This document shows positions 1 to 64,000 of a DNA stretch of 64,000 bases, piece after piece. How positions within the stretch are numbered: the first letter of the stretch is position 1; each line of letters starts with the position of its first letter. The stretch is taken from assembly GCA_029556545.1 (NCBI GenBank), contig JAKQEQ010000111.1, positions 1 to 64,000 on the forward strand, in the 5' to 3' direction. The stretch is from Candidatus Hydrogenedentota bacterium (GTDB lineage Bacteria > Hydrogenedentota > Hydrogenedentia > Hydrogenedentales > JAGMZX01). Position numbers and translations under genes: made by a program. The notes beneath the pieces are model-generated. The model worked only from the letters and a program-made list of their open reading frames with translations. It made no database searches and had not been told where the DNA came from.

Positions 1-77
1 CGATTACGAGTTGTCATGAAATCCTCCTGCGGCGGATTTCTCCCGCAGAGGATGAAAATGCGCGACGCATGTGGACT

Positions 78-147
78 GCGCAAGCTTGCTTGCGCTCTTG
101 TCCGGCAAGCTAGCTTGCTGGACGGGAAAGCTGGAGCAAGCTCCAGC
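78..147. repeat. Three adjacent palindromes (REP-like cluster)
   Basis: Three inverted repeats follow one another: GCGCAAG/CTTGCGC (78-95, 4-nt spacer), a 24-nt near-perfect palindrome centred on CTAG (100-123, one mismatched pair), and GCTGGAGC/GCTCCAGC (130-147, 2-nt spacer). Each could fold as a hairpin in RNA or single-stranded DNA. No gene is supported in 1-266. Confidence 0.75.
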
Positions 148-178
148 ACTCCAAAGCGAGTCGATTTTCGGAGTAGCA

Positions 179-250
179 CGAGTGCGAGGACGAGTGCGAG
201 CACGATTACGAACACGAGCACGAGGTCGAGTGCGAGGTCGAGTGCGAGGA
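179..250 (+). repeat. Twelve-unit CGANNN hexamer array
   Basis: Twelve contiguous 6-nt units (CGAGTG, CGAGGA, CGAGCA, CGATTA, CGAACA, CGAGGT) end 16 nt before the dipeptidase start. Two more units (CGATTA CGAGTT) lie at the window edge, 1-12. Related arrays occur at 29054-29089 and 42696-42737. Confidence 0.85.
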
Positions 251-266
251 ACGTGAAGGGTGCGTT

Positions 267-1535
267 ATGAGGGAGCGGTTGCATCGTTGGGGGGAGTGGG
301 CCGCGTTTTCGCTGTTGGGAATTGCGTATGTCGCGGGATTTGCGCTGGTGTCGGCGGCTATCGTTCGCCGTGAGGCGGCGTTGGGGATTGCCGGCGCAGT
401 CGTTCTCGCGTTGCTGGTCTGGGTTACCGTGAAGGCGCCGGTCATCATCATGACGGCGTTCAATCGATCGGGCGCGCTCTCCCCCACTCCGGTCTCGGAT
501 GCCGCGCGCCGGTTGCATGCGTCGATCTTTGTCGCCGACCTGCACGCGGACACGATGATGTGGCCGCGGGACTTCCTCGCGCGGGACGCGCGCGGGCACG
601 TGGACCTTCCGCGCATGATCGCGGGCAACGCCGCGCTTGAAATCTTCACGGCCACCACGAAAACGCCGGTGGGCATGAACTTCGACGCCACGCCGGACAC
701 GCTCGACATGATCACGCCGTTGGTGATTCTGCAGGGATGGCCGCGCGCGACGTGGACCAGTCTTCTCGCGCGGGCATTGCACATGGGGCGGCGTCTGTGC
801 GACTACGCGGAAGGATCGGGCGGGCGCTTCCGCATCATCGAGAACTCGGCGCAACTCGATGCCTACGTCGAGGAACGCGCCGCGAACCGCGAACTTGCGG
901 CGGGAGTCCTGGGCATTCAGGGGGCGCAATGCCTCGAAGGCCGCGTCGAGAACGTGGAGGTGCTGTTCGCGGCCGGGTTTCGGCTCATCGGACTGGCCCA
1001 CTTCTTCGACAACGAAGTCGGCGGCTCGGCGCACGGCGTGGCGAAGGGCGGGCTGACACTGTTCGGGCGCGAAGTCCTCGAGCGGATGCAGGCGCTGCGG
1101 ATGGTTATCGACCTCGCGCACGCCGCGCCCGCGCTCATCGACGACGTCCTGGCCGCGGCCGCCGGGCCCGTGATCGTCTCGCACAGCGGGCCGAAGGGCG
1201 TCCACGACACGAACCGCACGCTGAGCGACGATCATATCCGCGCGATCGCGGCCACCGGCGGGGTGGTCGGCATCGGGTTCTGGCGGGACGCGGTCGGGCC
1301 GGGCGGGCTTGCGGCGATTGTCCGCGCCATAGGCTATGTCGCGGAGTTGGTGGGCGACGCGCACGTCGCCCTCGGATCGGACTACGACGGCATGATCGCG
1401 GCCCCGTTCGACATCGCCGGCCTGCCGCGAATCACGGAGGCGCTCCTGGACGCGGGGTTCTCCGAGCAGGGCATTCGCAACGTCATGGGCGAGAACGCGC
1501 TGCGCGTGCTGCGCGCGTGCCTGCCGCCCGGGTGA
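267..1535 (+). CDS. Membrane dipeptidase, peptidase family M19
   Basis: A 422-residue zinc dipeptidase of the renal-dipeptidase family, expected to cleave dipeptides (some members act on D-amino-acid-containing ones). Two hydrophobic segments in the first ~75 residues suggest membrane anchoring with the catalytic domain outside. The barrel shows the HxD pair (His93, Asp95), GLAHFFDNE (His245), a second His in VIDLAHA, SHSG, DTNRTLSDD and the C-terminal GSDYDG Asp. The bridging metal-ligand Glu of M19 enzymes appears to be Gln218 in GIQGAQ, which may alter the metal site or mark a subgroup. The ATG follows GTGAAGGG. The gene stands alone, behind the repeat cluster, and points away from the next gene. 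Confidence 0.9.
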   Translation: MRERLHRWGEWAAFSLLGIAYVAGFALVSAAIVRREAALGIAGAVVLALLVWVTVKAPVIIMTAFNRSGALSPTPVSDAARRLHASIFVADLHADTMMWPRDFLARDARGHVDLPRMIAGNAALEIFTATTKTPVGMNFDATPDTLDMITPLVILQGWPRATWTSLLARALHMGRRLCDYAEGSGGRFRIIENSAQLDAYVEERAANRELAAGVLGIQGAQCLEGRVENVEVLFAAGFRLIGLAHFFDNEVGGSAHGVAKGGLTLFGREVLERMQALRMVIDLAHAAPALIDDVLAAAAGPVIVSHSGPKGVHDTNRTLSDDHIRAIAATGGVVGIGFWRDAVGPGGLAAIVRAIGYVAELVGDAHVALGSDYDGMIAAPFDIAGLPRITEALLDAGFSEQGIRNVMGENALRVLRACLPPG

Positions 1536-1582
1536 TCGGTCGCGGCGAGGCATGGCAGGTTGCCACAGGGTCCGCCACGACG

Positions 1583-1831
1583 TTACCAGAGCCGCTTGTT
1601 TGCGAAAGCGTTGCCGGAGCCGGTCTTGAGGTAGCGCTCGAATTCTTGGGCACGTTCTTTCTGATGAAAGGCAAGGTAGGCGACGAGACGCCAAGGACGG
1701 TACTTGGCGGTATGCACGGATTGTCCGGCGTTATGGGCTTTCACTCGGGCTTTCACGTCCTCGGAGAAGCCAATGTATCGTCGGTCGGGACACGATTCGC
1801 TTTGGAGGAGGTAGACGTAGTACATGGCCAT
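1583..1831 (-). CDS. GIY-YIG domain protein
   Basis: An 82-residue protein consisting of a single GIY-YIG nuclease-like domain, of the short stand-alone class often annotated as putative endonuclease. Visible are the YYVYLLQS strand, RRYIGFSED (replacing GIY-YIG), the Arg-containing helix and the C-terminal LKTGSGNAFANKR, typical of this class. Substrate and role are unknown; such genes are frequently scattered near repeats and tRNAs, as here. An internal ATG two codons downstream is an alternative start. Confidence 0.8.
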   Translation of the reverse strand: MAMYYVYLLQSESCPDRRYIGFSEDVKARVKAHNAGQSVHTAKYRPWRLVAYLAFHQKERAQEFERYLKTGSGNAFANKRLW

Positions 1832-1968
1832 TCCCCACTGTTCTTCTTCTGGGCTTCATAGGATGCCAGGCTGAGAGGTCATGAGTCCGCCCTACTTGGC
1901 TGTATTGCTGAATTCGGCGAACAGAACGGGGTGGAGAGTCCGCCCTCCTTCGCCAAGGCTTCGGAGGG

Positions 1969-2095
<127 letters not shown>

Positions 2096-2107
2096 GGGGC
2101 TCAATTA

Positions 2108-2137
2108 AGTCTAACACGCGCCTCCGGGATCGTGCAA
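2108..2137 (-). promoter_or_regulatory. Promoter of tRNA-Ser
   Basis: TTGCAC (2132-2137) and TAGACT (2108-2113) are separated by 18 nt; the -10 lies 12 nt before the tRNA 5' end. The same TAGACT hexamer occurs in two other promoters of this window (38443 and 39366). Confidence 0.6.
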
Positions 2138-2275
2138 CGACCGTAGCGACGGCATGCCCCGCCAAGCGACCGCACGACGGCAGAGCCGCCGGTTGTAGCG
2201 CAGTTGCTTGCGCGGCGAGGCAAACCCGCGGCAAAGTGCCCGCATCAGCGCGGACAAGACCGGCCACAACGTGGT

Positions 2276-3874
2276 CTACTGGTATGCGGCAAGCGACTGC
2301 ATAAGCCGGGCCGCTGTCTGAAAAGGAATGCCTGTGTTGGAGAACGCGATGATCCGAAATTCCTTCCAAGCGTCGTGGAGGGATATTTTCGGGCCGCGAC
2401 AGAGGTAGACGGGCAGGTTGTTTTCGTAACGCACGGTTTGCTCGCAGGTGATCCGCCCGGCGGTTTCGACCTCTTCGTAGAGCAGGCCGAGGAAGTCCGC
2501 GCCGATGCCGTAGGCGACGGCGATTTGGCCTGATCCCGGGCCCGGTCCCCAGAAGAAGTAGTTCTGATGGACGCACGTCGCGCGGGGCAAGCCGTAAGCG
2601 GGGCCGAACATATCTATCGCGCCGGCCTGGCCGAAATTGCTGACGATGATCAGGCAGTCGGCCTGTTCCTCGGGCGTGAGCCGTTCGAAGACTTGCGCGA
2701 CGGTCGCCGCCTGGTTTTCCCATCCGAATTGATCATGCCACGTGCCCGTAACTTCGTAAATGTTGTCGAGCGCGCCGAAGGTCGCGGCGCGCACGTAATT
2801 GTCGACGCGGTCGATGGACAGCACGGGCAGCGCAACGGGCACCGTCAGCAGGCCGCCAAGCAGGAGGACGGCGGGTATCGCCGCCTTGGGCCAGTGGAGG
2901 GCCCTGCGTTCGAGAACGTCCTGGATGGCGACGGCGCCCGCCGCGAGCAACATCGGGAATGCGGGCGCGAGGTAGTAAATCTTGCTTTTGGCGACCAGCA
3001 GCAGCAGAAAAACGGTGAGAAAGAGCCATCCGAAGGCGTGATACGGTTCGGCGTTCTTCGCGAGAAGGAACCAGGCGAGTCCCGCGAGCCAGAGGAGCAC
3101 GTTGAACGGGTGCTGATAGAAGACTTGCCCGACGACGAACAACGCACGCGGTATGCGGGACATGAGGTCGCGGTTCATTCCGTAGACAAACTCCCAGGTG
3201 GGCCAGTCGTGCCGGGCCTGCCAGACCAGATTCGGCAGGATGATGATTAGCGCGAGCGCGCCGCCGAGCCAGAGCCATTTGTCGAGGAGGTGCTTGCGCT
3301 GCCGCGTGAGCAGGAGCCCCACGACGAGCCCGAAGCCGAAGAAGACCATGGACGGCTTGTTCACCAGGCCCACGCCCGCCGCCGCGCCTACGGCAAGCCA
3401 CAGCCGCGTGTTCCCCGTCTTGAAGATCACGGCGATCAGACACGCGCACGAGGTCCAGAAAAGCGGCTCGAACGAGGGCAGGGCAAGGATGTTGCCCGAT
3501 TGCAGCCACACCGGCGCGATGATCACGCTCAGCGCCGCCAACGCCTGCGCCCAGCGCCCGCCGCCCAGGTACCGCGCGAGCCAGCCGACCAGAAAGACGG
3601 TGGTCGCGCCGGCAATCGCGGACGGCAGTCGAATCGCGAAGAGCGACTCGCCGAGCAGTTCGCGCATCAAGCGCCCAAGCCACGGGACCAGCGGCCCGAT
3701 GTCGACGTAGCCCCAATCAAGATGTTCGCCGCAGGCGATGAAATACAACTCATCGCGCTGGTAGCCGTAATAATTGCAGAAATAGAGGTGCAGCCCCAGC
3801 TTCAACGCGGCCAGGCCGCCGAGAAGCGCAAAGTCATGGGAAAACACGCTTCGCGATTGTGAATCGGGACTCAC
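2276..3874 (-). CDS. Glycosyltransferase family 39-like membrane protein (PMT_2/ArnT type)
   Basis: An integral-membrane glycosyltransferase of the dolichyl-phosphate-mannose mannosyltransferase/ArnT superfamily, expected to move a sugar from a polyprenyl-phosphate carrier to a lipid or protein on the outer face of the inner membrane. The GYQRDELYF motif near residue 45, with the acidic catalytic pair, precedes many hydrophobic helices; a soluble C-terminal domain of ~150 residues follows. I chose GTG at 3874 because AAGGAGG lies 5 nt upstream; a TTG at 3934 would overlap the sulfatase end. It is 43 nt downstream of the sulfatase, so the two may be cotranscribed. The acceptor cannot be read from sequence. 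Confidence 0.85.
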   Translation of the reverse strand: MSPDSQSRSVFSHDFALLGGLAALKLGLHLYFCNYYGYQRDELYFIACGEHLDWGYVDIGPLVPWLGRLMRELLGESLFAIRLPSAIAGATTVFLVGWLARYLGGGRWAQALAALSVIIAPVWLQSGNILALPSFEPLFWTSCACLIAVIFKTGNTRLWLAVGAAAGVGLVNKPSMVFFGFGLVVGLLLTRQRKHLLDKWLWLGGALALIIILPNLVWQARHDWPTWEFVYGMNRDLMSRIPRALFVVGQVFYQHPFNVLLWLAGLAWFLLAKNAEPYHAFGWLFLTVFLLLLVAKSKIYYLAPAFPMLLAAGAVAIQDVLERRALHWPKAAIPAVLLLGGLLTVPVALPVLSIDRVDNYVRAATFGALDNIYEVTGTWHDQFGWENQAATVAQVFERLTPEEQADCLIIVSNFGQAGAIDMFGPAYGLPRATCVHQNYFFWGPGPGSGQIAVAYGIGADFLGLLYEEVETAGRITCEQTVRYENNLPVYLCRGPKISLHDAWKEFRIIAFSNTGIPFQTAARLMQSLAAYQ

Positions 3875-3917
3875 GCATCCCTCCTTCATCCCAGGTCGGA
3901 TGAACTTTGTCTCGGTC

Positions 3918-5264
3918 TTATGACTTGCGGCCAAACCGCGCCGCCCACGCCTCGTGCAACTCGGTGAGCCGCCGGACGATGTCGGGATGGTCGCCGGCGA
4001 AGTTCCGGGACTCGGAGACGTCCTCGCGCAGGTTGGCCAAGAACAACGGCTCGCCGGGAATAGTGCGCCTTTCGAGCGGCGTCTCCGGCGCGTTCACGAC
4101 GAGTTTCCAGTCCCCTTTGCGCACGGCCCAGTGTTTGTGCAGCATCCAGTGCAGCGCTTCATGCGGCGACGGCGCGTCTCCGGAGGCGATGACCGGGGCG
4201 ATGTCTTTGCCGTCGAGCGCGTGGCCCGGCGGCGCGACCCCGCAGTAGTGCGCCAGCGTCGGCAGCCAGTCCATGCTCGCGGTCATCTGGTCGCGGACCG
4301 CGCCCTCGGGGATGCGGCCCGGCCACGAGACGATGCACGGCAGGCGGATGCCGCCCTCCCACAGCGTAAATTTGTGGCCGCGATAGGGCCCCGCGCTGCC
4401 GCCGCCGAAGAAGGAACGCTCCTCGACGGAGTGGCCGTTGTCGCTGAGGAAGACAATGATCGTGTCGTCGCGCAGGCCGAGGGCGTCGATCTTCGCGACG
4501 ACCTGGCCGATCTTCTCGTCCAGCGATGAGGTAAACGCGGCGTAGAGGCTCCGGGGCGGGGCCATGTCCTTGTACAAGGCGTCGAATCGGTCTTCGCCTT
4601 GCAGCGGGTAATGGGGCGCGTTGAAGGGCAGGTAGAGGAAGAACGGGTTCTCGCGGTTCTCCTCGATGAAGCGGCACGCCTCGCGCACGATGAGGTTCGG
4701 GAAGAACGCGCCGTCCTCGCGGACCTGTGCGTCGTTGCGCCAGAGATCATGCCGGTTCGGCCCCGACCAGTAGAAGAAGTGCGAGTAGTTGTCGATGCAG
4801 CCTTCCTTGTGGCCGAAGAATTCGTCGAAACCCTGCGCGAGCGGGCTCATCTCGGGCAGCATGCCGAGATGCCACTTCCCGAATATGCCGGTGCGATAGC
4901 CCGCGCCCTTGAACATCTCCGCGAGGGTCACCTGGTCCGGCGGAAGACCGACCCTCCCCCCCGCGTTCGTGGCCAGGCCCGCGTGCTGCGGGTAGCGCCC
5001 CGTCAGGAGCGCAGCGCGCGACGGCGAGCATACCGGCGCGGCCACATAGAACTGGGTGAAGCGCACGCCGCGCGCCGCCAGCGCGTCCATGTGCGGCGTG
5101 TGCAGGTCCGTCGAACCGTAACAGCCCACGTCCACCGCGCCCTGATCGTCCGTGAGTATCAGCACGACGTTGGGCCGCCGCGTTTGCGCCGTTTCCATCG
5201 CGTGACCCGCCGCGGCCGTGATCGCGCCCGCGCCAAGGGCTTTAAGAAAGGTTCGTCGCATCAT
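3918..5264 (-). CDS. Tat-exported sulfatase (arylsulfatase A family)
   Basis: A 448-residue type I sulfatase hydrolysing sulfate esters, probably of sulfated glycans. The start is ATG 5264, preceded by GAGGAGGGG. The protein begins with a twin-arginine-like signal (MRRTFLKALGAG), then ILTDDQG metal ligands, and the CSPSRAALLTGRYP signature whose Cys is oxidised to formylglycine by a sulfatase-maturating enzyme. GKWHLG and DNGHS motifs are present. Tat export after folding would fit cytoplasmic maturation. No maturase is visible in the window. It precedes the GT39-like gene on the same strand. Confidence 0.93.
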   Translation of the reverse strand: MMRRTFLKALGAGAITAAAGHAMETAQTRRPNVVLILTDDQGAVDVGCYGSTDLHTPHMDALAARGVRFTQFYVAAPVCSPSRAALLTGRYPQHAGLATNAGGRVGLPPDQVTLAEMFKGAGYRTGIFGKWHLGMLPEMSPLAQGFDEFFGHKEGCIDNYSHFFYWSGPNRHDLWRNDAQVREDGAFFPNLIVREACRFIEENRENPFFLYLPFNAPHYPLQGEDRFDALYKDMAPPRSLYAAFTSSLDEKIGQVVAKIDALGLRDDTIIVFLSDNGHSVEERSFFGGGSAGPYRGHKFTLWEGGIRLPCIVSWPGRIPEGAVRDQMTASMDWLPTLAHYCGVAPPGHALDGKDIAPVIASGDAPSPHEALHWMLHKHWAVRKGDWKLVVNAPETPLERRTIPGEPLFLANLREDVSESRNFAGDHPDIVRRLTELHEAWAARFGRKS

Positions 5265-5356
5265 GATTCCCCTCCTCATCGGTTGCGGGCATTGTCGCGC
5301 CACCGCCCGGACAATGCAAGTCCCCACAGGGTAGCGATCAGGGCTCGCCGGGCGGA

Positions 5357-5394
5357 TTGACATTTCCCCATATTCATGATATGGTTTTCCATAT
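5357..5394 (+). promoter_or_regulatory. Promoter and palindromic operator of vapBC
   Basis: TTGACA (5357-5362) is 17 nt from TATGGT (5380-5385). Overlapping it are CATAT/ATATG (5369-5383) and a perfect ATATGG-TTTT-CCATAT palindrome (5379-5394) that covers the first two bases of the antitoxin start codon. This suits autorepression by the antitoxin or VapBC complex. Confidence 0.65.
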
Positions 5395-5617
5395 GAAGAC
5401 GACCCTCAATATCGATGACACGGTGATGCGCGCGCTCAAGCGTGAAGCCGCACGGCAGGGTAAGACCATGTCGGAACTGGTCGAGGCCGCCTTGCGCGCC
5501 TTGCTTCGCCACAGGCCGGAGGAGGAAGCACTGCCGCCGTTGCCCGAGTTCAGGAGCGGGGGCGCGCGGGTCAACGTCGCCAACCGCGACATGCTTTATG
5601 ACGTAATGGAGCGCTGA
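5393..5617 (+). CDS. Ribbon-helix-helix antitoxin (VapB-like)
   Basis: A 74-residue antitoxin. The N-terminus MKTTLNIDDTVMRALKREA is a ribbon-helix-helix DNA-binding strand and helix, followed by GKTMSELVEAALRALL. The charged, proline-rich C-terminal tail would wrap the toxin. The start is ATG 5393 rather than an upstream GTG/ATG, since RHH proteins begin at the KTTLNID strand. The next gene begins 2 nt after its stop. The pair is expected to act as a type II toxin-antitoxin module. Confidence 0.85.
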   Translation: MKTTLNIDDTVMRALKREAARQGKTMSELVEAALRALLRHRPEEEALPPLPEFRSGGARVNVANRDMLYDVMER

Positions 5618-5619
5618 GC

Positions 5620-6051
5620 GTGTTCGTGGTGGACACAAACATCCTGCTGTATGCCGCCGACAGGGACGCTGCCGGCTACGATACGTGCCGAAAACTGGTG
5701 ACGGCATGGCGAAAGCAGGCGGCGCCGTGGTACTTGACGTGGGGCATCGTATACGAGTTTCTGCGCGTAGCCACGCATCCGAACGTCTTCCGCAAGCCCT
5801 TCGCCCCCGCCGACGCATGGCGATTTCTGTGGGCGATCCTTGCCTCGCCGACCCTTGGGATGCTCGCCGAAACGGACCGACACGGCGAGACGCTCGCCGG
5901 ATTGCTTCGAGACGTGCCCGCGATTCGGGGCAATCTGGTGTTCGATGCCCATACCGTCGCGCTCATGCGCGAACACGGCATCAAGACCATCTACACGCAT
6001 GACGCCGATTTCCATCGCTTCCCCGGCCTGCACGTGGTTGATCCGCTTTGA
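5620..6051 (+). CDS. PIN-domain ribonuclease toxin (VapC-like)
   Basis: A 143-residue PIN-domain protein, expected to cleave RNA with Mg2+ or Mn2+. The acidic metal site is complete: Asp5 (VVDTN), Glu46 (YEFLRV), Asp109 (VFDAH) and Asp128/Asp130 (THDADF). It belongs to the PIN subgroup ending in a HDADFHRFPG-type strand. The start is GTG, 2 nt after the antitoxin stop, with GGAG inside the antitoxin end, indicating translational linkage. The target RNA is unknown. Confidence 0.88.
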   Translation: MFVVDTNILLYAADRDAAGYDTCRKLVTAWRKQAAPWYLTWGIVYEFLRVATHPNVFRKPFAPADAWRFLWAILASPTLGMLAETDRHGETLAGLLRDVPAIRGNLVFDAHTVALMREHGIKTIYTHDADFHRFPGLHVVDPL

Positions 6052-6097
6052 GGGCTTGCCCGTATCGCGGTCCCAGGCGATTTCTGGTTCGGGGCGC

Positions 6098-6144
6098 TTG
6101 ACGGGATTTCTACCGCGTGGTATATTGCGACCTACCAAGTGGTA
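6098..6144 (+). promoter_or_regulatory. Promoter with two TetR operators
   Basis: TTGACG (6098-6103) and TATATT (6121-6126) are 17 nt apart. Two copies of the palindrome TACC-N4-GGTA lie at 6111-6122 (between -35 and -10) and 6133-6144 (around +1), exactly 22 bp apart, on one face of the helix. Their position predicts repression, most simply by the TetR protein encoded 9 nt downstream. Confidence 0.8.
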
Positions 6145-6152
6145 GAGAACCC

Positions 6153-6794
6153 ATGAACCGCGTGTCGAACCACGTCGAATCCGGACCCGATATGAGAGGC
6201 CGCATCACCGCCGCGGCCATCCACCTCTTCGGCGCGTACGGGTTCGACGGCGTGTCGATTCAGGCCATCGCGGACGCGGTGGGCATCCGCAAGCAATCCC
6301 TCCTCCATTATTTCCCCTCGAAGGACGCGCTGCATCAGCACGTGGTCGCATCGCTGGTCGTGTATTGGAAGGACGAACTGCCGCGCCTGCTTGCCGCGAC
6401 GGAGAGCGGATACGGGCGCTTCGACGCGACGGTGACGGCGCTGGTCGAGTTCTTTCTCGAAGACCCGGACCGCGCGCGGCTGACGGTGCGCGAGATGCTG
6501 GACCGGCCGGCAATGCTGGCGGAGATGATGCGGGAGCATCTGAGCCCGTGGGCGAGGCTTATCGCGGATTACATCCGGCTGGGGCAGGATTCGGGCATCA
6601 TTCGGTCCGACATTCGGCCCGAGTCGTACCTGATTCAAGTCATGTTGATGATCATCGCGACGACGGCGCTGGGGCCGGTCGCGGCGGCGTTGGTGCAGGG
6701 CGGCGCGTCGGACGAAGCCGCGCCGGACCTGGCGGAACTGGTGCGCATCGCGCACGATTCGTTGTTCAAGAAGCCACGGTCCGTCAGAACCTGA
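6153..6794 (+). CDS. TetR-family regulator of the acyl-CoA oxidation operon
   Basis: A 213-residue TetR/AcrR repressor. The N-terminal helix-turn-helix is clear (ITAAAIHLFGAYGFDGVSI, then IADAVGIRKQSLLHYFPSK); the rest is the helical ligand-binding domain. ATG 6153 is preferred over the upstream GTG because it follows GGTAGAG and leaves the operator untranslated. It is the first gene of a colinear run with EtfA, EtfD and two acyl-CoA dehydrogenases, so by analogy with FadR-type TetR proteins an acyl-CoA is the likely inducer (inference). It probably represses itself and the operon through the two upstream palindromes. Confidence 0.9.
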   Translation: MNRVSNHVESGPDMRGRITAAAIHLFGAYGFDGVSIQAIADAVGIRKQSLLHYFPSKDALHQHVVASLVVYWKDELPRLLAATESGYGRFDATVTALVEFFLEDPDRARLTVREMLDRPAMLAEMMREHLSPWARLIADYIRLGQDSGIIRSDIRPESYLIQVMLMIIATTALGPVAAALVQGGASDEAAPDLAELVRIAHDSLFKKPRSVRT

Positions 6795-6846
6795 GCAACC
6801 CGGACGGACACGGACGACTGACCGCAATCGAGGAAAGGGTGTGCCG

Positions 6847-7812
6847 ATGAGCGTATTGGTGTTGCTGGAACAGCGGGGCGAACTGAAGCCGTGCGCCTTT
6901 GAGGCGGCGACGGCGGCGGGCAAGGTCGCGCGGGCGGCGGGGCTGCCTCTGCACGCCGTGTACATCGGCCAGGCGCTGGCGGACCAGGCGAGCCTGCTCG
7001 GCGGCTTCGGGATTGAGAAGGTTTATGCGTATGAGCGGGCGGAGTTGGGGCATTACTCGAACGACGCTTACGTGCCCATCGTGCGTGACTTGGCGCAAGA
7101 ACTCGATGCGAAAGTGATCATCGGTTCCGCGACGGCGCTCGGCAAGGAGTGCTGCGCCTCGGTGGCGGCGCGGCTCGGCGCGGAACTGATCCAGGACTGC
7201 CTCGACGTGTGGTGGGACAACGGCCTCGTGGCGCGGAAGCCCATCTACGCGGGCAAGGTATTGTCCGACGTGCGCGTGACCAGAGCGCCCGCGCTGGTGT
7301 CGTTGCGCCCGAACGTAGTGCCGGTCGTGCGCGAGGGCGAGGCCATGCCCGAGATCGTGCGGCGCGAAATGCCCGCCGTTTCGCTGCGGACCGTGCTCAA
7401 GCAGGTCGCCGAAGCGGCCGCCGGGACCGTCGAGTTGACGGAGGCAAAAATCGTGGTGTCGGGCGGGCGCGGTATCGGCGGCCCGGAGAACTGGCCCGTT
7501 CTTCAGGCGCTATGCGAAGTGATCGGCGCGGCCCTCGGCGCGAGCCGCGCGGCGGTGGACGCGGGCTGGATTCCCCACGCGCACCAAGTGGGCCAAACCG
7601 GGAAGGTGGTCAGCCCGGACGTCTATATTGCGTGCGGGATCAGCGGCGCGATCCAGCATCAGGCGGGCATGCGCACGTCGAGGATTATTGTGGCAATCAA
7701 CAAAGACCCGAACGCGCCCATTTTCAAGCTGTGCGACTACGGTATCGTCGGCGATCTCTTCGAGGTCGTGCCGATGCTGACGGAAGAACTGCGAAAGGTC
7801 CAGGCCGCGTAG
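6847..7812 (+). CDS. etfA: Electron transfer flavoprotein alpha subunit
   Basis: A 321-residue ETF alpha subunit, which carries FAD and passes electrons from acyl-CoA dehydrogenases to a membrane quinone reductase. The C-terminal FAD domain is diagnostic: VSGGRGIGG, AVDAGWIPHAHQVGQTG, SPDVYIACGISGAIQH and INKDPNAPIF. The start is ATG 6847, 8 nt after AGGAAAGG; a GTG two codons upstream is too close. ETF acts as an alpha-beta heterodimer, yet no beta-subunit gene is present here: TetR lies upstream and EtfD downstream. The partner must be elsewhere. Confidence 0.95.
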   Translation: MSVLVLLEQRGELKPCAFEAATAAGKVARAAGLPLHAVYIGQALADQASLLGGFGIEKVYAYERAELGHYSNDAYVPIVRDLAQELDAKVIIGSATALGKECCASVAARLGAELIQDCLDVWWDNGLVARKPIYAGKVLSDVRVTRAPALVSLRPNVVPVVREGEAMPEIVRREMPAVSLRTVLKQVAEAAAGTVELTEAKIVVSGGRGIGGPENWPVLQALCEVIGAALGASRAAVDAGWIPHAHQVGQTGKVVSPDVYIACGISGAIQHQAGMRTSRIIVAINKDPNAPIFKLCDYGIVGDLFEVVPMLTEELRKVQAA

Positions 7813-7818
7813 AGGGAC

Positions 7819-7846
7819 TTTCAGATTTCAGATTTCAGATTTCAGA
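7819..7846 (+). repeat. Four tandem TTTCAGA heptamers
   Basis: Four perfect 7-nt units fill half of the 57-nt gap between etfA and the EtfD-like gene, followed by a partial unit. They are AT-rich in GC-rich surroundings and lie 20 nt before the next start codon. Confidence 0.85.
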
Positions 7847-7869
7847 TTTGAACGCTCAGATAGGACGCC

Positions 7870-9897
7870 ATGCTTACTTTGCCTGAAAAAGTGGTCTTCG
7901 CACTCGTGCTAGTGAGCGCGATCACGTACTTCGTGACGCGGACCGTCACGCTGGCGCGGCTGATACGGATCGGCAAGCCCGACGCCGATCAACGCGCGCG
8001 CGGTCTCAGGTCGGGCATTGTGAACGCCCTGATCGACGTCTTCTCGCAGCGCAAGGTGTTCCGCAAACCGCTGGTCGGCCTGTTGCACATTTTCATCGTA
8101 TGGGGCTTCTTCGTCTTTGCGGTCAATACGATCAATCACTTTGTGGGCGCGTTTGCGCCGGGATTCCATCTGTTTGGGTCGACGCGACTGGCATCGTGGT
8201 ATGCGTCGGTCGCGGATGTATTTGCCGTTCTAATTATCGTCGGGGTTGTCGGGTTGGCCGTGCGGCGGTATGTTTTCCGGCCCGAAAGCCTGACGCCGCG
8301 ATCGTTCGAGTCCGCCATTGTCTTCTTCGGCATTGGCGGCGCGATGGCCGCCTACCTGTTTTCCCATGCGACGGCAATCGCGATGGGCCGGCTTGATCAT
8401 GCGTCGTCTTATCTCGTTTCCAACGCCTTGGCCAGCCTGTTTGCGGATGTGAGCGGCGCGCCGCTGGCCGTGATTGCGCACGCGGCGTGGTGGGCGGACG
8501 CCCTGCAGCACCTGATGCTCGTGGCGCTGCTCGTGATTCCGACGAAGCACCTGCACCTGGTTGCGGGACCGATCAATCTCGCGCTGCCGCCGACGCGGGC
8601 GCGGGGACAGATGCGGAAGATGGACCTCGAGGATGAAACCGCCGAATCCTTCGGCGTCTCGAAGATTGACGGATTCTCCTGGAAACAACTGCTCGATCTT
8701 TACGCCTGTATCGAGTGCGGTCGTTGTCAGGATTATTGCCCGACGTACAACTCAGCGAAACCGCTCAAGCCGAAGCACCTGATCGTGGACCTGAAGGACC
8801 ACCTGCTACGTGACGGGCCGCAACTTCTTGCCGGCCGGAGCGACAGCGCGACGCAGCTCATCGGCGAGGTCGTGGACGTCGAGGCGGTCTGGGCGTGCAC
8901 GACGTGCATGGCGTGCGTTGCGCATTGCCCGATGGGCATCGAGCACGTGGACAAGTTGACCGACCTCCGGCGCTACCTGACGCTCACGGAGGCGGCCACC
9001 CCCGAGCAGGGGAACGTCGCGTTCCGCAACATGGAGACGGCGGGCAATCCGTGGGGCTTCGCGCAGTCGGAGCGCGCCGCGTGGGCCGCCGGGCTCGATG
9101 TGCCGGTCCTGGCGGACAAGGGCGCGACGGAGGTGTTGTACTGGGTCGGCTGCAGCGGGTCGTATGACGACCGGAGCAAGCGGATTTCGATCGCGATGGC
9201 GCGCATCCTCGGCGCGGCGGGCGTGGATTTCGCGATTCTCGGTGCGGAAGAACGGTGCAACTGCGAGAGCGCGCGCCGGCTCGGCAACGAGTACCTGTAC
9301 CAGACGGCCACGCAGGAGATTATCGAAACGCTCGGGCGTTATCGCTTCAAGCGCATCCTCACGACGTGCCCCCACTGCTTCAATACGTTCAAGAACGAAT
9401 ACCCGGATTTCGGGGGGCGTTTTGAGGTCGTTCACCACGCGGATTTCATTGCGGAATTGATCGCGAGCGGAAAACTTAGACTGCGATCGCGGCGCAACGG
9501 GCCGCTGGCCTTCCATGACTCGTGTTATCTCGGCCGCTATAACGGGCTGTATGAAGCGCCGCGAAGGGTTTTCGAGGCGGCGGGATATGACGTGGTTTCC
9601 GTGCCACGCGAACGGGAGCACGGCTTGTGCTGCGGCGCGGGCGGCGGGCGCATGTGGCTTGAGGAGACCATCGGCGAGAAGATCAACACGGTCCGCGCGC
9701 GGGAACTGCTCGGGACCGGCGCACGGGAGATCGGCGCGGCGTGTCCCTTCTGTATGACGATGCTCACGGACGGCGTGAAGGCGGAATCGGGCAACGCGGC
9801 ATCCGTGCACGACGTGGCGGAAGTGGTCGCCGCGCTTCTGGAGGACGCGCCGCGGGCCGCGACGGCGGCAACGAACGGAGGAAACGGGACGCCATGA
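7870..9897 (+). CDS. etfD: EtfD-like membrane FeS oxidoreductase (ETF:quinone reductase)
   Basis: A 675-residue membrane-bound heterodisulfide-reductase-related protein, of the type that accepts electrons from ETF and reduces menaquinone (EMO/EtfD). The first ~240 residues hold several transmembrane helices of a NarI-like cytochrome b domain. Two [4Fe-4S] motifs follow: Cys280-283-286-290 (CIECGRCQDYCP) and Cys343-346-349-353 (CTTCMACVAHCP). Two CCG-type cysteine domains then appear: GCSGSYD/CPHCFNTFKN, and HDSCYLGR/CCGAGGGR/CPFCMTM. The place between etfA and acyl-CoA dehydrogenases supports the role. Its stop overlaps the next start as ATGA. Confidence 0.9.
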   Translation: MLTLPEKVVFALVLVSAITYFVTRTVTLARLIRIGKPDADQRARGLRSGIVNALIDVFSQRKVFRKPLVGLLHIFIVWGFFVFAVNTINHFVGAFAPGFHLFGSTRLASWYASVADVFAVLIIVGVVGLAVRRYVFRPESLTPRSFESAIVFFGIGGAMAAYLFSHATAIAMGRLDHASSYLVSNALASLFADVSGAPLAVIAHAAWWADALQHLMLVALLVIPTKHLHLVAGPINLALPPTRARGQMRKMDLEDETAESFGVSKIDGFSWKQLLDLYACIECGRCQDYCPTYNSAKPLKPKHLIVDLKDHLLRDGPQLLAGRSDSATQLIGEVVDVEAVWACTTCMACVAHCPMGIEHVDKLTDLRRYLTLTEAATPEQGNVAFRNMETAGNPWGFAQSERAAWAAGLDVPVLADKGATEVLYWVGCSGSYDDRSKRISIAMARILGAAGVDFAILGAEERCNCESARRLGNEYLYQTATQEIIETLGRYRFKRILTTCPHCFNTFKNEYPDFGGRFEVVHHADFIAELIASGKLRLRSRRNGPLAFHDSCYLGRYNGLYEAPRRVFEAAGYDVVSVPREREHGLCCGAGGGRMWLEETIGEKINTVRARELLGTGAREIGAACPFCMTMLTDGVKAESGNAASVHDVAEVVAALLEDAPRAATAATNGGNGTP

Positions 9898-11036
9898 CCA
9901 CGGACTTTTTCGAGGAGGAACACCATCTTTTTCGCGAGAGCGTGCGGAAGTTTGTCGACGTCGAGATCATGCCGCATCGCGAACAGTGGGACAAGGACGG
10001 GATGGTCCCGCGCGAGTTGTGGCTGAAGGCGGGCGCGCAGGGCCTACTCTGCCCGGATGTGCCGGAGGAATACGGCGGGCTCGGCCTGAAGGATTACCGG
10101 TACAACCTCATTCTCGCGGAGGAACTGGTGCGGGCCAGCGGCGCGGGCGCGGGCTTCTGCGTCCACAGCGACATGGTCGTTCCCTATATCACGAATTACG
10201 GAACGGAAGAGCAGAAGCGGAAGTTCCTGCCGAGGGCGGTAAGCGGCGAGTGCATCACGGCGGTCGCCATGACCGAGCCGAACACGGGGAGCGACCTGAA
10301 CGGCATCCAGACGCGCGCGGAGCGGCACGGCGACTATTATCTGCTCAACGGGCAGAAAACCTTCATCACGAACGGCATCCTCAACGACATGGTGATTGTG
10401 GTCGCGCGCACGGACCCGGAGAAGGCGCACGGGGGCATCAGCCTGCTCATCGTCGAGCGCGGTATGGAAGGCTACGAGCGCGGACGCAAGCTCGAGAAGC
10501 TCGGCCTGCACGCGCAGGACACGGCGGAACTGTACTTCAAGGACGCGCGGGTGCCCGTCTCAAACCTCATCGGCGAGGAAGGCCAGGGTTTCGCGTACCT
10601 GATGCGGCAACTGCCGCAGGAGCGTCTGTCCATCGCGGCGTTGGCGGTGGGGGCGTCTCAAATGGCCCTCGATATTACGGTGGACTATTGCCGGGAACGC
10701 ACCGCGTTCGGCCGCCCCATCGGAAAGTTTCAACATAACCGCTTCAAACTCGCGGAAATGAAGACCGAGATCGAGCTGGGCCGCGTGTTCGTGCACCACT
10801 GCGTGTCGCTGCACAATCGGGGCGAACTGACCGCGGAGAAGGCGGCTATGGCGAAGTGGTGGACCACGGAAATGCAGTTGCGGGTGATTAACGCGGGCGT
10901 GCAACTGCACGGCGGCTACGGTTACATGCTGGAGTATCCCATCGCACGCGCCTACGCGGACGCGCGCGCGCAGACCATTTACGGCGGCACCACCGAGATC
11001 ATGAAGGAGATCATCGGGGCGTCCATGGGCTTCTGA
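9894..11036 (+). CDS. Acyl-CoA dehydrogenase, long-chain/isovaleryl type active site
   Basis: A 380-residue FAD enzyme making trans-2-enoyl-CoA and donating electrons to ETF. The start overlaps the EtfD stop (ATGA) with GGAGG upstream. Signatures are AMTEPNTGSD (FAD/substrate) and QLHGGYGYMLEYPIAR. The MCAD-type catalytic Glu is replaced by Gly (IYGGTTEI), but Glu243 is present in LPQERLSIA, where long-chain and isovaleryl-CoA dehydrogenases carry their base. The enzyme is thus predicted active, with long-chain or branched acyl-CoA preference (inference). Confidence 0.93.
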   Translation: MTTDFFEEEHHLFRESVRKFVDVEIMPHREQWDKDGMVPRELWLKAGAQGLLCPDVPEEYGGLGLKDYRYNLILAEELVRASGAGAGFCVHSDMVVPYITNYGTEEQKRKFLPRAVSGECITAVAMTEPNTGSDLNGIQTRAERHGDYYLLNGQKTFITNGILNDMVIVVARTDPEKAHGGISLLIVERGMEGYERGRKLEKLGLHAQDTAELYFKDARVPVSNLIGEEGQGFAYLMRQLPQERLSIAALAVGASQMALDITVDYCRERTAFGRPIGKFQHNRFKLAEMKTEIELGRVFVHHCVSLHNRGELTAEKAAMAKWWTTEMQLRVINAGVQLHGGYGYMLEYPIARAYADARAQTIYGGTTEIMKEIIGASMGF

Positions 11037-11063
11037 CACACGAACAAGGAGCATACGGCGATC

Positions 11064-12869
11064 ATGAGCAACGCACTAACCGACATGCGCAACCTGCGGT
11101 TCCTGCTGTACGAGGTGTTCAACGTCGAGGAGTTGACGAAGTACCCCTTCTACGCGGACCACTCGCGCGAAACCTTCGACATGGCGATCGACGCCGCGTA
11201 CCAACTTGCCCAGGAGGTCTTCTGGCCCTGTTTCCAGGAATGCGACCGGCTCGGGGTCGAGTTCGACGGCCAGCAGGTGCGGGTGCCCAAGAGCCTGCAC
11301 GAGGTCTGGCGGCACTACAAGGAGGGCGGATGGTTCGCGCCGCTGGTCGCCTACGAATACGGCGGCCAACAGTTTCCCCACGCCGTCTACGCCGCCGCGC
11401 TCTTCCTCTTCAACTGCGCGAACACGACCGCGGCCACTTACACCAGCGGGCCTTACGGCGCGGGACACCTCATCGAGGAATTCGGCGACGAGGCGATGAA
11501 GGCGAAGTATCTGCCGCCGCTGTACACGGGCGAATGGGGCGGCACCATGGCCTTGACCGAGCCGGACGTGGGCACCTCCGTCGGTGATATCAAGACGACC
11601 GCGGTGAAGGCGCCCGACGGCGACCACTACCTGATCAAGGGCGTGAAGCGTTTCATCACCAGCGGCGACCACGACATCACGGAAAACATCATCCACCCGG
11701 TGCTCGCGCGCATCGAGGACGCGCCGCCGGGGATCAAGGGGCTGAGCCTATTCCTCGTGCCGAAGTACCGCGTGAACGACGACGGCACGCCGGGCGCGTT
11801 CAACGACGTGGCGACGGCGGGCGTCGAGCACAAGATGGGCATCAAGGCGTCGGCCACGTGCACGCTCAATTTCGGCGAGCACGACGCCTGTCACGCCTGG
11901 CTTATCGGCGAGGCGAACAAGGGCCTCGAGTACATGTTCCAGTTGATGAACCGGGCGCGCATCTTTGTTGGCATCCAGGCCGTGGGCGGCGCGTCGGCGG
12001 CGTACCAGTGCGCGTTGGCATACGCGCGCGAACGACTCCAGGGCCGCGAGGTGACAAGTCGCGACCCGCTCGCGCCGCAGATTCCCATCATCGAGCACCC
12101 GGACGTGCGCACGATGCTTCTGCGGCAGAAGGCGTTCATCGAGGGGTGTGTCGGCATGATCCTCTACTGCGCGACGACGGCGGACATCCGGGAGCACACG
12201 GAGAACGAAGAGGAAAAAGAGCGCCTGCAACTGCTGCTTGAACTCCTCACGCCATGCTGCAAGGCCCACGGATCGGACGGCGCATTCGAGTCGATCCGGC
12301 TGGCGATGCAGTGCCTCGGCGGCGCGGGCTATTGCGAGGAGTACCCGGTCGCGCAGATGCTGCGCGACAACAAGGTCTTCTCGATCTACGAGGGTACAAA
12401 CGGTATCCAGGCGCTCGACCTGATCGGACGCAAGGTGCCGATGCAACAGGGCGCGGCGGTGCGCGCGCTGATGGAGGAAATCGGAAAGACGGTTGCGGAT
12501 GCCGCCGCGACGGAGGCGCTGAAGCCGCTGGCCGACAAAGTCCAGGAGGCGCTAAACGAGATCGGGATGACGCTGATGCACCTGGCGGGCGTCGGGCTCT
12601 CGGGCGACATACCGTTGTATATCGCCAACGCCACGATCTTCCTCGACATGTTCTCCCGGCTGATTATGTCGTGGCAGTTGTTGATTCAGGCGGTGACGGC
12701 GCAACGGGCGATCGACGGCGGTTCGAGCGACGACCCGTTCTATCGCGCGAAGATAGAGACCGCGCGGTTCTACGTGAACCAGGAACTGCCGCACGCACTC
12801 GCGACGGCGGGCCTCCTCCGCGGCAACGAACGCACCGCGCTCGACTTCAAGCCCGAGTGGTTCTCATAG
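11064..12869 (+). CDS. Acyl-CoA dehydrogenase with C-terminal extension (DmdC/FadE5-like)
   Basis: A 601-residue member of the large acyl-CoA dehydrogenase class, like DmdC (3-methylmercaptopropionyl-CoA) and mycobacterial FadE5. It has an N-terminal extension of ~40 residues, the standard core (ALTEPDVGTS, ITSGDHD, LGGAGYCEEYPVAQ) with the classical catalytic Glu443 in IYEGTNGIQ, and a C-terminal helical domain of ~130 residues. It starts 27 nt after the preceding dehydrogenase behind AAGGAG and is the last gene of the operon. The different base position from its neighbour suggests different acyl substrates. Confidence 0.93.
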   Translation: MSNALTDMRNLRFLLYEVFNVEELTKYPFYADHSRETFDMAIDAAYQLAQEVFWPCFQECDRLGVEFDGQQVRVPKSLHEVWRHYKEGGWFAPLVAYEYGGQQFPHAVYAAALFLFNCANTTAATYTSGPYGAGHLIEEFGDEAMKAKYLPPLYTGEWGGTMALTEPDVGTSVGDIKTTAVKAPDGDHYLIKGVKRFITSGDHDITENIIHPVLARIEDAPPGIKGLSLFLVPKYRVNDDGTPGAFNDVATAGVEHKMGIKASATCTLNFGEHDACHAWLIGEANKGLEYMFQLMNRARIFVGIQAVGGASAAYQCALAYARERLQGREVTSRDPLAPQIPIIEHPDVRTMLLRQKAFIEGCVGMILYCATTADIREHTENEEEKERLQLLLELLTPCCKAHGSDGAFESIRLAMQCLGGAGYCEEYPVAQMLRDNKVFSIYEGTNGIQALDLIGRKVPMQQGAAVRALMEEIGKTVADAAATEALKPLADKVQEALNEIGMTLMHLAGVGLSGDIPLYIANATIFLDMFSRLIMSWQLLIQAVTAQRAIDGGSSDDPFYRAKIETARFYVNQELPHALATAGLLRGNERTALDFKPEWFS

Positions 12870-12920
12870 GAAAAGGTCACCGTCCATTTCGGCCGGGGTC
12901 AACAAGAACAGTGGAATCTG

Positions 12921-14147
12921 CTACCTGGCCCAGTCGCAAATAAGACTGCGCAACGCGGCAATGCCGGTGGGATGCTCTCGGAGAGACAGGCCGCAGTTCC
13001 AGTTGTAGATTGCGATGAAGCGGCAGTCCCGGAACGACAATGTCCGCTCGAAATTGGCCCGCCATGCCGCCTCTCCGTCTCCCTGCCACCACCACTCCAC
13101 CGCGGCCCAGCGTCCATCGCCCAGCGTGTCCAACGCGACGCCGAGCCCGTCCGCCGAAGCCGGGTCGGTGAAATAGAGGCTCCAGCCCGGCGTCGCGTGC
13201 GGCGTGAACGCCGGCCACCAGGGCAGGGTCTTGTCCCAGGGCGCGTGGTTGCCGCCCTGGTGGGTGTAGACGAGTTCGCGCGGCAAGCCCGCGGCACGCG
13301 CCTCTTCGGTCAACATAACGAGGTAGTCGTGAACGATGCGTGCGACGTCATCCCGAGTGAGTTCGCCGGAGTCTTTGACGCCCGAGACGGTCGCGGCGGC
13401 GTAGCCGAGAGGTTGCAGCCCGCCGTGCCATCCCTTCGTGAAATCCAAACCGTATGTCGGATCGTCCGCCACCGGTTTATCGGCAAGCGCGTTGCCTTGG
13501 GGATAGTAATAGGCGTTCACGCCAATACTCGCTTCATGTCCCAGCTTTACCCCACCGAGAAGCCATTGCTTGTCTTGGGGCAAGGCTCGGCGCCATGCGG
13601 CAATTCGGGGCAATAGCCGCCTGAGCGCTTCCTGATGCGCGGCAATTACGGCGGGACTCGCCATGTTCATCATGGGCGACACGCGAACCTGATGTCCCCA
13701 ATTGCGCCAGCCGATCTTGACGGCGAGTTCCGGCCCCCACCCGGTCCACTCGACGTTTCGACGGTTCTCAGGGTCGAATCCCGGCCCGTCGGGGTCCCAC
13801 CAATTCCACAAATCGGGGCGATGGTCCCACCAGTTCATGCCATCGAGATTGACCAGCACCGGAACGCCGGTTTCGGCGCTCAGGGCAAGGAAGCGGTCCA
13901 AGCTTTGCGCCACGTTGTCCAAGTCATAATTGAGGAAGTCGAATATGAAGGAAACACCCAACCGCAGCTTCGGATTCTCACAGGCACCGATGGTCTCGCG
14001 TATTTCGTCGAATCCGTCCCGCGTGAAGCTTTCCGGTTTGTCCGCGCTCCATGCGACGCCCGGCGCGTGATTGATGAATACGTATCGCGGCATGGCGTCG
14101 CCCGCGCATAACACCATCATCAATGCGCCGACACAATAGGACGCCAT
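12921..14147 (-). CDS. Secreted protein of unknown function, possibly TIM-barrel glycosidase-like
   Basis: A 408-residue protein I do not recognise. ATG 14147 is chosen: AGGAG lies 12 nt upstream and a signal peptide follows (MASYCVGALMMVLCAGDAMP). It is rich in Trp and Tyr and in strand-like blocks resembling a (beta/alpha)8 barrel: LRLGVSFIFDFLN, VPVLVNLDGMNWWD, WLLGGVKLGHEAS and RFIAIYNWNCG. Acidic residues at strand ends (LGHEAS, AAVEWWW) could be catalytic, so a secreted glycosidase-like function is possible but not shown. It converges on the operon to its left. Confidence 0.5.
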   Translation of the reverse strand: MASYCVGALMMVLCAGDAMPRYVFINHAPGVAWSADKPESFTRDGFDEIRETIGACENPKLRLGVSFIFDFLNYDLDNVAQSLDRFLALSAETGVPVLVNLDGMNWWDHRPDLWNWWDPDGPGFDPENRRNVEWTGWGPELAVKIGWRNWGHQVRVSPMMNMASPAVIAAHQEALRRLLPRIAAWRRALPQDKQWLLGGVKLGHEASIGVNAYYYPQGNALADKPVADDPTYGLDFTKGWHGGLQPLGYAAATVSGVKDSGELTRDDVARIVHDYLVMLTEEARAAGLPRELVYTHQGGNHAPWDKTLPWWPAFTPHATPGWSLYFTDPASADGLGVALDTLGDGRWAAVEWWWQGDGEAAWRANFERTLSFRDCRFIAIYNWNCGLSLREHPTGIAALRSLICDWAR

Positions 14148-14208
14148 GCAGCGCGTACTCCTGCCTTCCGACCTGATTTCCATCAACCACCCGCGGCAAT
14201 GCGCGGTC

Positions 14209-15906
14209 TTACGGGTTCATTTCGTAGGCGTCCTTCAGGGGAAGCACCTGTTGCGTCCAGACACGATTGTAGCGGTCCGCGTCGAATTCGGGCTTCATGA
14301 TCATCTTGCGACAATACTCGACCTGTTCGGGGGTGGAACTGGGCTTGCCGAGCACCTGGAGCGCGAACTTCGAGAAGTCGCGCACCATGAAATCGAAAAT
14401 CTGGTCCACGAGGTCGTCGCCAATATCGTAGATGCGCGCGTTTTCGAGCACCAACTGGCCATAGACGACGAGCGTGAAGAGTTCGCCGATGCTCAGGAGC
14501 AGATCGATATCCTTTTGCTGATCCTTCGACGGTGGCGCGGCCATGAGCGATTCCTTGAACAACGCGATCTGTTTCTTGAAGACGTTCACGTTCGGCAGGT
14601 CGTAGCCGTCATAGGCGGCCGCGTAATCATGGAACTGGATTGCGCCGAGGCCGCGCGTCGGCCCCTGGTTGAACAGGAAGTCGTCGTTGCGCGGCTCGTT
14701 CTGTTGGGCCACTTCGGGAAACGCTTTCGGGTTGAAGAAGTAGTTCGGCATGAACTTGACGATGAGCGCGATATTGACGTGCACCGTGCCTTCGAGCTTG
14801 GGAAGCGCCCGGATGTCGCGGGCGGCCATCTCGAAGTACATGTCTTTCTCGAAGCCCTTGGCGGCGATGACGTCCCACATCAGGTTGATGACCTCCTCGC
14901 CCTGGGTGGTCACTTTCATCTTCACGACCGGGTTGTAGAGCAGATAGCGCCGGTCTTCCGGCGACGCAACGCGCATATAGTCCGCGGCGCGCAGCGCGAA
15001 CAGTTTCATGGCCACAAGCCGCGCGTAGGCGTCGGTGAACAACTGCTTCACATGGGGGAAATCGGTGACCTTCATGCCGTAGAGCGTGCGGTTCGCGGCG
15101 TGCTTGATCGCTTCGTACATGGCGTGGGTGCAGATGCCGATCGAGGCCCAACCAAGGTTGTACTTGCCGATATTGACCGTGTTCAACGCGCAGTCCCAGG
15201 CGTATTGGCCCCGGCTGAGAATCTCCGATTCCGGGACCGGATAACCCCGCAAGGCGAATTCGGACACATAGGACTGGCTGTTCACCACATTCTTGACCAA
15301 CTCGTATTTCTTGTGGCGGTAATTCGCGTTGAAGAATACGTAGTCGCCGGAATCGGCGAACTTGCCGAACACCGAGACCATCTCGGCCTCGTTGCCGTTG
15401 CCGATGTAGTATTTCGATCCGTTGGCCTTATAGCCGTTTTCGCCGTCGGGATCGAGCCGCATTTCAGTGGAGTAGACGTCCGCGCCGTGTTCCTTTTCCG
15501 AGAGGCCGAAGGCGAAGATGGCCCCCTCGTGGATCAGTTTCGCCGCGCGCCTTTTTAGCGCCTCGTTCTCGGCCATCCAAATGGGACCAAGCCCCAGAAT
15601 CGAAACCTGCCAGGTGTACCAGTAATGGAGACCGTAGAAGGCGAGAATCTCGTTAAACTCGCAATTCCGCCACGTATCCCAGCGGCAGTCGCCGTCGCCA
15701 TAGGCGGCGGGCGTCAGCAAGGTGGCGAAGAGTCTCTCCTGCTTCTGGAATTCGAGGAAATCGGCGTACCACTTGAAGGTGCGGTCGTCCTCTTTCACTC
15801 GGGCCAGACCCTTTCGCTCGAAGAAGTCAATCGTCTTGAGCATGATGTCGCGGGACCGTTCATCGGGATAAGGGCGCTTATGTTGCTTGGGGTTGAGCAG
15901 AATCAT
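14209..15906 (-). CDS. Acyl-CoA dehydrogenase/oxidase-fold protein, long form
   Basis: A 565-residue acyl-CoA dehydrogenase-fold flavoprotein of a less-studied long class. The N-terminal helical domain is followed by FGLSEKEHGADVYSTE and NGSKYYIGNGNEAE (substrate/FAD beta domain), then the C-terminal four-helix domain with NRTLYGMKVTDFPHVKQ and LPKLEGTVHVNIAL. The last stretch takes the place of the usual Y-E-G-T segment and supplies a Glu. The start is ATG 15906 behind GAGGTGA. It is not in the ETF operon and reads the opposite way. Substrate unknown. Confidence 0.85.
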   Translation of the reverse strand: MILLNPKQHKRPYPDERSRDIMLKTIDFFERKGLARVKEDDRTFKWYADFLEFQKQERLFATLLTPAAYGDGDCRWDTWRNCEFNEILAFYGLHYWYTWQVSILGLGPIWMAENEALKRRAAKLIHEGAIFAFGLSEKEHGADVYSTEMRLDPDGENGYKANGSKYYIGNGNEAEMVSVFGKFADSGDYVFFNANYRHKKYELVKNVVNSQSYVSEFALRGYPVPESEILSRGQYAWDCALNTVNIGKYNLGWASIGICTHAMYEAIKHAANRTLYGMKVTDFPHVKQLFTDAYARLVAMKLFALRAADYMRVASPEDRRYLLYNPVVKMKVTTQGEEVINLMWDVIAAKGFEKDMYFEMAARDIRALPKLEGTVHVNIALIVKFMPNYFFNPKAFPEVAQQNEPRNDDFLFNQGPTRGLGAIQFHDYAAAYDGYDLPNVNVFKKQIALFKESLMAAPPSKDQQKDIDLLLSIGELFTLVVYGQLVLENARIYDIGDDLVDQIFDFMVRDFSKFALQVLGKPSSTPEQVEYCRKMIMKPEFDADRYNRVWTQQVLPLKDAYEMNP

Positions 15907-16072
15907 GTCGTCACCTCGATTGGTTGATACTTCCGTAACCAGTCGCCGCGGAGCATAGCACAGAATACGTTCCTCCCGTGACAAGCGGGGCAATGGCCAC
16001 GGAGGCAAGTCATGTGGTCGGACGGTTCGGCCCTGGCGCCCCCCCCGGTCCACACTCGGCGCGCTGCCGTGC

Positions 16073-16564
16073 TTACGCCCCGGCTTCTCGCGCCGTCTCC
16101 TCCAGTTGATCCGCGCCGATTCCAAGCGCGAGCAGCCATGCGACGGCGTCGACCTTGCGGTAAATGCTCTCGGCGCAAAGGCCGAGGCCGTACCAGATGG
16201 GCGCGGAATACAGCATGATCTGGCCGTGCAGGTTGAAGGGCAGCCCCTCATAACTCCAGATACGCAGACCCAGTCCCCACGAGAACGCGAGTCCGGAAAC
16301 GTATTCCACAAGGTAGATGAGCAACATGTACGCGAAGGCGCGCGCGGGCAGAGGCAGACCCAGCCGGATCAGGCGCGCGGCCACGGGCATCAGCACCAGA
16401 CCCAGCAGCCCATAATCGATCATCATCCACGGCGAGGATTGTCCGTGCATGTTCCAGTTGCCGTTCCACGCCTGGAGAGCCGCCACGTAGAACACCTCGC
16501 CGAGCATGCCGCCCGCGGCGAATATCAGACATCGTATCGCTACTCGCTTCGTATTCGGATTCAT
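16073..16564 (-). CDS. Small integral membrane protein, CmpB-like (putative ABC transporter type IV)
   Basis: A 163-residue protein with four to five hydrophobic helices. The order W-x-Y-x4-NLHGQIMLYSAPIWYGLG matches the DUF-type putative ABC-transporter/CmpB family, whose function is not established. ATG 16564 is preferred to a TTG two codons upstream. No ABC ATPase lies beside it. Confidence 0.55.
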   Translation of the reverse strand: MNPNTKRVAIRCLIFAAGGMLGEVFYVAALQAWNGNWNMHGQSSPWMMIDYGLLGLVLMPVAARLIRLGLPLPARAFAYMLLIYLVEYVSGLAFSWGLGLRIWSYEGLPFNLHGQIMLYSAPIWYGLGLCAESIYRKVDAVAWLLALGIGADQLEETAREAGA

Positions 16565-16655
16565 GAGCAATGCCTTCGGCCCCGGCGCCGCCGCTTAGAC
16601 CGCCGCGCAATGACAACGGTTACAGTCGGCCGCCCGTCTCGCGTCCCGCGACGTA

Positions 16656-17159
16656 TCATGCGAATCCGGGTTCGTCGGCGGAGGGGCCGTAGAGGGACGG
16701 CAGGGGCACGTCGTGCATACGGAGGTAGACGGTCAACTGGCCGCGATGGTGGATGGTGTGGCTGATGAGGAAGGAACGCACGACGGCGACGCGGGGCAAC
16801 TCGATGACGGTTTTGCCGCCCACAGTCATGCGCCACGTAGCCAGCATATGCGCGTCGCTTTGCCCCGTCAATATGGCGACGGCCTGGGCGGCGTTGTCGT
16901 CGTGGGCTTGCAGCAGTTCGGCCCGGTTCGCGGCCAGGAAGGGCGTGTACGTTTCCGGGTTCATCTCGAATACGTCGGTCTGGACCATATCCTTGACCCA
17001 CAGGGGCGTCTCGGCGATGTGCGAGGCGAGTTGGCCGAGGCTCATGGATTTCTGATGCGGTTTCCAGCCCATCTGGTCCTCGGGGACGCGCTCGAGCACT
17101 TTGCGCGTGTTCGCGGCTTCGTAGGTGTATTCCTGGATGATGGCGTCGACGATGTTCAT
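16656..17159 (-). CDS. DinB-family protein
   Basis: A 167-residue four-helix-bundle protein of the DinB/YfiT superfamily (metal-dependent, thiol-transferase-like). The metal-binding His triad is intact: His47 (LASHIAE), His134 and His138 (LISHTIHHRGQL). The family's C-terminal end, RMHDVPLPSLYGPSADE, is present. Substrate and physiological role are unknown in most members. GGAG precedes the ATG. It lies downstream of purF after a repeat-filled gap. Confidence 0.9.
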   Translation of the reverse strand: MNIVDAIIQEYTYEAANTRKVLERVPEDQMGWKPHQKSMSLGQLASHIAETPLWVKDMVQTDVFEMNPETYTPFLAANRAELLQAHDDNAAQAVAILTGQSDAHMLATWRMTVGGKTVIELPRVAVVRSFLISHTIHHRGQLTVYLRMHDVPLPSLYGPSADEPGFA

Positions 17160-17200
17160 GGCGGGCTCCTTAAGCGTTCATGGCGCGGTGCGCGCTGGGT

Positions 17201-17254
17201 TATGGACGGTATGGACGATATGGACCAAGACGACCAAAGGGACCATAAGGACCA
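17201..17254. repeat. Six-unit degenerate 9-mer array (TATGGACGR)
   Basis: Six 9-nt units drift from TATGGACGG/TATGGACGA/TATGGACCA to AGACGACCA/AAGGGACCA/TAAGGACCA, between purF and the DinB gene. Related arrays are at 21172-21207, 29102-29128 and, more loosely, 32044-32079 and 55273-55299. Confidence 0.8.
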
Positions 17255-17315
17255 CGAGGCCAAAGAAACGAGCGGGACCACTTCGGTCGTATTGCGGTCG
17301 CGGCGTTGGGGCGCG

Positions 17316-18818
17316 TCACAGGCCGAGCAATTCGGTGCTGTGGTCGACGTGGCGCGGGACGGGCGCATGGCTCTCGAAATCGTCGGGCGTCGGGGTCGGA
17401 TACTCGTTGTTGAAGCAAGCGAGGCAAAAGTGGTCCTTGTCGCAGCCGGTGGCCTCGAGGAGGGCCTCGATGGGCAAATAGGCCAGCGAGTCGACGCCGA
17501 GGAATTCGCGAATCTCTTCGACGCTCATGTTGTGGGCGATGAGCTTGGTGCGGTTGGGTGTGTCGATGCCGTAGTAGCAGGAATTGATGATCTTGGGCGA
17601 GGCCACGCGGAAGTGAATCTCGCGGGCGTCGCAACGGCGGAGCAGGTTGATGATCTTGCGGGCGGTGGTGCCGCGCACGATGCTGTCGTCGATGAGGACG
17701 ATGCGCTTTCCGGCGACGGTTTCGCGCGAGGGGTTGAGTTTGATCTTGACGCCGAAGTCGCGGATGCCCTGGTCGGGCTCGATGAACGTGCGGCCCACGT
17801 AGTGGTTGCGGATGAAGCCCATGTCGAAGGGGATGCCGGATTCATGGGCGTAGCCGAGGGCGGCAGGGTTCGACGAGTCCGGCACGGCCATGACGAGGTC
17901 GGCCTCGACCGGAGCGACGCGGGCGAGTTGCCGTCCCAGGTTCTTGCGAACGGTGTCGACGCTCATGCCGAAGATGTAGCTGTCGGGCCGGGCCACGTAG
18001 ATGAACTCGAAGATGCACTGCCGGGGCGTTACCGCCGCAAACGGCTTCTGCGATCGAATGCCGTCCCTGCCGATGGTGACGACTTCGCCCGGCTCGATTT
18101 CGCGGAGCCATTCGGCGTCGATGATATCGAGGGCGCAGGTCTCGCTGGCGACAACCCACGTTTCCTGGAGCCTGCCGAGCCAGAGCGGGCGGAACCCGAA
18201 GGGATCGCGCGCGGCCACGATTTCCTCGCCGTTCATGACCAGCACCGAGTACGCGCCCTGCACCCTGTGCAGCGCGTCAACGACCGTCTCCGTGAACGTT
18301 TCCTCGGACGACCGCGAGATAAGATGAATGAGGACCTCGCTGTCGGTGGTGGACTGGAAAATCGCGCCGATGTCTTCGAGGCCGTCACGGAGGAACTGGG
18401 CGTTGACCAGGTTGCCGTTGTGGGCGACGGCCATGGCGCCGCGGGCGTAGTCGACCACGAGGGGCTGCACGTTGCGCAGGTTGTTCGATCCGAAGGTCGA
18501 GTAGCGGACGTGGCCGATGCCGTGCGTGCCGCGGACACGGGCCAGCTTGTGGGGCTTGAACACGTCGTGGACCAGCCCGAGGCCGCGGTGCGCGGTGAGC
18601 ACGCCCTCGTCGGAGCAGACGATGCCCGCGCCTTCCTGGCCGCGGTGCTGGAGCGCGTAGAGCCCGAGATAGATGAGGTTCGCCGCCTGGGGGTGGCCGT
18701 AGACGGCGAATATGCCGCACTCCTCGCGGGGATGGTCGTCCGCCTCATCCGGGACGCCCCGGGGCCGACTCACGGGAGGCTGGTTCCGCATCAACCGCTT
18801 GGCTTGGGCGCGGGCCAT
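17316..18818 (-). CDS. purF: Amidophosphoribosyltransferase
   Basis: A 500-residue PurF catalysing the first committed step of purine synthesis: PRPP plus glutamine to phosphoribosylamine. Cys34 in ECGIFAVYGH would become the N-terminal nucleophile after propeptide removal. The PRPP loop is VLIDDSIVRGTT. Cysteines in CIFEFIYVARPDS, SCYYG and CDKDHFCLAC match the iron-sulfur, propeptide-containing class (Bacillus type). It starts 3 nt after purC with AGGAAGGAAGGA upstream, so the two are cotranscribed. Confidence 0.97.
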   Translation of the reverse strand: MARAQAKRLMRNQPPVSRPRGVPDEADDHPREECGIFAVYGHPQAANLIYLGLYALQHRGQEGAGIVCSDEGVLTAHRGLGLVHDVFKPHKLARVRGTHGIGHVRYSTFGSNNLRNVQPLVVDYARGAMAVAHNGNLVNAQFLRDGLEDIGAIFQSTTDSEVLIHLISRSSEETFTETVVDALHRVQGAYSVLVMNGEEIVAARDPFGFRPLWLGRLQETWVVASETCALDIIDAEWLREIEPGEVVTIGRDGIRSQKPFAAVTPRQCIFEFIYVARPDSYIFGMSVDTVRKNLGRQLARVAPVEADLVMAVPDSSNPAALGYAHESGIPFDMGFIRNHYVGRTFIEPDQGIRDFGVKIKLNPSRETVAGKRIVLIDDSIVRGTTARKIINLLRRCDAREIHFRVASPKIINSCYYGIDTPNRTKLIAHNMSVEEIREFLGVDSLAYLPIEALLEATGCDKDHFCLACFNNEYPTPTPDDFESHAPVPRHVDHSTELLGL

Positions 18819-18821
18819 AGG

Positions 18822-19724
18822 TCAGAGTTCCTTCCTTCCTGTTAACAGCGTGTAGGCTTCGAGGTATTTCTCGCGCGTCTTCATGACGATGTCCTCGGGC
18901 AGCGGCGGCTGCGGCGAGTTCTTGTCCCAACCGGTGGTTTCGAGATAATCGCGCACGAACTGCTTGTCGAAGCTGGGCGGGTTGCGGCCGGGGGCGTACT
19001 GGTCCGCGGGCCAGAACCGGGACGAATCCGGCGTGAGGATTTCGTCCGCCAGCACCAGCGCGCCGTCGCGGACGCCGAACTCGAACTTGGTGTCGCACAG
19101 GATAATGCCGCGGTCCGCGGCGATATCGCGCGCGCGGCGGTACACGGCAATGGCCGCGGCGCGCCCTTGGTCGTTCCAATCCTTACCGATAATCTCGGCG
19201 GCCTGCTCGGGCGAGATATTGAGATCGTGGCCGTCGGTCGCCTTGGTGGCGGGGGTATAGATAGGTTCTTCGAGACGGTCCGCCTCGCGCAGCCCTTCAG
19301 GCAGCCGTATACCGCATACCGTGCCGTGCTGCCGGTACTCCTTCCAGCCGCTGCCCGCGAGGTAGCCGCGCACGACAAACTCGACGGGAAACATTTGGCA
19401 CTTATGGACCAGCATGGACCGGCCCTCGAGTTGGTCCGCGCAGGACCGGAATTCCTCGGGAAAGTCGGCCACGTCGGCCGAGATCAGGTGGTTCGGCACG
19501 ATATCGGCCACCTGCTCGAACCACCACAGCGAAAGCTGCGTGAGAATCCGGCCCTTGTCCGGGATGGGCACGGGATTCACCCAGTCGAAGGCGGAGAGTC
19601 GGTCCGTGGCGACGAGGAGGAGTCGGTCGCCGAGGTCGTAGAGGTCGCGGACCTTCCCCCGCGCGTCGGCTTTGCGGCCCGGGATGTTCGTCTCATACAA
19701 GGCGGTCGAGGTCTTGTCGCTCAT
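18822..19724 (-). CDS. purC: SAICAR synthase
   Basis: A 300-residue phosphoribosylaminoimidazole-succinocarboxamide synthase, joining aspartate to CAIR with ATP. Motifs are RGKVRDLYDLGD, LLVATDRLSAFDWV, EFVVRGYLAGSGWKEY and CDTKFEFGV, with DEILTPDSSRFWPAD. This is the ~300-residue single-domain form. The start at 19724 overlaps the stop of the GH4 gene (ATGA), behind GGGGGAAA, and purF follows at once. Glucosidase, purC and purF therefore form one translationally coupled run. Confidence 0.97.
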   Translation of the reverse strand: MSDKTSTALYETNIPGRKADARGKVRDLYDLGDRLLLVATDRLSAFDWVNPVPIPDKGRILTQLSLWWFEQVADIVPNHLISADVADFPEEFRSCADQLEGRSMLVHKCQMFPVEFVVRGYLAGSGWKEYRQHGTVCGIRLPEGLREADRLEEPIYTPATKATDGHDLNISPEQAAEIIGKDWNDQGRAAAIAVYRRARDIAADRGIILCDTKFEFGVRDGALVLADEILTPDSSRFWPADQYAPGRNPPSFDKQFVRDYLETTGWDKNSPQPPLPEDIVMKTREKYLEAYTLLTGRKEL

Positions 19725-21004
19725 TGGAATTTCCCCCGTAAATAGGGTTTGTTCGTTTCGAGTACATCTTCCAGCACGGCGCGGCATCCGGTCGCGTTGG
19801 GCGTCAACGGATGGATGAGCAGCGCCTGATACGCCTTCTCGCGATTGCCCGTCACGGCCGCCTCGACCGTGAGCGTTTCGTAGGTCTTGATCAACTGCAT
19901 CAACCCGCGGATAACCGGTTCCGGCGCGGGCTGCGGGAGCGCCGCGGCCCCGTCGCGCGTGATCGTCGCGGATACCTCGACCGAGGCGTCGTCGTCGAAG
20001 GTGGGCACGGCCCCGTTGTTGCGGCAACAGACGATCTGCCGGTTGCCGAGGTTGTTCTCGATGGCTTCGAGGAGGTTGAACGCGGCGGTCGAGTAGTGCG
20101 CGCCGCCGCGCTTGCTCAATTCCGGCGGCTTCTCGGTGGTATTCGGGTCCTGGTACTTGGCGAAGAGGGCGTTCTCGATGTCGACGACTTCCTCGCCGCG
20201 GGTTTTCGGTTTCGACTGGAGCGTGCGGAGCACGGTGTCAGTCGAGTAGTAGTACTGAAGGTAGTAGTTGCAGAACATGCCGAGGCTCTTCATGGCGGCG
20301 ATCATGTTCTCGCGCGTGTCCTCTTCCTCCCACTCGTCGCGCGCGTGGGCAACGAACTTTTCGAGCACCGCGGGCGTGATGTCCTCGCCGCGTCGGGTGA
20401 AGCGCCGCACCCAGGAAAGATGATTCAGCCCGACGTAATCGAGTTCGTAGTCGTCCCACGCGCCGCCGAAATGCTTGACCACGTCCATGATCATGCCGAT
20501 GGGCACGTTGCACAGGCCGATGGTGCGGATGGCGCTGTGGCGCAGCACGGCCTCGGTGTTGATGCCGGCGGGATTCGTGAAGTTGATAAGGAACGCGCCC
20601 GGCGCCAGTTCCTCCATCGCGTGGGCGACGTCGAGAATGGCCGGGATCGTGCGGAGCGCGCACGCGAACCCGCCGACGCCCGTCGTCTCCTGGCCGATGA
20701 TCCCGTGGCGCAGGCCGAGTTTCTCGTCGTTGATCCGGGCCTGCATGCCGCCCACGCGGATTTGCGTGACGACATAGCGCGCGTCGCGCACGGCCTCGCG
20801 CGTGTCCGTGGTCGTGCGCATTTCGACGGCGCAACCGCGCGCGTGCGCCATGCGCTGCGCGAATGCGGCGTTGATTTCGAGGCGTCCGGCATCGCGGTCC
20901 ATGAGCCAGACCTCGGACACGGGGATGCGGTCCAGGCGCACGAAAAGCCCATCGAGCAATTCAGGCGTATAGGAACTGCCGCCGCCAATGACCGCCAGTT
21001 TCAT
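19721..21004 (-). CDS. GH4 family 6-phospho-glycosidase
   Basis: A 427-residue glycoside hydrolase family 4 enzyme, which uses NAD+ and Mn2+ to cleave phosphorylated glycosides by oxidation-elimination. The Rossmann start IGGGSSYTPELL defines the N-terminus at ATG 21004. The metal site is GLCNVP (Cys) and GLNHLSW (His); INFTNPAG binds substrate. It resembles the 6-phospho-beta-glucosidase branch, though the sugar cannot be fixed. The MFS sugar symporter and glgC lie upstream on the same strand, consistent with disaccharide use, and its stop overlaps purC. Confidence 0.92.
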   Translation of the reverse strand: MKLAVIGGGSSYTPELLDGLFVRLDRIPVSEVWLMDRDAGRLEINAAFAQRMAHARGCAVEMRTTTDTREAVRDARYVVTQIRVGGMQARINDEKLGLRHGIIGQETTGVGGFACALRTIPAILDVAHAMEELAPGAFLINFTNPAGINTEAVLRHSAIRTIGLCNVPIGMIMDVVKHFGGAWDDYELDYVGLNHLSWVRRFTRRGEDITPAVLEKFVAHARDEWEEEDTRENMIAAMKSLGMFCNYYLQYYYSTDTVLRTLQSKPKTRGEEVVDIENALFAKYQDPNTTEKPPELSKRGGAHYSTAAFNLLEAIENNLGNRQIVCCRNNGAVPTFDDDASVEVSATITRDGAAALPQPAPEPVIRGLMQLIKTYETLTVEAAVTGNREKAYQALLIHPLTPNATGCRAVLEDVLETNKPYLRGKFQ

Positions 21005-21171
21005 GGTTCGCGCGTCCCAGGGTTGAGGCATACACCGAGGTTGCATGACGTAAGATGCTCAGAATAAAGGACTTAGGCGAAAGACCCCGTCCTCGCCGAC
21101 CGCAAGTCTTATGATAGCGAGATGCCGCGGCAAAATCAATGGCGAGGGCAGGGCGGAGCGAGCAAGGATGA

Positions 21172-21207
21172 AAGGGGCCAAAAGGACCCAAGGGACGTAA
21201 GCGACGG
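21172..21207. repeat. Four-unit degenerate 9-mer array
   Basis: AAGGGGCCA AAAGGACCC AAGGGACGT AAGCGACGG lies between the MFS and GH4 genes. The units match the right half of the array at 17237-17254. The remaining 21005-21171 shows nothing else recognisable. Confidence 0.65.
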
Positions 21208-21210
21208 AAT

Positions 21211-23169
21211 TCAGGAAGCGTCGGTTTGTTCGCGGGTGACGTGGAGGACGGGGTAGAAGAGGATGGCGGCCATACCGAGCAGGGCAAACAGGCCCGCGAT
21301 GGGCCCAACGAGCAGCACCCCGGTATAGTCGCGCACGGAGTTGCCCCAGACGCTCATGGACTGGGTAGCAATGAATATCGAGCCGGCCATGGCGCTTTTC
21401 CAGGCCACGCCGCTGAGTCCGTTATAGAGCGCCTCGCGCCGCCGGCCCGAGCGCTGTTCGTCGTAGTCGATAATCTCGCCCATCATGGGGACCATCATGA
21501 CGTACATGATGCCCTGGCCGATGCCGCAGTAGCCGAACAACACCGCACCCAGGACGGTCTTGGCGGTCAGGCTCATATCCGCCACGCCGACGAGGTACAT
21601 GCACGGCAGCCCGGAGGCGATGATGAGGAACGCGAGGAAGAGCATCCACTTCACGCGCAGTTTGCGCGCGAGCGACGGGATGACCGCATACGAGGCGAGC
21701 GCGGTGAGGATGAACGGCAGCATAAGCCGCGTGACCGTGCCCTCGTCGCCGCCGAGGCCGAGTTCCGCCCAGTAGGGCAAGGCGCGCTGCGCGGCGAGAA
21801 ATCCGACGGTGAAGAGGAAGAAGGCGATGAAGTAGACGACGAAGGGGCGGTTGCGCGCGGCATCGGCGAGCCCCGCGAGAAACGGACCCTGATCCTCGGC
21901 GACCACGTCGGAGTCGTAACGCTCGCGAACCAGCCAGACCGGCAGTTGCAGAAAAACAAGCGAGAAAATGGCCAGCACGAACGCGAGACGGCGGTAGCCT
22001 ACGGCGGAAAAGGAGCCTTCCGTAAGCGCTATGACGACCTCCCGGGGACGTTCCACGGGCGTTGCGGTCGCGACGGCGTCGCGGATCGCGGCGAGACTCA
22101 GGAGATGAAGCAGGTCGCGGTAGAAGAGGAGTTCCGGGCCGTCGCTGCGTTCCCGAAGCAGCAGGTTCTCCTCGACGCAACCCGCGAGGTCGCCGTTGGC
22201 GGACCGGGGCGGCGCGATGCCTTCGAGCGCCGTCAGCGCGCGCGCCTTGACCTCCGCGAGCAGTGCATCCGCGTTCTCCGGTGCGTCGCCGCGCGGCAGC
22301 GCCACGGCGCGCGAGAAATGGGCGGTCTTGATCGTGTACCCATCGCCCGCGGCCTCGGGCAGCGCCAGGGCAAGGCCGGCATCGGCATGGGCGGTCCGCA
22401 ACGCGTGGATAAGTTCGCCGCGGAACGCAACGCGCGCGCCGCCGTCTTCTCGCGTCGACCGCGCGACTTCCGCCGCGACGGTCTCCGTTGACGTGTTCGG
22501 TGGCAGGATCGCGGCGAGCGCCGCGTCAACCGATTCCGGCGCGACATCCGCGGGCAGGTCCAGGACGAGGCTGTCCTCCGTGCGTGCGGGGTCGAGTTGG
22601 GTGATGAGTTCGCCGGGCATCACGGCGGCCAAGGCAAGCCCGACGATCATGCCGATGGCGATGAAGGTGCCCATGCGCACGCGCTCGGACTCGGACCGCG
22701 CAATCTCGGGCGGCAGCGAATTGAGCGGCACGAGCACGAGTCCGAACATGGTCCAGTGCAGGCAGAGCAGTACCGTGCCGTAGACGAAATTCGCGGTGGA
22801 TTCGCCCTCGACGGGCGGATACCAGAACGCCACGGCGGTGAAGGTCATCAGGATCGATCCCCAGAAGATAAACGGGCGGCGCCGCCCGTGAATCGGGAGG
22901 ATGCGCAGCCAGCCGGGGCGCGACTTCGTCTTGTCCGACCAGATGCCGACGATAGGGCCGGTCATGGCGTCCCAAATGGTCCCGGCGATGAATATCCAGC
23001 CGACGATGCCGACGGCCACGTAAATGGTCCGCCCCACGCCCACCGACGGCGAGTAGAAGTAGGTTCCCCACTGGTTGATGACCTCGCTCGAAAGCTGAAT
23101 GCCGATCATGGCGAGGCAAACGGCGGTCCCCTCGACCCACGTGAACTCGCGCCCCGGTTTGAGGTGCAT
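21211..23169 (-). CDS. MFS symporter of the GPH/SUC type with a large extra loop
   Basis: A 652-residue sugar-cation symporter-like protein (MFS_2). Twelve transmembrane segments are recognisable. WDAMTGPIVGIWSDKTKSRPG and GRRRPFIFWG are typical of glycoside-pentoside-hexuronide and sucrose transporters. Between helices 5 and 6, where a periplasmic loop is expected, sits a hydrophilic insert of about 200 residues (roughly 195-400) with no recognised domain, so the protein is ~200 residues longer than normal. It starts 4 nt after glgC (ATG 23169). GH4 downstream suggests disaccharide or glucoside import. Confidence 0.85.
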   Translation of the reverse strand: MHLKPGREFTWVEGTAVCLAMIGIQLSSEVINQWGTYFYSPSVGVGRTIYVAVGIVGWIFIAGTIWDAMTGPIVGIWSDKTKSRPGWLRILPIHGRRRPFIFWGSILMTFTAVAFWYPPVEGESTANFVYGTVLLCLHWTMFGLVLVPLNSLPPEIARSESERVRMGTFIAIGMIVGLALAAVMPGELITQLDPARTEDSLVLDLPADVAPESVDAALAAILPPNTSTETVAAEVARSTREDGGARVAFRGELIHALRTAHADAGLALALPEAAGDGYTIKTAHFSRAVALPRGDAPENADALLAEVKARALTALEGIAPPRSANGDLAGCVEENLLLRERSDGPELLFYRDLLHLLSLAAIRDAVATATPVERPREVVIALTEGSFSAVGYRRLAFVLAIFSLVFLQLPVWLVRERYDSDVVAEDQGPFLAGLADAARNRPFVVYFIAFFLFTVGFLAAQRALPYWAELGLGGDEGTVTRLMLPFILTALASYAVIPSLARKLRVKWMLFLAFLIIASGLPCMYLVGVADMSLTAKTVLGAVLFGYCGIGQGIMYVMMVPMMGEIIDYDEQRSGRRREALYNGLSGVAWKSAMAGSIFIATQSMSVWGNSVRDYTGVLLVGPIAGLFALLGMAAILFYPVLHVTREQTDAS

Positions 23170-23173
23170 GCGG

Positions 23174-24484
23174 TTACCCAATCACGGTCCCGTCAGGGAT
23201 GACGGCGTTCTTCATGACGACCACGATGCCGTCGCGGATGGCGTACTGATCGCCGTCATAGTCCGCGAGTTTGCGGGACCCGCGAATGATGACGTTCTTG
23301 CCGATCCGCGCGTTGTGGTCCACGATGGCCTCGCTGATGCGCGTGTTCCGCCCGATGCCCAAGGGGATACTGTGCCCGGAGTCGTCTTCCGTCTCGAAGC
23401 GCTCGTTGCCCAGGATGATGGCCCGTTGCACGTGGGCGCCCTTGCGCAGGATGCCGCGGATGCCGACGATGGCCTCGTTGATGGTCGCGTCCTCGATCAG
23501 GCAGCCGCCGCAGATGAGCGCGTTCTTGATGCGCGCGTTGTGCAGTTGCACGCCGGGCAGGTCGCGCTTGTGCGTGTAGATAATGTGTTGCTGGTCGCGG
23601 AAATCGAAGGGCGGGTTGGGCGACGTCATCGCCATGCTCACGTCGAAATAGGACCGCACGGTTCCGATGTCCTCCCAGAATCCCGTGAACATGTGCGCGA
23701 AGACCTTGTGCGAACCGAGCGAATTCGGGATGAGTTCCTTGCCGAAATCGTTCCACTCGGGGTGGTCCGCCACGAGGCGCTCGAGGACCTCCGCCTTGAA
23801 CGCATACACGCCCATCGACGCGAGATAGGGCCGGCCGCCGGCCTCGACGTCGAAATCGCGAAACACCTCGTCCGGCGTCACGAGGGAATCGAGCAGGGCC
23901 TTATCCTTCGGTTTCTCGACGAACTCGTAAATGCGGCTGCTCTTGCGGACCTTCATGATGCCGAAGCCCTTCGCCGCTTCCCGCCCGACCGGCAGCGCCG
24001 CCACAGTGGCGTCCGCGTCCTGGCCCAGGTGTGTCGCGATCAAGGTCCGGTAATCCATGCGGTAAAGTTGATCGCCCGAGAGCACGACGTAATGCTTCGC
24101 CCGCAGGTTGCGGATGTGGACCAACTGCTTGCGCACCGCGTCCGCCGTGCCCTGATACCAGTCGCCGCTTTCCATCGTCTGCTCGGCCGCCAGCACATCG
24201 ACGAAGCCCTCGGAGAACTCGTCGAAGCGGTAGGTGTTGTGGAGATGCCGATTCAGCGAGTGGCTGTTGAACTGCGTCATGACGACGATCTTTTTGATCC
24301 CCGAGTTGATGCAGTTGCTGAGGGGGATATCCACGAGGCGGTAGCGTCCGCACAACGGCACGGCGGGCTTCGAGCGCAGCTTGGTCAGCGGGTAGAGGCG
24401 CGTACCGCGGCCCCCGCCGAGCACAATCGCGGCGACGTTCTTCATCGTGTCGAGACCGATTTCCGGTTGAAGGCGGCTCACCAT
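23174..24484 (-). CDS. glgC: Glucose-1-phosphate adenylyltransferase
   Basis: A 436-residue ADP-glucose pyrophosphorylase making ADP-glucose for glycogen. The nucleotidyltransferase domain begins IVLGGGRGTRLYPLT, with KPAVPLCGRYRLVDIPLSN, VLSGDQLYRMDY and EKPKDK; the left-handed helix domain fills the C-terminus. ATG 24484 has GGGAG 9 nt upstream. ATG 24445 matches the usual family start but lacks a good ribosome site. The promoter, ribosome site and first ~30 codons have a decayed second copy at 25415-25660. It heads the run with the MFS, GH4, purC and purF genes. Confidence 0.94.
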   Translation of the reverse strand: MVSRLQPEIGLDTMKNVAAIVLGGGRGTRLYPLTKLRSKPAVPLCGRYRLVDIPLSNCINSGIKKIVVMTQFNSHSLNRHLHNTYRFDEFSEGFVDVLAAEQTMESGDWYQGTADAVRKQLVHIRNLRAKHYVVLSGDQLYRMDYRTLIATHLGQDADATVAALPVGREAAKGFGIMKVRKSSRIYEFVEKPKDKALLDSLVTPDEVFRDFDVEAGGRPYLASMGVYAFKAEVLERLVADHPEWNDFGKELIPNSLGSHKVFAHMFTGFWEDIGTVRSYFDVSMAMTSPNPPFDFRDQQHIIYTHKRDLPGVQLHNARIKNALICGGCLIEDATINEAIVGIRGILRKGAHVQRAIILGNERFETEDDSGHSIPLGIGRNTRISEAIVDHNARIGKNVIIRGSRKLADYDGDQYAIRDGIVVVMKNAVIPDGTVIG

Positions 24485-24620
24485 GCACTGCTGCTCCCAA
24501 GTTGCCGGGGCGAGCGGCGCGCCCCGGATTGCCCCTTCCCCGCCGCGCACGAGCGACGCTTATTCTACATGCGGCCAAGGCGCTACGCCACTTAGAGTAG
24601 GATACGTCTCAGCGCGACAC
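24485..24620 (-). repeat. glgC upstream region, copy A of a diverged direct repeat
   Basis: The region holds GGGAG (24494-24498) and GTAGAATAAGC (24558-24568) with a -10-like TAGAAT, and ends in ACGTCTC (24605). Copy B, in the same orientation before the HEPN gene (25526-25660), has the same elements: CTCCCAAGTT at the same distance from an ATG, GCTTATTCTAC, and GCACGTCTC. Confidence 0.65.
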
Positions 24621-24643
24621 GTCCCTCCGGGCATGTGGGGAAG

Positions 24644-24686
24644 CCGGTCAGGAAGGGACAGGGTAGCCGATCACCCGGCAGACCGG
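24644..24686 (-). terminator. Nested stem-loop after the MNT gene
   Basis: CCGGTC (24644-24649) pairs with GACCGG (24681-24686), enclosing GGGT/ACCC. It lies 43 nt downstream of the nucleotidyltransferase stop and before the glgC promoter. No U-tract follows. Confidence 0.3.
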
Positions 24687-24729
24687 AACTAAGCAGTAGT
24701 CCGGACAAGATCGCGAAACTTGGCCGTAT

Positions 24730-25053
24730 TCACACGATACGCGCCCCCGAGTCGATGATTTCCCTGATGTAAGGGTCGGTTTCGTCGAAGTCGGACCGGG
24801 CGAAGGCGTGGGGCTCGATGCGAAGGTCGATGTCCCAGCGCAATCGCATCAGTTCGACGTCCTCTCGAAACCCGTCGATATCGTCTTGATCCAGGAATAT
24901 GGCCAGGTCGATGTCGCTGTCGGGCCGGGCCGCGCCCTTCGCGTGCGAACCGTATAGATAGATACGCCACACGGGGATACGGCGATCGTTCAGAAGTCGG
25001 ACATACCGGTCGATGATTCCGCGAATCACGCGGTCAATTTCGGTAACAGCCAT
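24730..25053 (-). CDS. MNT-type minimal nucleotidyltransferase (antitoxin-like)
   Basis: A 107-residue nucleotidyltransferase of the MNT class. The active site is complete: Gly35-Ser36 in YGSHAKG, Asp47 and Asp49 in SDIDLAIF, and a third acidic residue near Asp74/Asp76 (WDIDLRIEP). In HEPN/MNT modules such proteins act as antitoxins, at least in one studied case by adenylylating the HEPN partner. It overlaps the end of the HEPN gene by 28 nt. Confidence 0.88.
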   Translation of the reverse strand: MAVTEIDRVIRGIIDRYVRLLNDRRIPVWRIYLYGSHAKGAARPDSDIDLAIFLDQDDIDGFREDVELMRLRWDIDLRIEPHAFARSDFDETDPYIREIIDSGARIV

Positions 25054-25418
25054 TCCCTGAACTCCCTGATTTGCTCCATGTACCGCCGCGTAAACTGCTG
25101 GGTGGCCGTCTTGTAGAGCCTGTTCTTGTAATCAGGATACCTGGCCCGGATGTTGAACGTGGTCATTTCATCGAGAAAGGCCCGTTGCTCGACCGTCAAC
25201 GCAAGACCAGCATCCTGCGCTATCTTCAAGAGATTATGTATGCGTGGACACGAGCCCTCGATGTGCTTGGCATGATACGCCTTGAGGAGTTTTTCGATAA
25301 GCAGATGACCGACGAACAGCGCCCAAACATGATGGCCACCGGCGAAAAGACTTTCCATAGCTCTGAAGTCGTGTCCCGACGATTGGACCCAATACTGAAC
25401 GTGTTCATGTCGGGTCAT
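25026..25418 (-). CDS. HEPN-domain protein (toxin-like partner of MNT)
   Basis: A 130-residue all-helical HEPN protein. Recognisable stretches are HDFRAMESLFAGGHHVWALF, IEKLLKAYHAKH, PRIHNLLKIA and the ARYPDYKNRLYKTA block. I find no canonical R-x4-6-H RNase motif, so nuclease activity is uncertain; many PF05168 members lack it. ATG 25418 overlaps, as ATGA, the stop of a 36-codon reading frame that looks like a decayed glgC start. HEPN precedes MNT, the usual order. Confidence 0.83.
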   Translation of the reverse strand: MTRHEHVQYWVQSSGHDFRAMESLFAGGHHVWALFVGHLLIEKLLKAYHAKHIEGSCPRIHNLLKIAQDAGLALTVEQRAFLDEMTTFNIRARYPDYKNRLYKTATQQFTRRYMEQIREFREWLLPKLTA

Positions 25419-25525
25419 GAGCGGCCCCCAAATGGTAATCGAGTACGGCCAAGGGGGTTGACCCGCGCAACGGCAACATACCCTCTCGTTCCGACGCTGA
25501 CCTTCGATTGCAGGCGCTTCGCCAT
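25415..25525 (-). pseudogene. Decayed copy of the glgC 5' coding end
   Basis: A 36-codon frame starts at 25525 behind GGGAG at the same 9-nt spacing as glgC. Against GlgC residues 1-32 it aligns without gaps with about 10 identities: M, RLQ, T13, VA17-18 and TRL28-30. The glycine-rich nucleotide loop is lost. The stop TGA overlaps the HEPN ATG, so the remnant may work as a coupled leader. Fragment status is inferred from my hand alignment plus the matching upstream region. Confidence 0.55.
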
Positions 25526-25660
25526 GCCGCGATGCTCCCAAGTTAGCACGTACGCGCCGCAAGCAAGACGCACGCGCCACGTGAATTGGCGCGCTTATTC
25601 TACCTGCGCCCATTGCGCCGCGCCAGTTGGATGGAAGCACGTCTCCGCGCTACGGACTGG
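25526..25660 (-). repeat. Copy B of the glgC upstream region
   Basis: Same orientation and element order as 24485-24620: CTCCCAAGTT at 25535, GCTTATTCTAC at 25593-25603, GCACGTCTCCGCGC near 25637. Internal spacing differs by 6 nt. It likely drives the HEPN/MNT pair. From 25661 to 25750 I see only the GH-A gene leader. Confidence 0.6.
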
Positions 25661-25750
25661 AATCGCTCTTGCGATGTTGTTCAGTATACGGCGTGGCGAG
25701 AGTAGAAAGCCTCGCACGCAATGCGGCGAATTGAATGCAAAGGGGATACC

Positions 25751-27910
25751 ATGACCCTCCTACGGATTCTTATGCAAGTGGCTTCGTTGTTCGTTGTGCC
25801 TGTCGCGGGGGCCGATGCGCCGGATGCGGACGCGGTACTTGCGTCGCTCGCGCGGCAGGAGGCGCGGCTGCCGGCATTGCGCGCCGCGCTGGACGCGGCG
25901 CGGTCCAAGGGACTGGATGTCGCTTATCCGCGGGCCGATCTCACGATCGGCGCGCTGTTTGTCGGCTACGGACGCGAGGACGTGGCGCAAGGCCGCGTGG
26001 AGCGCGCGGCGCAAGTGGCCGCCGAAGTCGAGGAATTGCTCGACCGCGCGGAACGTGAGATGGAACTGGACCGCAAGGCGCCGCGCCTGGGCCCGGGGCC
26101 GGTGCACATCCGCGACGGCAGTCTCTGGGCCGAATGCGACACGGCGGATGGCAAGGAATACCGGCCCGTGTTTCTGACGGGTTACGGTCATTTCGGCGAG
26201 GTGGTGGAAGCCCTGCCCCTCCTCGGCAAGATAGGCATCAACGTCATCCAGAACGAGATCGGACCCAACGGCGTGGTCTTCGAAGACCGTATTGACACGA
26301 GCGCGGTCGAGACCCGCATCCTTGCCGCGTTGGACCGCGCCGCGGAACACGGCGTGCGCATGGACCTGCTTGTGTCGCCCCATTACTTCCCCGCGTGGGC
26401 CTTCGAGCAGTGGCCGGAACTCCGGGTAGTGGATACGCCGGGCCCGCATCATTTCATAAAGAACAGCGTGGAAGCGCCCCAAGCACGGGATATTTACGAG
26501 CGGTTCCTGCGCGCGCTCATTCCGATGGTCAAGAAGCATCCGGCCCTGTTATCGGTCTGCCTGAGCAACGAGCCTATATACGAGGCGTCGGTAATCGATC
26601 CCTGGCGGGCGCCCATGTGGCGGGAATGGCTGCGCGCGCGGCATGGCGAGATCGCCGTCCTGAACAGCCGCTACGGAACCGAGTACGGTGATTTCGACGA
26701 AGTGACGCACCCCAAGTTTTCCCCTCGCGAGAATCCGGCGATGGTGTACGATGCGGTGCGCTTCAACCAAGGCGCTTTCGCCGGATTTCATCGCTGGATG
26801 GCGGACATCATTCATGAGATGGCGCCTGGACTGCCTTGCCACGCCAAGGTCATGCCGCTCGTCTGGGGCCGCTTCACCGTCTTCTGGGGCACGGACCCCT
26901 GGGACTTCGCGCAACTGAGCCAACTCAACGGCAATGATTGCTACTTTGATCCAAGGCCGCACGGAGACCGGTGGCAAAGCAACTGGCGAATCCAAAGCAT
27001 GTATTTCGACTTGCAGCGCTCGATGAAGCGCGTACCCATCGCCAATACGGAGAACCACATTATCCCTGACCGCCATCAGGACTACGTCAGTCCGGACCAT
27101 GTCTACACCGCCATCTGGCAGGGCGCGGCGCACGGCCAAGGCGTCAGCGTCACTTGGGCTTGGGGGCGCACGTATGACAAAACTCATGATTTCGAGGGGC
27201 TTATCCTCCATCGCGCCGCGTGTACCGCCGCCGTAAGCCGCGTGGCCCTCGACTTGATGCGCTTGTCCAGGGAGATGGCCGCTATCCAGAACGCCGTGCC
27301 GCGCGTGGCCATACTATGGTCGAACTCGGCCCAAGTGCATGACTCCCGGTTTGTGGGCGAACGGGACCGGGTGTACGAGGCCCTCGTGTTTTGCGGCGTG
27401 CCCATCGGTTTCATTACAGAGGAGCAAATCGCGAAGGGAGACCTTGAAGCGTACGATTGCCTGCTTGTGGCCGGAGCGCCCACCCTGCTGGCGGAGGCGG
27501 TCGCGCCCGTGCGGGCATTTCGAGAACGCGGCGGCAGACTCGTCTTCTGCGGACCGCGCAATTTCGTCAAGGACGAATATGGGCGCGCCGTGACGCCGCT
27601 TGAAGCGGATAGCCTCATCGGGGGCCGTCCCAGGGAAGAAAGACTCCGCGACCTTCTGCTGTCCGAGCTGGCGAAGGCCGGCATACAACCGCGCCACGAA
27701 TTGCGCACGCCGGAAGGCGCGCTGCCTTACGGGGTCGAGTGGCGTTCCGCCGCGCATGAGGGCCGCGATCTCATTAATGCTGTAAACCTGACTCGCGATC
27801 CGGTGATGGTGGCCCTCCCCGAGGGCGTCTGGCACGAGTTGATTCGTGACACATCCGTCAGCGGCGTGTTGGAACTGAGGCCTAATCAGCCCCGATTATT
27901 GAGACAATAG
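25751..27910 (+). CDS. Secreted GH-A clan glycosidase, beta-galactosidase (GH42)-like
   Basis: A 719-residue exported glycosidase. Start ATG 25751 follows AAGGGG; a signal peptide ends near GADA. After ~120 residues with helical, coiled-coil-like character comes a TIM barrel. Glu274 in LSNEPIYE is the expected acid/base and Glu434 in IANTENHI the expected nucleophile, a spacing usual in clan GH-A. The C-terminal part (DCLLVAGAPTLL, GGRLVFCGP) resembles the trimerisation domain of GH42 beta-galactosidases. Substrate unproven. The gene stands alone. Confidence 0.78.
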   Translation: MTLLRILMQVASLFVVPVAGADAPDADAVLASLARQEARLPALRAALDAARSKGLDVAYPRADLTIGALFVGYGREDVAQGRVERAAQVAAEVEELLDRAEREMELDRKAPRLGPGPVHIRDGSLWAECDTADGKEYRPVFLTGYGHFGEVVEALPLLGKIGINVIQNEIGPNGVVFEDRIDTSAVETRILAALDRAAEHGVRMDLLVSPHYFPAWAFEQWPELRVVDTPGPHHFIKNSVEAPQARDIYERFLRALIPMVKKHPALLSVCLSNEPIYEASVIDPWRAPMWREWLRARHGEIAVLNSRYGTEYGDFDEVTHPKFSPRENPAMVYDAVRFNQGAFAGFHRWMADIIHEMAPGLPCHAKVMPLVWGRFTVFWGTDPWDFAQLSQLNGNDCYFDPRPHGDRWQSNWRIQSMYFDLQRSMKRVPIANTENHIIPDRHQDYVSPDHVYTAIWQGAAHGQGVSVTWAWGRTYDKTHDFEGLILHRAACTAAVSRVALDLMRLSREMAAIQNAVPRVAILWSNSAQVHDSRFVGERDRVYEALVFCGVPIGFITEEQIAKGDLEAYDCLLVAGAPTLLAEAVAPVRAFRERGGRLVFCGPRNFVKDEYGRAVTPLEADSLIGGRPREERLRDLLLSELAKAGIQPRHELRTPEGALPYGVEWRSAAHEGRDLINAVNLTRDPVMVALPEGVWHELIRDTSVSGVLELRPNQPRLLRQ

Positions 27911-28041
27911 GCAAGTATAGGTGCACGGGACTTCCCCCGAGAACCGCGACGCCGCTTCCCTCCCATCGCGCGGACGCCTCGGCGCAATGCAACAAAGCGC
28001 CGTAAAAGGATGAAAACACATCAAACCTGAGGGAAACCGCA

Positions 28042-28530
28042 GTGCAATGGGAATCTCCGAACGAAGCCAATGACGGACTCTCCGTCGAGGAGAGTGCGTG
28101 GCGGGCTCGGTTCCTGGACGATGTGCGCGACTTGTTCGAGGAACGGGACGTCGAGGTCACTCCGTTCATCGCGCGGGCGCTCGAGGAAATTGTGGCGCTT
28201 TCGATCATCAGTGCCCGCCTTTTTGCGGCGCTGAAAATGCTGACGCCGCTTCACCCCGAGGACAAGTCGCTGAATCGCGATTTCTTTGCCTGTGCCGACA
28301 TGCTGATGAAGGCCCTCGAAAAAAGGAGAAAGGCCGTGAGTGAACTGGAAGAAACCTGCGCGAAGGCGGGCACGCCGACCAAGCTCGGTATCGCGGACAA
28401 GATGAAGCCGTTGGTGCGCCAGGGGAGCGGCGTGATCGAACTGGCGATCACGAAAACCGTCCCGAAGCCGCCCAAGAAGGCGTCCCGCAAACCGAAGTTG
28501 ACATCGGGAGAGGCCGGCACGTTAAGCTGA
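28042..28530 (+). CDS. Helical protein, candidate small-terminase-like partner
   Basis: A 162-residue, highly charged, mostly helical protein I do not recognise. It starts at GTG 28042, 8 nt after GAGGG. Residues 20-115 read as amphipathic helices (LFEERDVEVTPFIARALEEI, KALEKRRKAVSELEET); the tail is Lys/Pro-rich. It is 4 nt upstream of a 3D-domain lipoprotein and 640 nt upstream of a terminase large subunit. Position, size and character suit a terminase small subunit, but that is a guess from context. Confidence 0.5.
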   Translation: MQWESPNEANDGLSVEESAWRARFLDDVRDLFEERDVEVTPFIARALEEIVALSIISARLFAALKMLTPLHPEDKSLNRDFFACADMLMKALEKRRKAVSELEETCAKAGTPTKLGIADKMKPLVRQGSGVIELAITKTVPKPPKKASRKPKLTSGEAGTLS

Positions 28531-28534
28531 GGCC

Positions 28535-28984
28535 ATGCGACGCGCCTTGACGGTCTCCATGCTCCTCATCGCGACGCTCGTGTTCGCGGGCTGCGCCACG
28601 ACGCGCATCACGCCGCCGCGCGGGACGCGCGCGGTCGAGCGCACTTTGCTCACAACCGGCTACTGCAGTTGCAAGAAGTGCTGTAACTGGAAGCGCAACT
28701 GGCGCCTCAAGCGAGTCGTCGCCAAGGGACCCAGCAAGGGCAAGCCCAAGAAGGTGGGCGTCACCGCGAGCGGCACGAAGGCGCGCCCCGGCACCATCGC
28801 GGCGGACACCTCGGTCTACCCCTTCGGTACCGTCATGTACATTCCCGGCTACGGGTATGGCCGCGTCGAGGACCGCGGCGGCGCGATCAAGGGCGAGCAC
28901 ATCGATCTCTTCTTCAAGAAGCACAAACAAGCCCTCGCCTGGGGCCGGCAGGAAAAGCGCGTGAAGGTATGGACGCCGCGCTAG
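28535..28984 (+). CDS. 3D-domain lipoprotein (MltA-like wall hydrolase domain)
   Basis: A 149-residue lipoprotein: signal with lipobox FAGC (Cys20), then a 3D domain. The three Asp that name the domain are Asp91 (AADTSVYPFG), Asp113 (VEDRGGAIKG) and Asp124 (HIDLFF). A Cys-rich start, GYCSCKKCCNWK, is typical of this branch. 3D domains occur in lytic transglycosylases and spore or phage wall enzymes acting on peptidoglycan. It begins 4 nt after the helical protein, in the line leading to the terminase gene. Confidence 0.85.
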   Translation: MRRALTVSMLLIATLVFAGCATTRITPPRGTRAVERTLLTTGYCSCKKCCNWKRNWRLKRVVAKGPSKGKPKKVGVTASGTKARPGTIAADTSVYPFGTVMYIPGYGYGRVEDRGGAIKGEHIDLFFKKHKQALAWGRQEKRVKVWTPR

Positions 28985-29019
28985 CCCCCTCTCCCTGAGG
29001 AAGAGGGCTGGGGCAGGGG
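28984..29019 (-). repeat. CCCTCTCCC-type palindromic repeat
   Basis: CCCCTCTCCCT/AGAGGG with a CTGGGGCAGGGGG flank, in reverse orientation to the two copies at 41660-41692 and 41764-41797. It overlaps the stop of the 3D-domain gene and may act as its terminator. Confidence 0.65.
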
Positions 29020-29053
29020 GTCACCGAATGTGGGGCGGGACGCCCCACCTCCC

Positions 29054-29089
29054 ACTCGTGCTCGTGCTCGTAACTCGTAATCGTAATCG
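29054..29089 (-). repeat. Hexamer array, CGANNN family
   Basis: On the minus strand this reads CGATTA CGATTA CGAGTT followed by ACGAGC units, the same family as 179-250. It sits between the 3D-domain gene and the terminase gene. Confidence 0.75.
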
Positions 29090-29101
29090 CATCGCTCTTC
29101 G

Positions 29102-29128
29102 TATGGACGATATGGACGGTATGGACGC
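29102..29128 (+). repeat. Three-unit 9-mer array (TATGGACGR)
   Basis: TATGGACGA TATGGACGG TATGGACGC, identical in unit to the start of the array at 17201. It lies 41 nt upstream of the terminase start. Confidence 0.8.
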
Positions 29129-29169
29129 CCCCCCGTCCTCTGATCAATTCAACCCTGCCGGAGACCCCC

Positions 29170-30639
29170 ATGCCGCTTCCCTGGAGCATTCCGCGCGCGC
29201 GGCGCGAACTGCGTCGGCGCGGACTCGCCGACGACGCCATCGACGCCTGGATCGCGCTGCACACGCGCGAGCGGTTCGCGGGCGACTACTTTCGTCGCGC
29301 GGACGGCGCGCCGTGGCGGGTGCGCGACTACCAGCGCGCGTCGATCGAGTCGTGGGCACGACGCAAAGTTCACTGCGACGGGCGCGACGTGGGCAAGACG
29401 ACGGAGATCGAAGTTGTCGCTTGCTGGGCGATGGTTGCGCTGCCGGACACGGAGATGCTGATCGCGACCCAGTGCGAGAACCACCTGTTTCCCTTGATGC
29501 ACCGGCTTCAGCGGCGGTTCAAGGCGACGCCCGAATTCGCGCCGTCGCTTGTCGAGATGAAGCAGTCGCCGTCGTGGTTCTTCCGATTCTCGAACGGGTT
29601 CCTGCTGTGGGGGCGCATCGCGGGGCCGCGCGGCATGAACTTCCAGGGATTGCACGTGGACTGGCAAATCGTGGACGAGGCGCAGGAGATGACGGAGACG
29701 GCCTGGGGCGAGTTGTACCAGGCGCTCAACGGGGACGGGCGGCGCTGGGTCTACGGCGTGCCGAACGGCCTGCGCAACACGTTCCATCGCATGACCCGGA
29801 TCCACGACGCCGAGCAGTATAACTGGCCGAGTTCGTTGAATCCCGAGTTCACGCCCGAAAAGGAAGCCGAACTGGCCGCGCTCTACGGTGGCCGCGCGTC
29901 ACCGGGCTATGTCCATCGCGTGTTGGGCCGCCACGGCGAGCCGGCGCACGCGGTATTCGCGCTCGATGATTACCTGGCATGCATCCGCGACGATTTTGAT
30001 TTCGTGGACGCCGTGGCGCACGAGGGAGACGATTTCGCGCCGCCCGCCGACGTTCCCGACGGGGAGTATTACCTCGGCTGCGACCTCGGTTTCGCGCGGG
30101 ACCCGTCGGAAATTGTCGTATACCGCAATGCGCCGCCGCATCTGATGAACGTGCTGCGACTGCGGCTCGACGGAGTCAACTACGCGAAGCAACAGGCGGT
30201 GATCGAGGCGCTCGACCGCGCCTATCGGTTCCGGCTTATCGGGATCGACGCCGGGAACAGCGGGCGCGCCGTGGCGCATCAACTCATGGCGCGCGACGAA
30301 TCGTGGTGCGCCCGCGTGCGCGCCTTCGAGTTCGGGGGAGCGACAGACGCGGGCGTGCTGCCCGACGGCAGCCGCGCGCGCAGGCGGGTCAAGGAACTCA
30401 TGACGGAATTGATCCAGCGCCGGATGGCGGAGCGAACCGTCGTGTTCCCGCCCATCGCGGATCGCGAGCAGCAATACGCGGCCCACACGTATTACGTCGG
30501 CCCGGATGGGCGCGTGGTGTACGAGAAGGGAAATGATCACCTCATCGACGCGGACCGTTGCGCGGCGCTGTGCCACTACCTGGATACGCAGGAAGACGAA
30601 GCGCCCTCCTCGTTGGGCATCGGGCTGGGGGTCTTCTGA
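29170..30639 (+). CDS. Terminase large subunit-like ATPase/nuclease
   Basis: A 489-residue DNA-packaging motor protein. The ATPase domain has the variant Walker A typical of terminases, GRDVGKT (71-77), and Walker B QIVDEAQEM with Asp169/Glu170. The RNase H-like nuclease domain has Asp305 (GCDLGFARD), Asp360 (GIDAGNSG) and Asp457/460/462 (NDHLIDADR). All key residues of both activities are intact, so the gene is not decaying. No portal, capsid, protease or tail gene follows; the next gene is a convergent lipoprotein. It may be a prophage remnant, part of a satellite, or a co-opted motor. Confidence 0.88.
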   Translation: MPLPWSIPRARRELRRRGLADDAIDAWIALHTRERFAGDYFRRADGAPWRVRDYQRASIESWARRKVHCDGRDVGKTTEIEVVACWAMVALPDTEMLIATQCENHLFPLMHRLQRRFKATPEFAPSLVEMKQSPSWFFRFSNGFLLWGRIAGPRGMNFQGLHVDWQIVDEAQEMTETAWGELYQALNGDGRRWVYGVPNGLRNTFHRMTRIHDAEQYNWPSSLNPEFTPEKEAELAALYGGRASPGYVHRVLGRHGEPAHAVFALDDYLACIRDDFDFVDAVAHEGDDFAPPADVPDGEYYLGCDLGFARDPSEIVVYRNAPPHLMNVLRLRLDGVNYAKQQAVIEALDRAYRFRLIGIDAGNSGRAVAHQLMARDESWCARVRAFEFGGATDAGVLPDGSRARRRVKELMTELIQRRMAERTVVFPPIADREQQYAAHTYYVGPDGRVVYEKGNDHLIDADRCAALCHYLDTQEDEAPSSLGIGLGVF

Positions 30640-30654
30640 ACCCGCGCGGGCGCG

Positions 30655-31980
30655 TTACTCGATGGGCGCGTCGATGGTGCGGAAGTCGTAACTCTCGTTG
30701 AACAGCGTCACCTCGACGTCCGCCATCCAGTAACTTTCGAGATTGATGCCCTCGCCGCGATGGAGCACGTAGGGACTGTCCGAGAAGACGTAATACAGGT
30801 TGTAGTTGGCGCGGTCCACCCGGACGCTCTGCGAGCCGCCGGCGGGGATCGTGATGTCCTTGCCTCCCTCGCCCGCGCGCAGCCCGACCTTCACGGAAGC
30901 GTCCGACGGGTTGTGGATGCGGATTTCATAAGCGCCGCGCCGCAGCGACCAGCGGTAGGCGGGCAGTTTCGCCTTCGGGCGGTAAGCGCCGGTGGGCGCG
31001 GCGGGGTCGCGCTGGGCGGCCTCGCGCGCGCGACGCTGCGCCCCGGCCACACGCACACGCTGCGGCGGCCGGGTACGGGGCCGTTGGGCGTATTCGACAG
31101 GCTCGGCCGGCTCCGTGACCTGCGGCGGCGGCTCCTCGTGAATCTCCTCGGCAACCGGCCACTCCCCTTCCGTGATTTCGGCTTCGGCGGTGGGCTCCGT
31201 CGCGGTCTCGCCGGACGGGGGCGCGGGCTCAGGTTTCGCCTGCGGCGGTTCCGGTTCCTTCTTATCGAGCGCGGCCACGTAAAAACCGGTCTTGTGCGTC
31301 AGTTTGCCGTTCTCGAATTTGGCGGTGAAGTTCGACCCCGAGGCATCGACCCAGCGGTAGATGGCGACGTTCTCGTGGCCCTCCGCGATTCGTTTTCCCG
31401 CGAGTTGAAGGACCTCATCGATTTCCGCTACTGACATGCCCGACGTAATCGCTTCGTACAGCGGCTGCGTGATCTTCAGCGCGGTTTCCTTGGCGGGTCC
31501 CTTCTCCGTCCAACCTTCCGGAGTGTAAATGGACTTGCGTGCCAGCAGGCCGTTCTCGAACTTCGCCACGACGCTCCGCCCGTCGGCGTCCGTCCAGCGC
31601 AGGATGGCGCTCGCCACATCGTCTGTCGCGACGGTCTGCCCCGGCCCGCCCAGGACCTGCGCCACTTCGGTAAGCGACATGCCCACGCCGATGGACGCAA
31701 TCTGGTCTCCGGAAATGCGCGTGATCGGCTCGGGCTTCGGCGGGGTTTCCGGCTCGGGCTTCGGGGCCGGCGGCGGAGCAGGAGGCGCCGTCTCCACGGG
31801 CTCTTCCTCCGGGGCTTCCGGTTCGGCGGGCGCGGGCGCTTCCGTCGGTTCGACGACTTCCTCGTCCACCGGCGGCGGCGGGGCGGGCGGCGCCTGTGGC
31901 GGCGCGGGCGACCAGCACCCCGCCCAGATAAGCGCCAGACCGAGGCAAAGCATTCGCGCGCACGCGCCGAGGCTTCGCAT
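30655..31980 (-). CDS. Proline-rich lipoprotein with two BLIP/SmpA-like repeats
   Basis: A 441-residue lipoprotein (lipobox IWAGC, Cys22). A Pro/Glu-rich spacer leads to two related domains: IGVGMSLTEVAQVLGGPG...RWTDADGRS...KFENGLL and ITSGMSVAEIDEVLQLAG...YRWVDASGS...KFENGKL. These resemble the BLIP/SmpA-BamE (DUF3862-like) fold. A second Pro/Glu/Arg-rich spacer and a C-terminal beta-rich domain follow. AGGAGG lies 9 nt before the ATG. Probably periplasmic and protein-binding; actual function unknown. It converges on the terminase gene. Confidence 0.7.
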   Translation of the reverse strand: MRSLGACARMLCLGLALIWAGCWSPAPPQAPPAPPPPVDEEVVEPTEAPAPAEPEAPEEEPVETAPPAPPPAPKPEPETPPKPEPITRISGDQIASIGVGMSLTEVAQVLGGPGQTVATDDVASAILRWTDADGRSVVAKFENGLLARKSIYTPEGWTEKGPAKETALKITQPLYEAITSGMSVAEIDEVLQLAGKRIAEGHENVAIYRWVDASGSNFTAKFENGKLTHKTGFYVAALDKKEPEPPQAKPEPAPPSGETATEPTAEAEITEGEWPVAEEIHEEPPPQVTEPAEPVEYAQRPRTRPPQRVRVAGAQRRAREAAQRDPAAPTGAYRPKAKLPAYRWSLRRGAYEIRIHNPSDASVKVGLRAGEGGKDITIPAGGSQSVRVDRANYNLYYVFSDSPYVLHRGEGINLESYWMADVEVTLFNESYDFRTIDAPIE

Positions 31981-32043
31981 CCTGAAAAACCTCCTCAGCC
32001 GACAAGCCCGCGCGGGAACGTCCGTGTCTGATCGATCAAACCC

Positions 32044-32079
32044 ATCGGACCGATCCGACCGATCGGACCGATCCGACTT
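32044..32079. repeat. Four-unit 9-mer array (ATCSGACCG)
   Basis: ATCGGACCG ATCCGACCG ATCGGACCG ATCCGACTT, in the 182-nt gap between the lipoprotein start and the HD gene end. Same unit length as the TATGGACGR arrays, different sequence. Confidence 0.8.
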
Positions 32080-32162
32080 GGCATGCCCGCGCGCACACGG
32101 CAGCCATGTGCCCCTAGTATCCTACGCCGTCTCCCGATTTGCAACCGCACACGGTTTTCCCC

Positions 32163-32741
32163 CTACGCGTCGGCGTCGCGCGCCACGCGCAGCAAGTCGT
32201 CCACGGCGCGTTCGAGCTCATCGAGGATCGGATGGCGCCACTGCTCGCCGAGCGCTCGCAGGACTTCTCCGTAATACCAAAGTGTTCCCTCGTGTCCGCC
32301 CTTGAAATGTTCCCAGACCGCCGGCCCGATACGGCGCAAGTCGGCGGCAAGGGACCGCGCGTTGTGCAGCTTGTCCGCAGCGGAGATCAACCTGACATCG
32401 GGCGGCGCCTCCCGCAGATGAGCAAGGTATCGCTCCTTGCGCGGACGCCACGGCGGCTTCGGGTCCTCGGCGCTGTCGCTACACGCCCAGACATAGTCGG
32501 CGACGCGGTCGCCGAACTCGGCCCGCAGCCGCTCAAACGTCGCGCGTCCGCCCGCGTCCTCGACGGCGTCATGCAAGAGCGCGGCGATGAACTGATCCTC
32601 GTCGCCCCCGTATTCACCGACAAGCGCCGCCACCGAAAGCAAATGTGTCATATACGGCGCACCGCTCATCTTGCGCCGTTGATGCCGATGGAGTTCGAAC
32701 ATGCGCTCGAACGCAAGCAAGACCCGATCCGAATATTCCAT
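32163..32741 (-). CDS. HD-domain hydrolase, small (p)ppGpp hydrolase-like
   Basis: A 192-residue HD-superfamily phosphohydrolase. The metal ligands are His33 (YMTHLLSVA), His57-Asp58 (ALLHDAVED) and Asp123 (SAADKLHNAR). The ADKLHN motif and overall length match stand-alone SpoT-type hydrolases of guanosine polyphosphates and relatives. No synthetase domain is attached. It begins 3 nt after the GDPD gene, whose last codons supply its GGGAG site, so the pair is coupled. Substrate assignment is from family resemblance. Confidence 0.85.
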   Translation of the reverse strand: MEYSDRVLLAFERMFELHRHQRRKMSGAPYMTHLLSVAALVGEYGGDEDQFIAALLHDAVEDAGGRATFERLRAEFGDRVADYVWACSDSAEDPKPPWRPRKERYLAHLREAPPDVRLISAADKLHNARSLAADLRRIGPAVWEHFKGGHEGTLWYYGEVLRALGEQWRHPILDELERAVDDLLRVARDADA

Positions 32742-32744
32742 GAA

Positions 32745-33557
32745 TTACTCCCGCGCGCGCTTTTCAAGAAACGCAATCAACTCCGCCGGATGGTCCGTCT
32801 GGATGCCGTCCGCGCCCCACGCGAGCGCCTGTTCCCAACAGGAGGGATCGCTCTCGTCGACGATCACGATGGCGCCCGCCGCGTGGCACGTCTCGACGAA
32901 GGTCTTCGAGAAGCCCCGCCAGACCGCCGCGACCACGCGCGGCTTGTGCCGTTCGAGCACCATCGGCAGCAGGGCCTCGACGCCCGGGTCCGGCATGGGG
33001 ATGCACTCGGGACACAACGCCACGACCTGCGACAGTTGCGCGGCCCCGGCGTACCACAGCACGTGTCGTTCCATGTCGTACTTGCGGATAAGCGCGAGTG
33101 CCTGCGCGGCGTCCGCGTGCTTCATGTCGAGGTAGATGCCGATCTTGCCCTTGCAGAGCGCCAGGATTTCCTCGAAGGTCGGGATGCGTTCGCCCGCGTA
33201 CTCGGGGCCGAAGCGCGCGCCGAGATCAAGGGCGCGCAACGCCTCGAGCGTCATGTCCGCCACGCGCCCCCGCACGTCGTCCACGTAGGCGTCCACCGTG
33301 TCGTTGTGGATGCTGACGAGTTCGCCGTCCTTCGTCGTCCGCAGGTCGATCTCGACAAAGTCCGCGCCTAGTTCGATGGCGCGCCGGTACGCCGCCAGCG
33401 TGTTCTCGGGGATACCGTCGTGCGCGCCGCGATGCGCCACCACGTACACGCCGCCATGCTTCGGCGGCGGCAGCGGGGCGACTTCAGCCCCTGTGATTGT
33501 GGGCGACGCCAGCAATAGCAGCGCACACGCACGAAGACCCGTTCTCGATATCTTCAT
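32745..33557 (-). CDS. Secreted glycerophosphodiester phosphodiesterase
   Basis: A 270-residue GDPD enzyme releasing glycerol-3-phosphate from glycerophosphodiesters. ATG 33557 behind GGAG gives a signal peptide ending near ITGAE. The TIM-barrel motifs are complete: His42-Arg43 (VAHRGAHDGIPENT), Glu69/Asp71 (VEIDLRTTKDG) and His84 (SIHND). Later YLDMKH and ADGIQTDHPAEL complete the family pattern. Likely periplasmic phospholipid-headgroup scavenging. It is divergent from the rhamnosidase and coupled to the HD gene. Confidence 0.93.
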   Translation of the reverse strand: MKISRTGLRACALLLLASPTITGAEVAPLPPPKHGGVYVVAHRGAHDGIPENTLAAYRRAIELGADFVEIDLRTTKDGELVSIHNDTVDAYVDDVRGRVADMTLEALRALDLGARFGPEYAGERIPTFEEILALCKGKIGIYLDMKHADAAQALALIRKYDMERHVLWYAGAAQLSQVVALCPECIPMPDPGVEALLPMVLERHKPRVVAAVWRGFSKTFVETCHAAGAIVIVDESDPSCWEQALAWGADGIQTDHPAELIAFLEKRARE

Positions 33558-33709
33558 CAGAACCAACTCCTTCTTCCGGGATTCTGTCGATGCGGCATCC
33601 GGGAAATCAAGGGAAACGGAAGCACCAATGGCCAAGACAAGAAGCGCGCCGCATTTTCTCGAAAAGCACATGAAATTTCGGTATGCTGCTTGCCAGACGG
33701 ATTCAGGCG

Positions 33710-33737
33710 GCAGGGGCAAGGAATGCCTCGCCCCTGC
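33710..33737 (+). promoter_or_regulatory. Leader hairpin before the rhamnosidase gene
   Basis: A perfect 8-bp inverted repeat, GCAGGGGC/GCCCCTGC, with a 12-nt loop ends 31 nt before the rhamnosidase start. It may influence translation or mRNA stability. Confidence 0.4.
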
Positions 33738-33768
33738 ACAGCAAAAGAACTTTGTCGGAGGGAGACTC

Positions 33769-36555
33769 ATGGCGAGCGTTGTCGGTATCAGCTTGTTGGT
33801 CTTCGGGAATGTGGCGGGCGCGGCGAGTTCCGTGACCTTGGCGAACCTCACGTGCGAGTATCTGCGCGATCCGCACGGCATCGCCGCGGCGCAGCCGCGC
33901 CTGGCGTGGATACTGCAATCGGCGCAGCGCGGGCAGCGGCAGACGGCGTATCAGGTGCTGGTGGCATCGTCGCCGGAATTGCTGGCGCGGGACGAGGGCG
34001 ACCTCTGGGACTCAGGGAAAGTCGATTCCGACCAGTCGATTCACGTCGCGTATGCGGGCAAGGCGCTTGCGTCGCATCAGCGGTGCTGGTGGAAGGTGCG
34101 GGTCTGGGACAAGGACAGCGCCGCGACAGTATGGAGCGAGCCGGCCTGCTGGAGCATGGGCATCCTTGACGAAGCGGCGTGGCGCGCCCGGTGGATCGGC
34201 ATCGAGAAGGAAGACGAAGCGAAGGCGGAGCCCGAAAGCCGCCGGCTGCCTGCGCGGCAGTTGCGCAAGGCATTCGCCGTCGAGAAGCCCGTGTCGCGCG
34301 CCACGGCCTACCTCTCGGGTCTCGGGCTTTCGGAACTGTACCTGAATGGGGCGAAGGTGGGCGACCACGTGCTGTCGCCGGGCTGCACGGAATACAACAA
34401 GCGTGTGTTCTACGTCGCGTATGACGTGACGGACCGGCTCCGCGAGGGGGCGAACGCGGTGGGCGTGTGGTTGGGGAACGGGCTCTTCTGGGCGCCGCGG
34501 ACGAAGGTCCCCACGAACATGCGGACCTTCGGCTTCCCGAAGATGCTGTTCCATCTCCGCATCGAGTACGCCGACGGCGCGGTCGCGGAAGTCGTGAGCG
34601 ACGGATCGTGGCGCGTAACGACAGAGGGCCCCATCCGCGCAAACAACATCTATGACGGCGAGGAATACGACGCACGCAGGGAACTCGACGGCTGGAACCG
34701 GCCCGGCTTCGATGACGCCTCGTGGGAACAGGCGGCGGTCGTCGAGGCGCCGGGCGGCGCGCTTTCCGCCGAGGACATCCCGCCCAACCGCGTCATCGAG
34801 ACGATCAAGCCCGTCGCTATGACCAGTCCCGCCCCGGGCGTCCACGTCTACGACATGGGCCAGAACATGGTCGGCTGGAGCCGGCTGATCGTGAGCGGCC
34901 CGCGCGGGGCGGAAGTCCGACTGCGGCACGCCGAGACGGTGCATCCCGACGGATCGCTGTACATGGACAATATCCGTTCGGCCATGGTGACCAACGTTTA
35001 CACGCTGAAGGGCGCGGGCGTCGAGGTGTACGAGCCGCGCTTCACCTATCAGGGGTTTCGCTACGTGGAAGTGACGGGATTTCCCGGCACGCCGACGCTC
35101 GACGCCATCGAGGGGCGCGCGGTTCACGACGACTTGACCCGCGCGGGCGCGTTCACGTGCTCGAACGACCTGCTCAACCGCATCTACCGCAACATTTATT
35201 GGGGCACGCGCGGCAATTACCACAGCATGCCGACGGACTGTCCCCAGCGCGACGAGCGCCTCGGGTGGCTCGGGGACCGGTCCGAGGAATCGCGCGGCGA
35301 GAGCTATCTCTTCGACATCTCCGCGCTGTACGCCAAGTGGGTGCGCGACATGGCGGACGCGCAGAACGAGAAGGGCAGCGTGTCGGACGTGTGCCCCGCC
35401 TACTGGCCGCTTTATAACGACAACGTGACCTGGCCCAGCAGCTTTATCATCGTGCCGAACATGCTCTATGAGATGTACGGCGACACACGCACTATCGCTG
35501 AGCGGTACCCCGCGATGAAGCGGTGGATCGAATGGATGACGCATTACATCGACAAAGACGGGATCATGCCTCGGGACAACTACGGCGATTGGTGCGTGCC
35601 GCCCGAGGAACAGCACCTGATCCACTCGCAGGACCCGGCCCGCAAGACGCCGGGGGATTTCCTTGGCACGTCGTACTTCTATTGGGACCTCACGCTCATG
35701 GCGAAGTACGCGACGATGCTCGGCAAGTCGGAGGACGCCGCTGGGTTCACGGAGCGGGCGGAGGCGATGAAGGCCGCGTTCAACAAGAAGTTCTTCAACC
35801 CGGAGACGGCCCAATACGCGAACGGCGCGCAAACGACGTGCGTACTGCCGCTGGCGTTCGGGCTCGTACCGGAAGGCTTCGAGCAGCGGGTTTTCGACCG
35901 CCTTGTGGACAAGATCGAGAACGAGACGCACGGGCACATCGGCACGGGCCTCATCGGCGGGCAATGGCTGAACCGCGTCCTCTCCGATCATGGCCGCCCC
36001 GACCTTTCCTACACCATCGCGACGCAGACGGGCTACCCGAGTTGGGGATACATGATCAGCAAGGACGCCACGACCATCTGGGAACTCTGGAACGGCGACA
36101 CCGCCGACCCGGCGATGAACTCGCACAACCACGTGATGCTGATCGGCGACCTCAATATCTGGTTCCACGAGTACCTTGCGGGCATCCGGCTCGACCAGCC
36201 CGCGTTCAAGCATCTGGCCATGAAACCCGTGCCGGTCGGCGACCTGACACACGTCCGCGCGTCGCGTCTCACGCCGCACGGAGTGGTCTTCAGCGAATGG
36301 CGCATCGAGGGTGACGCGTTCACGTGGCGCGTGACCGTACCGCCGAATGCCTCCGCCACGGCGTATGTCCCCGCGAAGGACGCGGACGCGGTCACCGAAG
36401 GCGGCAAGTCCGCCGCCGAGGCCGAAGGCGTGCGGTTCCTGCGCGCGGAAGACGGCCGGGCGGTCTACGAGGTGCAGGCCGGGCATTACCTCTTCGCGTC
36501 GCCCGCGTTTTCGCGGCCCGGCGCGCAAGAGAGCGGCGCGCCGTTCAGCGGTTGA
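33769..36555 (+). CDS. Alpha-L-rhamnosidase, GH78
   Basis: A 928-residue secreted enzyme removing terminal alpha-L-rhamnose from glycans or plant glycosides. ATG 33769 is preceded by GGAGGGAG and starts a signal peptide (MASVVGISLLVFGNVAGA). In order: an N-terminal Ig-like domain (NLTCEYLRDPHGI), a carbohydrate-binding domain (ASRATAYLSGLGLSELYLNG-like), Bac_rhamnosid core with DCPQRDERLGWLGD carrying acidic catalytic residues, the six-hairpin barrel, and a C-terminal beta domain. Its 3' end overlaps the convergent PHP lipoprotein by 11 nt. Confidence 0.94.
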   Translation: MASVVGISLLVFGNVAGAASSVTLANLTCEYLRDPHGIAAAQPRLAWILQSAQRGQRQTAYQVLVASSPELLARDEGDLWDSGKVDSDQSIHVAYAGKALASHQRCWWKVRVWDKDSAATVWSEPACWSMGILDEAAWRARWIGIEKEDEAKAEPESRRLPARQLRKAFAVEKPVSRATAYLSGLGLSELYLNGAKVGDHVLSPGCTEYNKRVFYVAYDVTDRLREGANAVGVWLGNGLFWAPRTKVPTNMRTFGFPKMLFHLRIEYADGAVAEVVSDGSWRVTTEGPIRANNIYDGEEYDARRELDGWNRPGFDDASWEQAAVVEAPGGALSAEDIPPNRVIETIKPVAMTSPAPGVHVYDMGQNMVGWSRLIVSGPRGAEVRLRHAETVHPDGSLYMDNIRSAMVTNVYTLKGAGVEVYEPRFTYQGFRYVEVTGFPGTPTLDAIEGRAVHDDLTRAGAFTCSNDLLNRIYRNIYWGTRGNYHSMPTDCPQRDERLGWLGDRSEESRGESYLFDISALYAKWVRDMADAQNEKGSVSDVCPAYWPLYNDNVTWPSSFIIVPNMLYEMYGDTRTIAERYPAMKRWIEWMTHYIDKDGIMPRDNYGDWCVPPEEQHLIHSQDPARKTPGDFLGTSYFYWDLTLMAKYATMLGKSEDAAGFTERAEAMKAAFNKKFFNPETAQYANGAQTTCVLPLAFGLVPEGFEQRVFDRLVDKIENETHGHIGTGLIGGQWLNRVLSDHGRPDLSYTIATQTGYPSWGYMISKDATTIWELWNGDTADPAMNSHNHVMLIGDLNIWFHEYLAGIRLDQPAFKHLAMKPVPVGDLTHVRASRLTPHGVVFSEWRIEGDAFTWRVTVPPNASATAYVPAKDADAVTEGGKSAAEAEGVRFLRAEDGRAVYEVQAGHYLFASPAFSRPGAQESGAPFSG

Positions 36556-38320
36556 GTGGCACTGGCTTCAGCGGCGGTTGCTCGACGGGCACCCGCCACT
36601 CCTGGCCTTTGGGCACGGGATCATAGCGGTCCGCCGGAATCCAGTTCTTCTCGTCCAGATACAAGTTCGGGTCCTGCCAGAACAGGCCCTCGATAATGTC
36701 CTGCGCATAGATCGGACTGCTCATGGCCAGCACTTCGAGCGGTCCAAAGCCGGTCTTTGCGTCCGCGGGCGCCGTGACGCGCACCCGATAGTTGCAGTTT
36801 GCCTTGGGCCGCTGCGGAAAACGGAAGAAGAAGTTGTCGCCCTCGATTACCTTGCTGATGATCGTGCGACCGCTTTGCAGCACCTGCATCTTCTTGCCGG
36901 CGGCGCCGACAATGTTCACCTCGAACAGGGTTTCGAGCCCCAGCGGAATCGTACCGCCGATACCGACGTCCACCTTGCCGTCGGCCATGACATCCGCGTT
37001 GAAGACGATTCGGGGGCCGTCCGGCCCGGAAGAGACGAACGTGCGCCCGAGGCGCAGGCCCTCGAGGATGCCTTCGAGCGATTTCTCGCGGGCATACACA
37101 TAGGTGATCGGGCGGCCCATGGGCACTTTCGGACTCGCCGTGCCGCTGCCGGCGATGGCGCACGCCTTCAGCCCGCGAACGAGTTCATAGTCCCAGAACT
37201 GCGCCGCCTGCGCGTTGGCCGAATGCGAAGTGATTGCGGCGGCCGCGGCGACCGAATAGATTAGCTTGCCTCCTTCGTCGCGAATCTTCAGCGCCTCGCG
37301 CAAATTGTCCAACGACATCGGCGGGACCTCGCGCCATGCGCGGGACCAGACCTGGACCGCGTTGACGAAGCTGAGGTTCCATTGCCACGGGGAGGTCGGG
37401 AAACAGGGCCGGGCCACCGCGAAGATACCGCCCTGCGCCTGTACGCGCAGGCAGTCCGCCTGGGCCGCCTCGATGGCGCCGGGAGGGTCGGGAAGCGTCC
37501 GGGGGCCGTAAATCAACGCTATTCCAGTATCTTCATTGCCCCACTCGAGGGCCGGGATCAACACGATCCTTTCCGACGTGAAGGCGGGGTCGAGGGCCGC
37601 CTGCACCGTTCCCCGGTCCGTGACGGCCAGGAAGTCAAGTCCGGAAGCCTCCGCGCGCCGGACCAATTCCGCTACGCTTTCCCCCCCGTGACTGTAAGAA
37701 GAATAGGCCTGCAATTCGCCCCGGTACCAACCTGCCTGTGACGACAGGGCCTTGTTGACCCTTGGTATCATGGGCCGCCCGGGAACGCTGCCGGGATTCG
37801 TCGGGTCGGTGCCGCACTCTTCTTCGACCCGGTCCAGCGCGAGGTCCCCGTCGAAATCGAACGAGCGCAAGGGCCGCGTGCCGGTCGCGCCCTCGAGAAC
37901 ACGCACCTGCAAGAACGCCGCCGCACCGTCCGACGGAATAACGATATCGCGGACGGAAACCAGTATCGGCACGGTTCCATCCATGACGTGCACATATGCC
38001 CGGTAATTTCCCGCGGGCGGCGTTACGGGCCTTTTCCCTTCGGGCGCGCGCAACACGGTGGGGCCAAACCCGTCGAGATTCACGAGGTCCACCCGCGTAT
38101 CGAGCGGCTTCTCGAGCACGTCGGCGACATCAATCGTTAATCTGCCCGCCAGCCGCGTGTCCTTTGGGGGCGCCGGCGTCGAAGCGGCGGTCTTTTCAGG
38201 CGTTTCCACGGCCGCCGCGCGCGTCTGGTCCGGTGTCATGGTTGGCGCTACGGTGCCGGCGCAGCCGCCGGCCACCAGGAGAACCGAAAGGACTGGGGCG
38301 AGGTATTTCAAGCGCTGCAT
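36545..38320 (-). CDS. Lipoprotein with degenerate PHP domain (CehA/McbA-like)
   Basis: A 591-residue lipoprotein (Cys20 of VAGGC). After a carboxypeptidase-like beta domain comes a calcium-loop segment of thrombospondin-3 type (FDFDGDLALDRVEEE, GTDPTNPGS), then a PHP-like domain at ~198-430. The pattern follows CehA-type PHP proteins (SYSHGGESVAELVRRAEASG, GRTFVSSGPDGP), but metal ligands are missing: the HxH block reads ELQAYS and TDHN reads TDRG. It is probably a non-catalytic binding protein. The C-terminal ~150 residues are beta-rich. Confidence 0.72.
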   Translation of the reverse strand: MQRLKYLAPVLSVLLVAGGCAGTVAPTMTPDQTRAAAVETPEKTAASTPAPPKDTRLAGRLTIDVADVLEKPLDTRVDLVNLDGFGPTVLRAPEGKRPVTPPAGNYRAYVHVMDGTVPILVSVRDIVIPSDGAAAFLQVRVLEGATGTRPLRSFDFDGDLALDRVEEECGTDPTNPGSVPGRPMIPRVNKALSSQAGWYRGELQAYSSYSHGGESVAELVRRAEASGLDFLAVTDRGTVQAALDPAFTSERIVLIPALEWGNEDTGIALIYGPRTLPDPPGAIEAAQADCLRVQAQGGIFAVARPCFPTSPWQWNLSFVNAVQVWSRAWREVPPMSLDNLREALKIRDEGGKLIYSVAAAAAITSHSANAQAAQFWDYELVRGLKACAIAGSGTASPKVPMGRPITYVYAREKSLEGILEGLRLGRTFVSSGPDGPRIVFNADVMADGKVDVGIGGTIPLGLETLFEVNIVGAAGKKMQVLQSGRTIISKVIEGDNFFFRFPQRPKANCNYRVRVTAPADAKTGFGPLEVLAMSSPIYAQDIIEGLFWQDPNLYLDEKNWIPADRYDPVPKGQEWRVPVEQPPLKPVPLNR

Positions 38321-38419
38321 TCCTATCTCACTTCACCCGACTGTACTGAAAACATACATCTTCCGTTCTGTGATTCTGGAGGTGGCCACAAGGCGGATAC
38401 TATAAATGTCCCTGTCGGT

Positions 38420-38448
38420 TTGACTTCCTTTTCTTAAACCGATAGACT
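38420..38448 (+). promoter_or_regulatory. Promoter of the YtrA-type regulator gene
   Basis: TTGACT (38420-38425), 17-nt spacer, TAGACT (38443-38448), giving a leader of about 108 nt. The -10 region GATAGACTAAGGGCTAC resembles GTAGACTAAAGGTGTA at the recombinase promoter. The rest of 38321-38562 shows only the ribosome site AGGAGGAAGG (38548-38557). Confidence 0.65.
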
Positions 38449-38562
38449 AAGGGCTACAAGCGCGCGTGCCTGACTGCGGAGAGTATAGCAGAAGTTTCCA
38501 CGGGCAAGACATGCAAGGGAAAGAGGGCGGCGAGAAACGCCAAAACAGGAGGAAGGACTGTC

Positions 38563-39045
38563 ATGAACGTAAAGGGGTTGCGCAAAGACACGCGGGACGT
38601 ACTGAGCATGCTGTCGAGCATCGATATCAACAGCAGCGTGGCCGTGTACGTGCAGATCGAGAATCACGTGCAGTTCGCCATCGCCTCGGGGCGGCTAAAG
38701 CCCACCGATCAGTTGCCGAGCGTACGGGAGTTGTCCGAGCAACTCAACGTGAATCCCAACACGGTCGCCAAGGCCTATCGGGACCTCGAGGTAATGGGGC
38801 TGCTGTATACGCGCCGCGGCATGGGCGTCTTCATCAACAAGGGAATCGAGCAGCGGTGCCGCGAAGACGTCCGCAAACGGATTATCGGCCGGATCTACGA
38901 GGTCATATCCGAAGCGAAAGCCGCCGGACTGACGTCGAGCGAGATCAACGAGATCGTGTCGAAGAGCCAGACGGTCGCCGGCACGCCTTACGGCCCGACG
39001 CCGGCCAGCGTGCTCCAGCTCTCGCGCTCGAAGAAGAAAAAGTAG
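38563..39045 (+). CDS. GntR-family regulator, YtrA subfamily
   Basis: A 160-residue transcription factor. The winged helix-turn-helix is clear: VAVYVQIENHVQFAIASGRL, QLPSVRELSEQLNVNPNTVAKAYRDLE and GLLYTRRGMGVFI. The short helical C-terminal dimerisation region without effector domain defines the YtrA group, which usually represses a neighbouring ABC transporter. None is nearby; the next gene is a recombinase-domain gene with a similar promoter. A Lys-rich tail ends the protein. Confidence 0.92.
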   Translation: MNVKGLRKDTRDVLSMLSSIDINSSVAVYVQIENHVQFAIASGRLKPTDQLPSVRELSEQLNVNPNTVAKAYRDLEVMGLLYTRRGMGVFINKGIEQRCREDVRKRIIGRIYEVISEAKAAGLTSSEINEIVSKSQTVAGTPYGPTPASVLQLSRSKKKK

Positions 39046-39098
39046 CCGGTTCTCGCGCGGACGGACGGGGCGCCGGATCTCCGCACGTCGTTATGCGT

Positions 39099-39125
39099 GG
39101 GGCCGCACGCGGGGTGTGCGGCCCC
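39099..39125 (+). terminator. 10-bp hairpin after the regulator gene
   Basis: A perfect 10-bp GC stem (GGGGCCGCAC/GTGCGGCCCC, 7-nt loop) lies 53 nt downstream of the regulator stop, without a U-tract. Confidence 0.55.
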
Positions 39126-39342
39126 GGGAAATGAGGCCGATCTGCGGCACGACCCGTCCGAAGAAGCACGCGCGCCCATTAGAAGACTCGTGCCGCGGAC
39201 CAAACGGGGGGAGTGTTTCTACTTGCGGACTATGCGTCCCGCTCTGTTGGTGCCTCGCGGTGGACGGCCCCAGGCACCGCGGCAATGTCTATTGACGCGG
39301 CAAAGAACGCGTCTCAAGGGGGCAAAACTGCCAGGTTAACTC
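39126..39342. other. Intergenic stretch without a gene
   Basis: Between the hairpin and the recombinase promoter I see no coding frame. The only structure is GGTGCCT/AGGCACC (39249-39255 with 39272-39278). The whole gap from 39046 to 39549 is 504 nt. Confidence 0.6.
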
Positions 39343-39371
39343 TTGACATATTCTCGTCTATCGCGTAGACT
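39343..39371 (+). promoter_or_regulatory. Promoter of the recombinase-domain gene
   Basis: Consensus TTGACA (39343-39348), 17-nt spacer, TAGACT (39366-39371). A leader of ~170 nt precedes the coding start. The -10 and downstream bases resemble the regulator promoter at 38443. Confidence 0.75.
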
Positions 39372-39549
39372 AAAGGTGTAAACTCTGAAACCTTGGGCCA
39401 AGAAGTAAACTGTTTGCCGGCACGGACGTCGTGGCGGGCGTGCCCGTGCGGATAGTCCTGTTTCAGTGGTTGGCGCGAGTACGTCGTGCGCGCCGGGTGG
39501 AGTAGCGTCACGGTGTTGGGGATGCGGGCACGACAGGTACGGAGCGTGT

Positions 39550-40062
39550 GTGTTGGCGCGCAAACGAGACGAGATGGCTACCGGAGTCGAGACAAGAAAC
39601 GCGACCCGAGCCCCTGCGACAACGACGGACGGCGGCGTCCGGGTCGGTCATGGGGTCAAGGTGAAGCGAGGCCAGCTCACGGCGGTCCAGCAGGGCCGCT
39701 ATGGGACGGGTCCCGCCCCGTACGGGTATCGGCGCGGGAACATCGGCGAGAAACCCTTGCTCGTGGATGACCGCGAGGCGGAAGTGGTGCGCATGATCTT
39801 CCGCGAGTACCTGAACACGCGCAGTACAGGCAAAGTCGTCGATTACCTGCACGCGAAGAATGTCATGACCCGCAAGGGGAACAAGTGGTCCCGGCAGGCC
39901 ATCGCGATCATTCTGTCGAACCGGACGTATCGGGGCCGGGTAAGCTACGGCGACGTGGAAACCGAGGGGCTGCACGACCCGATTATCGAGCCCGCGCTCT
40001 TCTACAAGGCAAACGCCCTGAAAGAGCGAAAGCGGCGAAAGCGAAAATCCGCCCAAGCGTGA
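39550..40062 (+). CDS. Recombinase-domain protein lacking the serine-recombinase catalytic domain
   Basis: A 170-residue protein matching only the central Recombinase domain of large serine recombinases: GTGPAPYGYRRG, VDDREAEVVRMIFREYL, STGKVVDYLHAKNV, WSRQAIAIILSNRTYRGRVSYG. The N-terminal resolvase domain with the nucleophilic Ser and the C-terminal zinc/coiled-coil part are absent; the end is a Lys/Arg-rich tail. GTG 39550 has GGAG 5 nt upstream; ATG 39574 is an alternative. It cannot cut DNA by itself, so a DNA-binding role is likely (inference). A strong promoter argues against a dead fragment. Confidence 0.8.
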   Translation: MLARKRDEMATGVETRNATRAPATTTDGGVRVGHGVKVKRGQLTAVQQGRYGTGPAPYGYRRGNIGEKPLLVDDREAEVVRMIFREYLNTRSTGKVVDYLHAKNVMTRKGNKWSRQAIAIILSNRTYRGRVSYGDVETEGLHDPIIEPALFYKANALKERKRRKRKSAQA

Positions 40063-40273
40063 CACGCGCAGCGGCGACTTGCCAATCGCCGGCCAACCTT
40101 CTGTACTCCCCTTTGCTCGACTGCCGCGCCGTGTTCCGGGTATCCGCGCACCAACACCCATCGCGGAAACGGCACATCAAGCCACACCTTGGCATCGCCG
40201 GCGTCGGTCTGGCATGATCTCCCGCGCGCGGGTATTGTCCTTGCGCGAACTGCGGGAAGAAACGAGGTGAATT

Positions 40274-40822
40274 ATGCTTGATCGTGAACAAGCCGTCCTG
40301 GTAGTCGTCGATGTCCAGGATGTTCTGATGCCGAAAGACGCCCCGGAAGTTGTCAAGGCGTTCCTCGGCAATACCGGAAAACTCATTGAGACCGCCAAGT
40401 GCCTTGAACTGCCCGTGATCGTGACGGAGCAGAATCCGGAGCGACTGGGCGGTACGAATCAAGAGATCGCCGGGGTCCTGGGCGACGTCCCCCGCATCAG
40501 CAAGCTGGAATTCAATTGCGCGGCCAACGACGCCTTTCGCGAGGCGCTGCGCGCCACGGGCCGCCGCCAGGCGCTCGTCCTTGGTATGGAGACGCATATC
40601 TGCGTGATGCAAACCGCCCTCGGTCTCAAGGAGCGGGGCTACGAACCCTACGTGGCCGTCGACGCGACCGTCTCGATGCACGAAGCCGAGCACAAGCTCG
40701 GCATACGACGCATCGAACAGGAAGGCGTCCGTCTAGTCACGACGCAGATGGCCATATTCGAGCTGTTGCGCATGGCGGGCACGCCGGAGTTCAAGCGCAT
40801 GTTGCCGCTCCTGAAGACTTGA
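40274..40822 (+). CDS. Isochorismatase-family hydrolase
   Basis: A 182-residue cysteine hydrolase of the isochorismatase/nicotinamidase superfamily. The triad is Asp13 (VVDVQD), Lys77 (RISKLEFN) and Cys110 (METHICVMQTA), with the cis-peptide before Cys. It resembles ISOC1-like members whose substrate is unknown. Start ATG 40274 follows GAGGTGA. The gap after the recombinase gene (40063-40273) holds nothing recognisable. Confidence 0.9.
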   Translation: MLDREQAVLVVVDVQDVLMPKDAPEVVKAFLGNTGKLIETAKCLELPVIVTEQNPERLGGTNQEIAGVLGDVPRISKLEFNCAANDAFREALRATGRRQALVLGMETHICVMQTALGLKERGYEPYVAVDATVSMHEAEHKLGIRRIEQEGVRLVTTQMAIFELLRMAGTPEFKRMLPLLKT

Positions 40823-40995
40823 CCCACGCCATGCCGACGGATCCCGGCGCGTTGGCGGGGACAGCGCGGCGTTACTGCGCTTGACCCGATCAGCATGCCG
40901 GAAGCAGGAAGCACGTCGCGGTTGGCTCGTGGTATTATTGGACCCCCAATAACCGCGTTAAGCCGAAATCAGGTTGAGATCATCGGGAGGGCATT

Positions 40996-41814
40996 ATGGC
41001 GGCGTTGCGATTTCTTACGCTGAGTATCCTGCCAGTGGCGCTGCTTCAGGCGTGCGGCAACAAACCCGTGACGCCGCCGCCGCCCGCGCCGCCCGTCGAG
41101 GACGTAGTGGTCGCGCCTCGGGAAATGGACATCGGCGATGCCGAATCGGCAATCGCGATCGAAGGGCGGCTTGCGCCGGGTTCCGCGCCCAACGTCACGG
41201 TGGACAATCTCGAAGGCCGTAACAAGGTGGTGGTGATGAGCACCATCACTGTTCGGCCCCCGGCGCCGGCGGAATTGTGGATCGAGTACACGGTATCCTC
41301 GACCATCGGGTTTCCGTCCCGGCCTGTCGCGCTGCGCTGCACCGCGATGCGGGCCATCGGCGAAGAGGAGACACCGCTGGCGCGATTCGGCACGGTCTTG
41401 GGCAAAGACGCGCATCTGCCGGAAACCATGGCGCAACCGGGTGGTCCGCCGCGATCGTTTCGCGTGAACGCGCTCGAAGGGCTCGACGAGCCGCCGGAAT
41501 CGATGTTGCTGCACACGACCGGCGAGTTGTTGTTGCTGCCGCCGGGCACCGATGTCGACGCCGTCGACGCGGAGACGGCCGCGGCCCTTCCGAACGACAC
41601 CAGCAGCGCCATCCAAACCAATCCCGTCCGAGTCGTCTTTGAAGGCGCGGCGGAGAACACCCTCACCCTACCCCTCTCCCAAGGGGAGAGGGAATGGGGT
41701 TGGAGACCACGCGTAGCGCGTGGTCGAGCCGGTGGCTCGGTCGGGAGACCGGCCACAACGAAGCCCCTCACCCTGCCCCTCACCCAAGGGGAGAGGGACG
41801 AGTTGTCCTCATGA
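40996..41814 (+). CDS. Lipoprotein of unknown function with repeat-derived C-terminus
   Basis: A 272-residue lipoprotein (lipobox LLQAC) behind GGAGG. The original protein seems to end near residue 220 (NPVRVVFEGAAEN). Residues ~222-272 are encoded by an inserted repeat mosaic (41660-41797), giving the near-repeated peptides LTLPLSQGERE and LTLPLTQGERD. The stop TGA overlaps the LmbE start as ATGA. No domain recognised; a beta-rich periplasmic fold is likely. Confidence 0.65.
   Translation: MAALRFLTLSILPVALLQACGNKPVTPPPPAPPVEDVVVAPREMDIGDAESAIAIEGRLAPGSAPNVTVDNLEGRNKVVVMSTITVRPPAPAELWIEYTVSSTIGFPSRPVALRCTAMRAIGEEETPLARFGTVLGKDAHLPETMAQPGGPPRSFRVNALEGLDEPPESMLLHTTGELLLLPPGTDVDAVDAETAAALPNDTSSAIQTNPVRVVFEGAAENTLTLPLSQGEREWGWRPRVARGRAGGSVGRPATTKPLTLPLTQGERDELSS
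41660..41797 (+). repeat. Mosaic of two CCCTCACCC repeats and three palindromes
   Basis: Two similar CCCTCACCCTRCCCCTC repeats (41660-41692, 41764-41797) flank three hairpins: ACCACGCG/CGCGTGGT (41706-41724), CGAGCC/GGCTCG (41725-41739) and CGGTC/GACCG (41738-41751). The insertion lies inside the lipoprotein gene, and its GGGGAGAGGGA serves as ribosome site for the next gene. Confidence 0.8.
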
Positions 41815-42617
41815 ACGTCGTGATTATTGGCGCGCACCCGGACGACGCGGAGTTCTTCGCGGGCGGCACCGCGGTAAAATGGGCGCGGCTGGGGCATCGC
41901 GTACTGTTCGTATCGGCGACGAACGGCGACGTGGGGCACCATTTGACCGCGGGCGGCCCCCTGGCGCAACGGCGTGCCGTCGAGGCGCGGCGGAGTGCGG
42001 AGATCGCCGGCGTCAGCGAAATCGTGCTCGATTATCACGACGGCGAGTTCATGCCCACGCTTGAGGCGCGCAAGCGCATCGTCCGACTCATTCGCGAATT
42101 CGAGGCGGACCTCGTGATGACGCACCGCCCTTGGGACTACCACCCGGACCACCGTTACACGGCGATGGTCGTGCAGGATGCGGCGTTCATGGTCACCGTC
42201 CCCCACTTCTGCCCCGACGCGCCCGCGCTCCGTCACAATCCGGTCTTTTTCCACCTTATGGACTCGTTCGAGAAGCCGGCGCCGTTCCGGCCCGACGTGG
42301 CAGTGGACGTGGACGACGTCATGGAGGTCAAGTGGGCCATGCTCGATGCCATGGCGTCGCAGGTGTATGAATGGCTGCCGTGGCTTGAAGGCAAGGCCAA
42401 TGAGGTTCCCGAAGACGCGGAGGGACGCCGTGCCTTTCTGCGCGCCACGTGGGACCCTTTTTTCACGGCGCCGGCGGAACGGGCTCGGGACGCCCTGACG
42501 ACGTGGTACGGAGCGGATCGAGCCGCCGCAGTGCGTTACGCGGAGTTGTTCGAGGTTTGCGAATACGGGCGTCAACCGACGCGCGACGAGTTGCGGGAGT
42601 TGTTCCCGTGGTCATGA
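41811..42617 (+). CDS. LmbE/PIG-L family deacetylase
   Basis: A 268-residue zinc-dependent N-deacetylase of the LmbE/PIG-L family. Zinc motif AHPDDAEF near the N-terminus and HPDHR around residue 110 are intact, with the acidic base in the first motif. Members act on GlcNAc-type amides (GlcNAc-PI, mycothiol precursors, antibiotics); the substrate here is unknown. The start overlaps the lipoprotein stop, and the ribosome site GAGAGGGA comes from the repeat. Confidence 0.92.
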   Translation: MNVVIIGAHPDDAEFFAGGTAVKWARLGHRVLFVSATNGDVGHHLTAGGPLAQRRAVEARRSAEIAGVSEIVLDYHDGEFMPTLEARKRIVRLIREFEADLVMTHRPWDYHPDHRYTAMVVQDAAFMVTVPHFCPDAPALRHNPVFFHLMDSFEKPAPFRPDVAVDVDDVMEVKWAMLDAMASQVYEWLPWLEGKANEVPEDAEGRRAFLRATWDPFFTAPAERARDALTTWYGADRAAAVRYAELFEVCEYGRQPTRDELRELFPWS

Positions 42618-42695
42618 AACTCGCGGACTCTGCCGCAGGGAATGAGAATACACGCTGAAACGACGGTACAAGCGGCGCTGACGGACCCGTTCGGT

Positions 42696-42737
42696 CGAGT
42701 ACGAGTACGAGTAGGAGTAGGAGTACGAGCACGAAAC
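42696..42737 (+). repeat. Seven-unit CGAGTA hexamer array
   Basis: CGAGTA x3, GGAGTA x2, CGAGCA, CGAAAC, 33 nt before the SIMPL gene. Same family as 179-250 and 29054-29089. Confidence 0.85.
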
Positions 42738-42770
42738 GGAAGGATGCAAGGGGGGCAAGGAGATCAGGAT

Positions 42771-43448
42771 ATGCGGTACGGCTTCGTTGGTGTTTGCGGG
42801 CTGTGGGCGTGGTCGTTCTTGGCGTCGGCCCAGGATCCGCCCATACCCGTTATCGAGTGTGAGGGCAAGGCCACCGTCTTTGCCGCGCCCACCTTCGCGG
42901 AGTTCTGGATGCATTCGGTCGTCGAGAAAGACACCATCATCGAAAGCATGAATGAAACCATCACCTTCGAAACGCGGCTGCGCGAGGCGCTTGCGGCGCG
43001 CTCGCTCGCGCCGAATGATATCGAGTTTCGCGCGGCCGCCGTGCCGGACGTGAACCACCCCGAGGTGACAGCGGCCGCACGATTGCGCTTTCATATGAGC
43101 AATTTCGCCAGCGTCGAGACCGGCCCCCAACAGTTCGCGGCCCTGTGCGACAAGTTGGCGGACTTGGCGGAGGCGTCGGGATTCCTCATCGAGGGCCCCT
43201 TCTTTACGATGCAGAACCCGGACACGCTGATCCGGTCCGCTGTGGCGAAAGCGACGGAGCAGGCTTATCCCACCGCGGAGGCCGTCGCCGCCGCGCTCAA
43301 GACGGGCATCTACGCCGTGAGCGCGGTCAACGTCGTCGAGGTCTCCTGGGATCAGGCCGAGGAGGTGCGGGGCATCCAGCCGACGCTGCGGCAGGTGTCT
43401 TGCACGGTGCGGGTGCGCGTGGTCTACGAAGTCGCCTCGGCGCCCTGA
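42771..43448 (+). CDS. SIMPL-domain (DUF541) secreted protein
   Basis: A 225-residue exported protein of the SIMPL/DUF541 family. ATG 42771 follows AAGGAG and a signal peptide ends near SFLASAQ. Family features are ECEGKATVFAAPTFAEFW near the N-terminus, the helix with AVAKATEQAYPTAEAVAAAL and the closing strand CTVRVRVVYEV. SIMPL proteins are periplasmic or outer-membrane components of unclear function. Upstream is the hexamer array, and the gene converges with the kinase. Confidence 0.85.
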   Translation: MRYGFVGVCGLWAWSFLASAQDPPIPVIECEGKATVFAAPTFAEFWMHSVVEKDTIIESMNETITFETRLREALAARSLAPNDIEFRAAAVPDVNHPEVTAAARLRFHMSNFASVETGPQQFAALCDKLADLAEASGFLIEGPFFTMQNPDTLIRSAVAKATEQAYPTAEAVAAALKTGIYAVSAVNVVEVSWDQAEEVRGIQPTLRQVSCTVRVRVVYEVASAP

Positions 43449-43505
43449 GGCGACTTGCGGTTCAGACCCGCGCTCGTCAGTACCCGGGCACGCGGGGATC
43501 GGCGA

Positions 43506-44291
43506 TCACTCAGGGACAAGCCCGTTCTTCGACGGCAGGGTAATGGTGAATCCGGTTTCAGGCGCGTAATGGAGCGTGCCCGCGTGGCGCGTGACAATGG
43601 CCCGCGCCACGAAGAGGCCGAGACCCAGGTGCGGCGCCGGCTTCGTGGTGACATACGGGTCGAACATGCGTTCCCGAAGCGGCTCGGGAATAGGCGGGCC
43701 CGAGTCTTTCACCGCGATTTCGACGGCATCCGCGCCGCGGCACAGTCCCACAAAGAGGCGGCGGTCCGGCATGGCGTCGAGCGCCTCGATCGCGTTCAGC
43801 ACCAGGTAGGAAATCGCCAGTTCGAGATTTGGGGCGTTTCCGGGCACGCAAGGGACGTTTTCCTCGATGCGCGTCTCGACGGGGATGCGGGCCGTCTTGA
43901 GCGTGTAGGCGTTGAGTTCGAGCACGTGGCGCACGACCAAGGACGGGTCGACCATGGCGATCCGCGTGGTTTCCTTGCGCGCGACGCCGGTAAGCGCGTT
44001 CACGAGCGCGCTGGCCTTCTGTATACCGCCGATGATTTCGCCGAGCATGCGGTTACATTCGGAGGTCAGGCCCTCCTCCAACGTGCACAACTCCGCGTAG
44101 GCCATGACCGCCCCAAGATAATTGTTGAGATCATGGGCGACGCCGTTTACGCAGCGGCCCACCTGCGCATACCGAAACAAGGCCGCCAGGCGCGCATCGA
44201 ACTCCGCGCCGCCGGGAGCGACCGAGCAGGAGAAATCAGAGGTTCCTGACGCGGGCCGCCCGTTCGAATTGCCTTCGCCGTCATGCCGCAT
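43506..44291 (-). CDS. Sensorless histidine kinase
   Basis: A 261-residue soluble kinase with only HisKA-like and ATPase domains. Phospho-acceptor His53 lies in NGVAHDLNNYLGAVMAY; the ATP site shows Asn166 (LVLNAIEAL), KDSGPPIP, FDPYVTTK and GLGLFVARA. No transmembrane, PAS or receiver domain is present and no response regulator lies beside it, so it must receive its signal by protein contact. It lies 63 nt downstream of icd on the same strand and may be in the serA-icd transcript. Confidence 0.88.
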   Translation of the reverse strand: MRHDGEGNSNGRPASGTSDFSCSVAPGGAEFDARLAALFRYAQVGRCVNGVAHDLNNYLGAVMAYAELCTLEEGLTSECNRMLGEIIGGIQKASALVNALTGVARKETTRIAMVDPSLVVRHVLELNAYTLKTARIPVETRIEENVPCVPGNAPNLELAISYLVLNAIEALDAMPDRRLFVGLCRGADAVEIAVKDSGPPIPEPLRERMFDPYVTTKPAPHLGLGLFVARAIVTRHAGTLHYAPETGFTITLPSKNGLVPE

Positions 44292-44354
44292 ACTCGCGCT
44301 TCCCCGTGTTGGGGGGTATTGTGGCGTTCCGGGACCGCCGCGTCAAGGCGCGCG

Positions 44355-45587
44355 TCACAGATTATCGATGACGGCCCGCCCGAACTCGCTGCATTTTACC
44401 TTCGTCGCACCGTCCATGAGCCGCGCGAAATCATACGTGACCACTTTCGAGGCATAGGTGCGCGTGAGCGCGCCGGTGACGGCTTCCGCGACTTCGGTCC
44501 AACCGAGGTACTCGAACATCATGACGCCGGAGAGCAGCACGCTGCTCGGGTTTACCTTGTCTTTGTTCGCGTACTTCGGGGCGGTGCCGTGGGTCGCCTC
44601 GAAGATGGCGATGCCCGTGTCGTAGTTGATGTTCGCGCCCGGCGCGATGCCGATGCCGCCGACCTGCGCCGCCAGCGCGTCGCTGGCGTAGTCCCCGTTC
44701 AGGTTCATGGTCGCGACCACGTCGAACTCGAGGGGGCGCGTGAGAATCTGCTGCAGGAAGATGTCGGCGATGGTGTCCTTCACCAGGAGCTTGTCGCCGG
44801 GTTCGCCGTCGCAATCGTCCCAGGATACCGCCGCGTCGGCGAACTCCTCGCGCACAAGTTCGTAACCCCAGCGGCGGAAGGCGCCCTCGGTGTACTTCTG
44901 AATGTTCCCCTTGTGGACAAAGGTGACCGACTTGCGGCCGTGCCGCAGCGCGTAACGAATCGCCGCACGGATAAGCCGCTTCGATCCGGTCTCGCTAATC
45001 GGCTTGAGGCCGAGCCCCGAATCCGGACGGATTTTCCATCCAAACTCGCGCTCGCAGAATTCGCGCAGTTTAATGGCGTCGGGGGTGCCCGCCTTAAGCT
45101 CGAATCCGGCGTAGACGTCCTCCGTGTTCTCGCGGAAGATGATCATGTTGATCTTCTCCGGCGCGCGCACGGGGCTGGGCACGCCGGGGAAATGGCGGAC
45201 CGGTCTCACGCAGGCGTACAGGTCCAGTTCGCGGCGCAGCGACACGTTCAAGCTGCGGAAGCCGCCGCCGACGGGCGTGGTCAAGGGCCCCTTGATCGCC
45301 ACGCCGTACTCGCGTACGGCGTCGAGAGTCTCCTCGGGGAAGTAGCTGCCGCAAACCTGGTTCGCCTTCTCGCCCGCGTACACTTCCATCCAGGCGATCC
45401 TGCGCGCGTCGCCGTAGCAGTGCTTCACCGCCGCGTCGAAGACCGGTTGCGATGCGCGCCATATATCCGGTCCGGTGCCGTCGCCCTCGATAAACCCGAT
45501 GATGGGATTGTCGGGCGTGACGATGGCCCCGTCGCGCACGGCGATCTTTTCGCCTTCCGGAGGTCGGATGTGTGTGTACGTCGTCAT
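44355..45587 (-). CDS. icd: Isocitrate dehydrogenase, NADP-type
   Basis: A 410-residue dimeric isocitrate dehydrogenase oxidising isocitrate to 2-oxoglutarate in the TCA cycle. Substrate site: [22 protein letters not shown], including the Ser that AceK phosphorylates in Escherichia coli. Cofactor site: [19 protein letters not shown], where Lys-Tyr marks NADP preference. ATG 45587 has GGGGAG upstream. It starts 34 nt after serA on the same strand. Confidence 0.96.
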
Positions 45588-45621
45588 AATTCTCCCCGCC
45601 TGTGCGCGTGATCGCGCGTGG

Positions 45622-47211
45622 TTACTCGGAATCCGGCAGCACGAGCAGCCGGGCGTTTATTATGTGCGGCACGCGATTGACGTCCGCGAGCGCCTCGTCC
45701 GAAAGCGGCTGGTCGAGGTTGAGCAACGTGAGCGCCTGGCCGCCGCGCTTGTCGCGGCCCAACACCATGTTGGCGATATTGACGCCCGCATTGCCGATGA
45801 TGGTCGCGATTCTGCCGACGACCAGCGGCTTATCTTCGTTGTGGCAAAGCAACATGCACCCTTCCGGTTTCGCGTCCACGCGCATGCCGTCAATACTGCA
45901 GATACGCGGGTCCTTGTTCTGGAACAGGGTGCCCTTGATCTCATGGGTTTCCTTATCCGTGACCACGGTGACGCCAATCTCGAAGGCGTAATCCGAGTCG
46001 TGGGCGCTCCGCTTTTCGCTGCAATCGATGCCGCGCGCCTCGAGCTGCGTCGGCGCGCTGACCATGTTGACGGTCTCGACCGACGGCGTGAGAAAGCCGG
46101 TCAACACCGACGCCGTAATCGGGTAGGTGTCCGTAACGCCGAGGTCGCCGCTGTAAGTAATCTCGATGGACGTTGGCGCCCCGTCCGTGTAGAGGGCCTG
46201 AAAGGTCCCGAGCCGCTCCGCAAGGTACAGGAGCGGTTGCAGCGACTTGCGCGTCTCCCGATCGAGACTGGGCACATTTACCGCATTTACGATGGCCCCC
46301 GTCTTCAAGTAGTCCACGATCTGTTGGGCCACCTCGACGGCGACACACAACTGCGCCTCGTCGGTCGAGGCGGCCAGGTGCGGCGTCATGACGATGTTGT
46401 CGAGCCCGAGGAAGGGATTGTCCTCGAAGGGCTCGGCCGTATACACGTCCAGCGCCGCGCCCGCGATAGTCTTGTCGCGCAGCGCCTCCGCGAGGTCCCG
46501 CTCATTGACAATGCCGCCGCGCGCGCAATTGATGATCCGGCACGTGGGCTTCATCTGCCGGAAGTGTTCGGCGCGGACCATGTTGAGCGTCTTGTCGGTC
46601 TTCGGGGCGTGAATGGTGATGAAGTCCGAACGCGAGAGCAGTTCCTCGAAGTTGACCAGTTCCACGCCGAGGGTTTCGGCTTTCAGCGGCGTAAGCAGCG
46701 GGTCAAAGGCCAGCACCTTCATTTCGAAGGCGAGCGCGCGCTTCGCCACTTCGCCGCCGATGCGGCCGACGCCCACCACGCCGAGGGTCTTGCCGCGCAA
46801 TTCCGCGCCCATGAACAGCTTGCGGTCCCAGCGGCCCGCCTCCATCGAGGCGTGGGCCCGCGGAATGTTGCGGCAGAGCGCAAGCAGCAAGGCGAAGGTG
46901 TGCTCACAGGTCGAAATCGTGTTGCCGCCGGGCACATTCATGACGACGATGCCCTGTTGGGTCGCGGTGTTCTTATCAATGTTGTCGGTGCCCACGCCGG
47001 CGCGCCCGATGACCTTCAGGCGGCCCGGATTGATCAGCGCCTCCGCCGTCACCTTCGTGGCGCTGCGCACCACGAGCGCATCGTATTCCCCCACTATCGC
47101 CGCCAGTTCGCCGGGCTTCTGCGGCGGCTTCACGTCCAATTCGAACCCGGCGGCCTTGAATACCTCAAGGCCCTCTTCGCTCAGACCATCCAGTGCGAGG
47201 ACTTTGGGCAT
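45622..47211 (-). CDS. serA: D-3-phosphoglycerate dehydrogenase
   Basis: A 529-residue type 1 PGDH, first enzyme of serine synthesis, NAD-dependent. The substrate and NAD domains show [45 protein letters not shown], the Glu in AEPFEDNP and the catalytic His in MTPHLAAST. An allosteric-substrate-binding domain and a C-terminal ACT domain (~455-529) follow, so serine feedback is possible. ATG 47211 lies 9 nt after AAGGGAG, removing a 57-codon upstream extension. Confidence 0.96.
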
Positions 47212-47649
47212 TTTTGATACTCCCTTCGACCCGCCTCCGCGGGCACGCTCCGCGCGACCGCGGGAATCCCATACCTCAAGTGTGCCCCGCGCCGGCGCCG
47301 CCGGCGGGAACGGATCGCAGACTTCAGACCGCATATTGCGCTCTGCAAGGCGCACCCCCCACCGCACGGGTTCTAACCACATTTCACGCCGTCACGGGCA
47401 CACTACATTGCGTAATTCCCTTTGGGACTTCATGGTCCGGACCGGGAACGCAGCCCCACGGCGCTACAGAAAAACTATCCAGCGAGGGGAAATACAGGCT
47501 AGCAAAGATGGCCGCGGGTTGTCAAACAGAGGACATATTTTCAGTTTGAACAGTCGGCGCGCCCCGTACAGCCCCGTGCGCCGCACCAAGGGCGCCTGAA
47601 ACAAAGAATTTGTTGAATTCAACGAAGTCTAAGCAAGACCCTTGCCTCT
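47212..47649. other. serA-pilT divergent intergenic region
   Basis: No gene is supported in this 438-nt part of a 559-nt gap. Visible: a perfect 12-nt palindrome GTTGAATTCAAC at 47612-47623, just upstream of the pilT promoter, and a GC-rich CCGGCG stretch near 47290. The palindrome is a candidate regulator site. Confidence 0.5.
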
Positions 47650-47678
47650 TTGATTCCGCTGGGGACTCCGTGTATGAT
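47650..47678 (+). promoter_or_regulatory. Promoter of the pilT-like gene
   Basis: TTGATT (47650-47655), 17-nt spacer, TATGAT (47673-47678); leader of ~85 nt before ATG 47771. Confidence 0.55.
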
Positions 47679-47770
47679 GAACGCGATGACCGTGGCCGCA
47701 ATACGGGCGGGGCGTTGTCGTACGCAAAGCGCCGGCCCGGAGAACGCTGGCCGCAAAGAGGGGGTCGTTT

Positions 47771-49297
47771 ATGAAAGAGGTAGTACTCGGTACGGGCCAT
47801 CAGCAGAGCCTGCGGGACGTCGTCGACTTGGTCGAGAAGCATCTCCGACAGACCGAGGGTATTCCGCGTGAGGTGATGGCGCGCACGGAGCGGGTGGAGC
47901 TGCGCGCGAGCCGGCCCGAGTTCGAGGGCGAGTTCGAGGAATACACACTGCGCCTTCGCGTCAGCGACCAACGAAAGCAGGCGATTCGCGAGGTCGTTAA
48001 GTCGTTGGGCGACGCATGCGCGCTGGCGGAGCAGGACGGGGAGGTAACGCTTCGTTTTCCGCCGGAAGGGCAGACCGCGAACGACCACACGCGGGAAGCC
48101 ATTGACACCGTCTCGAAGAGCCTGACGCTGCCCGAGGTCTGGCGGGTGGTGGGCGACCACTATCGCATCGACCGCATCAGCGTCGAACTGCTCTTTCAGG
48201 CGATGGTGAAATACCGGGCGAGCGACGTCCATCTATCTCCGGGGCATCCGCCGATCTTTCGGGTCGACAACGAAATACACCACTCGGAATTGCTCGGCCC
48301 GCTGTCCGCCCAGCAGATACGGGCGCTAATCAAGGAGATCGCGCCCGCGGAACATTGGGACGAGTTCGAAAGCCAGAAGCAAGCGAGTTTCAACTTTCAT
48401 CAGGTCGGTCTCGGCTATTCGCGCGTGTCGGCGTTCATGAAGGCGGGCGCGCCGCATTGCACGTTCCGTTTTCTGCCCGAGGTCATCCCGAGTTTCGAGG
48501 AACTCAACATCCCCGAGGATGCCATGGTGCGGCTGGCGAGTCTGCAACGGGGACTCGTCCTGGTCACGGGCATGACCGGCAGCGGCAAATCGACCACCGC
48601 CGCGGCGCTGATCGATTGGATTAACACGCACCGGTCGCTTCACATTTTGTCCATCGAGAACCCGGTCGAATACGTTCACACGGACAAAAAGTCGATCGTG
48701 TCCCAGCGCAGCCTCGGCACGGACGTCACCACGTTCTACGAGGCCGTCACCGGCGCGCTGCGCCATGACCCGGACGTGATCTTCATCGGCGAGATGCGGG
48801 ACCCGGACACGATCCGCGCGGCGATCAACGCGGCGGCGACGGGCCATCTCGTAGTCAGCACGTTGCACTCGAATACGGCCAGCGAGGTCGTGAACCGCAT
48901 CATCAGCTTCTTCGACCCGATTGAGCGCGATTTGGTCCGGCTGCAACTGTACGATTCGATTCAATGCGTCATCTGCCAGCGGCTGATCCCGCGGATAGGC
49001 GGCGGGCGCATTCCGGTGCTCGAATTGCTGTTCAAGGATATCAAGCCGATATCGGACGGCATTAAGCTGGGGAACACGGACCTGATCCGCATCGGCATGC
49101 AGCAGGCCGTGACGCATTCCTTCGTGTTCGAGAAATATGCGTATAACCTATACAAGCAGGGGAAGATTACGCTTGAGCAGGCCCGAGAGGCCGTGACCGA
49201 CGTCTCGATCTTCGATCAACTCCATATGGGCACCTATTCCGTGCCTCGCCTGGACACCATCAAATACGGAGGTGTCCACGAGGCCTTCAAGATCTGA
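47771..49297 (+). CDS. pilT: PilT-like type IV pilus retraction ATPase with N-terminal extension
   Basis: A 508-residue secretion ATPase. The PilT core begins near residue 135 (YRASDVHLSPGHPPIFRVD) and has Walker A GMTGSGKST, the Asp box, Walker B GEMRDPDT, and the His box TLHSNTASEVVNRI. PilT proteins are ~345-370 residues; here ~130 extra N-terminal residues with helical, charged character precede the core and match nothing I know. Expected role: depolymerising pili for twitching or surface sensing. Other pilus/secretion genes in the window are gspF and gspK at the far right. Confidence 0.9.
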   Translation: MKEVVLGTGHQQSLRDVVDLVEKHLRQTEGIPREVMARTERVELRASRPEFEGEFEEYTLRLRVSDQRKQAIREVVKSLGDACALAEQDGEVTLRFPPEGQTANDHTREAIDTVSKSLTLPEVWRVVGDHYRIDRISVELLFQAMVKYRASDVHLSPGHPPIFRVDNEIHHSELLGPLSAQQIRALIKEIAPAEHWDEFESQKQASFNFHQVGLGYSRVSAFMKAGAPHCTFRFLPEVIPSFEELNIPEDAMVRLASLQRGLVLVTGMTGSGKSTTAAALIDWINTHRSLHILSIENPVEYVHTDKKSIVSQRSLGTDVTTFYEAVTGALRHDPDVIFIGEMRDPDTIRAAINAAATGHLVVSTLHSNTASEVVNRIISFFDPIERDLVRLQLYDSIQCVICQRLIPRIGGGRIPVLELLFKDIKPISDGIKLGNTDLIRIGMQQAVTHSFVFEKYAYNLYKQGKITLEQAREAVTDVSIFDQLHMGTYSVPRLDTIKYGGVHEAFKI

Positions 49298-49447
49298 CAC
49301 GCTCAACCGGAAAGCCCGGCAATCAGGTGCTCGGAAACAGTGAGGGGCGTCTCCCCCCAAATGACGGCGCGGCGCCCGGACGGCAGAGCACATTGCTCGA
49401 ACAATCACGGAAAAACCTTGGCTTTTCAGATTCCCCGCCGAAAATTC

Positions 49448-49476
49448 TTGACAATTCGCGCGAATCCTACTACCAT
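49448..49476 (+). promoter_or_regulatory. Promoter before the BACON repeat gene
   Basis: TTGACA (49448-49453), 17-nt spacer, TACCAT (49471-49476). The rest of 49298-49567 shows no other feature. Confidence 0.5.
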
Positions 49477-49567
49477 GAAACATGCGGTAATGCCGCAGTG
49501 CACAGGGTATCGCAAGTCTTGACCCGCGTCGCGTTTTTCGGGCGACCGGGCAGGGAGGAAGATGATT

Positions 49568-52288
49568 ATGCGCCGTGTTCGTGCAGGCTGTGTAACGACA
49601 AAGGGGGGCTGGACGCCAGCTGCGGTGTTCGTCGTTCTATTGACTGTGGCATTGCCCGCGTGGACGGATGTGGCACACGGACCCGCTCTGGCGGCCGCGC
49701 AGGTGTTTTTCCGGGCCGCCCAGGTCGAACAGGAGGGTGAACTGCCGTGCGTGCCGGTGCTCTGCATGACTCCCGTCAAGTTCGACGTCGGGTGGGAATC
49801 CGGGACTGTCCGCTTCTTTGTGACGAATTGCGAATGCGACGTGCTTGAGTGGACGGCGGCGTCGGCGTGCAGTTGGGCCCAGGTGTCGCCGGAGAGCGGC
49901 ACGCTGGCGGCGCTCGAAACCGCGACCGTGGTGATCACGTACACGTACAACGATAGTTGCGACACGCGCTCGTGCGATATTGGGGTTGTGGCGCCCGGGG
50001 CGATCGGCAGTCCCGGCGGCATACGGCTGAACCAAGGCAAGCGAACTACGCCGGACATGTGCGTGGCGCCGACCGTGCGGAATGTGTGGGCGAATGCGGG
50101 CACGGTGGGATTTGAGATATGGAACTGGAGTTGCGTCGATGTGAATTGGGGCACCTCCAAGGACGTCGCATGGGTTACGAATATCACGCCGGCAAGCGGC
50201 ACCCTCCGGCGGGACGAACGTGTCCTGGTCGAGGCCAGCGTTTCGCCTAACCCCAGTTGCGATCCCCGCACGGGGCGTATCTATTTCACCGCGCCGGGCC
50301 AGACAAAAGAGAAGTACGGGACTATCAATCAGGCCGGCAGCACAAGATCGTTTCTTGACGTGAGCACGACGTTATTGTCGGCGCCGGCGACGTTCGGCGT
50401 TACGACGTTCCAGGTGTCCAATACGGCTTGCGGAACTGTGGAATGGGCGGCTGCAACTACGTGCTCTTGGGTGCTGGGGCTGAGCCCGGAAAGCGGCACG
50501 CTTGGCGCCAATGAAAGCGCCTCGGTAAGCGTGGTCCACCTCGCCAATACCGTCTGCAGCAGACGCCAATGCGATATTCGAGTGACGGCGCCCGAAGTGG
50601 ATGGTTCGCCTCGGACCATTCGGCTTTCCCAGGAGGAAGGCGGTTCGCCTGTCCTCAGCGTAACGCCTTCGACGCTGAACGTAGGCAGCGCGAGCGGTTG
50701 GACCTCCTTCGCAGTGAAGAACTCAGGGTGTTCGAATATGGTCTGGGCGGCCAGTCACGCTTGCGGCTGGCTGACCTCCATTTCGCCGAGCAGCGGCCAA
50801 CTCGGCGCGAAAGAGACGGCGACGATTACCGTGTTGTACGCGGCCAACAGCGGGGACGCTTCGCGTACCTGCCCGATCCTGATCGATGCGCCGGGCGCCG
50901 GCGGACCGAAGACGCTGAATCTGGTGCAGGCGTCCCTTGCCAGTCCGGTCCTGTCCGTGGCGCCGCTCGAGCACGGCGTCGAAGCCGACGCGGGGACGTT
51001 TGCCTTCACGGTGACAAATTCGGGCGCGGGCACGCTGAACTGGTCCGCGCAACAACAATGCAGTTGGATTACGAGCGTTTCCCCCTCTGCGGGGAGTCTC
51101 GCCGCGGGCCAGAGCACGACGGTTATGGCCAGTTACGGCGCGAACGCGAACGCAACGTCGCGGGCCTGTACGGTCGCCGTCGCCGCGTCCGGCGCCGTGG
51201 GAAGCCCGCAGACGGTTTCGGTGACGCAGGCGGGTCAAAGCGGCCAGCCCGTGTTGTCGGTGGCGCCGAACGCGCGCACGGTAAGCGATAAGGCGGGATC
51301 GACGTCGTTCACGGTCACCAACACGGGAAGCGCACCCATGAGCTGGGGCGCGAGCACGGACTGCGGCTGGATAACCGGTATCTCGCCGACAAGCGGCACA
51401 CTGGCCGCGGGACAAAGCACCCTCGTCAGTGTCGCATACGCGGCGAATCCGCAGAGTGGATCGCGTAATTGCTCGATCCTTGTGACCGCGCCCGACGCCG
51501 CGGACGGCGCGAAGACCTTCACGGTGGCCCAGGCGGCAAACAGCGATCCCGTGCTGCAGGTCAGCGGCATTGCGTCCATCGTCGATGCCAAGGCGGGCGT
51601 GGCGATGTTCACGGTCGCCAATGCGGGCGGCGGCTCGATGAGCTGGTCGGCGAACGCCGCGTGCTCGTGGATCACGAGCCTCGCCCCGACGAGCGGGACC
51701 TTGGCCGCGGGACAGGGCATCACCGTCGTATTGAATTACGCGAGCAACCTCGACGGCCCGCCGCGAAGCTGTAATATAACAGTAAACGCGCCGGGCGCCG
51801 TGAACAGTCCGCAGACAATCGGCCTCAGCCAAGCGGGCGATGAAACACCGGCGCTCGCGGTGTCGTCCGCGACCCTTGCGGCCGAGGCCGACGCCGGTTC
51901 GGCCACGTTCAACGTGATGAACGCCGGCAACGGGCCGTTGAACTGGTCGCTTGCGTGGGAATGCGACTGGGTATCGAGCGTCGCGCCCACGGGAGGCGCG
52001 CTGGCCGCCGGGGCCAACGCGACCGTGACGGTCACGTTCGACGAGAACACCGGCGCGGATGAGCGCGCGTGCGTGATCACGGTTACGGCGCCGGGCGTGG
52101 ACGGCAGCCCACAAACCGTGACGTTGAATCAGGCGGGAGTCGAGACGGCTCCACCGCCGTGCTGCGGCCTGTGTCCCCTGTTCAAGGATGACTGGAAGTC
52201 GTCGCTGCCGAAGCAACTTGGCGACCTGTTCCTCCTGGGCGCCAGCTTCATGATCGTGCTTGCGCTGGCGAAAATGCGGCGGCCATAG
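49568..52288 (+). CDS. Large secreted protein with eight BACON-type repeats and C-terminal anchor
   Basis: A 906-residue surface or periplasmic protein. ATG 49568 is 9 nt from GGAGG. After a signal peptide come eight repeats of ~95-100 residues, each with the BACON pattern: PVLSVxP, FTVTNxG, W-x-A-x3-CSW, SPxSGTLAAGQS, RxC-I-V and QAG. Most units hold two Cys (one in C-x-W, one in R-x-C), likely a disulfide; unit 2 lacks this pattern. The end is PPPCCGLCPLFK, a hydrophobic helix and RRP, resembling a sorting or anchoring tail. BACON domains bind carbohydrate or mucin, or act as spacers. Confidence 0.85.
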   Translation: MRRVRAGCVTTKGGWTPAAVFVVLLTVALPAWTDVAHGPALAAAQVFFRAAQVEQEGELPCVPVLCMTPVKFDVGWESGTVRFFVTNCECDVLEWTAASACSWAQVSPESGTLAALETATVVITYTYNDSCDTRSCDIGVVAPGAIGSPGGIRLNQGKRTTPDMCVAPTVRNVWANAGTVGFEIWNWSCVDVNWGTSKDVAWVTNITPASGTLRRDERVLVEASVSPNPSCDPRTGRIYFTAPGQTKEKYGTINQAGSTRSFLDVSTTLLSAPATFGVTTFQVSNTACGTVEWAAATTCSWVLGLSPESGTLGANESASVSVVHLANTVCSRRQCDIRVTAPEVDGSPRTIRLSQEEGGSPVLSVTPSTLNVGSASGWTSFAVKNSGCSNMVWAASHACGWLTSISPSSGQLGAKETATITVLYAANSGDASRTCPILIDAPGAGGPKTLNLVQASLASPVLSVAPLEHGVEADAGTFAFTVTNSGAGTLNWSAQQQCSWITSVSPSAGSLAAGQSTTVMASYGANANATSRACTVAVAASGAVGSPQTVSVTQAGQSGQPVLSVAPNARTVSDKAGSTSFTVTNTGSAPMSWGASTDCGWITGISPTSGTLAAGQSTLVSVAYAANPQSGSRNCSILVTAPDAADGAKTFTVAQAANSDPVLQVSGIASIVDAKAGVAMFTVANAGGGSMSWSANAACSWITSLAPTSGTLAAGQGITVVLNYASNLDGPPRSCNITVNAPGAVNSPQTIGLSQAGDETPALAVSSATLAAEADAGSATFNVMNAGNGPLNWSLAWECDWVSSVAPTGGALAAGANATVTVTFDENTGADERACVITVTAPGVDGSPQTVTLNQAGVETAPPPCCGLCPLFKDDWKSSLPKQLGDLFLLGASFMIVLALAKMRRP

Positions 52289-52385
52289 CGGACGGCGACT
52301 GCGGATGCCGCTGACAACGGCGTCTTGGCCGGTTGTGCACGTTCTTCATTGATTGGCCGCGTCGGTCCACGTATACTTCGCGGCC

Positions 52386-52898
52386 ATGGAAACGATCCTC
52401 GCCAGATACGACGCGATTGAACCGGTGCGGACGCGGTCGAGCGCGGCGCTCGACGTGCTCGCGGTGGCGGGACTGATGGCCGTCGCCGCGCAGGCGCGCC
52501 TGCCCCTGCCCTTCTCGCCGGTGCCCGTTACACTGCAAACGTTCGTAGCCCTGACCGCCGCCTTTCTTGTAGGGCGGCATCGCGCGGCGGCGGGCATCGC
52601 GCTCTATCTCACGCTCGGCGTCGCCGGTACACCCCTCTTCGCGGCGCACTCGATGGCGACCGTCGGATACCTCGCGGCGTTTGTGCTGGCCCCCTACATC
52701 GTGACGCGCTTCCGCGCGCCCCTCGCGGGCATGATCGCGGCGTCACTGTGTGTCTACATCTTGGGCGCGACGTGGCTTGTGCTTTTCCTCGGCATGGCGC
52801 CGCTCCACGCGTGCGCCGTGGGCGTGCTGCCCTTCCTCCCCGGCGACGCGCTGAAGGTAATCGCCGCCGTCAAAGTGGCGGACTTGGCGCGGTCGTAA
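52386..52898 (+). CDS. bioY: BioY biotin transporter S-component
   Basis: A 170-residue membrane protein of the BioY family, substrate-binding unit of the biotin ECF transporter. The signature PFSPVPVTLQTFVALTAAF and closing FLPGDALKVIAA are present, with five to six hydrophobic helices. No EcfA/EcfT genes lie nearby; BioY can work alone or share a common ECF module. Confidence 0.94.
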   Translation: METILARYDAIEPVRTRSSAALDVLAVAGLMAVAAQARLPLPFSPVPVTLQTFVALTAAFLVGRHRAAAGIALYLTLGVAGTPLFAAHSMATVGYLAAFVLAPYIVTRFRAPLAGMIAASLCVYILGATWLVLFLGMAPLHACAVGVLPFLPGDALKVIAAVKVADLARS

Positions 52899-52915
52899 GC
52901 GCCGGACCGCGCGAA

Positions 52916-55129
52916 CTACGGCCGCGTGCGCGGTGTGCCTTCGAGGAACTCCCGACGCGCCGCCATATGCGCGAGCGCGCGCGCCACGTGCGCGGGACTC
53001 GAGAAGATGTAGCAGCCCAGCCGCTCGAACTCGCGAATCACGACGTTCGGAATCTCGCCGTAGGCCAGCAGGACCGAATCGGACGCAATCAGCAGCGGTT
53101 TCCTGTAGGTTTCGATGAATCCTGCGATCCGCCGCGCTTCCTCGACTTCAATGTTCGCGCCGAATTCCGTCATCTTGTCGAGCCCGTGCTCGCGGGCGCG
53201 CTTCGAGAGCGCGTAGCGCGACAATGCGCTCGCGATGTAGCCCACGCCGAGCAGGAGCACCGCATCCACGTCCGGGTGTTTGATCACGGCCTCGACCGTG
53301 CGCGACAGCGCGCTCAGGTCGTTGCTGGCCACGAGGTCGATCGGATTGTTCCGGCTCCACCATGACGGCAGGATGTCGTCCAACTCGCGCATCACGGATT
53401 CCGGCAGCGGCATGACGTCGAGGCCCGCCTCGGCGCAGGCGTCCGCCGCGATCACGCCCCAACCGCCGCCCTGGGACACGATCACGACGCGCCGCCCCTT
53501 CGGCAGCGGCTGATGGAGGAAGATGCCCGCCACCTCCATCGCCTCGTAGATGTCGTCCACGATCGCCGCGCCGGCCTGGCGGCACATGGCGCGAAAGAGC
53601 TTCACCTCGGACGCGAGCGACCCGGTGTGCGACTGCGCGGCCTTGAGTCCCGCGTCGCTGCGGCCGCCCTTCACCACGATGACGGGCTTGCGCGCGGCGG
53701 TGCGCCTTAGCGCCTCCTGGAGCCGCCGCCCGTCGCGCGTGCCCTCGATATACGAGATGAGCGAAGCAGTCTTCTCGTCTTCGGCGAAGAACGCGAGATA
53801 GTCCTCGGTGCGCGTGGCGGCCTCGTTGCCCGTGCTGATGAAGCGCCCGATGCCCACCTGGTGCAACGCCGCCCAACTCAGCACCGTGCTGCCCACGTTG
53901 CCGCTCTGCGAAACGATGGACAGCCCGCCCGGATCGGGGTAGCGCGCGATCATGCCGCAATACAGCCGGTGCGGCGTCGTGCTCACGACACCCGCGCAGT
54001 TCGGCCCGATCACCAGCACGCCCGTTTCCTCGGCCAGACGCGCCAGCGCCTGCTCCGCCGCGCGCGTTTCCGCGTCGTCCACTTCGCCAAAGCCCGCCGT
54101 GATCACGATCACCGTCGGCACGCCGCGCGCCGCGCATTGCTGGACGCAGTCGAGCACCCCGGGCGGCGGCACGACGACGACCGCCACGTCCGGCGTCTCG
54201 GGGAGCGCCTCGATGCTCGGGAAGCACGGCACGCCCAGAATCTCGCGATGGCGCGGATGCACGCCGTAGAGCCGCCCCCGATAATCGCCTTCGAGCGTGT
54301 TGTAGAGGATGCGGAACCCCCACTTCCCCGGCGTGTCCGTCGCGCCGATGATCGCCACGCTTTCCGGCTCGAACAGGGCATGGAACCGCCGCATGCGGTC
54401 CGGGATTTCAATCGGCGCCGACGGGGGAGGCGTCTCCGGCGCCAGGGTGACCAACGCATCCACGGCCACTGGCAAGCCGTCCTCGATGATGAGCGGATTG
54501 ATGTCCACTTGCGCGATTTCCGGGTGCTCGACGATCAACGCGCCGACGCGCCGCAACACCCCGGCCAGCGCCGTCGTGTCGGCGGCGGGTTCGCCGCGGA
54601 ACGGACCGAGCAGTTTCGCGCCCCGCACTTCCCCGAGCATCTCGAGGGCGTCGCGATCGTCGAGCGGCGCGAGGCGGAACGCCACGTCGCCGAACGCCTC
54701 GACGGCGATCCCGCCCATCCCGAACATGACGCACGGACCGAATATCGGGTCGCGCAGACCGCCGACAATCACCTCGCGACCGCCGCGCGCCATGCGCTGC
54801 ACCAGGAAGCCGTCGATTGCTTCGTCGCCCAGCGCCGCCTGCATCCGCGCGACGGCGTCGCCGACGCTATCGGCGTCGCGCAAGTTCAAATGCACGAGCC
54901 CGCGATCCGTCTTGTGCTGTAGCGCGCGCCCGCACGCCTTCACCGCCACAGGAAACCCGATTCGTTCGGCGGCGGCGACCGCCGCTGCGGCGTCCGCGCA
55001 CAACGCCTCATCCACCACGGGCACGTCATAGGCCCGCAACAGCCGCTTCGATTCATATTCTGAGAGCGCGCGATGCTCCGAGGCCAACGCCTCCTCCAAC
55101 AGCGCGTGCGCACCGTCGCGTTCCGTCAT
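52916..55129 (-). CDS. ADP-forming acyl-CoA synthetase-like protein, ATP-grasp then CoA-ligase order
   Basis: A 737-residue fused NDP-forming acyl-CoA synthetase. Residues 1-230 are the ATP-grasp (beta) part: PVAVKACGRALQHKTDRG, FGMGGIAVE, DINPLI. The CoA-binding part begins at SVAIIGATDTPGKWG and the ligase part has SQSGNVG, PVIVVKGGRSDAGLKAAQ and SHTGS, with the phosphohistidine candidate in SHTGS. Many homologues have the order alpha-beta; here beta is first. ATG 55129 is chosen because the upstream extension lacks domain sequence. Role: acetyl/acyl-CoA with acid and ATP interconversion. Confidence 0.87.
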   Translation of the reverse strand: MTERDGAHALLEEALASEHRALSEYESKRLLRAYDVPVVDEALCADAAAAVAAAERIGFPVAVKACGRALQHKTDRGLVHLNLRDADSVGDAVARMQAALGDEAIDGFLVQRMARGGREVIVGGLRDPIFGPCVMFGMGGIAVEAFGDVAFRLAPLDDRDALEMLGEVRGAKLLGPFRGEPAADTTALAGVLRRVGALIVEHPEIAQVDINPLIIEDGLPVAVDALVTLAPETPPPSAPIEIPDRMRRFHALFEPESVAIIGATDTPGKWGFRILYNTLEGDYRGRLYGVHPRHREILGVPCFPSIEALPETPDVAVVVVPPPGVLDCVQQCAARGVPTVIVITAGFGEVDDAETRAAEQALARLAEETGVLVIGPNCAGVVSTTPHRLYCGMIARYPDPGGLSIVSQSGNVGSTVLSWAALHQVGIGRFISTGNEAATRTEDYLAFFAEDEKTASLISYIEGTRDGRRLQEALRRTAARKPVIVVKGGRSDAGLKAAQSHTGSLASEVKLFRAMCRQAGAAIVDDIYEAMEVAGIFLHQPLPKGRRVVIVSQGGGWGVIAADACAEAGLDVMPLPESVMRELDDILPSWWSRNNPIDLVASNDLSALSRTVEAVIKHPDVDAVLLLGVGYIASALSRYALSKRAREHGLDKMTEFGANIEVEEARRIAGFIETYRKPLLIASDSVLLAYGEIPNVVIREFERLGCYIFSSPAHVARALAHMAARREFLEGTPRTRP

Positions 55130-55272
55130 GACAAAGAACTCCCTGTGCAGGCTTGATTGTTTCCAAGGGGCGATTCGCGAAGAGTGACGCGACAAGATAC
55201 CCGCGACCCCGTGGACCGGCGCACATAGTAGCACATTCGCCCATGACCACGGGCAATCCGCTGCCCGGCCCC

Positions 55273-55299
55273 GAAAGGACGGAAGGGACGGCAAGGCCA
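55273..55299 (+). repeat. Three-unit 9-mer array
   Basis: GAAAGGACG GAAGGGACG GCAAGGCCA, close to the units at 21172-21207. Confidence 0.5.
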
Positions 55300-55308
55300 A
55301 GGACGGGT

Positions 55309-55360
55309 GGGGACTGGCACAAGCGAGTCCGCCGCAGGCGGACGAGACGTGCCTGTCCCC
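55309..55360 (-). terminator. Nested palindrome downstream of the propeller gene
   Basis: GGGGACTGGCAC and GTGCCTGTCCCC (one mismatch) enclose GTCCGCC/GGCGGAC (55327-55343). It lies 9 nt after the propeller gene stop and can form a long cruciform or transcript hairpin. Confidence 0.6.
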
Positions 55361-55368
55361 GATCCCCG

Positions 55369-57696
55369 CTATTTCGCGATGAAGCCGTGGTGGAGCCCCG
55401 TGTAGTACGCGAGGAGGAAGGCCGCGCCGGTGGCCAGTTCGAGGCCGTCTCCCCCGCTGTCCAATTCCCACGGGTCGTCGCTCCACTGTTTGATGTATCG
55501 CTCATCGACGGGCAGCACCGTGCCGCTCACGCGGAACCCCATGCCTTCGGCTTCGCCGGGCGCGCGGGCCAGCGGCGATAAGGGCCGGACGTCGAGTCGA
55601 TGGCTGTTGGTATGACGCCAGTTCACGAGATCGAGCGGGTATCGCCGCAGCGTCTCAACGGCGTCGTCGATGCAATGCGTCGGCGGCGTCACGTCGCCCT
55701 CGCCCCAGGGCGTCTCGACCGGTTCGCCGCAACAGCATGCCGCGTAGACGAAGTTATAGAAGGCGTTCTGTTCGCAGGCTTCGAGTTCCCAGTACCGGAA
55801 GCAACTGTAAACGAACAGGGCGCGCAGCCGCGGGTCCTTCTCGTAGCGGATCAGGTTGTAGTAATTCATGAAGGCCATTTCGTCGTCGAATTGCACGTTC
55901 GAGCCAGGGCCGTGCTGAACCTTCGGGAACAGGACGTTCGTGGCGTAGGCGTGTTTCCGGATGAGTTCGTCCGCCGCCGCGTCGTATTTCGGGTCGCCGG
56001 TGACGTGCGACGCGACGCGCAGATACGACAGGATGCTCAGCGAGTTCAGACCCCGCTCCTCCCACCAGTACGGATCGTGGTTCAACGACTCGGGGCTGAA
56101 ATTGGCCCAGCGCGTCGGCAGGCCGTCCCAATCGACGAGCCGCAGTCCGTGCTCCAGGAGATGATCGGTCATATCGCGCACGACCGCGCGCACGCGGTCC
56201 TTCTCATCGTCCGTCTCCGCGACGAAGTCGTAATAGCAGGCGTTGAGGAAGTAGTGCCCGTCCAGTTCATCCGAACTGGTGTCGCATTTCCAATACCATT
56301 GGCCGTCCTCGCTGACCGGCCACCGGGGATACATCACCTTCCACTGCGGGTCTTCCGTGTCGCGTCGGCGCTGGTCCGCCTCGATCGAGTACTCGGGGAA
56401 CGTGTTCGGGTCGGGGTCGCTGGTCGGACGAATCGTGCGCGCGGGAAAGCCCTTCGGCGCGGGGTGCGATCCGCCTTGGGTCACCTGGCTGAAGAAGCGC
56501 AGCGCCTCGAACGCCGCCGTGGCCCGTTCCTTCGCTTTCGGGTCGCGGGTCGCCGCGTAGGCGAAGCACGCCGCCGCGCCGTACATGCCGGTCCACTGGC
56601 CGTCATTGTCGTCGTCGCGTTGGGTCCAGACGCTCTTGTAGCCGGGCCGCGGCAACTGAACCGCGAGCACGTAGCCGTAGGGCGTGCGCCGGTGCCGCGC
56701 GTCGATCTCGTCCTCGTAGAAGCGGGCCTTTTCCGCGAACGACATCGGGCGATGCCCGATGGCCCCCACGCCCGCGCCAGTCGCGAACCACGCGGTCCCG
56801 TCCACGCCGACGGCCAGGTCCGCCACTTCATTCGCCGGCAGCCAACGGCGTCCTTCGCGATACCGCCACTCGGTTCCGTCGAAGCGGATTGCGCCATGCT
56901 GCGTGCCGAGCCATACTTTCTCGCCGTCCACGCCCAAGCACGTGAAGTCGTTGTACGGCAGGCCGTCTTCGCCCGCGTACAGCCGCCACTCGCCACGATA
57001 CAACGCGCCGACGCCCTGTGGACTCGCGAACCAGAGCCGGCCTTTCGCGTCAAACGCGACGCCGCGCACGTCGTGCGGCGCCCAGCGCCGCGCGCCGTCT
57101 TCCGGGTACACCGGACGCCACGTCAGTCCGTCGTCGCAGAGATACAAGCCCATGATCGTGGCCGCCGCGAGCGCGCCGTCGGGCCCGCGCGCAATGGCGC
57201 AAACTCGGGGGTGATCGCCGAGCAGCCCGTTCAGTTGCGGTCGCGGGACGAACCGGCTCCCCGCCAGCACGTACAGCCCGCGGTCCGTGCACAGGTAAAC
57301 CGAACTCGCCGCCGCGTGCAGATTCACGACCTCCCGCGGCTTGCGGAGGCTCGCGGGCAGCGATGCGATCGTCTGCCCCGCGAGGTCCATCACGGTGTCC
57401 TTGTAGATGAGCGCCAGCCGGCCGCCCTCGAGGGCCGTCATGTGACGCACCGGCTCGGCGTCGAAACCGGACACCGCCTCCCACCGCGCGCCGTTCCACA
57501 TGGCCAAGCCGCCTTCCGTGCCCGCGAACAGGCGTCCGTCCGTCAAGCACTCGACGGCGTATACCGTGTCGGAGGGCAGACCGTGCGCGACGGTATAGGC
57601 GGCGCTGTACTCCTGCGGGAACGTGTCCCCCGCCGCCGCGCTTCCGTGCGCGCACCATAGCAACACCGGCAAAATCAAGTATCGGCCATACGCCAT
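55369..57696 (-). CDS. Secreted beta-propeller/alpha-barrel protein of unknown function
   Basis: A 775-residue exported protein. ATG 57696 gives a signal peptide (MAYGRYLILPVLLWCAHGSA). Residues ~25-320 contain repeated two-component-regulator-type propeller blades (GLPSDTVYAVECLTDGRLFAGTEGG, HDVRGVAFDAKGRLWFASPQG). Residues ~340-775 resemble an (alpha/alpha) barrel: WTGMYGAAACFAYAATRD, DELDGHYFLNACYYDFV, DPYWWEERGLNSLSILSYL. Such pairings suggest a glycan-binding or glycosidase-like protein. Its start overlaps the isomerase stop by one base (TGATG). Confidence 0.72.
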   Translation of the reverse strand: MAYGRYLILPVLLWCAHGSAAAGDTFPQEYSAAYTVAHGLPSDTVYAVECLTDGRLFAGTEGGLAMWNGARWEAVSGFDAEPVRHMTALEGGRLALIYKDTVMDLAGQTIASLPASLRKPREVVNLHAAASSVYLCTDRGLYVLAGSRFVPRPQLNGLLGDHPRVCAIARGPDGALAAATIMGLYLCDDGLTWRPVYPEDGARRWAPHDVRGVAFDAKGRLWFASPQGVGALYRGEWRLYAGEDGLPYNDFTCLGVDGEKVWLGTQHGAIRFDGTEWRYREGRRWLPANEVADLAVGVDGTAWFATGAGVGAIGHRPMSFAEKARFYEDEIDARHRRTPYGYVLAVQLPRPGYKSVWTQRDDDNDGQWTGMYGAAACFAYAATRDPKAKERATAAFEALRFFSQVTQGGSHPAPKGFPARTIRPTSDPDPNTFPEYSIEADQRRRDTEDPQWKVMYPRWPVSEDGQWYWKCDTSSDELDGHYFLNACYYDFVAETDDEKDRVRAVVRDMTDHLLEHGLRLVDWDGLPTRWANFSPESLNHDPYWWEERGLNSLSILSYLRVASHVTGDPKYDAAADELIRKHAYATNVLFPKVQHGPGSNVQFDDEMAFMNYYNLIRYEKDPRLRALFVYSCFRYWELEACEQNAFYNFVYAACCCGEPVETPWGEGDVTPPTHCIDDAVETLRRYPLDLVNWRHTNSHRLDVRPLSPLARAPGEAEGMGFRVSGTVLPVDERYIKQWSDDPWELDSGGDGLELATGAAFLLAYYTGLHHGFIAK

Positions 57697-58589
57697 CACT
57701 TCGTTCTCCCGTCCGCGCGACCTTGTGCAAGCGGGTCGAGCGTCTCGCGCAACCACGCGAGCGAGGCGCGACTCGGCGCTTCGCGCCCCTCGCCTTTGAG
57801 GTGTCTCTTGTATTTGGAAACGATCTTCTTCGATAGACCACGTCTATTCACATGGGTTTCCAGCGACACATAACCGCCATAACCCTGGCCCTGAAGCGCA
57901 TGAAATTGGCCCACCCAGTCCACCGACCCCGCGCCCAGAAATACACACCGCACCGCGCCGTCCGGCCCGGGCGCGGCGTCCTTGACGTGGACGTGGACGA
58001 TATCGTCCGCGATGAGGGCGTATCCCTCGGGAAAAGGCGGCGTGTGAACGGCCTCGGGGTCGTGCACGTGGTTCGCGGGGTCCCACACAACCTGGACGCG
58101 GGCACAACGGAGGCGGTTGAGGAACAAGCGGGCATGCCCGGCCGTGCCGACGTAGCAGGCGTGCTCGTTCTCGATGCCGAGAATGACGTCCTTTTCTTCG
58201 AGGATGTCCGGGACCGGTTTGTACGCATCGAGCATGGCGTCCCAGGGGGTTTCCGGGCCGCGCCGCCAGAAGACGAAGCCGCGGACCACACGGCAGTCGA
58301 GTTCGCGCGCAATATCGGCGCACCGGCGCAGGATGTCCATGTGCTTCGCGATTTCCGCGGGCTCGGTGAGTTCGCACTTGCCGAACGGCGACGCGACGCT
58401 GCACACGCGCATCCCATGGTCCGCGACGATCCGCTTGATTTCCCGCACTTGCCGCTGCGTCAACCCCTGAACCGGCGTATCCCATACGCCGCGGATTTCA
58501 GCCCCGGTGACGCCGTAGTCGCGGCACACGTCGCAGGCGTGCGCCAGGTCCTGGGAGATTTCATCCGTGAACGCGCCCAGTTGAAACAT
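57696..58589 (-). CDS. Sugar phosphate isomerase/epimerase-like TIM-barrel protein
   Basis: A 297-residue xylose-isomerase-like TIM barrel (AP_endonuc_2 family). Probable metal ligands lie in GIENEHACYVG, VWDPANHVHD, HVHVKDA and VSLETHVN. Members isomerise or epimerise sugars, inositols or keto-acids; the substrate is unknown. ATG 58589 follows GGCAGG. Tight coupling to the propeller/alpha-barrel protein suggests both serve the same carbohydrate. Confidence 0.88.
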   Translation of the reverse strand: MFQLGAFTDEISQDLAHACDVCRDYGVTGAEIRGVWDTPVQGLTQRQVREIKRIVADHGMRVCSVASPFGKCELTEPAEIAKHMDILRRCADIARELDCRVVRGFVFWRRGPETPWDAMLDAYKPVPDILEEKDVILGIENEHACYVGTAGHARLFLNRLRCARVQVVWDPANHVHDPEAVHTPPFPEGYALIADDIVHVHVKDAAPGPDGAVRCVFLGAGSVDWVGQFHALQGQGYGGYVSLETHVNRRGLSKKIVSKYKRHLKGEGREAPSRASLAWLRETLDPLAQGRADGRTK

Positions 58590-58667
58590 GTCCTGCCTCT
58601 CGCCTCCCGCGGCCATCAACTTCCCTACCACGCTTCGCCGCCCGGCATTCGCGCGACGATGCAGGGT

Positions 58668-59783
58668 TCACTCCCGTTTGGGCGCGGGCTTCCTCGGCGT
58701 CGCCGCGACGCCGAGATGCTTCGCCAGGAACGCGACCAGTTCCTTCGCCACCGCGGCGTCGTCAGTCTTGTCCATATCCGCGCGCAATACGATCAGCACC
58801 CCGACGGCGTCGAGGGCCGCTTTCAGCCTTTCGCCGAAGACCTTGCTGTGGATGGCGCCGCCGACGTCGGGTGTGGTCTCGCCCCGATAAAAGAGGATTA
58901 GCGGCGGGTCGTCCGCGCTGACGTGATGGATAGGCGAACATTCCTGGAAGAGTTTCGCGCGGTCGGGCGTCGGTTGCAACAGTTCGTCGAGGTCCTTTGC
59001 GCCGTAGAGAGGCAGCACGGATCGATGCTGCAAGACAATGTCGCCGAGCCACTCCTTCAGTTCACGCGGGTCGTAGGTCGTCTGGCCCGCGATCGCGCCC
59101 GCGCAAACCAGCCGCGACGACGCGCGCGCGACGGGGTCGTCGCTCGACGGGTCGGCCAGGTCGTCGTGGAGGGCAAGCCAAAGCGACGTCCCGCCTCCCG
59201 CCGAACCGCCGAACGCAGCGAAGCGCTTCGGGTCGATCTGGTGCTTCGCCGCGTTATGGCGCAGGTACTGCACGGCGCGGGCGGCGTCGTGCAGCGAGGC
59301 CGGGAACGGGTCGGTGGTGATGAAGCGGTAGTTGATCGCCGCGACCGCCGCGCCCCGGCGCAGACACTGGTTGAGGATGATCGGCGAGACGTTGCCCTTG
59401 TCGCCGTCGATGAAGCCGCCGCCGTGAATGAAAACGACCAGCGGCATGGGCTTCGCCGCATCCTTCGGCAGGTACAGGTCGAGCACGTTGCGCGCGTGCG
59501 GGCCGTACCGCAGGTCCGCGTGCTTCACCGCGCCCGCGATAAGCGGCGCGTCGGGACGCTGCCGCGCGCGCCGCTCGACCTGCACGCGCTTGCGGTATTC
59601 GCGCGCCTCTTCGAGGGTCAGGATGCCGTCCCCGTTCGCATCGGCGTTCGGAAACCGCTTGAGCGCGCGCTCGAGGCGCACGCTGTTTTTCGAGGTGGTT
59701 TCGTCGGTCCAGACCGCACCGGCAAGGGACACCGCGAACACCAGGGCTAGAGGCAGGAATTTCTTCAGGCGACACGAACCCAT
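58668..59783 (-). CDS. Secreted alpha/beta-hydrolase (esterase) with EF-hand
   Basis: A 371-residue exported esterase-like protein. ATG 59783 behind AGGAGAG starts a signal peptide. An EF-hand loop DANGDGILTLEE (~48-59) precedes the hydrolase domain with oxyanion motif HGGGF and nucleophile elbow GGSAGG. The usual C-terminal catalytic His is not visible: the position reads VLRADMDKTDDAAV. It may be inactive or use another residue. Related families are BD-FAE/acetyl esterases deacetylating polysaccharides. Confidence 0.82.
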   Translation of the reverse strand: MGSCRLKKFLPLALVFAVSLAGAVWTDETTSKNSVRLERALKRFPNADANGDGILTLEEAREYRKRVQVERRARQRPDAPLIAGAVKHADLRYGPHARNVLDLYLPKDAAKPMPLVVFIHGGGFIDGDKGNVSPIILNQCLRRGAAVAAINYRFITTDPFPASLHDAARAVQYLRHNAAKHQIDPKRFAAFGGSAGGGTSLWLALHDDLADPSSDDPVARASSRLVCAGAIAGQTTYDPRELKEWLGDIVLQHRSVLPLYGAKDLDELLQPTPDRAKLFQECSPIHHVSADDPPLILFYRGETTPDVGGAIHSKVFGERLKAALDAVGVLIVLRADMDKTDDAAVAKELVAFLAKHLGVAATPRKPAPKRE

Positions 59784-60006
59784 TAGACGCTCTCCTGTGT
59801 ACGGAACGCGCACGTGCGCGTCGGACGTTGTCGAGTTTATCAAATCGCGGGGGGCGCGGCGAAACACAGACGCACACGGACCGACACGAACGAAGACGGG
59901 CCGATCCCCATCCCGCGCGTCGTCAAGGTTGAGAATATCCCTCGGTTGTGCGCCGGGCGCGCCCGCTTTGATACCATGCCGCCATGCGGAACATGCGGAG
60001 GGCGCC

Positions 60007-60627
60007 ATGACGGTCAATCTCGCCGTACTCCTGTCGGGCAGCGGCACGACGCTGCAAAACCTTATCGACTGCATCGAGGACGGCACGCTCGACGCCCGGA
60101 TTCGCATCGTGATCGCGTCGCGCGAGGATGCGTACGGCCTCGTGCGCGCGGGCAATCACGGCATTCCCGCCGCGGTCGTGGCGCGCAAGGAACACAAGGG
60201 CCTCGACGCCTTCAGCGAGGCGCTCTGGCGCGAGATTCGCAAACACCCGGTGGACCTCGTCGTGCTTGCGGGATTCATGTCGCTCATTCACGTGCCCGCC
60301 GATTTCGAGAACCGCATGATGAACATCCACCCGGCGCTGATCCCGAGTTTTTGCGGCAAGGGCATGTACGGCCATCACGTGCATGAGGCCGTGCTCGCCT
60401 ACGGGGCCAAGGTCTCGGGCGCGACGGTCCATTTCGTGGACGAGCATTACGACCACGGCCCGATCATTCTCCAGGAGGCCGTGTCCGTGCTTGATGACGA
60501 TACGCCGGACACGCTGGCGGATCGCGTGCAGGCGAAAGAGCGGGAATTATACCCGCGCGCCGTTCAACTCTTCGCCGAGGGGCGACTGCGCGTCGCGGGC
60601 CGGCGCGTCAAAGTGCTGCCTGCTTGA
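60007..60627 (+). CDS. purN: Phosphoribosylglycinamide formyltransferase
   Basis: A 206-residue PurN transferring formyl from 10-formyl-THF to GAR, third step of purine synthesis. N-terminal VLLSGSGTTLQNL binds GAR; Asn106 and His108 (MNIHPALIPSF) and the Asp in VDEHYDHGPI form the active site. GGAGG lies 5 nt before ATG 60007. It is 35 kb from purC-purF, so purine genes are not in one operon. Confidence 0.96.
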   Translation: MTVNLAVLLSGSGTTLQNLIDCIEDGTLDARIRIVIASREDAYGLVRAGNHGIPAAVVARKEHKGLDAFSEALWREIRKHPVDLVVLAGFMSLIHVPADFENRMMNIHPALIPSFCGKGMYGHHVHEAVLAYGAKVSGATVHFVDEHYDHGPIILQEAVSVLDDDTPDTLADRVQAKERELYPRAVQLFAEGRLRVAGRRVKVLPA

Positions 60628-60680
60628 CGGATACGGCAACAAAGACGCGTTGCCGCGCCGCATTGCCGCGCAAGAGCATC

Positions 60681-61829
60681 ATGAACACGCAAATGCATAC
60701 TCGCCTTCTCGCCTGTTTCGCGGCGTGTGTTCTTGCTACGCACGCGCATGGATTCGCTGAAGCCACAGCGCCGCTGACGTTCGCCCGGGACTGCCCCCTC
60801 GTGCAGGTCCACGTCAACGAAGCAGGATCCTACGTGTTTCTGCTGGATACCTGCCTGCGGCTGCCGGTACTCGATGCGCCGCTCGCCGAGCGACTCGGTC
60901 TGACGCCGTCGGTTGCCGCGCCGGGGACTATCGCGCCCGGCACGAGTCCGCAGCCATACACCGCGGAGGCAGCGCTGCGCGTCGCGAGTATCGCGCAAGA
61001 CGCGACCACGGTCGTTGTGGCGGACCTGACACCGCTGCGACAGCGGCTTGGCGCGCCCGTGGCGGGCCTGTTCCCCGCGCATCAGCCGGGATACGAACTG
61101 ATCCTTGATTTTCCGGGGCGCGCGGCGACGTGGCGGCCCCTCGAACAGGCGGGTCTGACGCACCCCGGCGACGGCGTGTTGCCCGTGTCCTTCGACGAAT
61201 CGGGCGCGCCGCGCGTCGAGGCCGTGCTGGACGGGAAGCACCGGCTGCTCGCGCGCGTCGACACGGCGTTCGCCGAAACGTTGGCCGTGGGTCCCGAGGA
61301 CCAGGAGGCGATCAAGGCCGCGCTCGATGGCAAAGCGGTCCTGAGCACGATGTTGGACCCTGGCGGCGACCACACGGCGCGGCATGCGCGCCTGGACCTT
61401 ATCGAGGTTGGCGGCGCGAAGGTCCACGCGCCGGTATGCCTGATCGCGACGACGGGGACCGCGCGGCTCGGCGTGGGGTTCCTCAAGCAGTTTCGCGTAA
61501 CGATCAATTACGAGCACGGCCTGCTGCGGTGGGAACGGGACGCGGGACTCGCGTGGACCGACCCGCCGCTTGTCGGCTACGGGCTGGCCCTGGGCGGGCT
61601 CGTCGACGGCCTGTGGACGATCCAGGTCGCGGCACATTCGCCGGCGTCCGAGGCGGGCGTGCGCACGGGCGACCGTCTGCTTGCGGTGGACGGGGTCTCC
61701 GCGGCGCATGTGCCCGCCGAAACGCTCGAACCCTACCTGCGCGGCGCGACGGGACAGGAACGCACCTTCACCATCGACCGCCTCGGGCAACCCGTCGACG
61801 TGCGCCTCGCCGCCGCGCGCCTGCTCTGA
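60681..61829 (+). CDS. Retropepsin-like protein with C-terminal PDZ domain
   Basis: A 382-residue exported protein. ATG 60681 starts a signal peptide ending near HAHGFA. Two halves resemble aspartyl-protease lobes: VFLLDTCLRLPVLD and LLARVDTAFAETLAV, each with Asp-Thr but Cys or Ala instead of the Gly of DTG. A C-terminal PDZ domain has AAHSPASEAGVRTGDRLLAV. The order protease-like plus PDZ is known for secreted bacterial aspartyl proteases; the altered motifs question activity. It is 53 nt downstream of purN. Confidence 0.75.
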   Translation: MNTQMHTRLLACFAACVLATHAHGFAEATAPLTFARDCPLVQVHVNEAGSYVFLLDTCLRLPVLDAPLAERLGLTPSVAAPGTIAPGTSPQPYTAEAALRVASIAQDATTVVVADLTPLRQRLGAPVAGLFPAHQPGYELILDFPGRAATWRPLEQAGLTHPGDGVLPVSFDESGAPRVEAVLDGKHRLLARVDTAFAETLAVGPEDQEAIKAALDGKAVLSTMLDPGGDHTARHARLDLIEVGGAKVHAPVCLIATTGTARLGVGFLKQFRVTINYEHGLLRWERDAGLAWTDPPLVGYGLALGGLVDGLWTIQVAAHSPASEAGVRTGDRLLAVDGVSAAHVPAETLEPYLRGATGQERTFTIDRLGQPVDVRLAAARLL

Positions 61830-61840
61830 CGCGTTCGCGC

Positions 61841-63043
61841 CTATGCGCCGCCGCCCGCGGCCTCGGTCACCATGAAGATGATCGGCAGGAACAGGGCGAT
61901 GAACAGCGCGATAACCACGAGGCCGATCACGAGCGTGAGAATGGGCTGCAACAGTTCGCCGAGGGTGCTCACGGCGATGCGGACCTCCTCATCGAAGGTT
62001 TCGCCAATCTGCTCGGCCACTTCGTCCACGCGGCCGGATTCCTCGCCGGTGACGAACATGTCGGTGACGACGGCGGGGATCACGTTCGCGCTGGCGCGCA
62101 TGGGCTCTTCGAGGCCGCCGCCCTGCTCGACGGAGTCGCGGATGCGCTGGAGGCAGTTGGCGACGGCGGTGTTATGAATGGCGGCGCGGGTCAGGTCGAG
62201 GGTGGCCATCATAGGCAGGCCGCTCTTGAGCAGCAGCGCCATGGTCCGCGTAAACTCGACGAGCGCGTTCTTGTGAATGATCGGGCCGAGGACGGGCAGC
62301 TTGAGTTTCAGGTAGTCGGCGGTGAGACGCCGCAGGGGATTCCGCACGTACCAGGCGCGGTAGAGCACCACGAGCACAATCACCGCGACGACCAGCAGCC
62401 ACCACCAGTTCGAGAACCACGTGGCCGCGCCAAGGAACGCCTGGGTAAACGGGGGGAGTTTCGCCTGTTGTTGGGCGAACATGGCCTCGAATTGCGGAAT
62501 CGTGAACTTGGTCAGCAACAGGAGCACGCCGAAACACGCGAAAACCAGGATGATGGGATACATCATCGCGCCGCGCACGCGCTTGCGCAGCAGTTCCCGC
62601 TCCTCGCGGTAAGTGGTCACGCGCTTGAGCACGGGCACGAGCGTGCCGCTGGCCTCGCTGGCCTTGATGAGATTCACGAACACGGTGTCGAAGTGGCGCG
62701 GATGCCGATCGAAGGCCTGCCAGAGCGGGTTGCCGCCCTCGACATATTCGGCGATGTCGGCCACCAGCGCGCGCACGGACGCCCGCTCGCCGCGCCGCGA
62801 CAGCGTCTGCAACGATTTCAGGATCGGCGTGCCCGCCTCGAGCAGCAGGATGAGCTGCCGCAGGAACGCGGTGATGTCATGGTGGCGCACGCCGCCGCCG
62901 CCCAGGAGACTTCCGCTCCGCGCGACGCGCGGCGCTATCGCCGCGGGCGCGGCCGCCGTGGTTTCCTCGACCGGCAGTTCCGCAAGTTTGCGGACGCGCC
63001 GACGGCCCGGCGCGCGACCCGGTTCTTGGCCTTTAGTCGGCAT
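61841..63043 (-). CDS. gspF: Type II secretion/type IV pilus inner-membrane platform protein (GspF/PilC)
   Basis: A 400-residue GspF/PilC protein, the inner-membrane platform of type II secretion or type IV pili. Two homologous T2SF domains are visible: FLRQLILLLEAGTPILKSLQ and FTRTMALLLKSGLPMMATLD, with transmembrane helices near 170, 220 and 375. The first ~55 residues are basic and Pro/Ala-rich. GGAGG precedes ATG 63043. The GspK-like gene 52 nt upstream points to a type II secretion-like pseudopilus. Confidence 0.93.
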   Translation of the reverse strand: MPTKGQEPGRAPGRRRVRKLAELPVEETTAAAPAAIAPRVARSGSLLGGGGVRHHDITAFLRQLILLLEAGTPILKSLQTLSRRGERASVRALVADIAEYVEGGNPLWQAFDRHPRHFDTVFVNLIKASEASGTLVPVLKRVTTYREERELLRKRVRGAMMYPIILVFACFGVLLLLTKFTIPQFEAMFAQQQAKLPPFTQAFLGAATWFSNWWWLLVVAVIVLVVLYRAWYVRNPLRRLTADYLKLKLPVLGPIIHKNALVEFTRTMALLLKSGLPMMATLDLTRAAIHNTAVANCLQRIRDSVEQGGGLEEPMRASANVIPAVVTDMFVTGEESGRVDEVAEQIGETFDEEVRIAVSTLGELLQPILTLVIGLVVIALFIALFLPIIFMVTEAAGGGA

Positions 63044-63095
63044 CTCGTTTTTCCTCCGTAGCGTGGCACGGGCAACCTGCCCGTGGCGCGTTCTG

Positions 63096-64000
63096 TCAGC
63101 TTCCGCTGCTCCAATGAATAATGTCGTATTGATTCGGTCCCTCGAAAAGGACGACCGCATCGAGCCGCGCCACGGCGCGGCCATACTCGCGGCCCCGATC
63201 GTCCACGCGGGCGAATGTGCCGGTGCTGACGACGCGGAAGCACCGCGATTCGCAGTCAAACGCCCGCGCGGGCAGCGGCGTGGCGTCGGACGCGGCGCCG
63301 GTTACGTCCTTGCCCGCGATCTGGCTGAAAGCGTCGAGCGACTGGTACGGCCCTTGGTCCTGCGCGGCCCGAGCCGCTTCTTCGGTGACGCCCAAGGCCG
63401 CCGCGAGCACCTTCGGCAGCGCCGTGTTCACGTTCAAGTAACTGTGCGCCTGTTTCGGGTCGGGCGCCGAGTAAGTCGTCACGAGGGACCTGTCCAGGCG
63501 CTCGAATTCCTCCTGGCTCAACAGCCCCCGCGCCACCAGGTCTTCCGGCTCGAGAAACTGTCCGGCAGCCGCAGCCGAGACGATGCGTCGCGCGACGTCG
63601 GGCGCGATCCCGAGCGCGGCCTCGATCACCGGCGCGGGCGCGCAATTCAGGTTCAGTCGCGCGTTTTCGTCGAACACCGCCACGTCCGCGGCCGCGCGCC
63701 GCCGCTGATGCGGCGCCAGGTCCAGACCCCGTTCTCCGCGCAGCAGTTGATACGTCGGAAACTCGATGCGGTCCGGGGCCGTGATCGCGACCTTCAGGGC
63801 GTTGGCGCGCAACGCGGCGGAGAGCCTACCGATCGTGGCCTGTACGCCCGCCTCAGCGGCGAGCCGCGCCCGCGTCTCGCCGAGGGCGAGGTCCGCCGCC
63901 TCTTGTTCGAGGTTCATGTAGCGGACGTAGTACGTGCCCATCACGGCCATTACCGCCAGCAGCGCCAGCGCGAGAATCAGCGCGGCGCCGCGCCGGCCCT
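63096..64000 (-). CDS. gspK: GspK-like minor pseudopilin, 5' end beyond the window
   Basis: A partial gene: the frame is open to the window edge, where it reads GRRGAALILALALLAVMAVM, the hydrophobic prepilin helix, so the start lies outside. GspK features follow: long N-terminal helix (LGETRARLAAEAGVQATI), the insert with ENARLNLNCAPAPVIEAA and helix-hairpin-helix-like GIAPDVARRIVSAAAAG, and a closing beta domain. It would cap the pseudopilus tip. Next downstream is gspF. Confidence 0.88.
   Translation of the reverse strand, partial: GRRGAALILALALLAVMAVMGTYYVRYMNLEQEAADLALGETRARLAAEAGVQATIGRLSAALRANALKVAITAPDRIEFPTYQLLRGERGLDLAPHQRRRAAADVAVFDENARLNLNCAPAPVIEAALGIAPDVARRIVSAAAAGQFLEPEDLVARGLLSQEEFERLDRSLVTTYSAPDPKQAHSYLNVNTALPKVLAAALGVTEEAARAAQDQGPYQSLDAFSQIAGKDVTGAASDATPLPARAFDCESRCFRVVSTGTFARVDDRGREYGRAVARLDAVVLFEGPNQYDIIHWSSGS

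Follow-up and report, generated by a model that had tools for sequence, protein, structure and literature searches.

Gene transfer agents (GTAs) have been demonstrated in a small number of lineages, and a terminase that stands alone in a genome is usually taken as prophage debris. GTAs are viriforms that are recognized by six criteria: Caudoviricete-derived proteins that build particles resembling tailed phages; complete endogenization in the host, often at multiple loci; inheritance that is mostly vertical, in step with the host; packaging of mostly random host DNA; inability to package their own genome in full; and delivery of DNA to other cells (PMC9662315). Alphaproteobacterial type I GTAs, RcGTA among them (Rhodogtaviriformidae), comprise phage genes endogenized at multiple loci, are passed on by vertical descent, and retain an intact large terminase, TerL (PMC6854486, PMC9662315, PMC11841831). 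Small terminases (TerS) of the GTA type are short and almost all helical, with one conserved helix and no DNA-binding domain, and are encoded just upstream of terL (PMC6854486). The terL gene of RcGTA lies inside the structural cluster (PMC6854486), and a search of Bartonella genomes demanded that TerL and the major capsid protein (MCP) be encoded no more than 5 kb apart (PMC9662315). A TerS-TerL pair with no other recognizable virion genes at its locus is found in NitKor-E1, one integrated element that has an integrase and occurs in one genome, that of Ca. Nitrosopumilus koreensis (PMC6563490).

The locus analyzed here lies in a 64,000-nucleotide stretch of DNA from a Candidatus Hydrogenedentota bacterium (the window). 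Its TerL is intact and of vertical descent, as in type I GTAs, and as in NitKor-E1 it is accompanied by a putative TerS with no other recognizable virion genes at the locus. However, in contrast to NitKor-E1, the Hydrogenedentota TerL is encoded by a core gene found across the phylum, and its locus has no integrase. The locus probably belongs to a vertically inherited, multilocus GTA-like system in which the terminase is separated from the head-tail cluster. On genomic criteria, this proposed system is termed GTA-like rather than GTA. Our literature search found no paper joining GTAs with Hydrogenedentota, and the head-tail cluster that is shared across Hydrogenedentota families is unreported.

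The three genes that a previous sequence-only reading of this DNA had named are real, and all are on the + strand. They encode p162, a charged helical protein of 162 aa (28042..28530), a lipoprotein with a C-terminal 3D domain (28535..28984; Pfam 3D, E 4.5e-18), and TerL (29170..30639; PHROG terminase large subunit phrog_2, E 7.6e-18). The flanks of the terL locus are ordinary host genes. The description of a packaging motor without a virion is accurate locally, in that none of the portal, capsid, and tail genes of the head-tail cluster was found in the window or in the remainder of the contig (C142; 110.9 kb), but relatives with the same core TerL hold the cluster elsewhere. No integrase was found at the window terL locus. 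The contiguous lysogeny, replication, and virion genes that mark a prophage are absent from the window locus, the whole contig, and the corresponding locus of sister genome G001. The latter genome has the same locus but no prophage at the site; a full prophage there had been named as an observation that would refute the sequence-only reading.

The catalytic residues of TerL are conserved. In the 49 core copies aligned, Walker A (GRDVGKT, residues 71-77; 29380..29400, + strand), including residues R72 to T77, is invariant save for T77S in two copies. Walker B Asp169-Glu170 (29674..29679, +) and the nuclease residues Asp305 (30082..30084, +) and Asp360 (30247..30249, +) are present in all 49. 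The third nuclease motif, Asp456 to Asp460 (DHLID; 30535..30549, +), retains both aspartates in 49/49 core copies and 65/65 viral relatives. Thus, the ATPase and nuclease residues previously listed are present, except that Asp457 should be Asp456, residue 457 being an invariant His. A fold search with a low-confidence structure model of TerL (pLDDT 65) recovered terminases of T4 (gp17), D6E, and HK97, with E values of 9e-13 to 2e-9.

The C terminus of the core TerLs differs from that of their viral relatives. The ending TxP(V/I)F(I/V), present in 53 of 65 viral relatives, was found in 0/49 core copies, which for the most part have a hydrophobic tail with Phe at its end (F is among the last four residues in 44/49). 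This altered tail is possibly a changed portal-docking peptide. Gln159, which aligns with the arginine finger of P74-26, was considered as a mark of domestication, as all core copies have Gln at this column versus R/K in 65/65 viral relatives. This interpretation was rejected because phage L279 has the same Gln and because the position of the arginine finger differs between terminases (PMC5727402).

Of the 68 Hydrogenedentota genomes, 57 have TerL, as do 37 of the 38 good ones, compared with 58/68 and 35/38, respectively, for RecA. Host families f1, f6, f9, and f10 and a genus-level f11 group emerge as groups in the TerL tree, and f3 and f4 are near its base, roughly as in the RecA tree. TerL therefore shows the mostly vertical inheritance and codiversification with the host that characterize GTAs, a pattern that for the cluster genes was compared in a few genomes only. 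The suggestion that the locus is a satellite remnant is disfavored because the descent of TerL largely follows the host families. A satellite would be expected to form a mobile island with an integrase and packaging-redirection genes and to be sporadically distributed, whereas TerL is near-universal, mostly vertical, and without an integrase at the locus. The gene content flanking terL varies between families.

The dN/dS of TerL, which had been proposed as a check, is 0.12 between the window's genome and the sister genome, and values for close pairs are mostly 0.04 to 0.18, rough figures since synonymous sites are partly saturated. TerL is under purifying selection and is almost certainly a domesticated host gene. 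G008, the sole good genome in which TerL is missing, retains the lipoprotein but has no p162.

A profile for p162 found this protein in 52 of the 68 genomes, mostly encoded directly upstream of terL. No match to p162 was found in the family databases Pfam and PHROG. Its AlphaFold model is helical (pLDDT 75) with no recognizable DNA-binding domain, and the suggested structural comparison with small terminases gave no significant fold match in a search against the PDB and viral models. The sequence is poorly conserved apart from a RERLRKA helix. In its position and behavior p162 is consistent with a small terminase of the GTA type as defined in the literature; the TerS of RcGTA is a short helical protein without a DNA-binding domain that is encoded just before terL (PMC6854486). 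We designate p162 a putative GTA-type small terminase on these grounds. Additional p162-like genes are scattered in G047 and G055 (L265-L271) and in G016 (L272); none adjoins terL, and several encode proteins with a proline-rich tail; no p162 was found beside terL in G047 or G055.

The lipoprotein presumably acts on the cell wall, as indicated by its 3D domain and conserved Asp residues. It is single copy in 42 of the 68 genomes, and Cys20, Asp113, and Asp124 are invariant (35/35). In the window its gene stands between p162 and terL, but it is often unlinked to terL and in many genomes is on another contig, including cases in which the p162-terL pair is present. When conservation of the trio was evaluated, p162 and TerL were mostly found together, but the whole trio was conserved in only part of the phylum. 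The possibility that the three proteins form one functional unit is weakened by the many genomes in which the lipoprotein is unlinked and by G031 and G022, in which p162 is undetectable and TerL is fast-evolving, on a long branch (branch 1.87; dN/dS 0.31), while the lipoprotein is ordinary.

Relatives of the window's genome possess a head-tail cluster. That of G014 (family f11) consists of ten genes in the same orientation, which encode, in order, a portal, a protease-like protein, p240, a decoration protein, the MCP, an adaptor, Dit, a tail protein of 587 aa, a baseplate-like protein, and p133. The cluster ends ca. 1 kb before the core terL, and the lone intervening gene is an oppositely oriented esterase gene. 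G012 (family f4) has the identical ten-gene order, with two small genes interspersed, 47 kb from terL, and G029 (f4) has seven of the cluster genes in order ca. 13 kb from terL. Genes for the portal and protease-like protein are present at a contig end in G031, as are those for the decoration protein and a neck protein in G016, 8 kb from terL. The MCP matches phrog_3922 (E 5.6e-54) and PF25209 (E 1.2e-15), the portal matches phrog_3753 (E 2.5e-46), and Dit is also recognized (E 3e-13). These head and portal families (PF25209/phrog_3922 and PF06074/phrog_3753) differ from those of RcGTA. No tape-measure protein was recognized in the cluster, and inspection by eye revealed no integrase, replication gene, or prophage-type regulator beside the clusters. 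A 164-aa gene of the G012 cluster was considered as an endolysin gene and dropped, as it had no Pfam match. Directly upstream of the portal and protease-like genes of G031 are genes for a DNA methyltransferase and a Vsr-like endonuclease, identified by eye (L120, G031:C41, 2562-4305).

The cluster diverges about as TerL does. MCP identity is 73% for G014 and G012, 69% for G014 and G029, and 77% for G012 and G029; TerL identity for the same pairs is 61 to 62%, below that of the MCP (69 to 77%). The finding of cluster genes in five genomes, drawn from ca. 2.7 Mb of stretches, many of which were chosen near terL, suggests that the cluster may be universal in the phylum. In the window's genome, for which the terL contig and a few other stretches were read, the cluster is absent from the 110.9-kb terL contig, and we infer that it is carried on another contig.

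Scans of the phylum with common portal and capsid models yielded few matches (PF04860, 5/68; PF05065, 8/68; PF05133, 0/68; phrog_2739, 1/68; phrog_2522, 3/68). These results first suggested a virion-free terminase, but the conclusion that no virion is kept in the phylum was a false negative because the families were the wrong ones; G014, G012, and G029 do carry a head-tail cluster. The cluster was located with the phrog_3753 portal profile from L279, which matched a stretch of G031, and a gene neighboring that match led to G014. L279 is an uncultivated tailed phage in IMG/VR; among the viral TerLs found, its TerL is the nearest, with 37% identity, and is followed by the phrog_3753 portal. Both L279 and another such phage, L346, encode homologues of the portal and protease-like protein of the Hydrogenedentota cluster; L346 also encodes homologues of the decoration protein and MCP downstream of TerL, portal, and protease-like protein. 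In both phages terL directly precedes the portal gene, unlike the usual arrangement in Hydrogenedentota, and it therefore seems that in Hydrogenedentota the terminase has parted from its head module. The usual position of terL away from the cluster likewise differs from that in RcGTA. p162 is not recognizable in either phage. IMG/VR scans of viral contigs found no close relatives of TerL, of the G031 portal, or of the MCP. Phage records contained only distant TerL relatives (21 to 30% identity), matches on plasmids were distant and partial, and a scan of defense families (PADLOC) revealed nothing notable.

Like GTAs, which are fully endogenized and often at multiple loci, the proposed system has terL/p162, the lipoprotein gene, and the head-tail genes at separate host-flanked loci, an arrangement judged across relatives, with the terL locus alone seen in the window's genome. 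Homology to particle proteins of Caudoviricete origin is evident for TerL in the window; in relatives, the portal, MCP, and Dit are among the proteins that show it. Full packaging of the system's own genome would be unlikely given its dispersal over several loci. The most likely scenario is that an ancestor of Hydrogenedentota domesticated a phage-derived system that has since been passed on vertically. TerL and p162 would be the packaging subunits, with p162, as a TerS lacking a DNA-binding domain, loading TerL onto host DNA without sequence choice. TerL would then cut the DNA, dock on the portal of a head encoded by the unlinked cluster, and pump in a headful. The terminase is thus envisaged as working together with the head-tail cluster to form particles that would carry host DNA. 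Wall-acting proteins, possibly including the 3D lipoprotein, may aid release.

It is also conceivable that TerL has lost its phage partner and now serves the host without a capsid, as a DNA translocase-nuclease docking on a different partner in the cell, and that the head-tail cluster of relatives is unrelated to it. Such an exaptation would account for terL standing alone with p162 in most genomes, for several long-contig genomes in which no cluster was found within about 20 to 100 kb of terL, and for a TerL C-terminal tail unlike that of phage relatives. However, the cluster belongs to the phage lineage with the nearest TerL, its order is kept between deeply separated families in genomes carrying the core TerL, and the TerS-like partner has been kept as well. 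The earlier proposal of a co-opted, virion-free function is weakened, as at least five genomes that carry the core TerL also hold a head-tail cluster of the matching phage lineage. We consider capsid-free exaptation unlikely. Hijacking of packaging, in which a terminase of the host or of a satellite would load host DNA into the heads of infecting phages for defense or piracy, is more improbable still. Phages with related terminases do occur with these hosts, as on contig C119, and NitKor-E1 provides a precedent for a TerS-TerL pair without other virion genes (PMC6563490). Yet TerL is mostly vertical, phylum-wide, and single copy, with no integrase; its C-terminal tail is unlike those of co-occurring phages such as that on C119, and it has no defense-family match.

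The absence of virion genes at the locus is what a decaying prophage would leave, but TerL is conserved across the phylum, evolves under purifying selection, and has invariant active sites, which makes this origin scarcely credible, and most terL loci have no conserved phage genes in their flanks. For similar reasons, the gene-transfer relic suggested in the sequence-only reading comes closest of its options as regards gene transfer, but not as regards a relic, because TerL is phylum-wide, catalytically intact, and under purifying selection.

If confirmed, the dispersed GTA-like system would be a further GTA domestication, apparently an independent one, in hosts other than those known, split so widely that gene-neighborhood rules miss it, and would offer a route, open to testing, by which uncultured bacteria could exchange genes. 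More tentatively, and with the balance tilted somewhat against it, the whole, almost uncultured phylum could possess a functional GTA as widespread as RecA, with a motor split from the head-tail cluster and a compact particle that lacks a recognizable tape-measure protein. A split motor of this kind would possibly permit separate control of packaging and assembly.

Other phage-related genes are present in the window's assembly. A small island at 5326-11917 of L004 (G000:C66:14000-33900) encodes a second TerL (42% identical) along with an HNH endonuclease, a sigma-like protein, and a homologue (38%) of the adaptor of the G014 cluster; no capsid or portal was found in the island. Similar isolated second TerLs are present in G015 (C187) and G060 (C343). 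The C119 contig (L005, G000:C119; 5 kb) is that of a genuine phage, with a TerL that is 36% identical followed by a phrog_2739 portal. In the window, an ARAGORN tmRNA call at 13658-14117 (+) has an unusual tag peptide and may be a false call. A 198-aa serine-recombinase-like open reading frame at 39466-40062 (+), 9 kb from terL and with no phage neighbors noted, matches Pfam Recombinase (E 4.7e-19) and a PHROG integrase (E 1e-34), but only the inner part of the integrase profile, and is probably a fragment. Missing from the matching place in G001 is a pair of overlapping genes at 24730-25640 (−), which, as read by eye, encode an MNT-like nucleotidyltransferase and a HEPN-like protein and may form a toxin-antitoxin pair.
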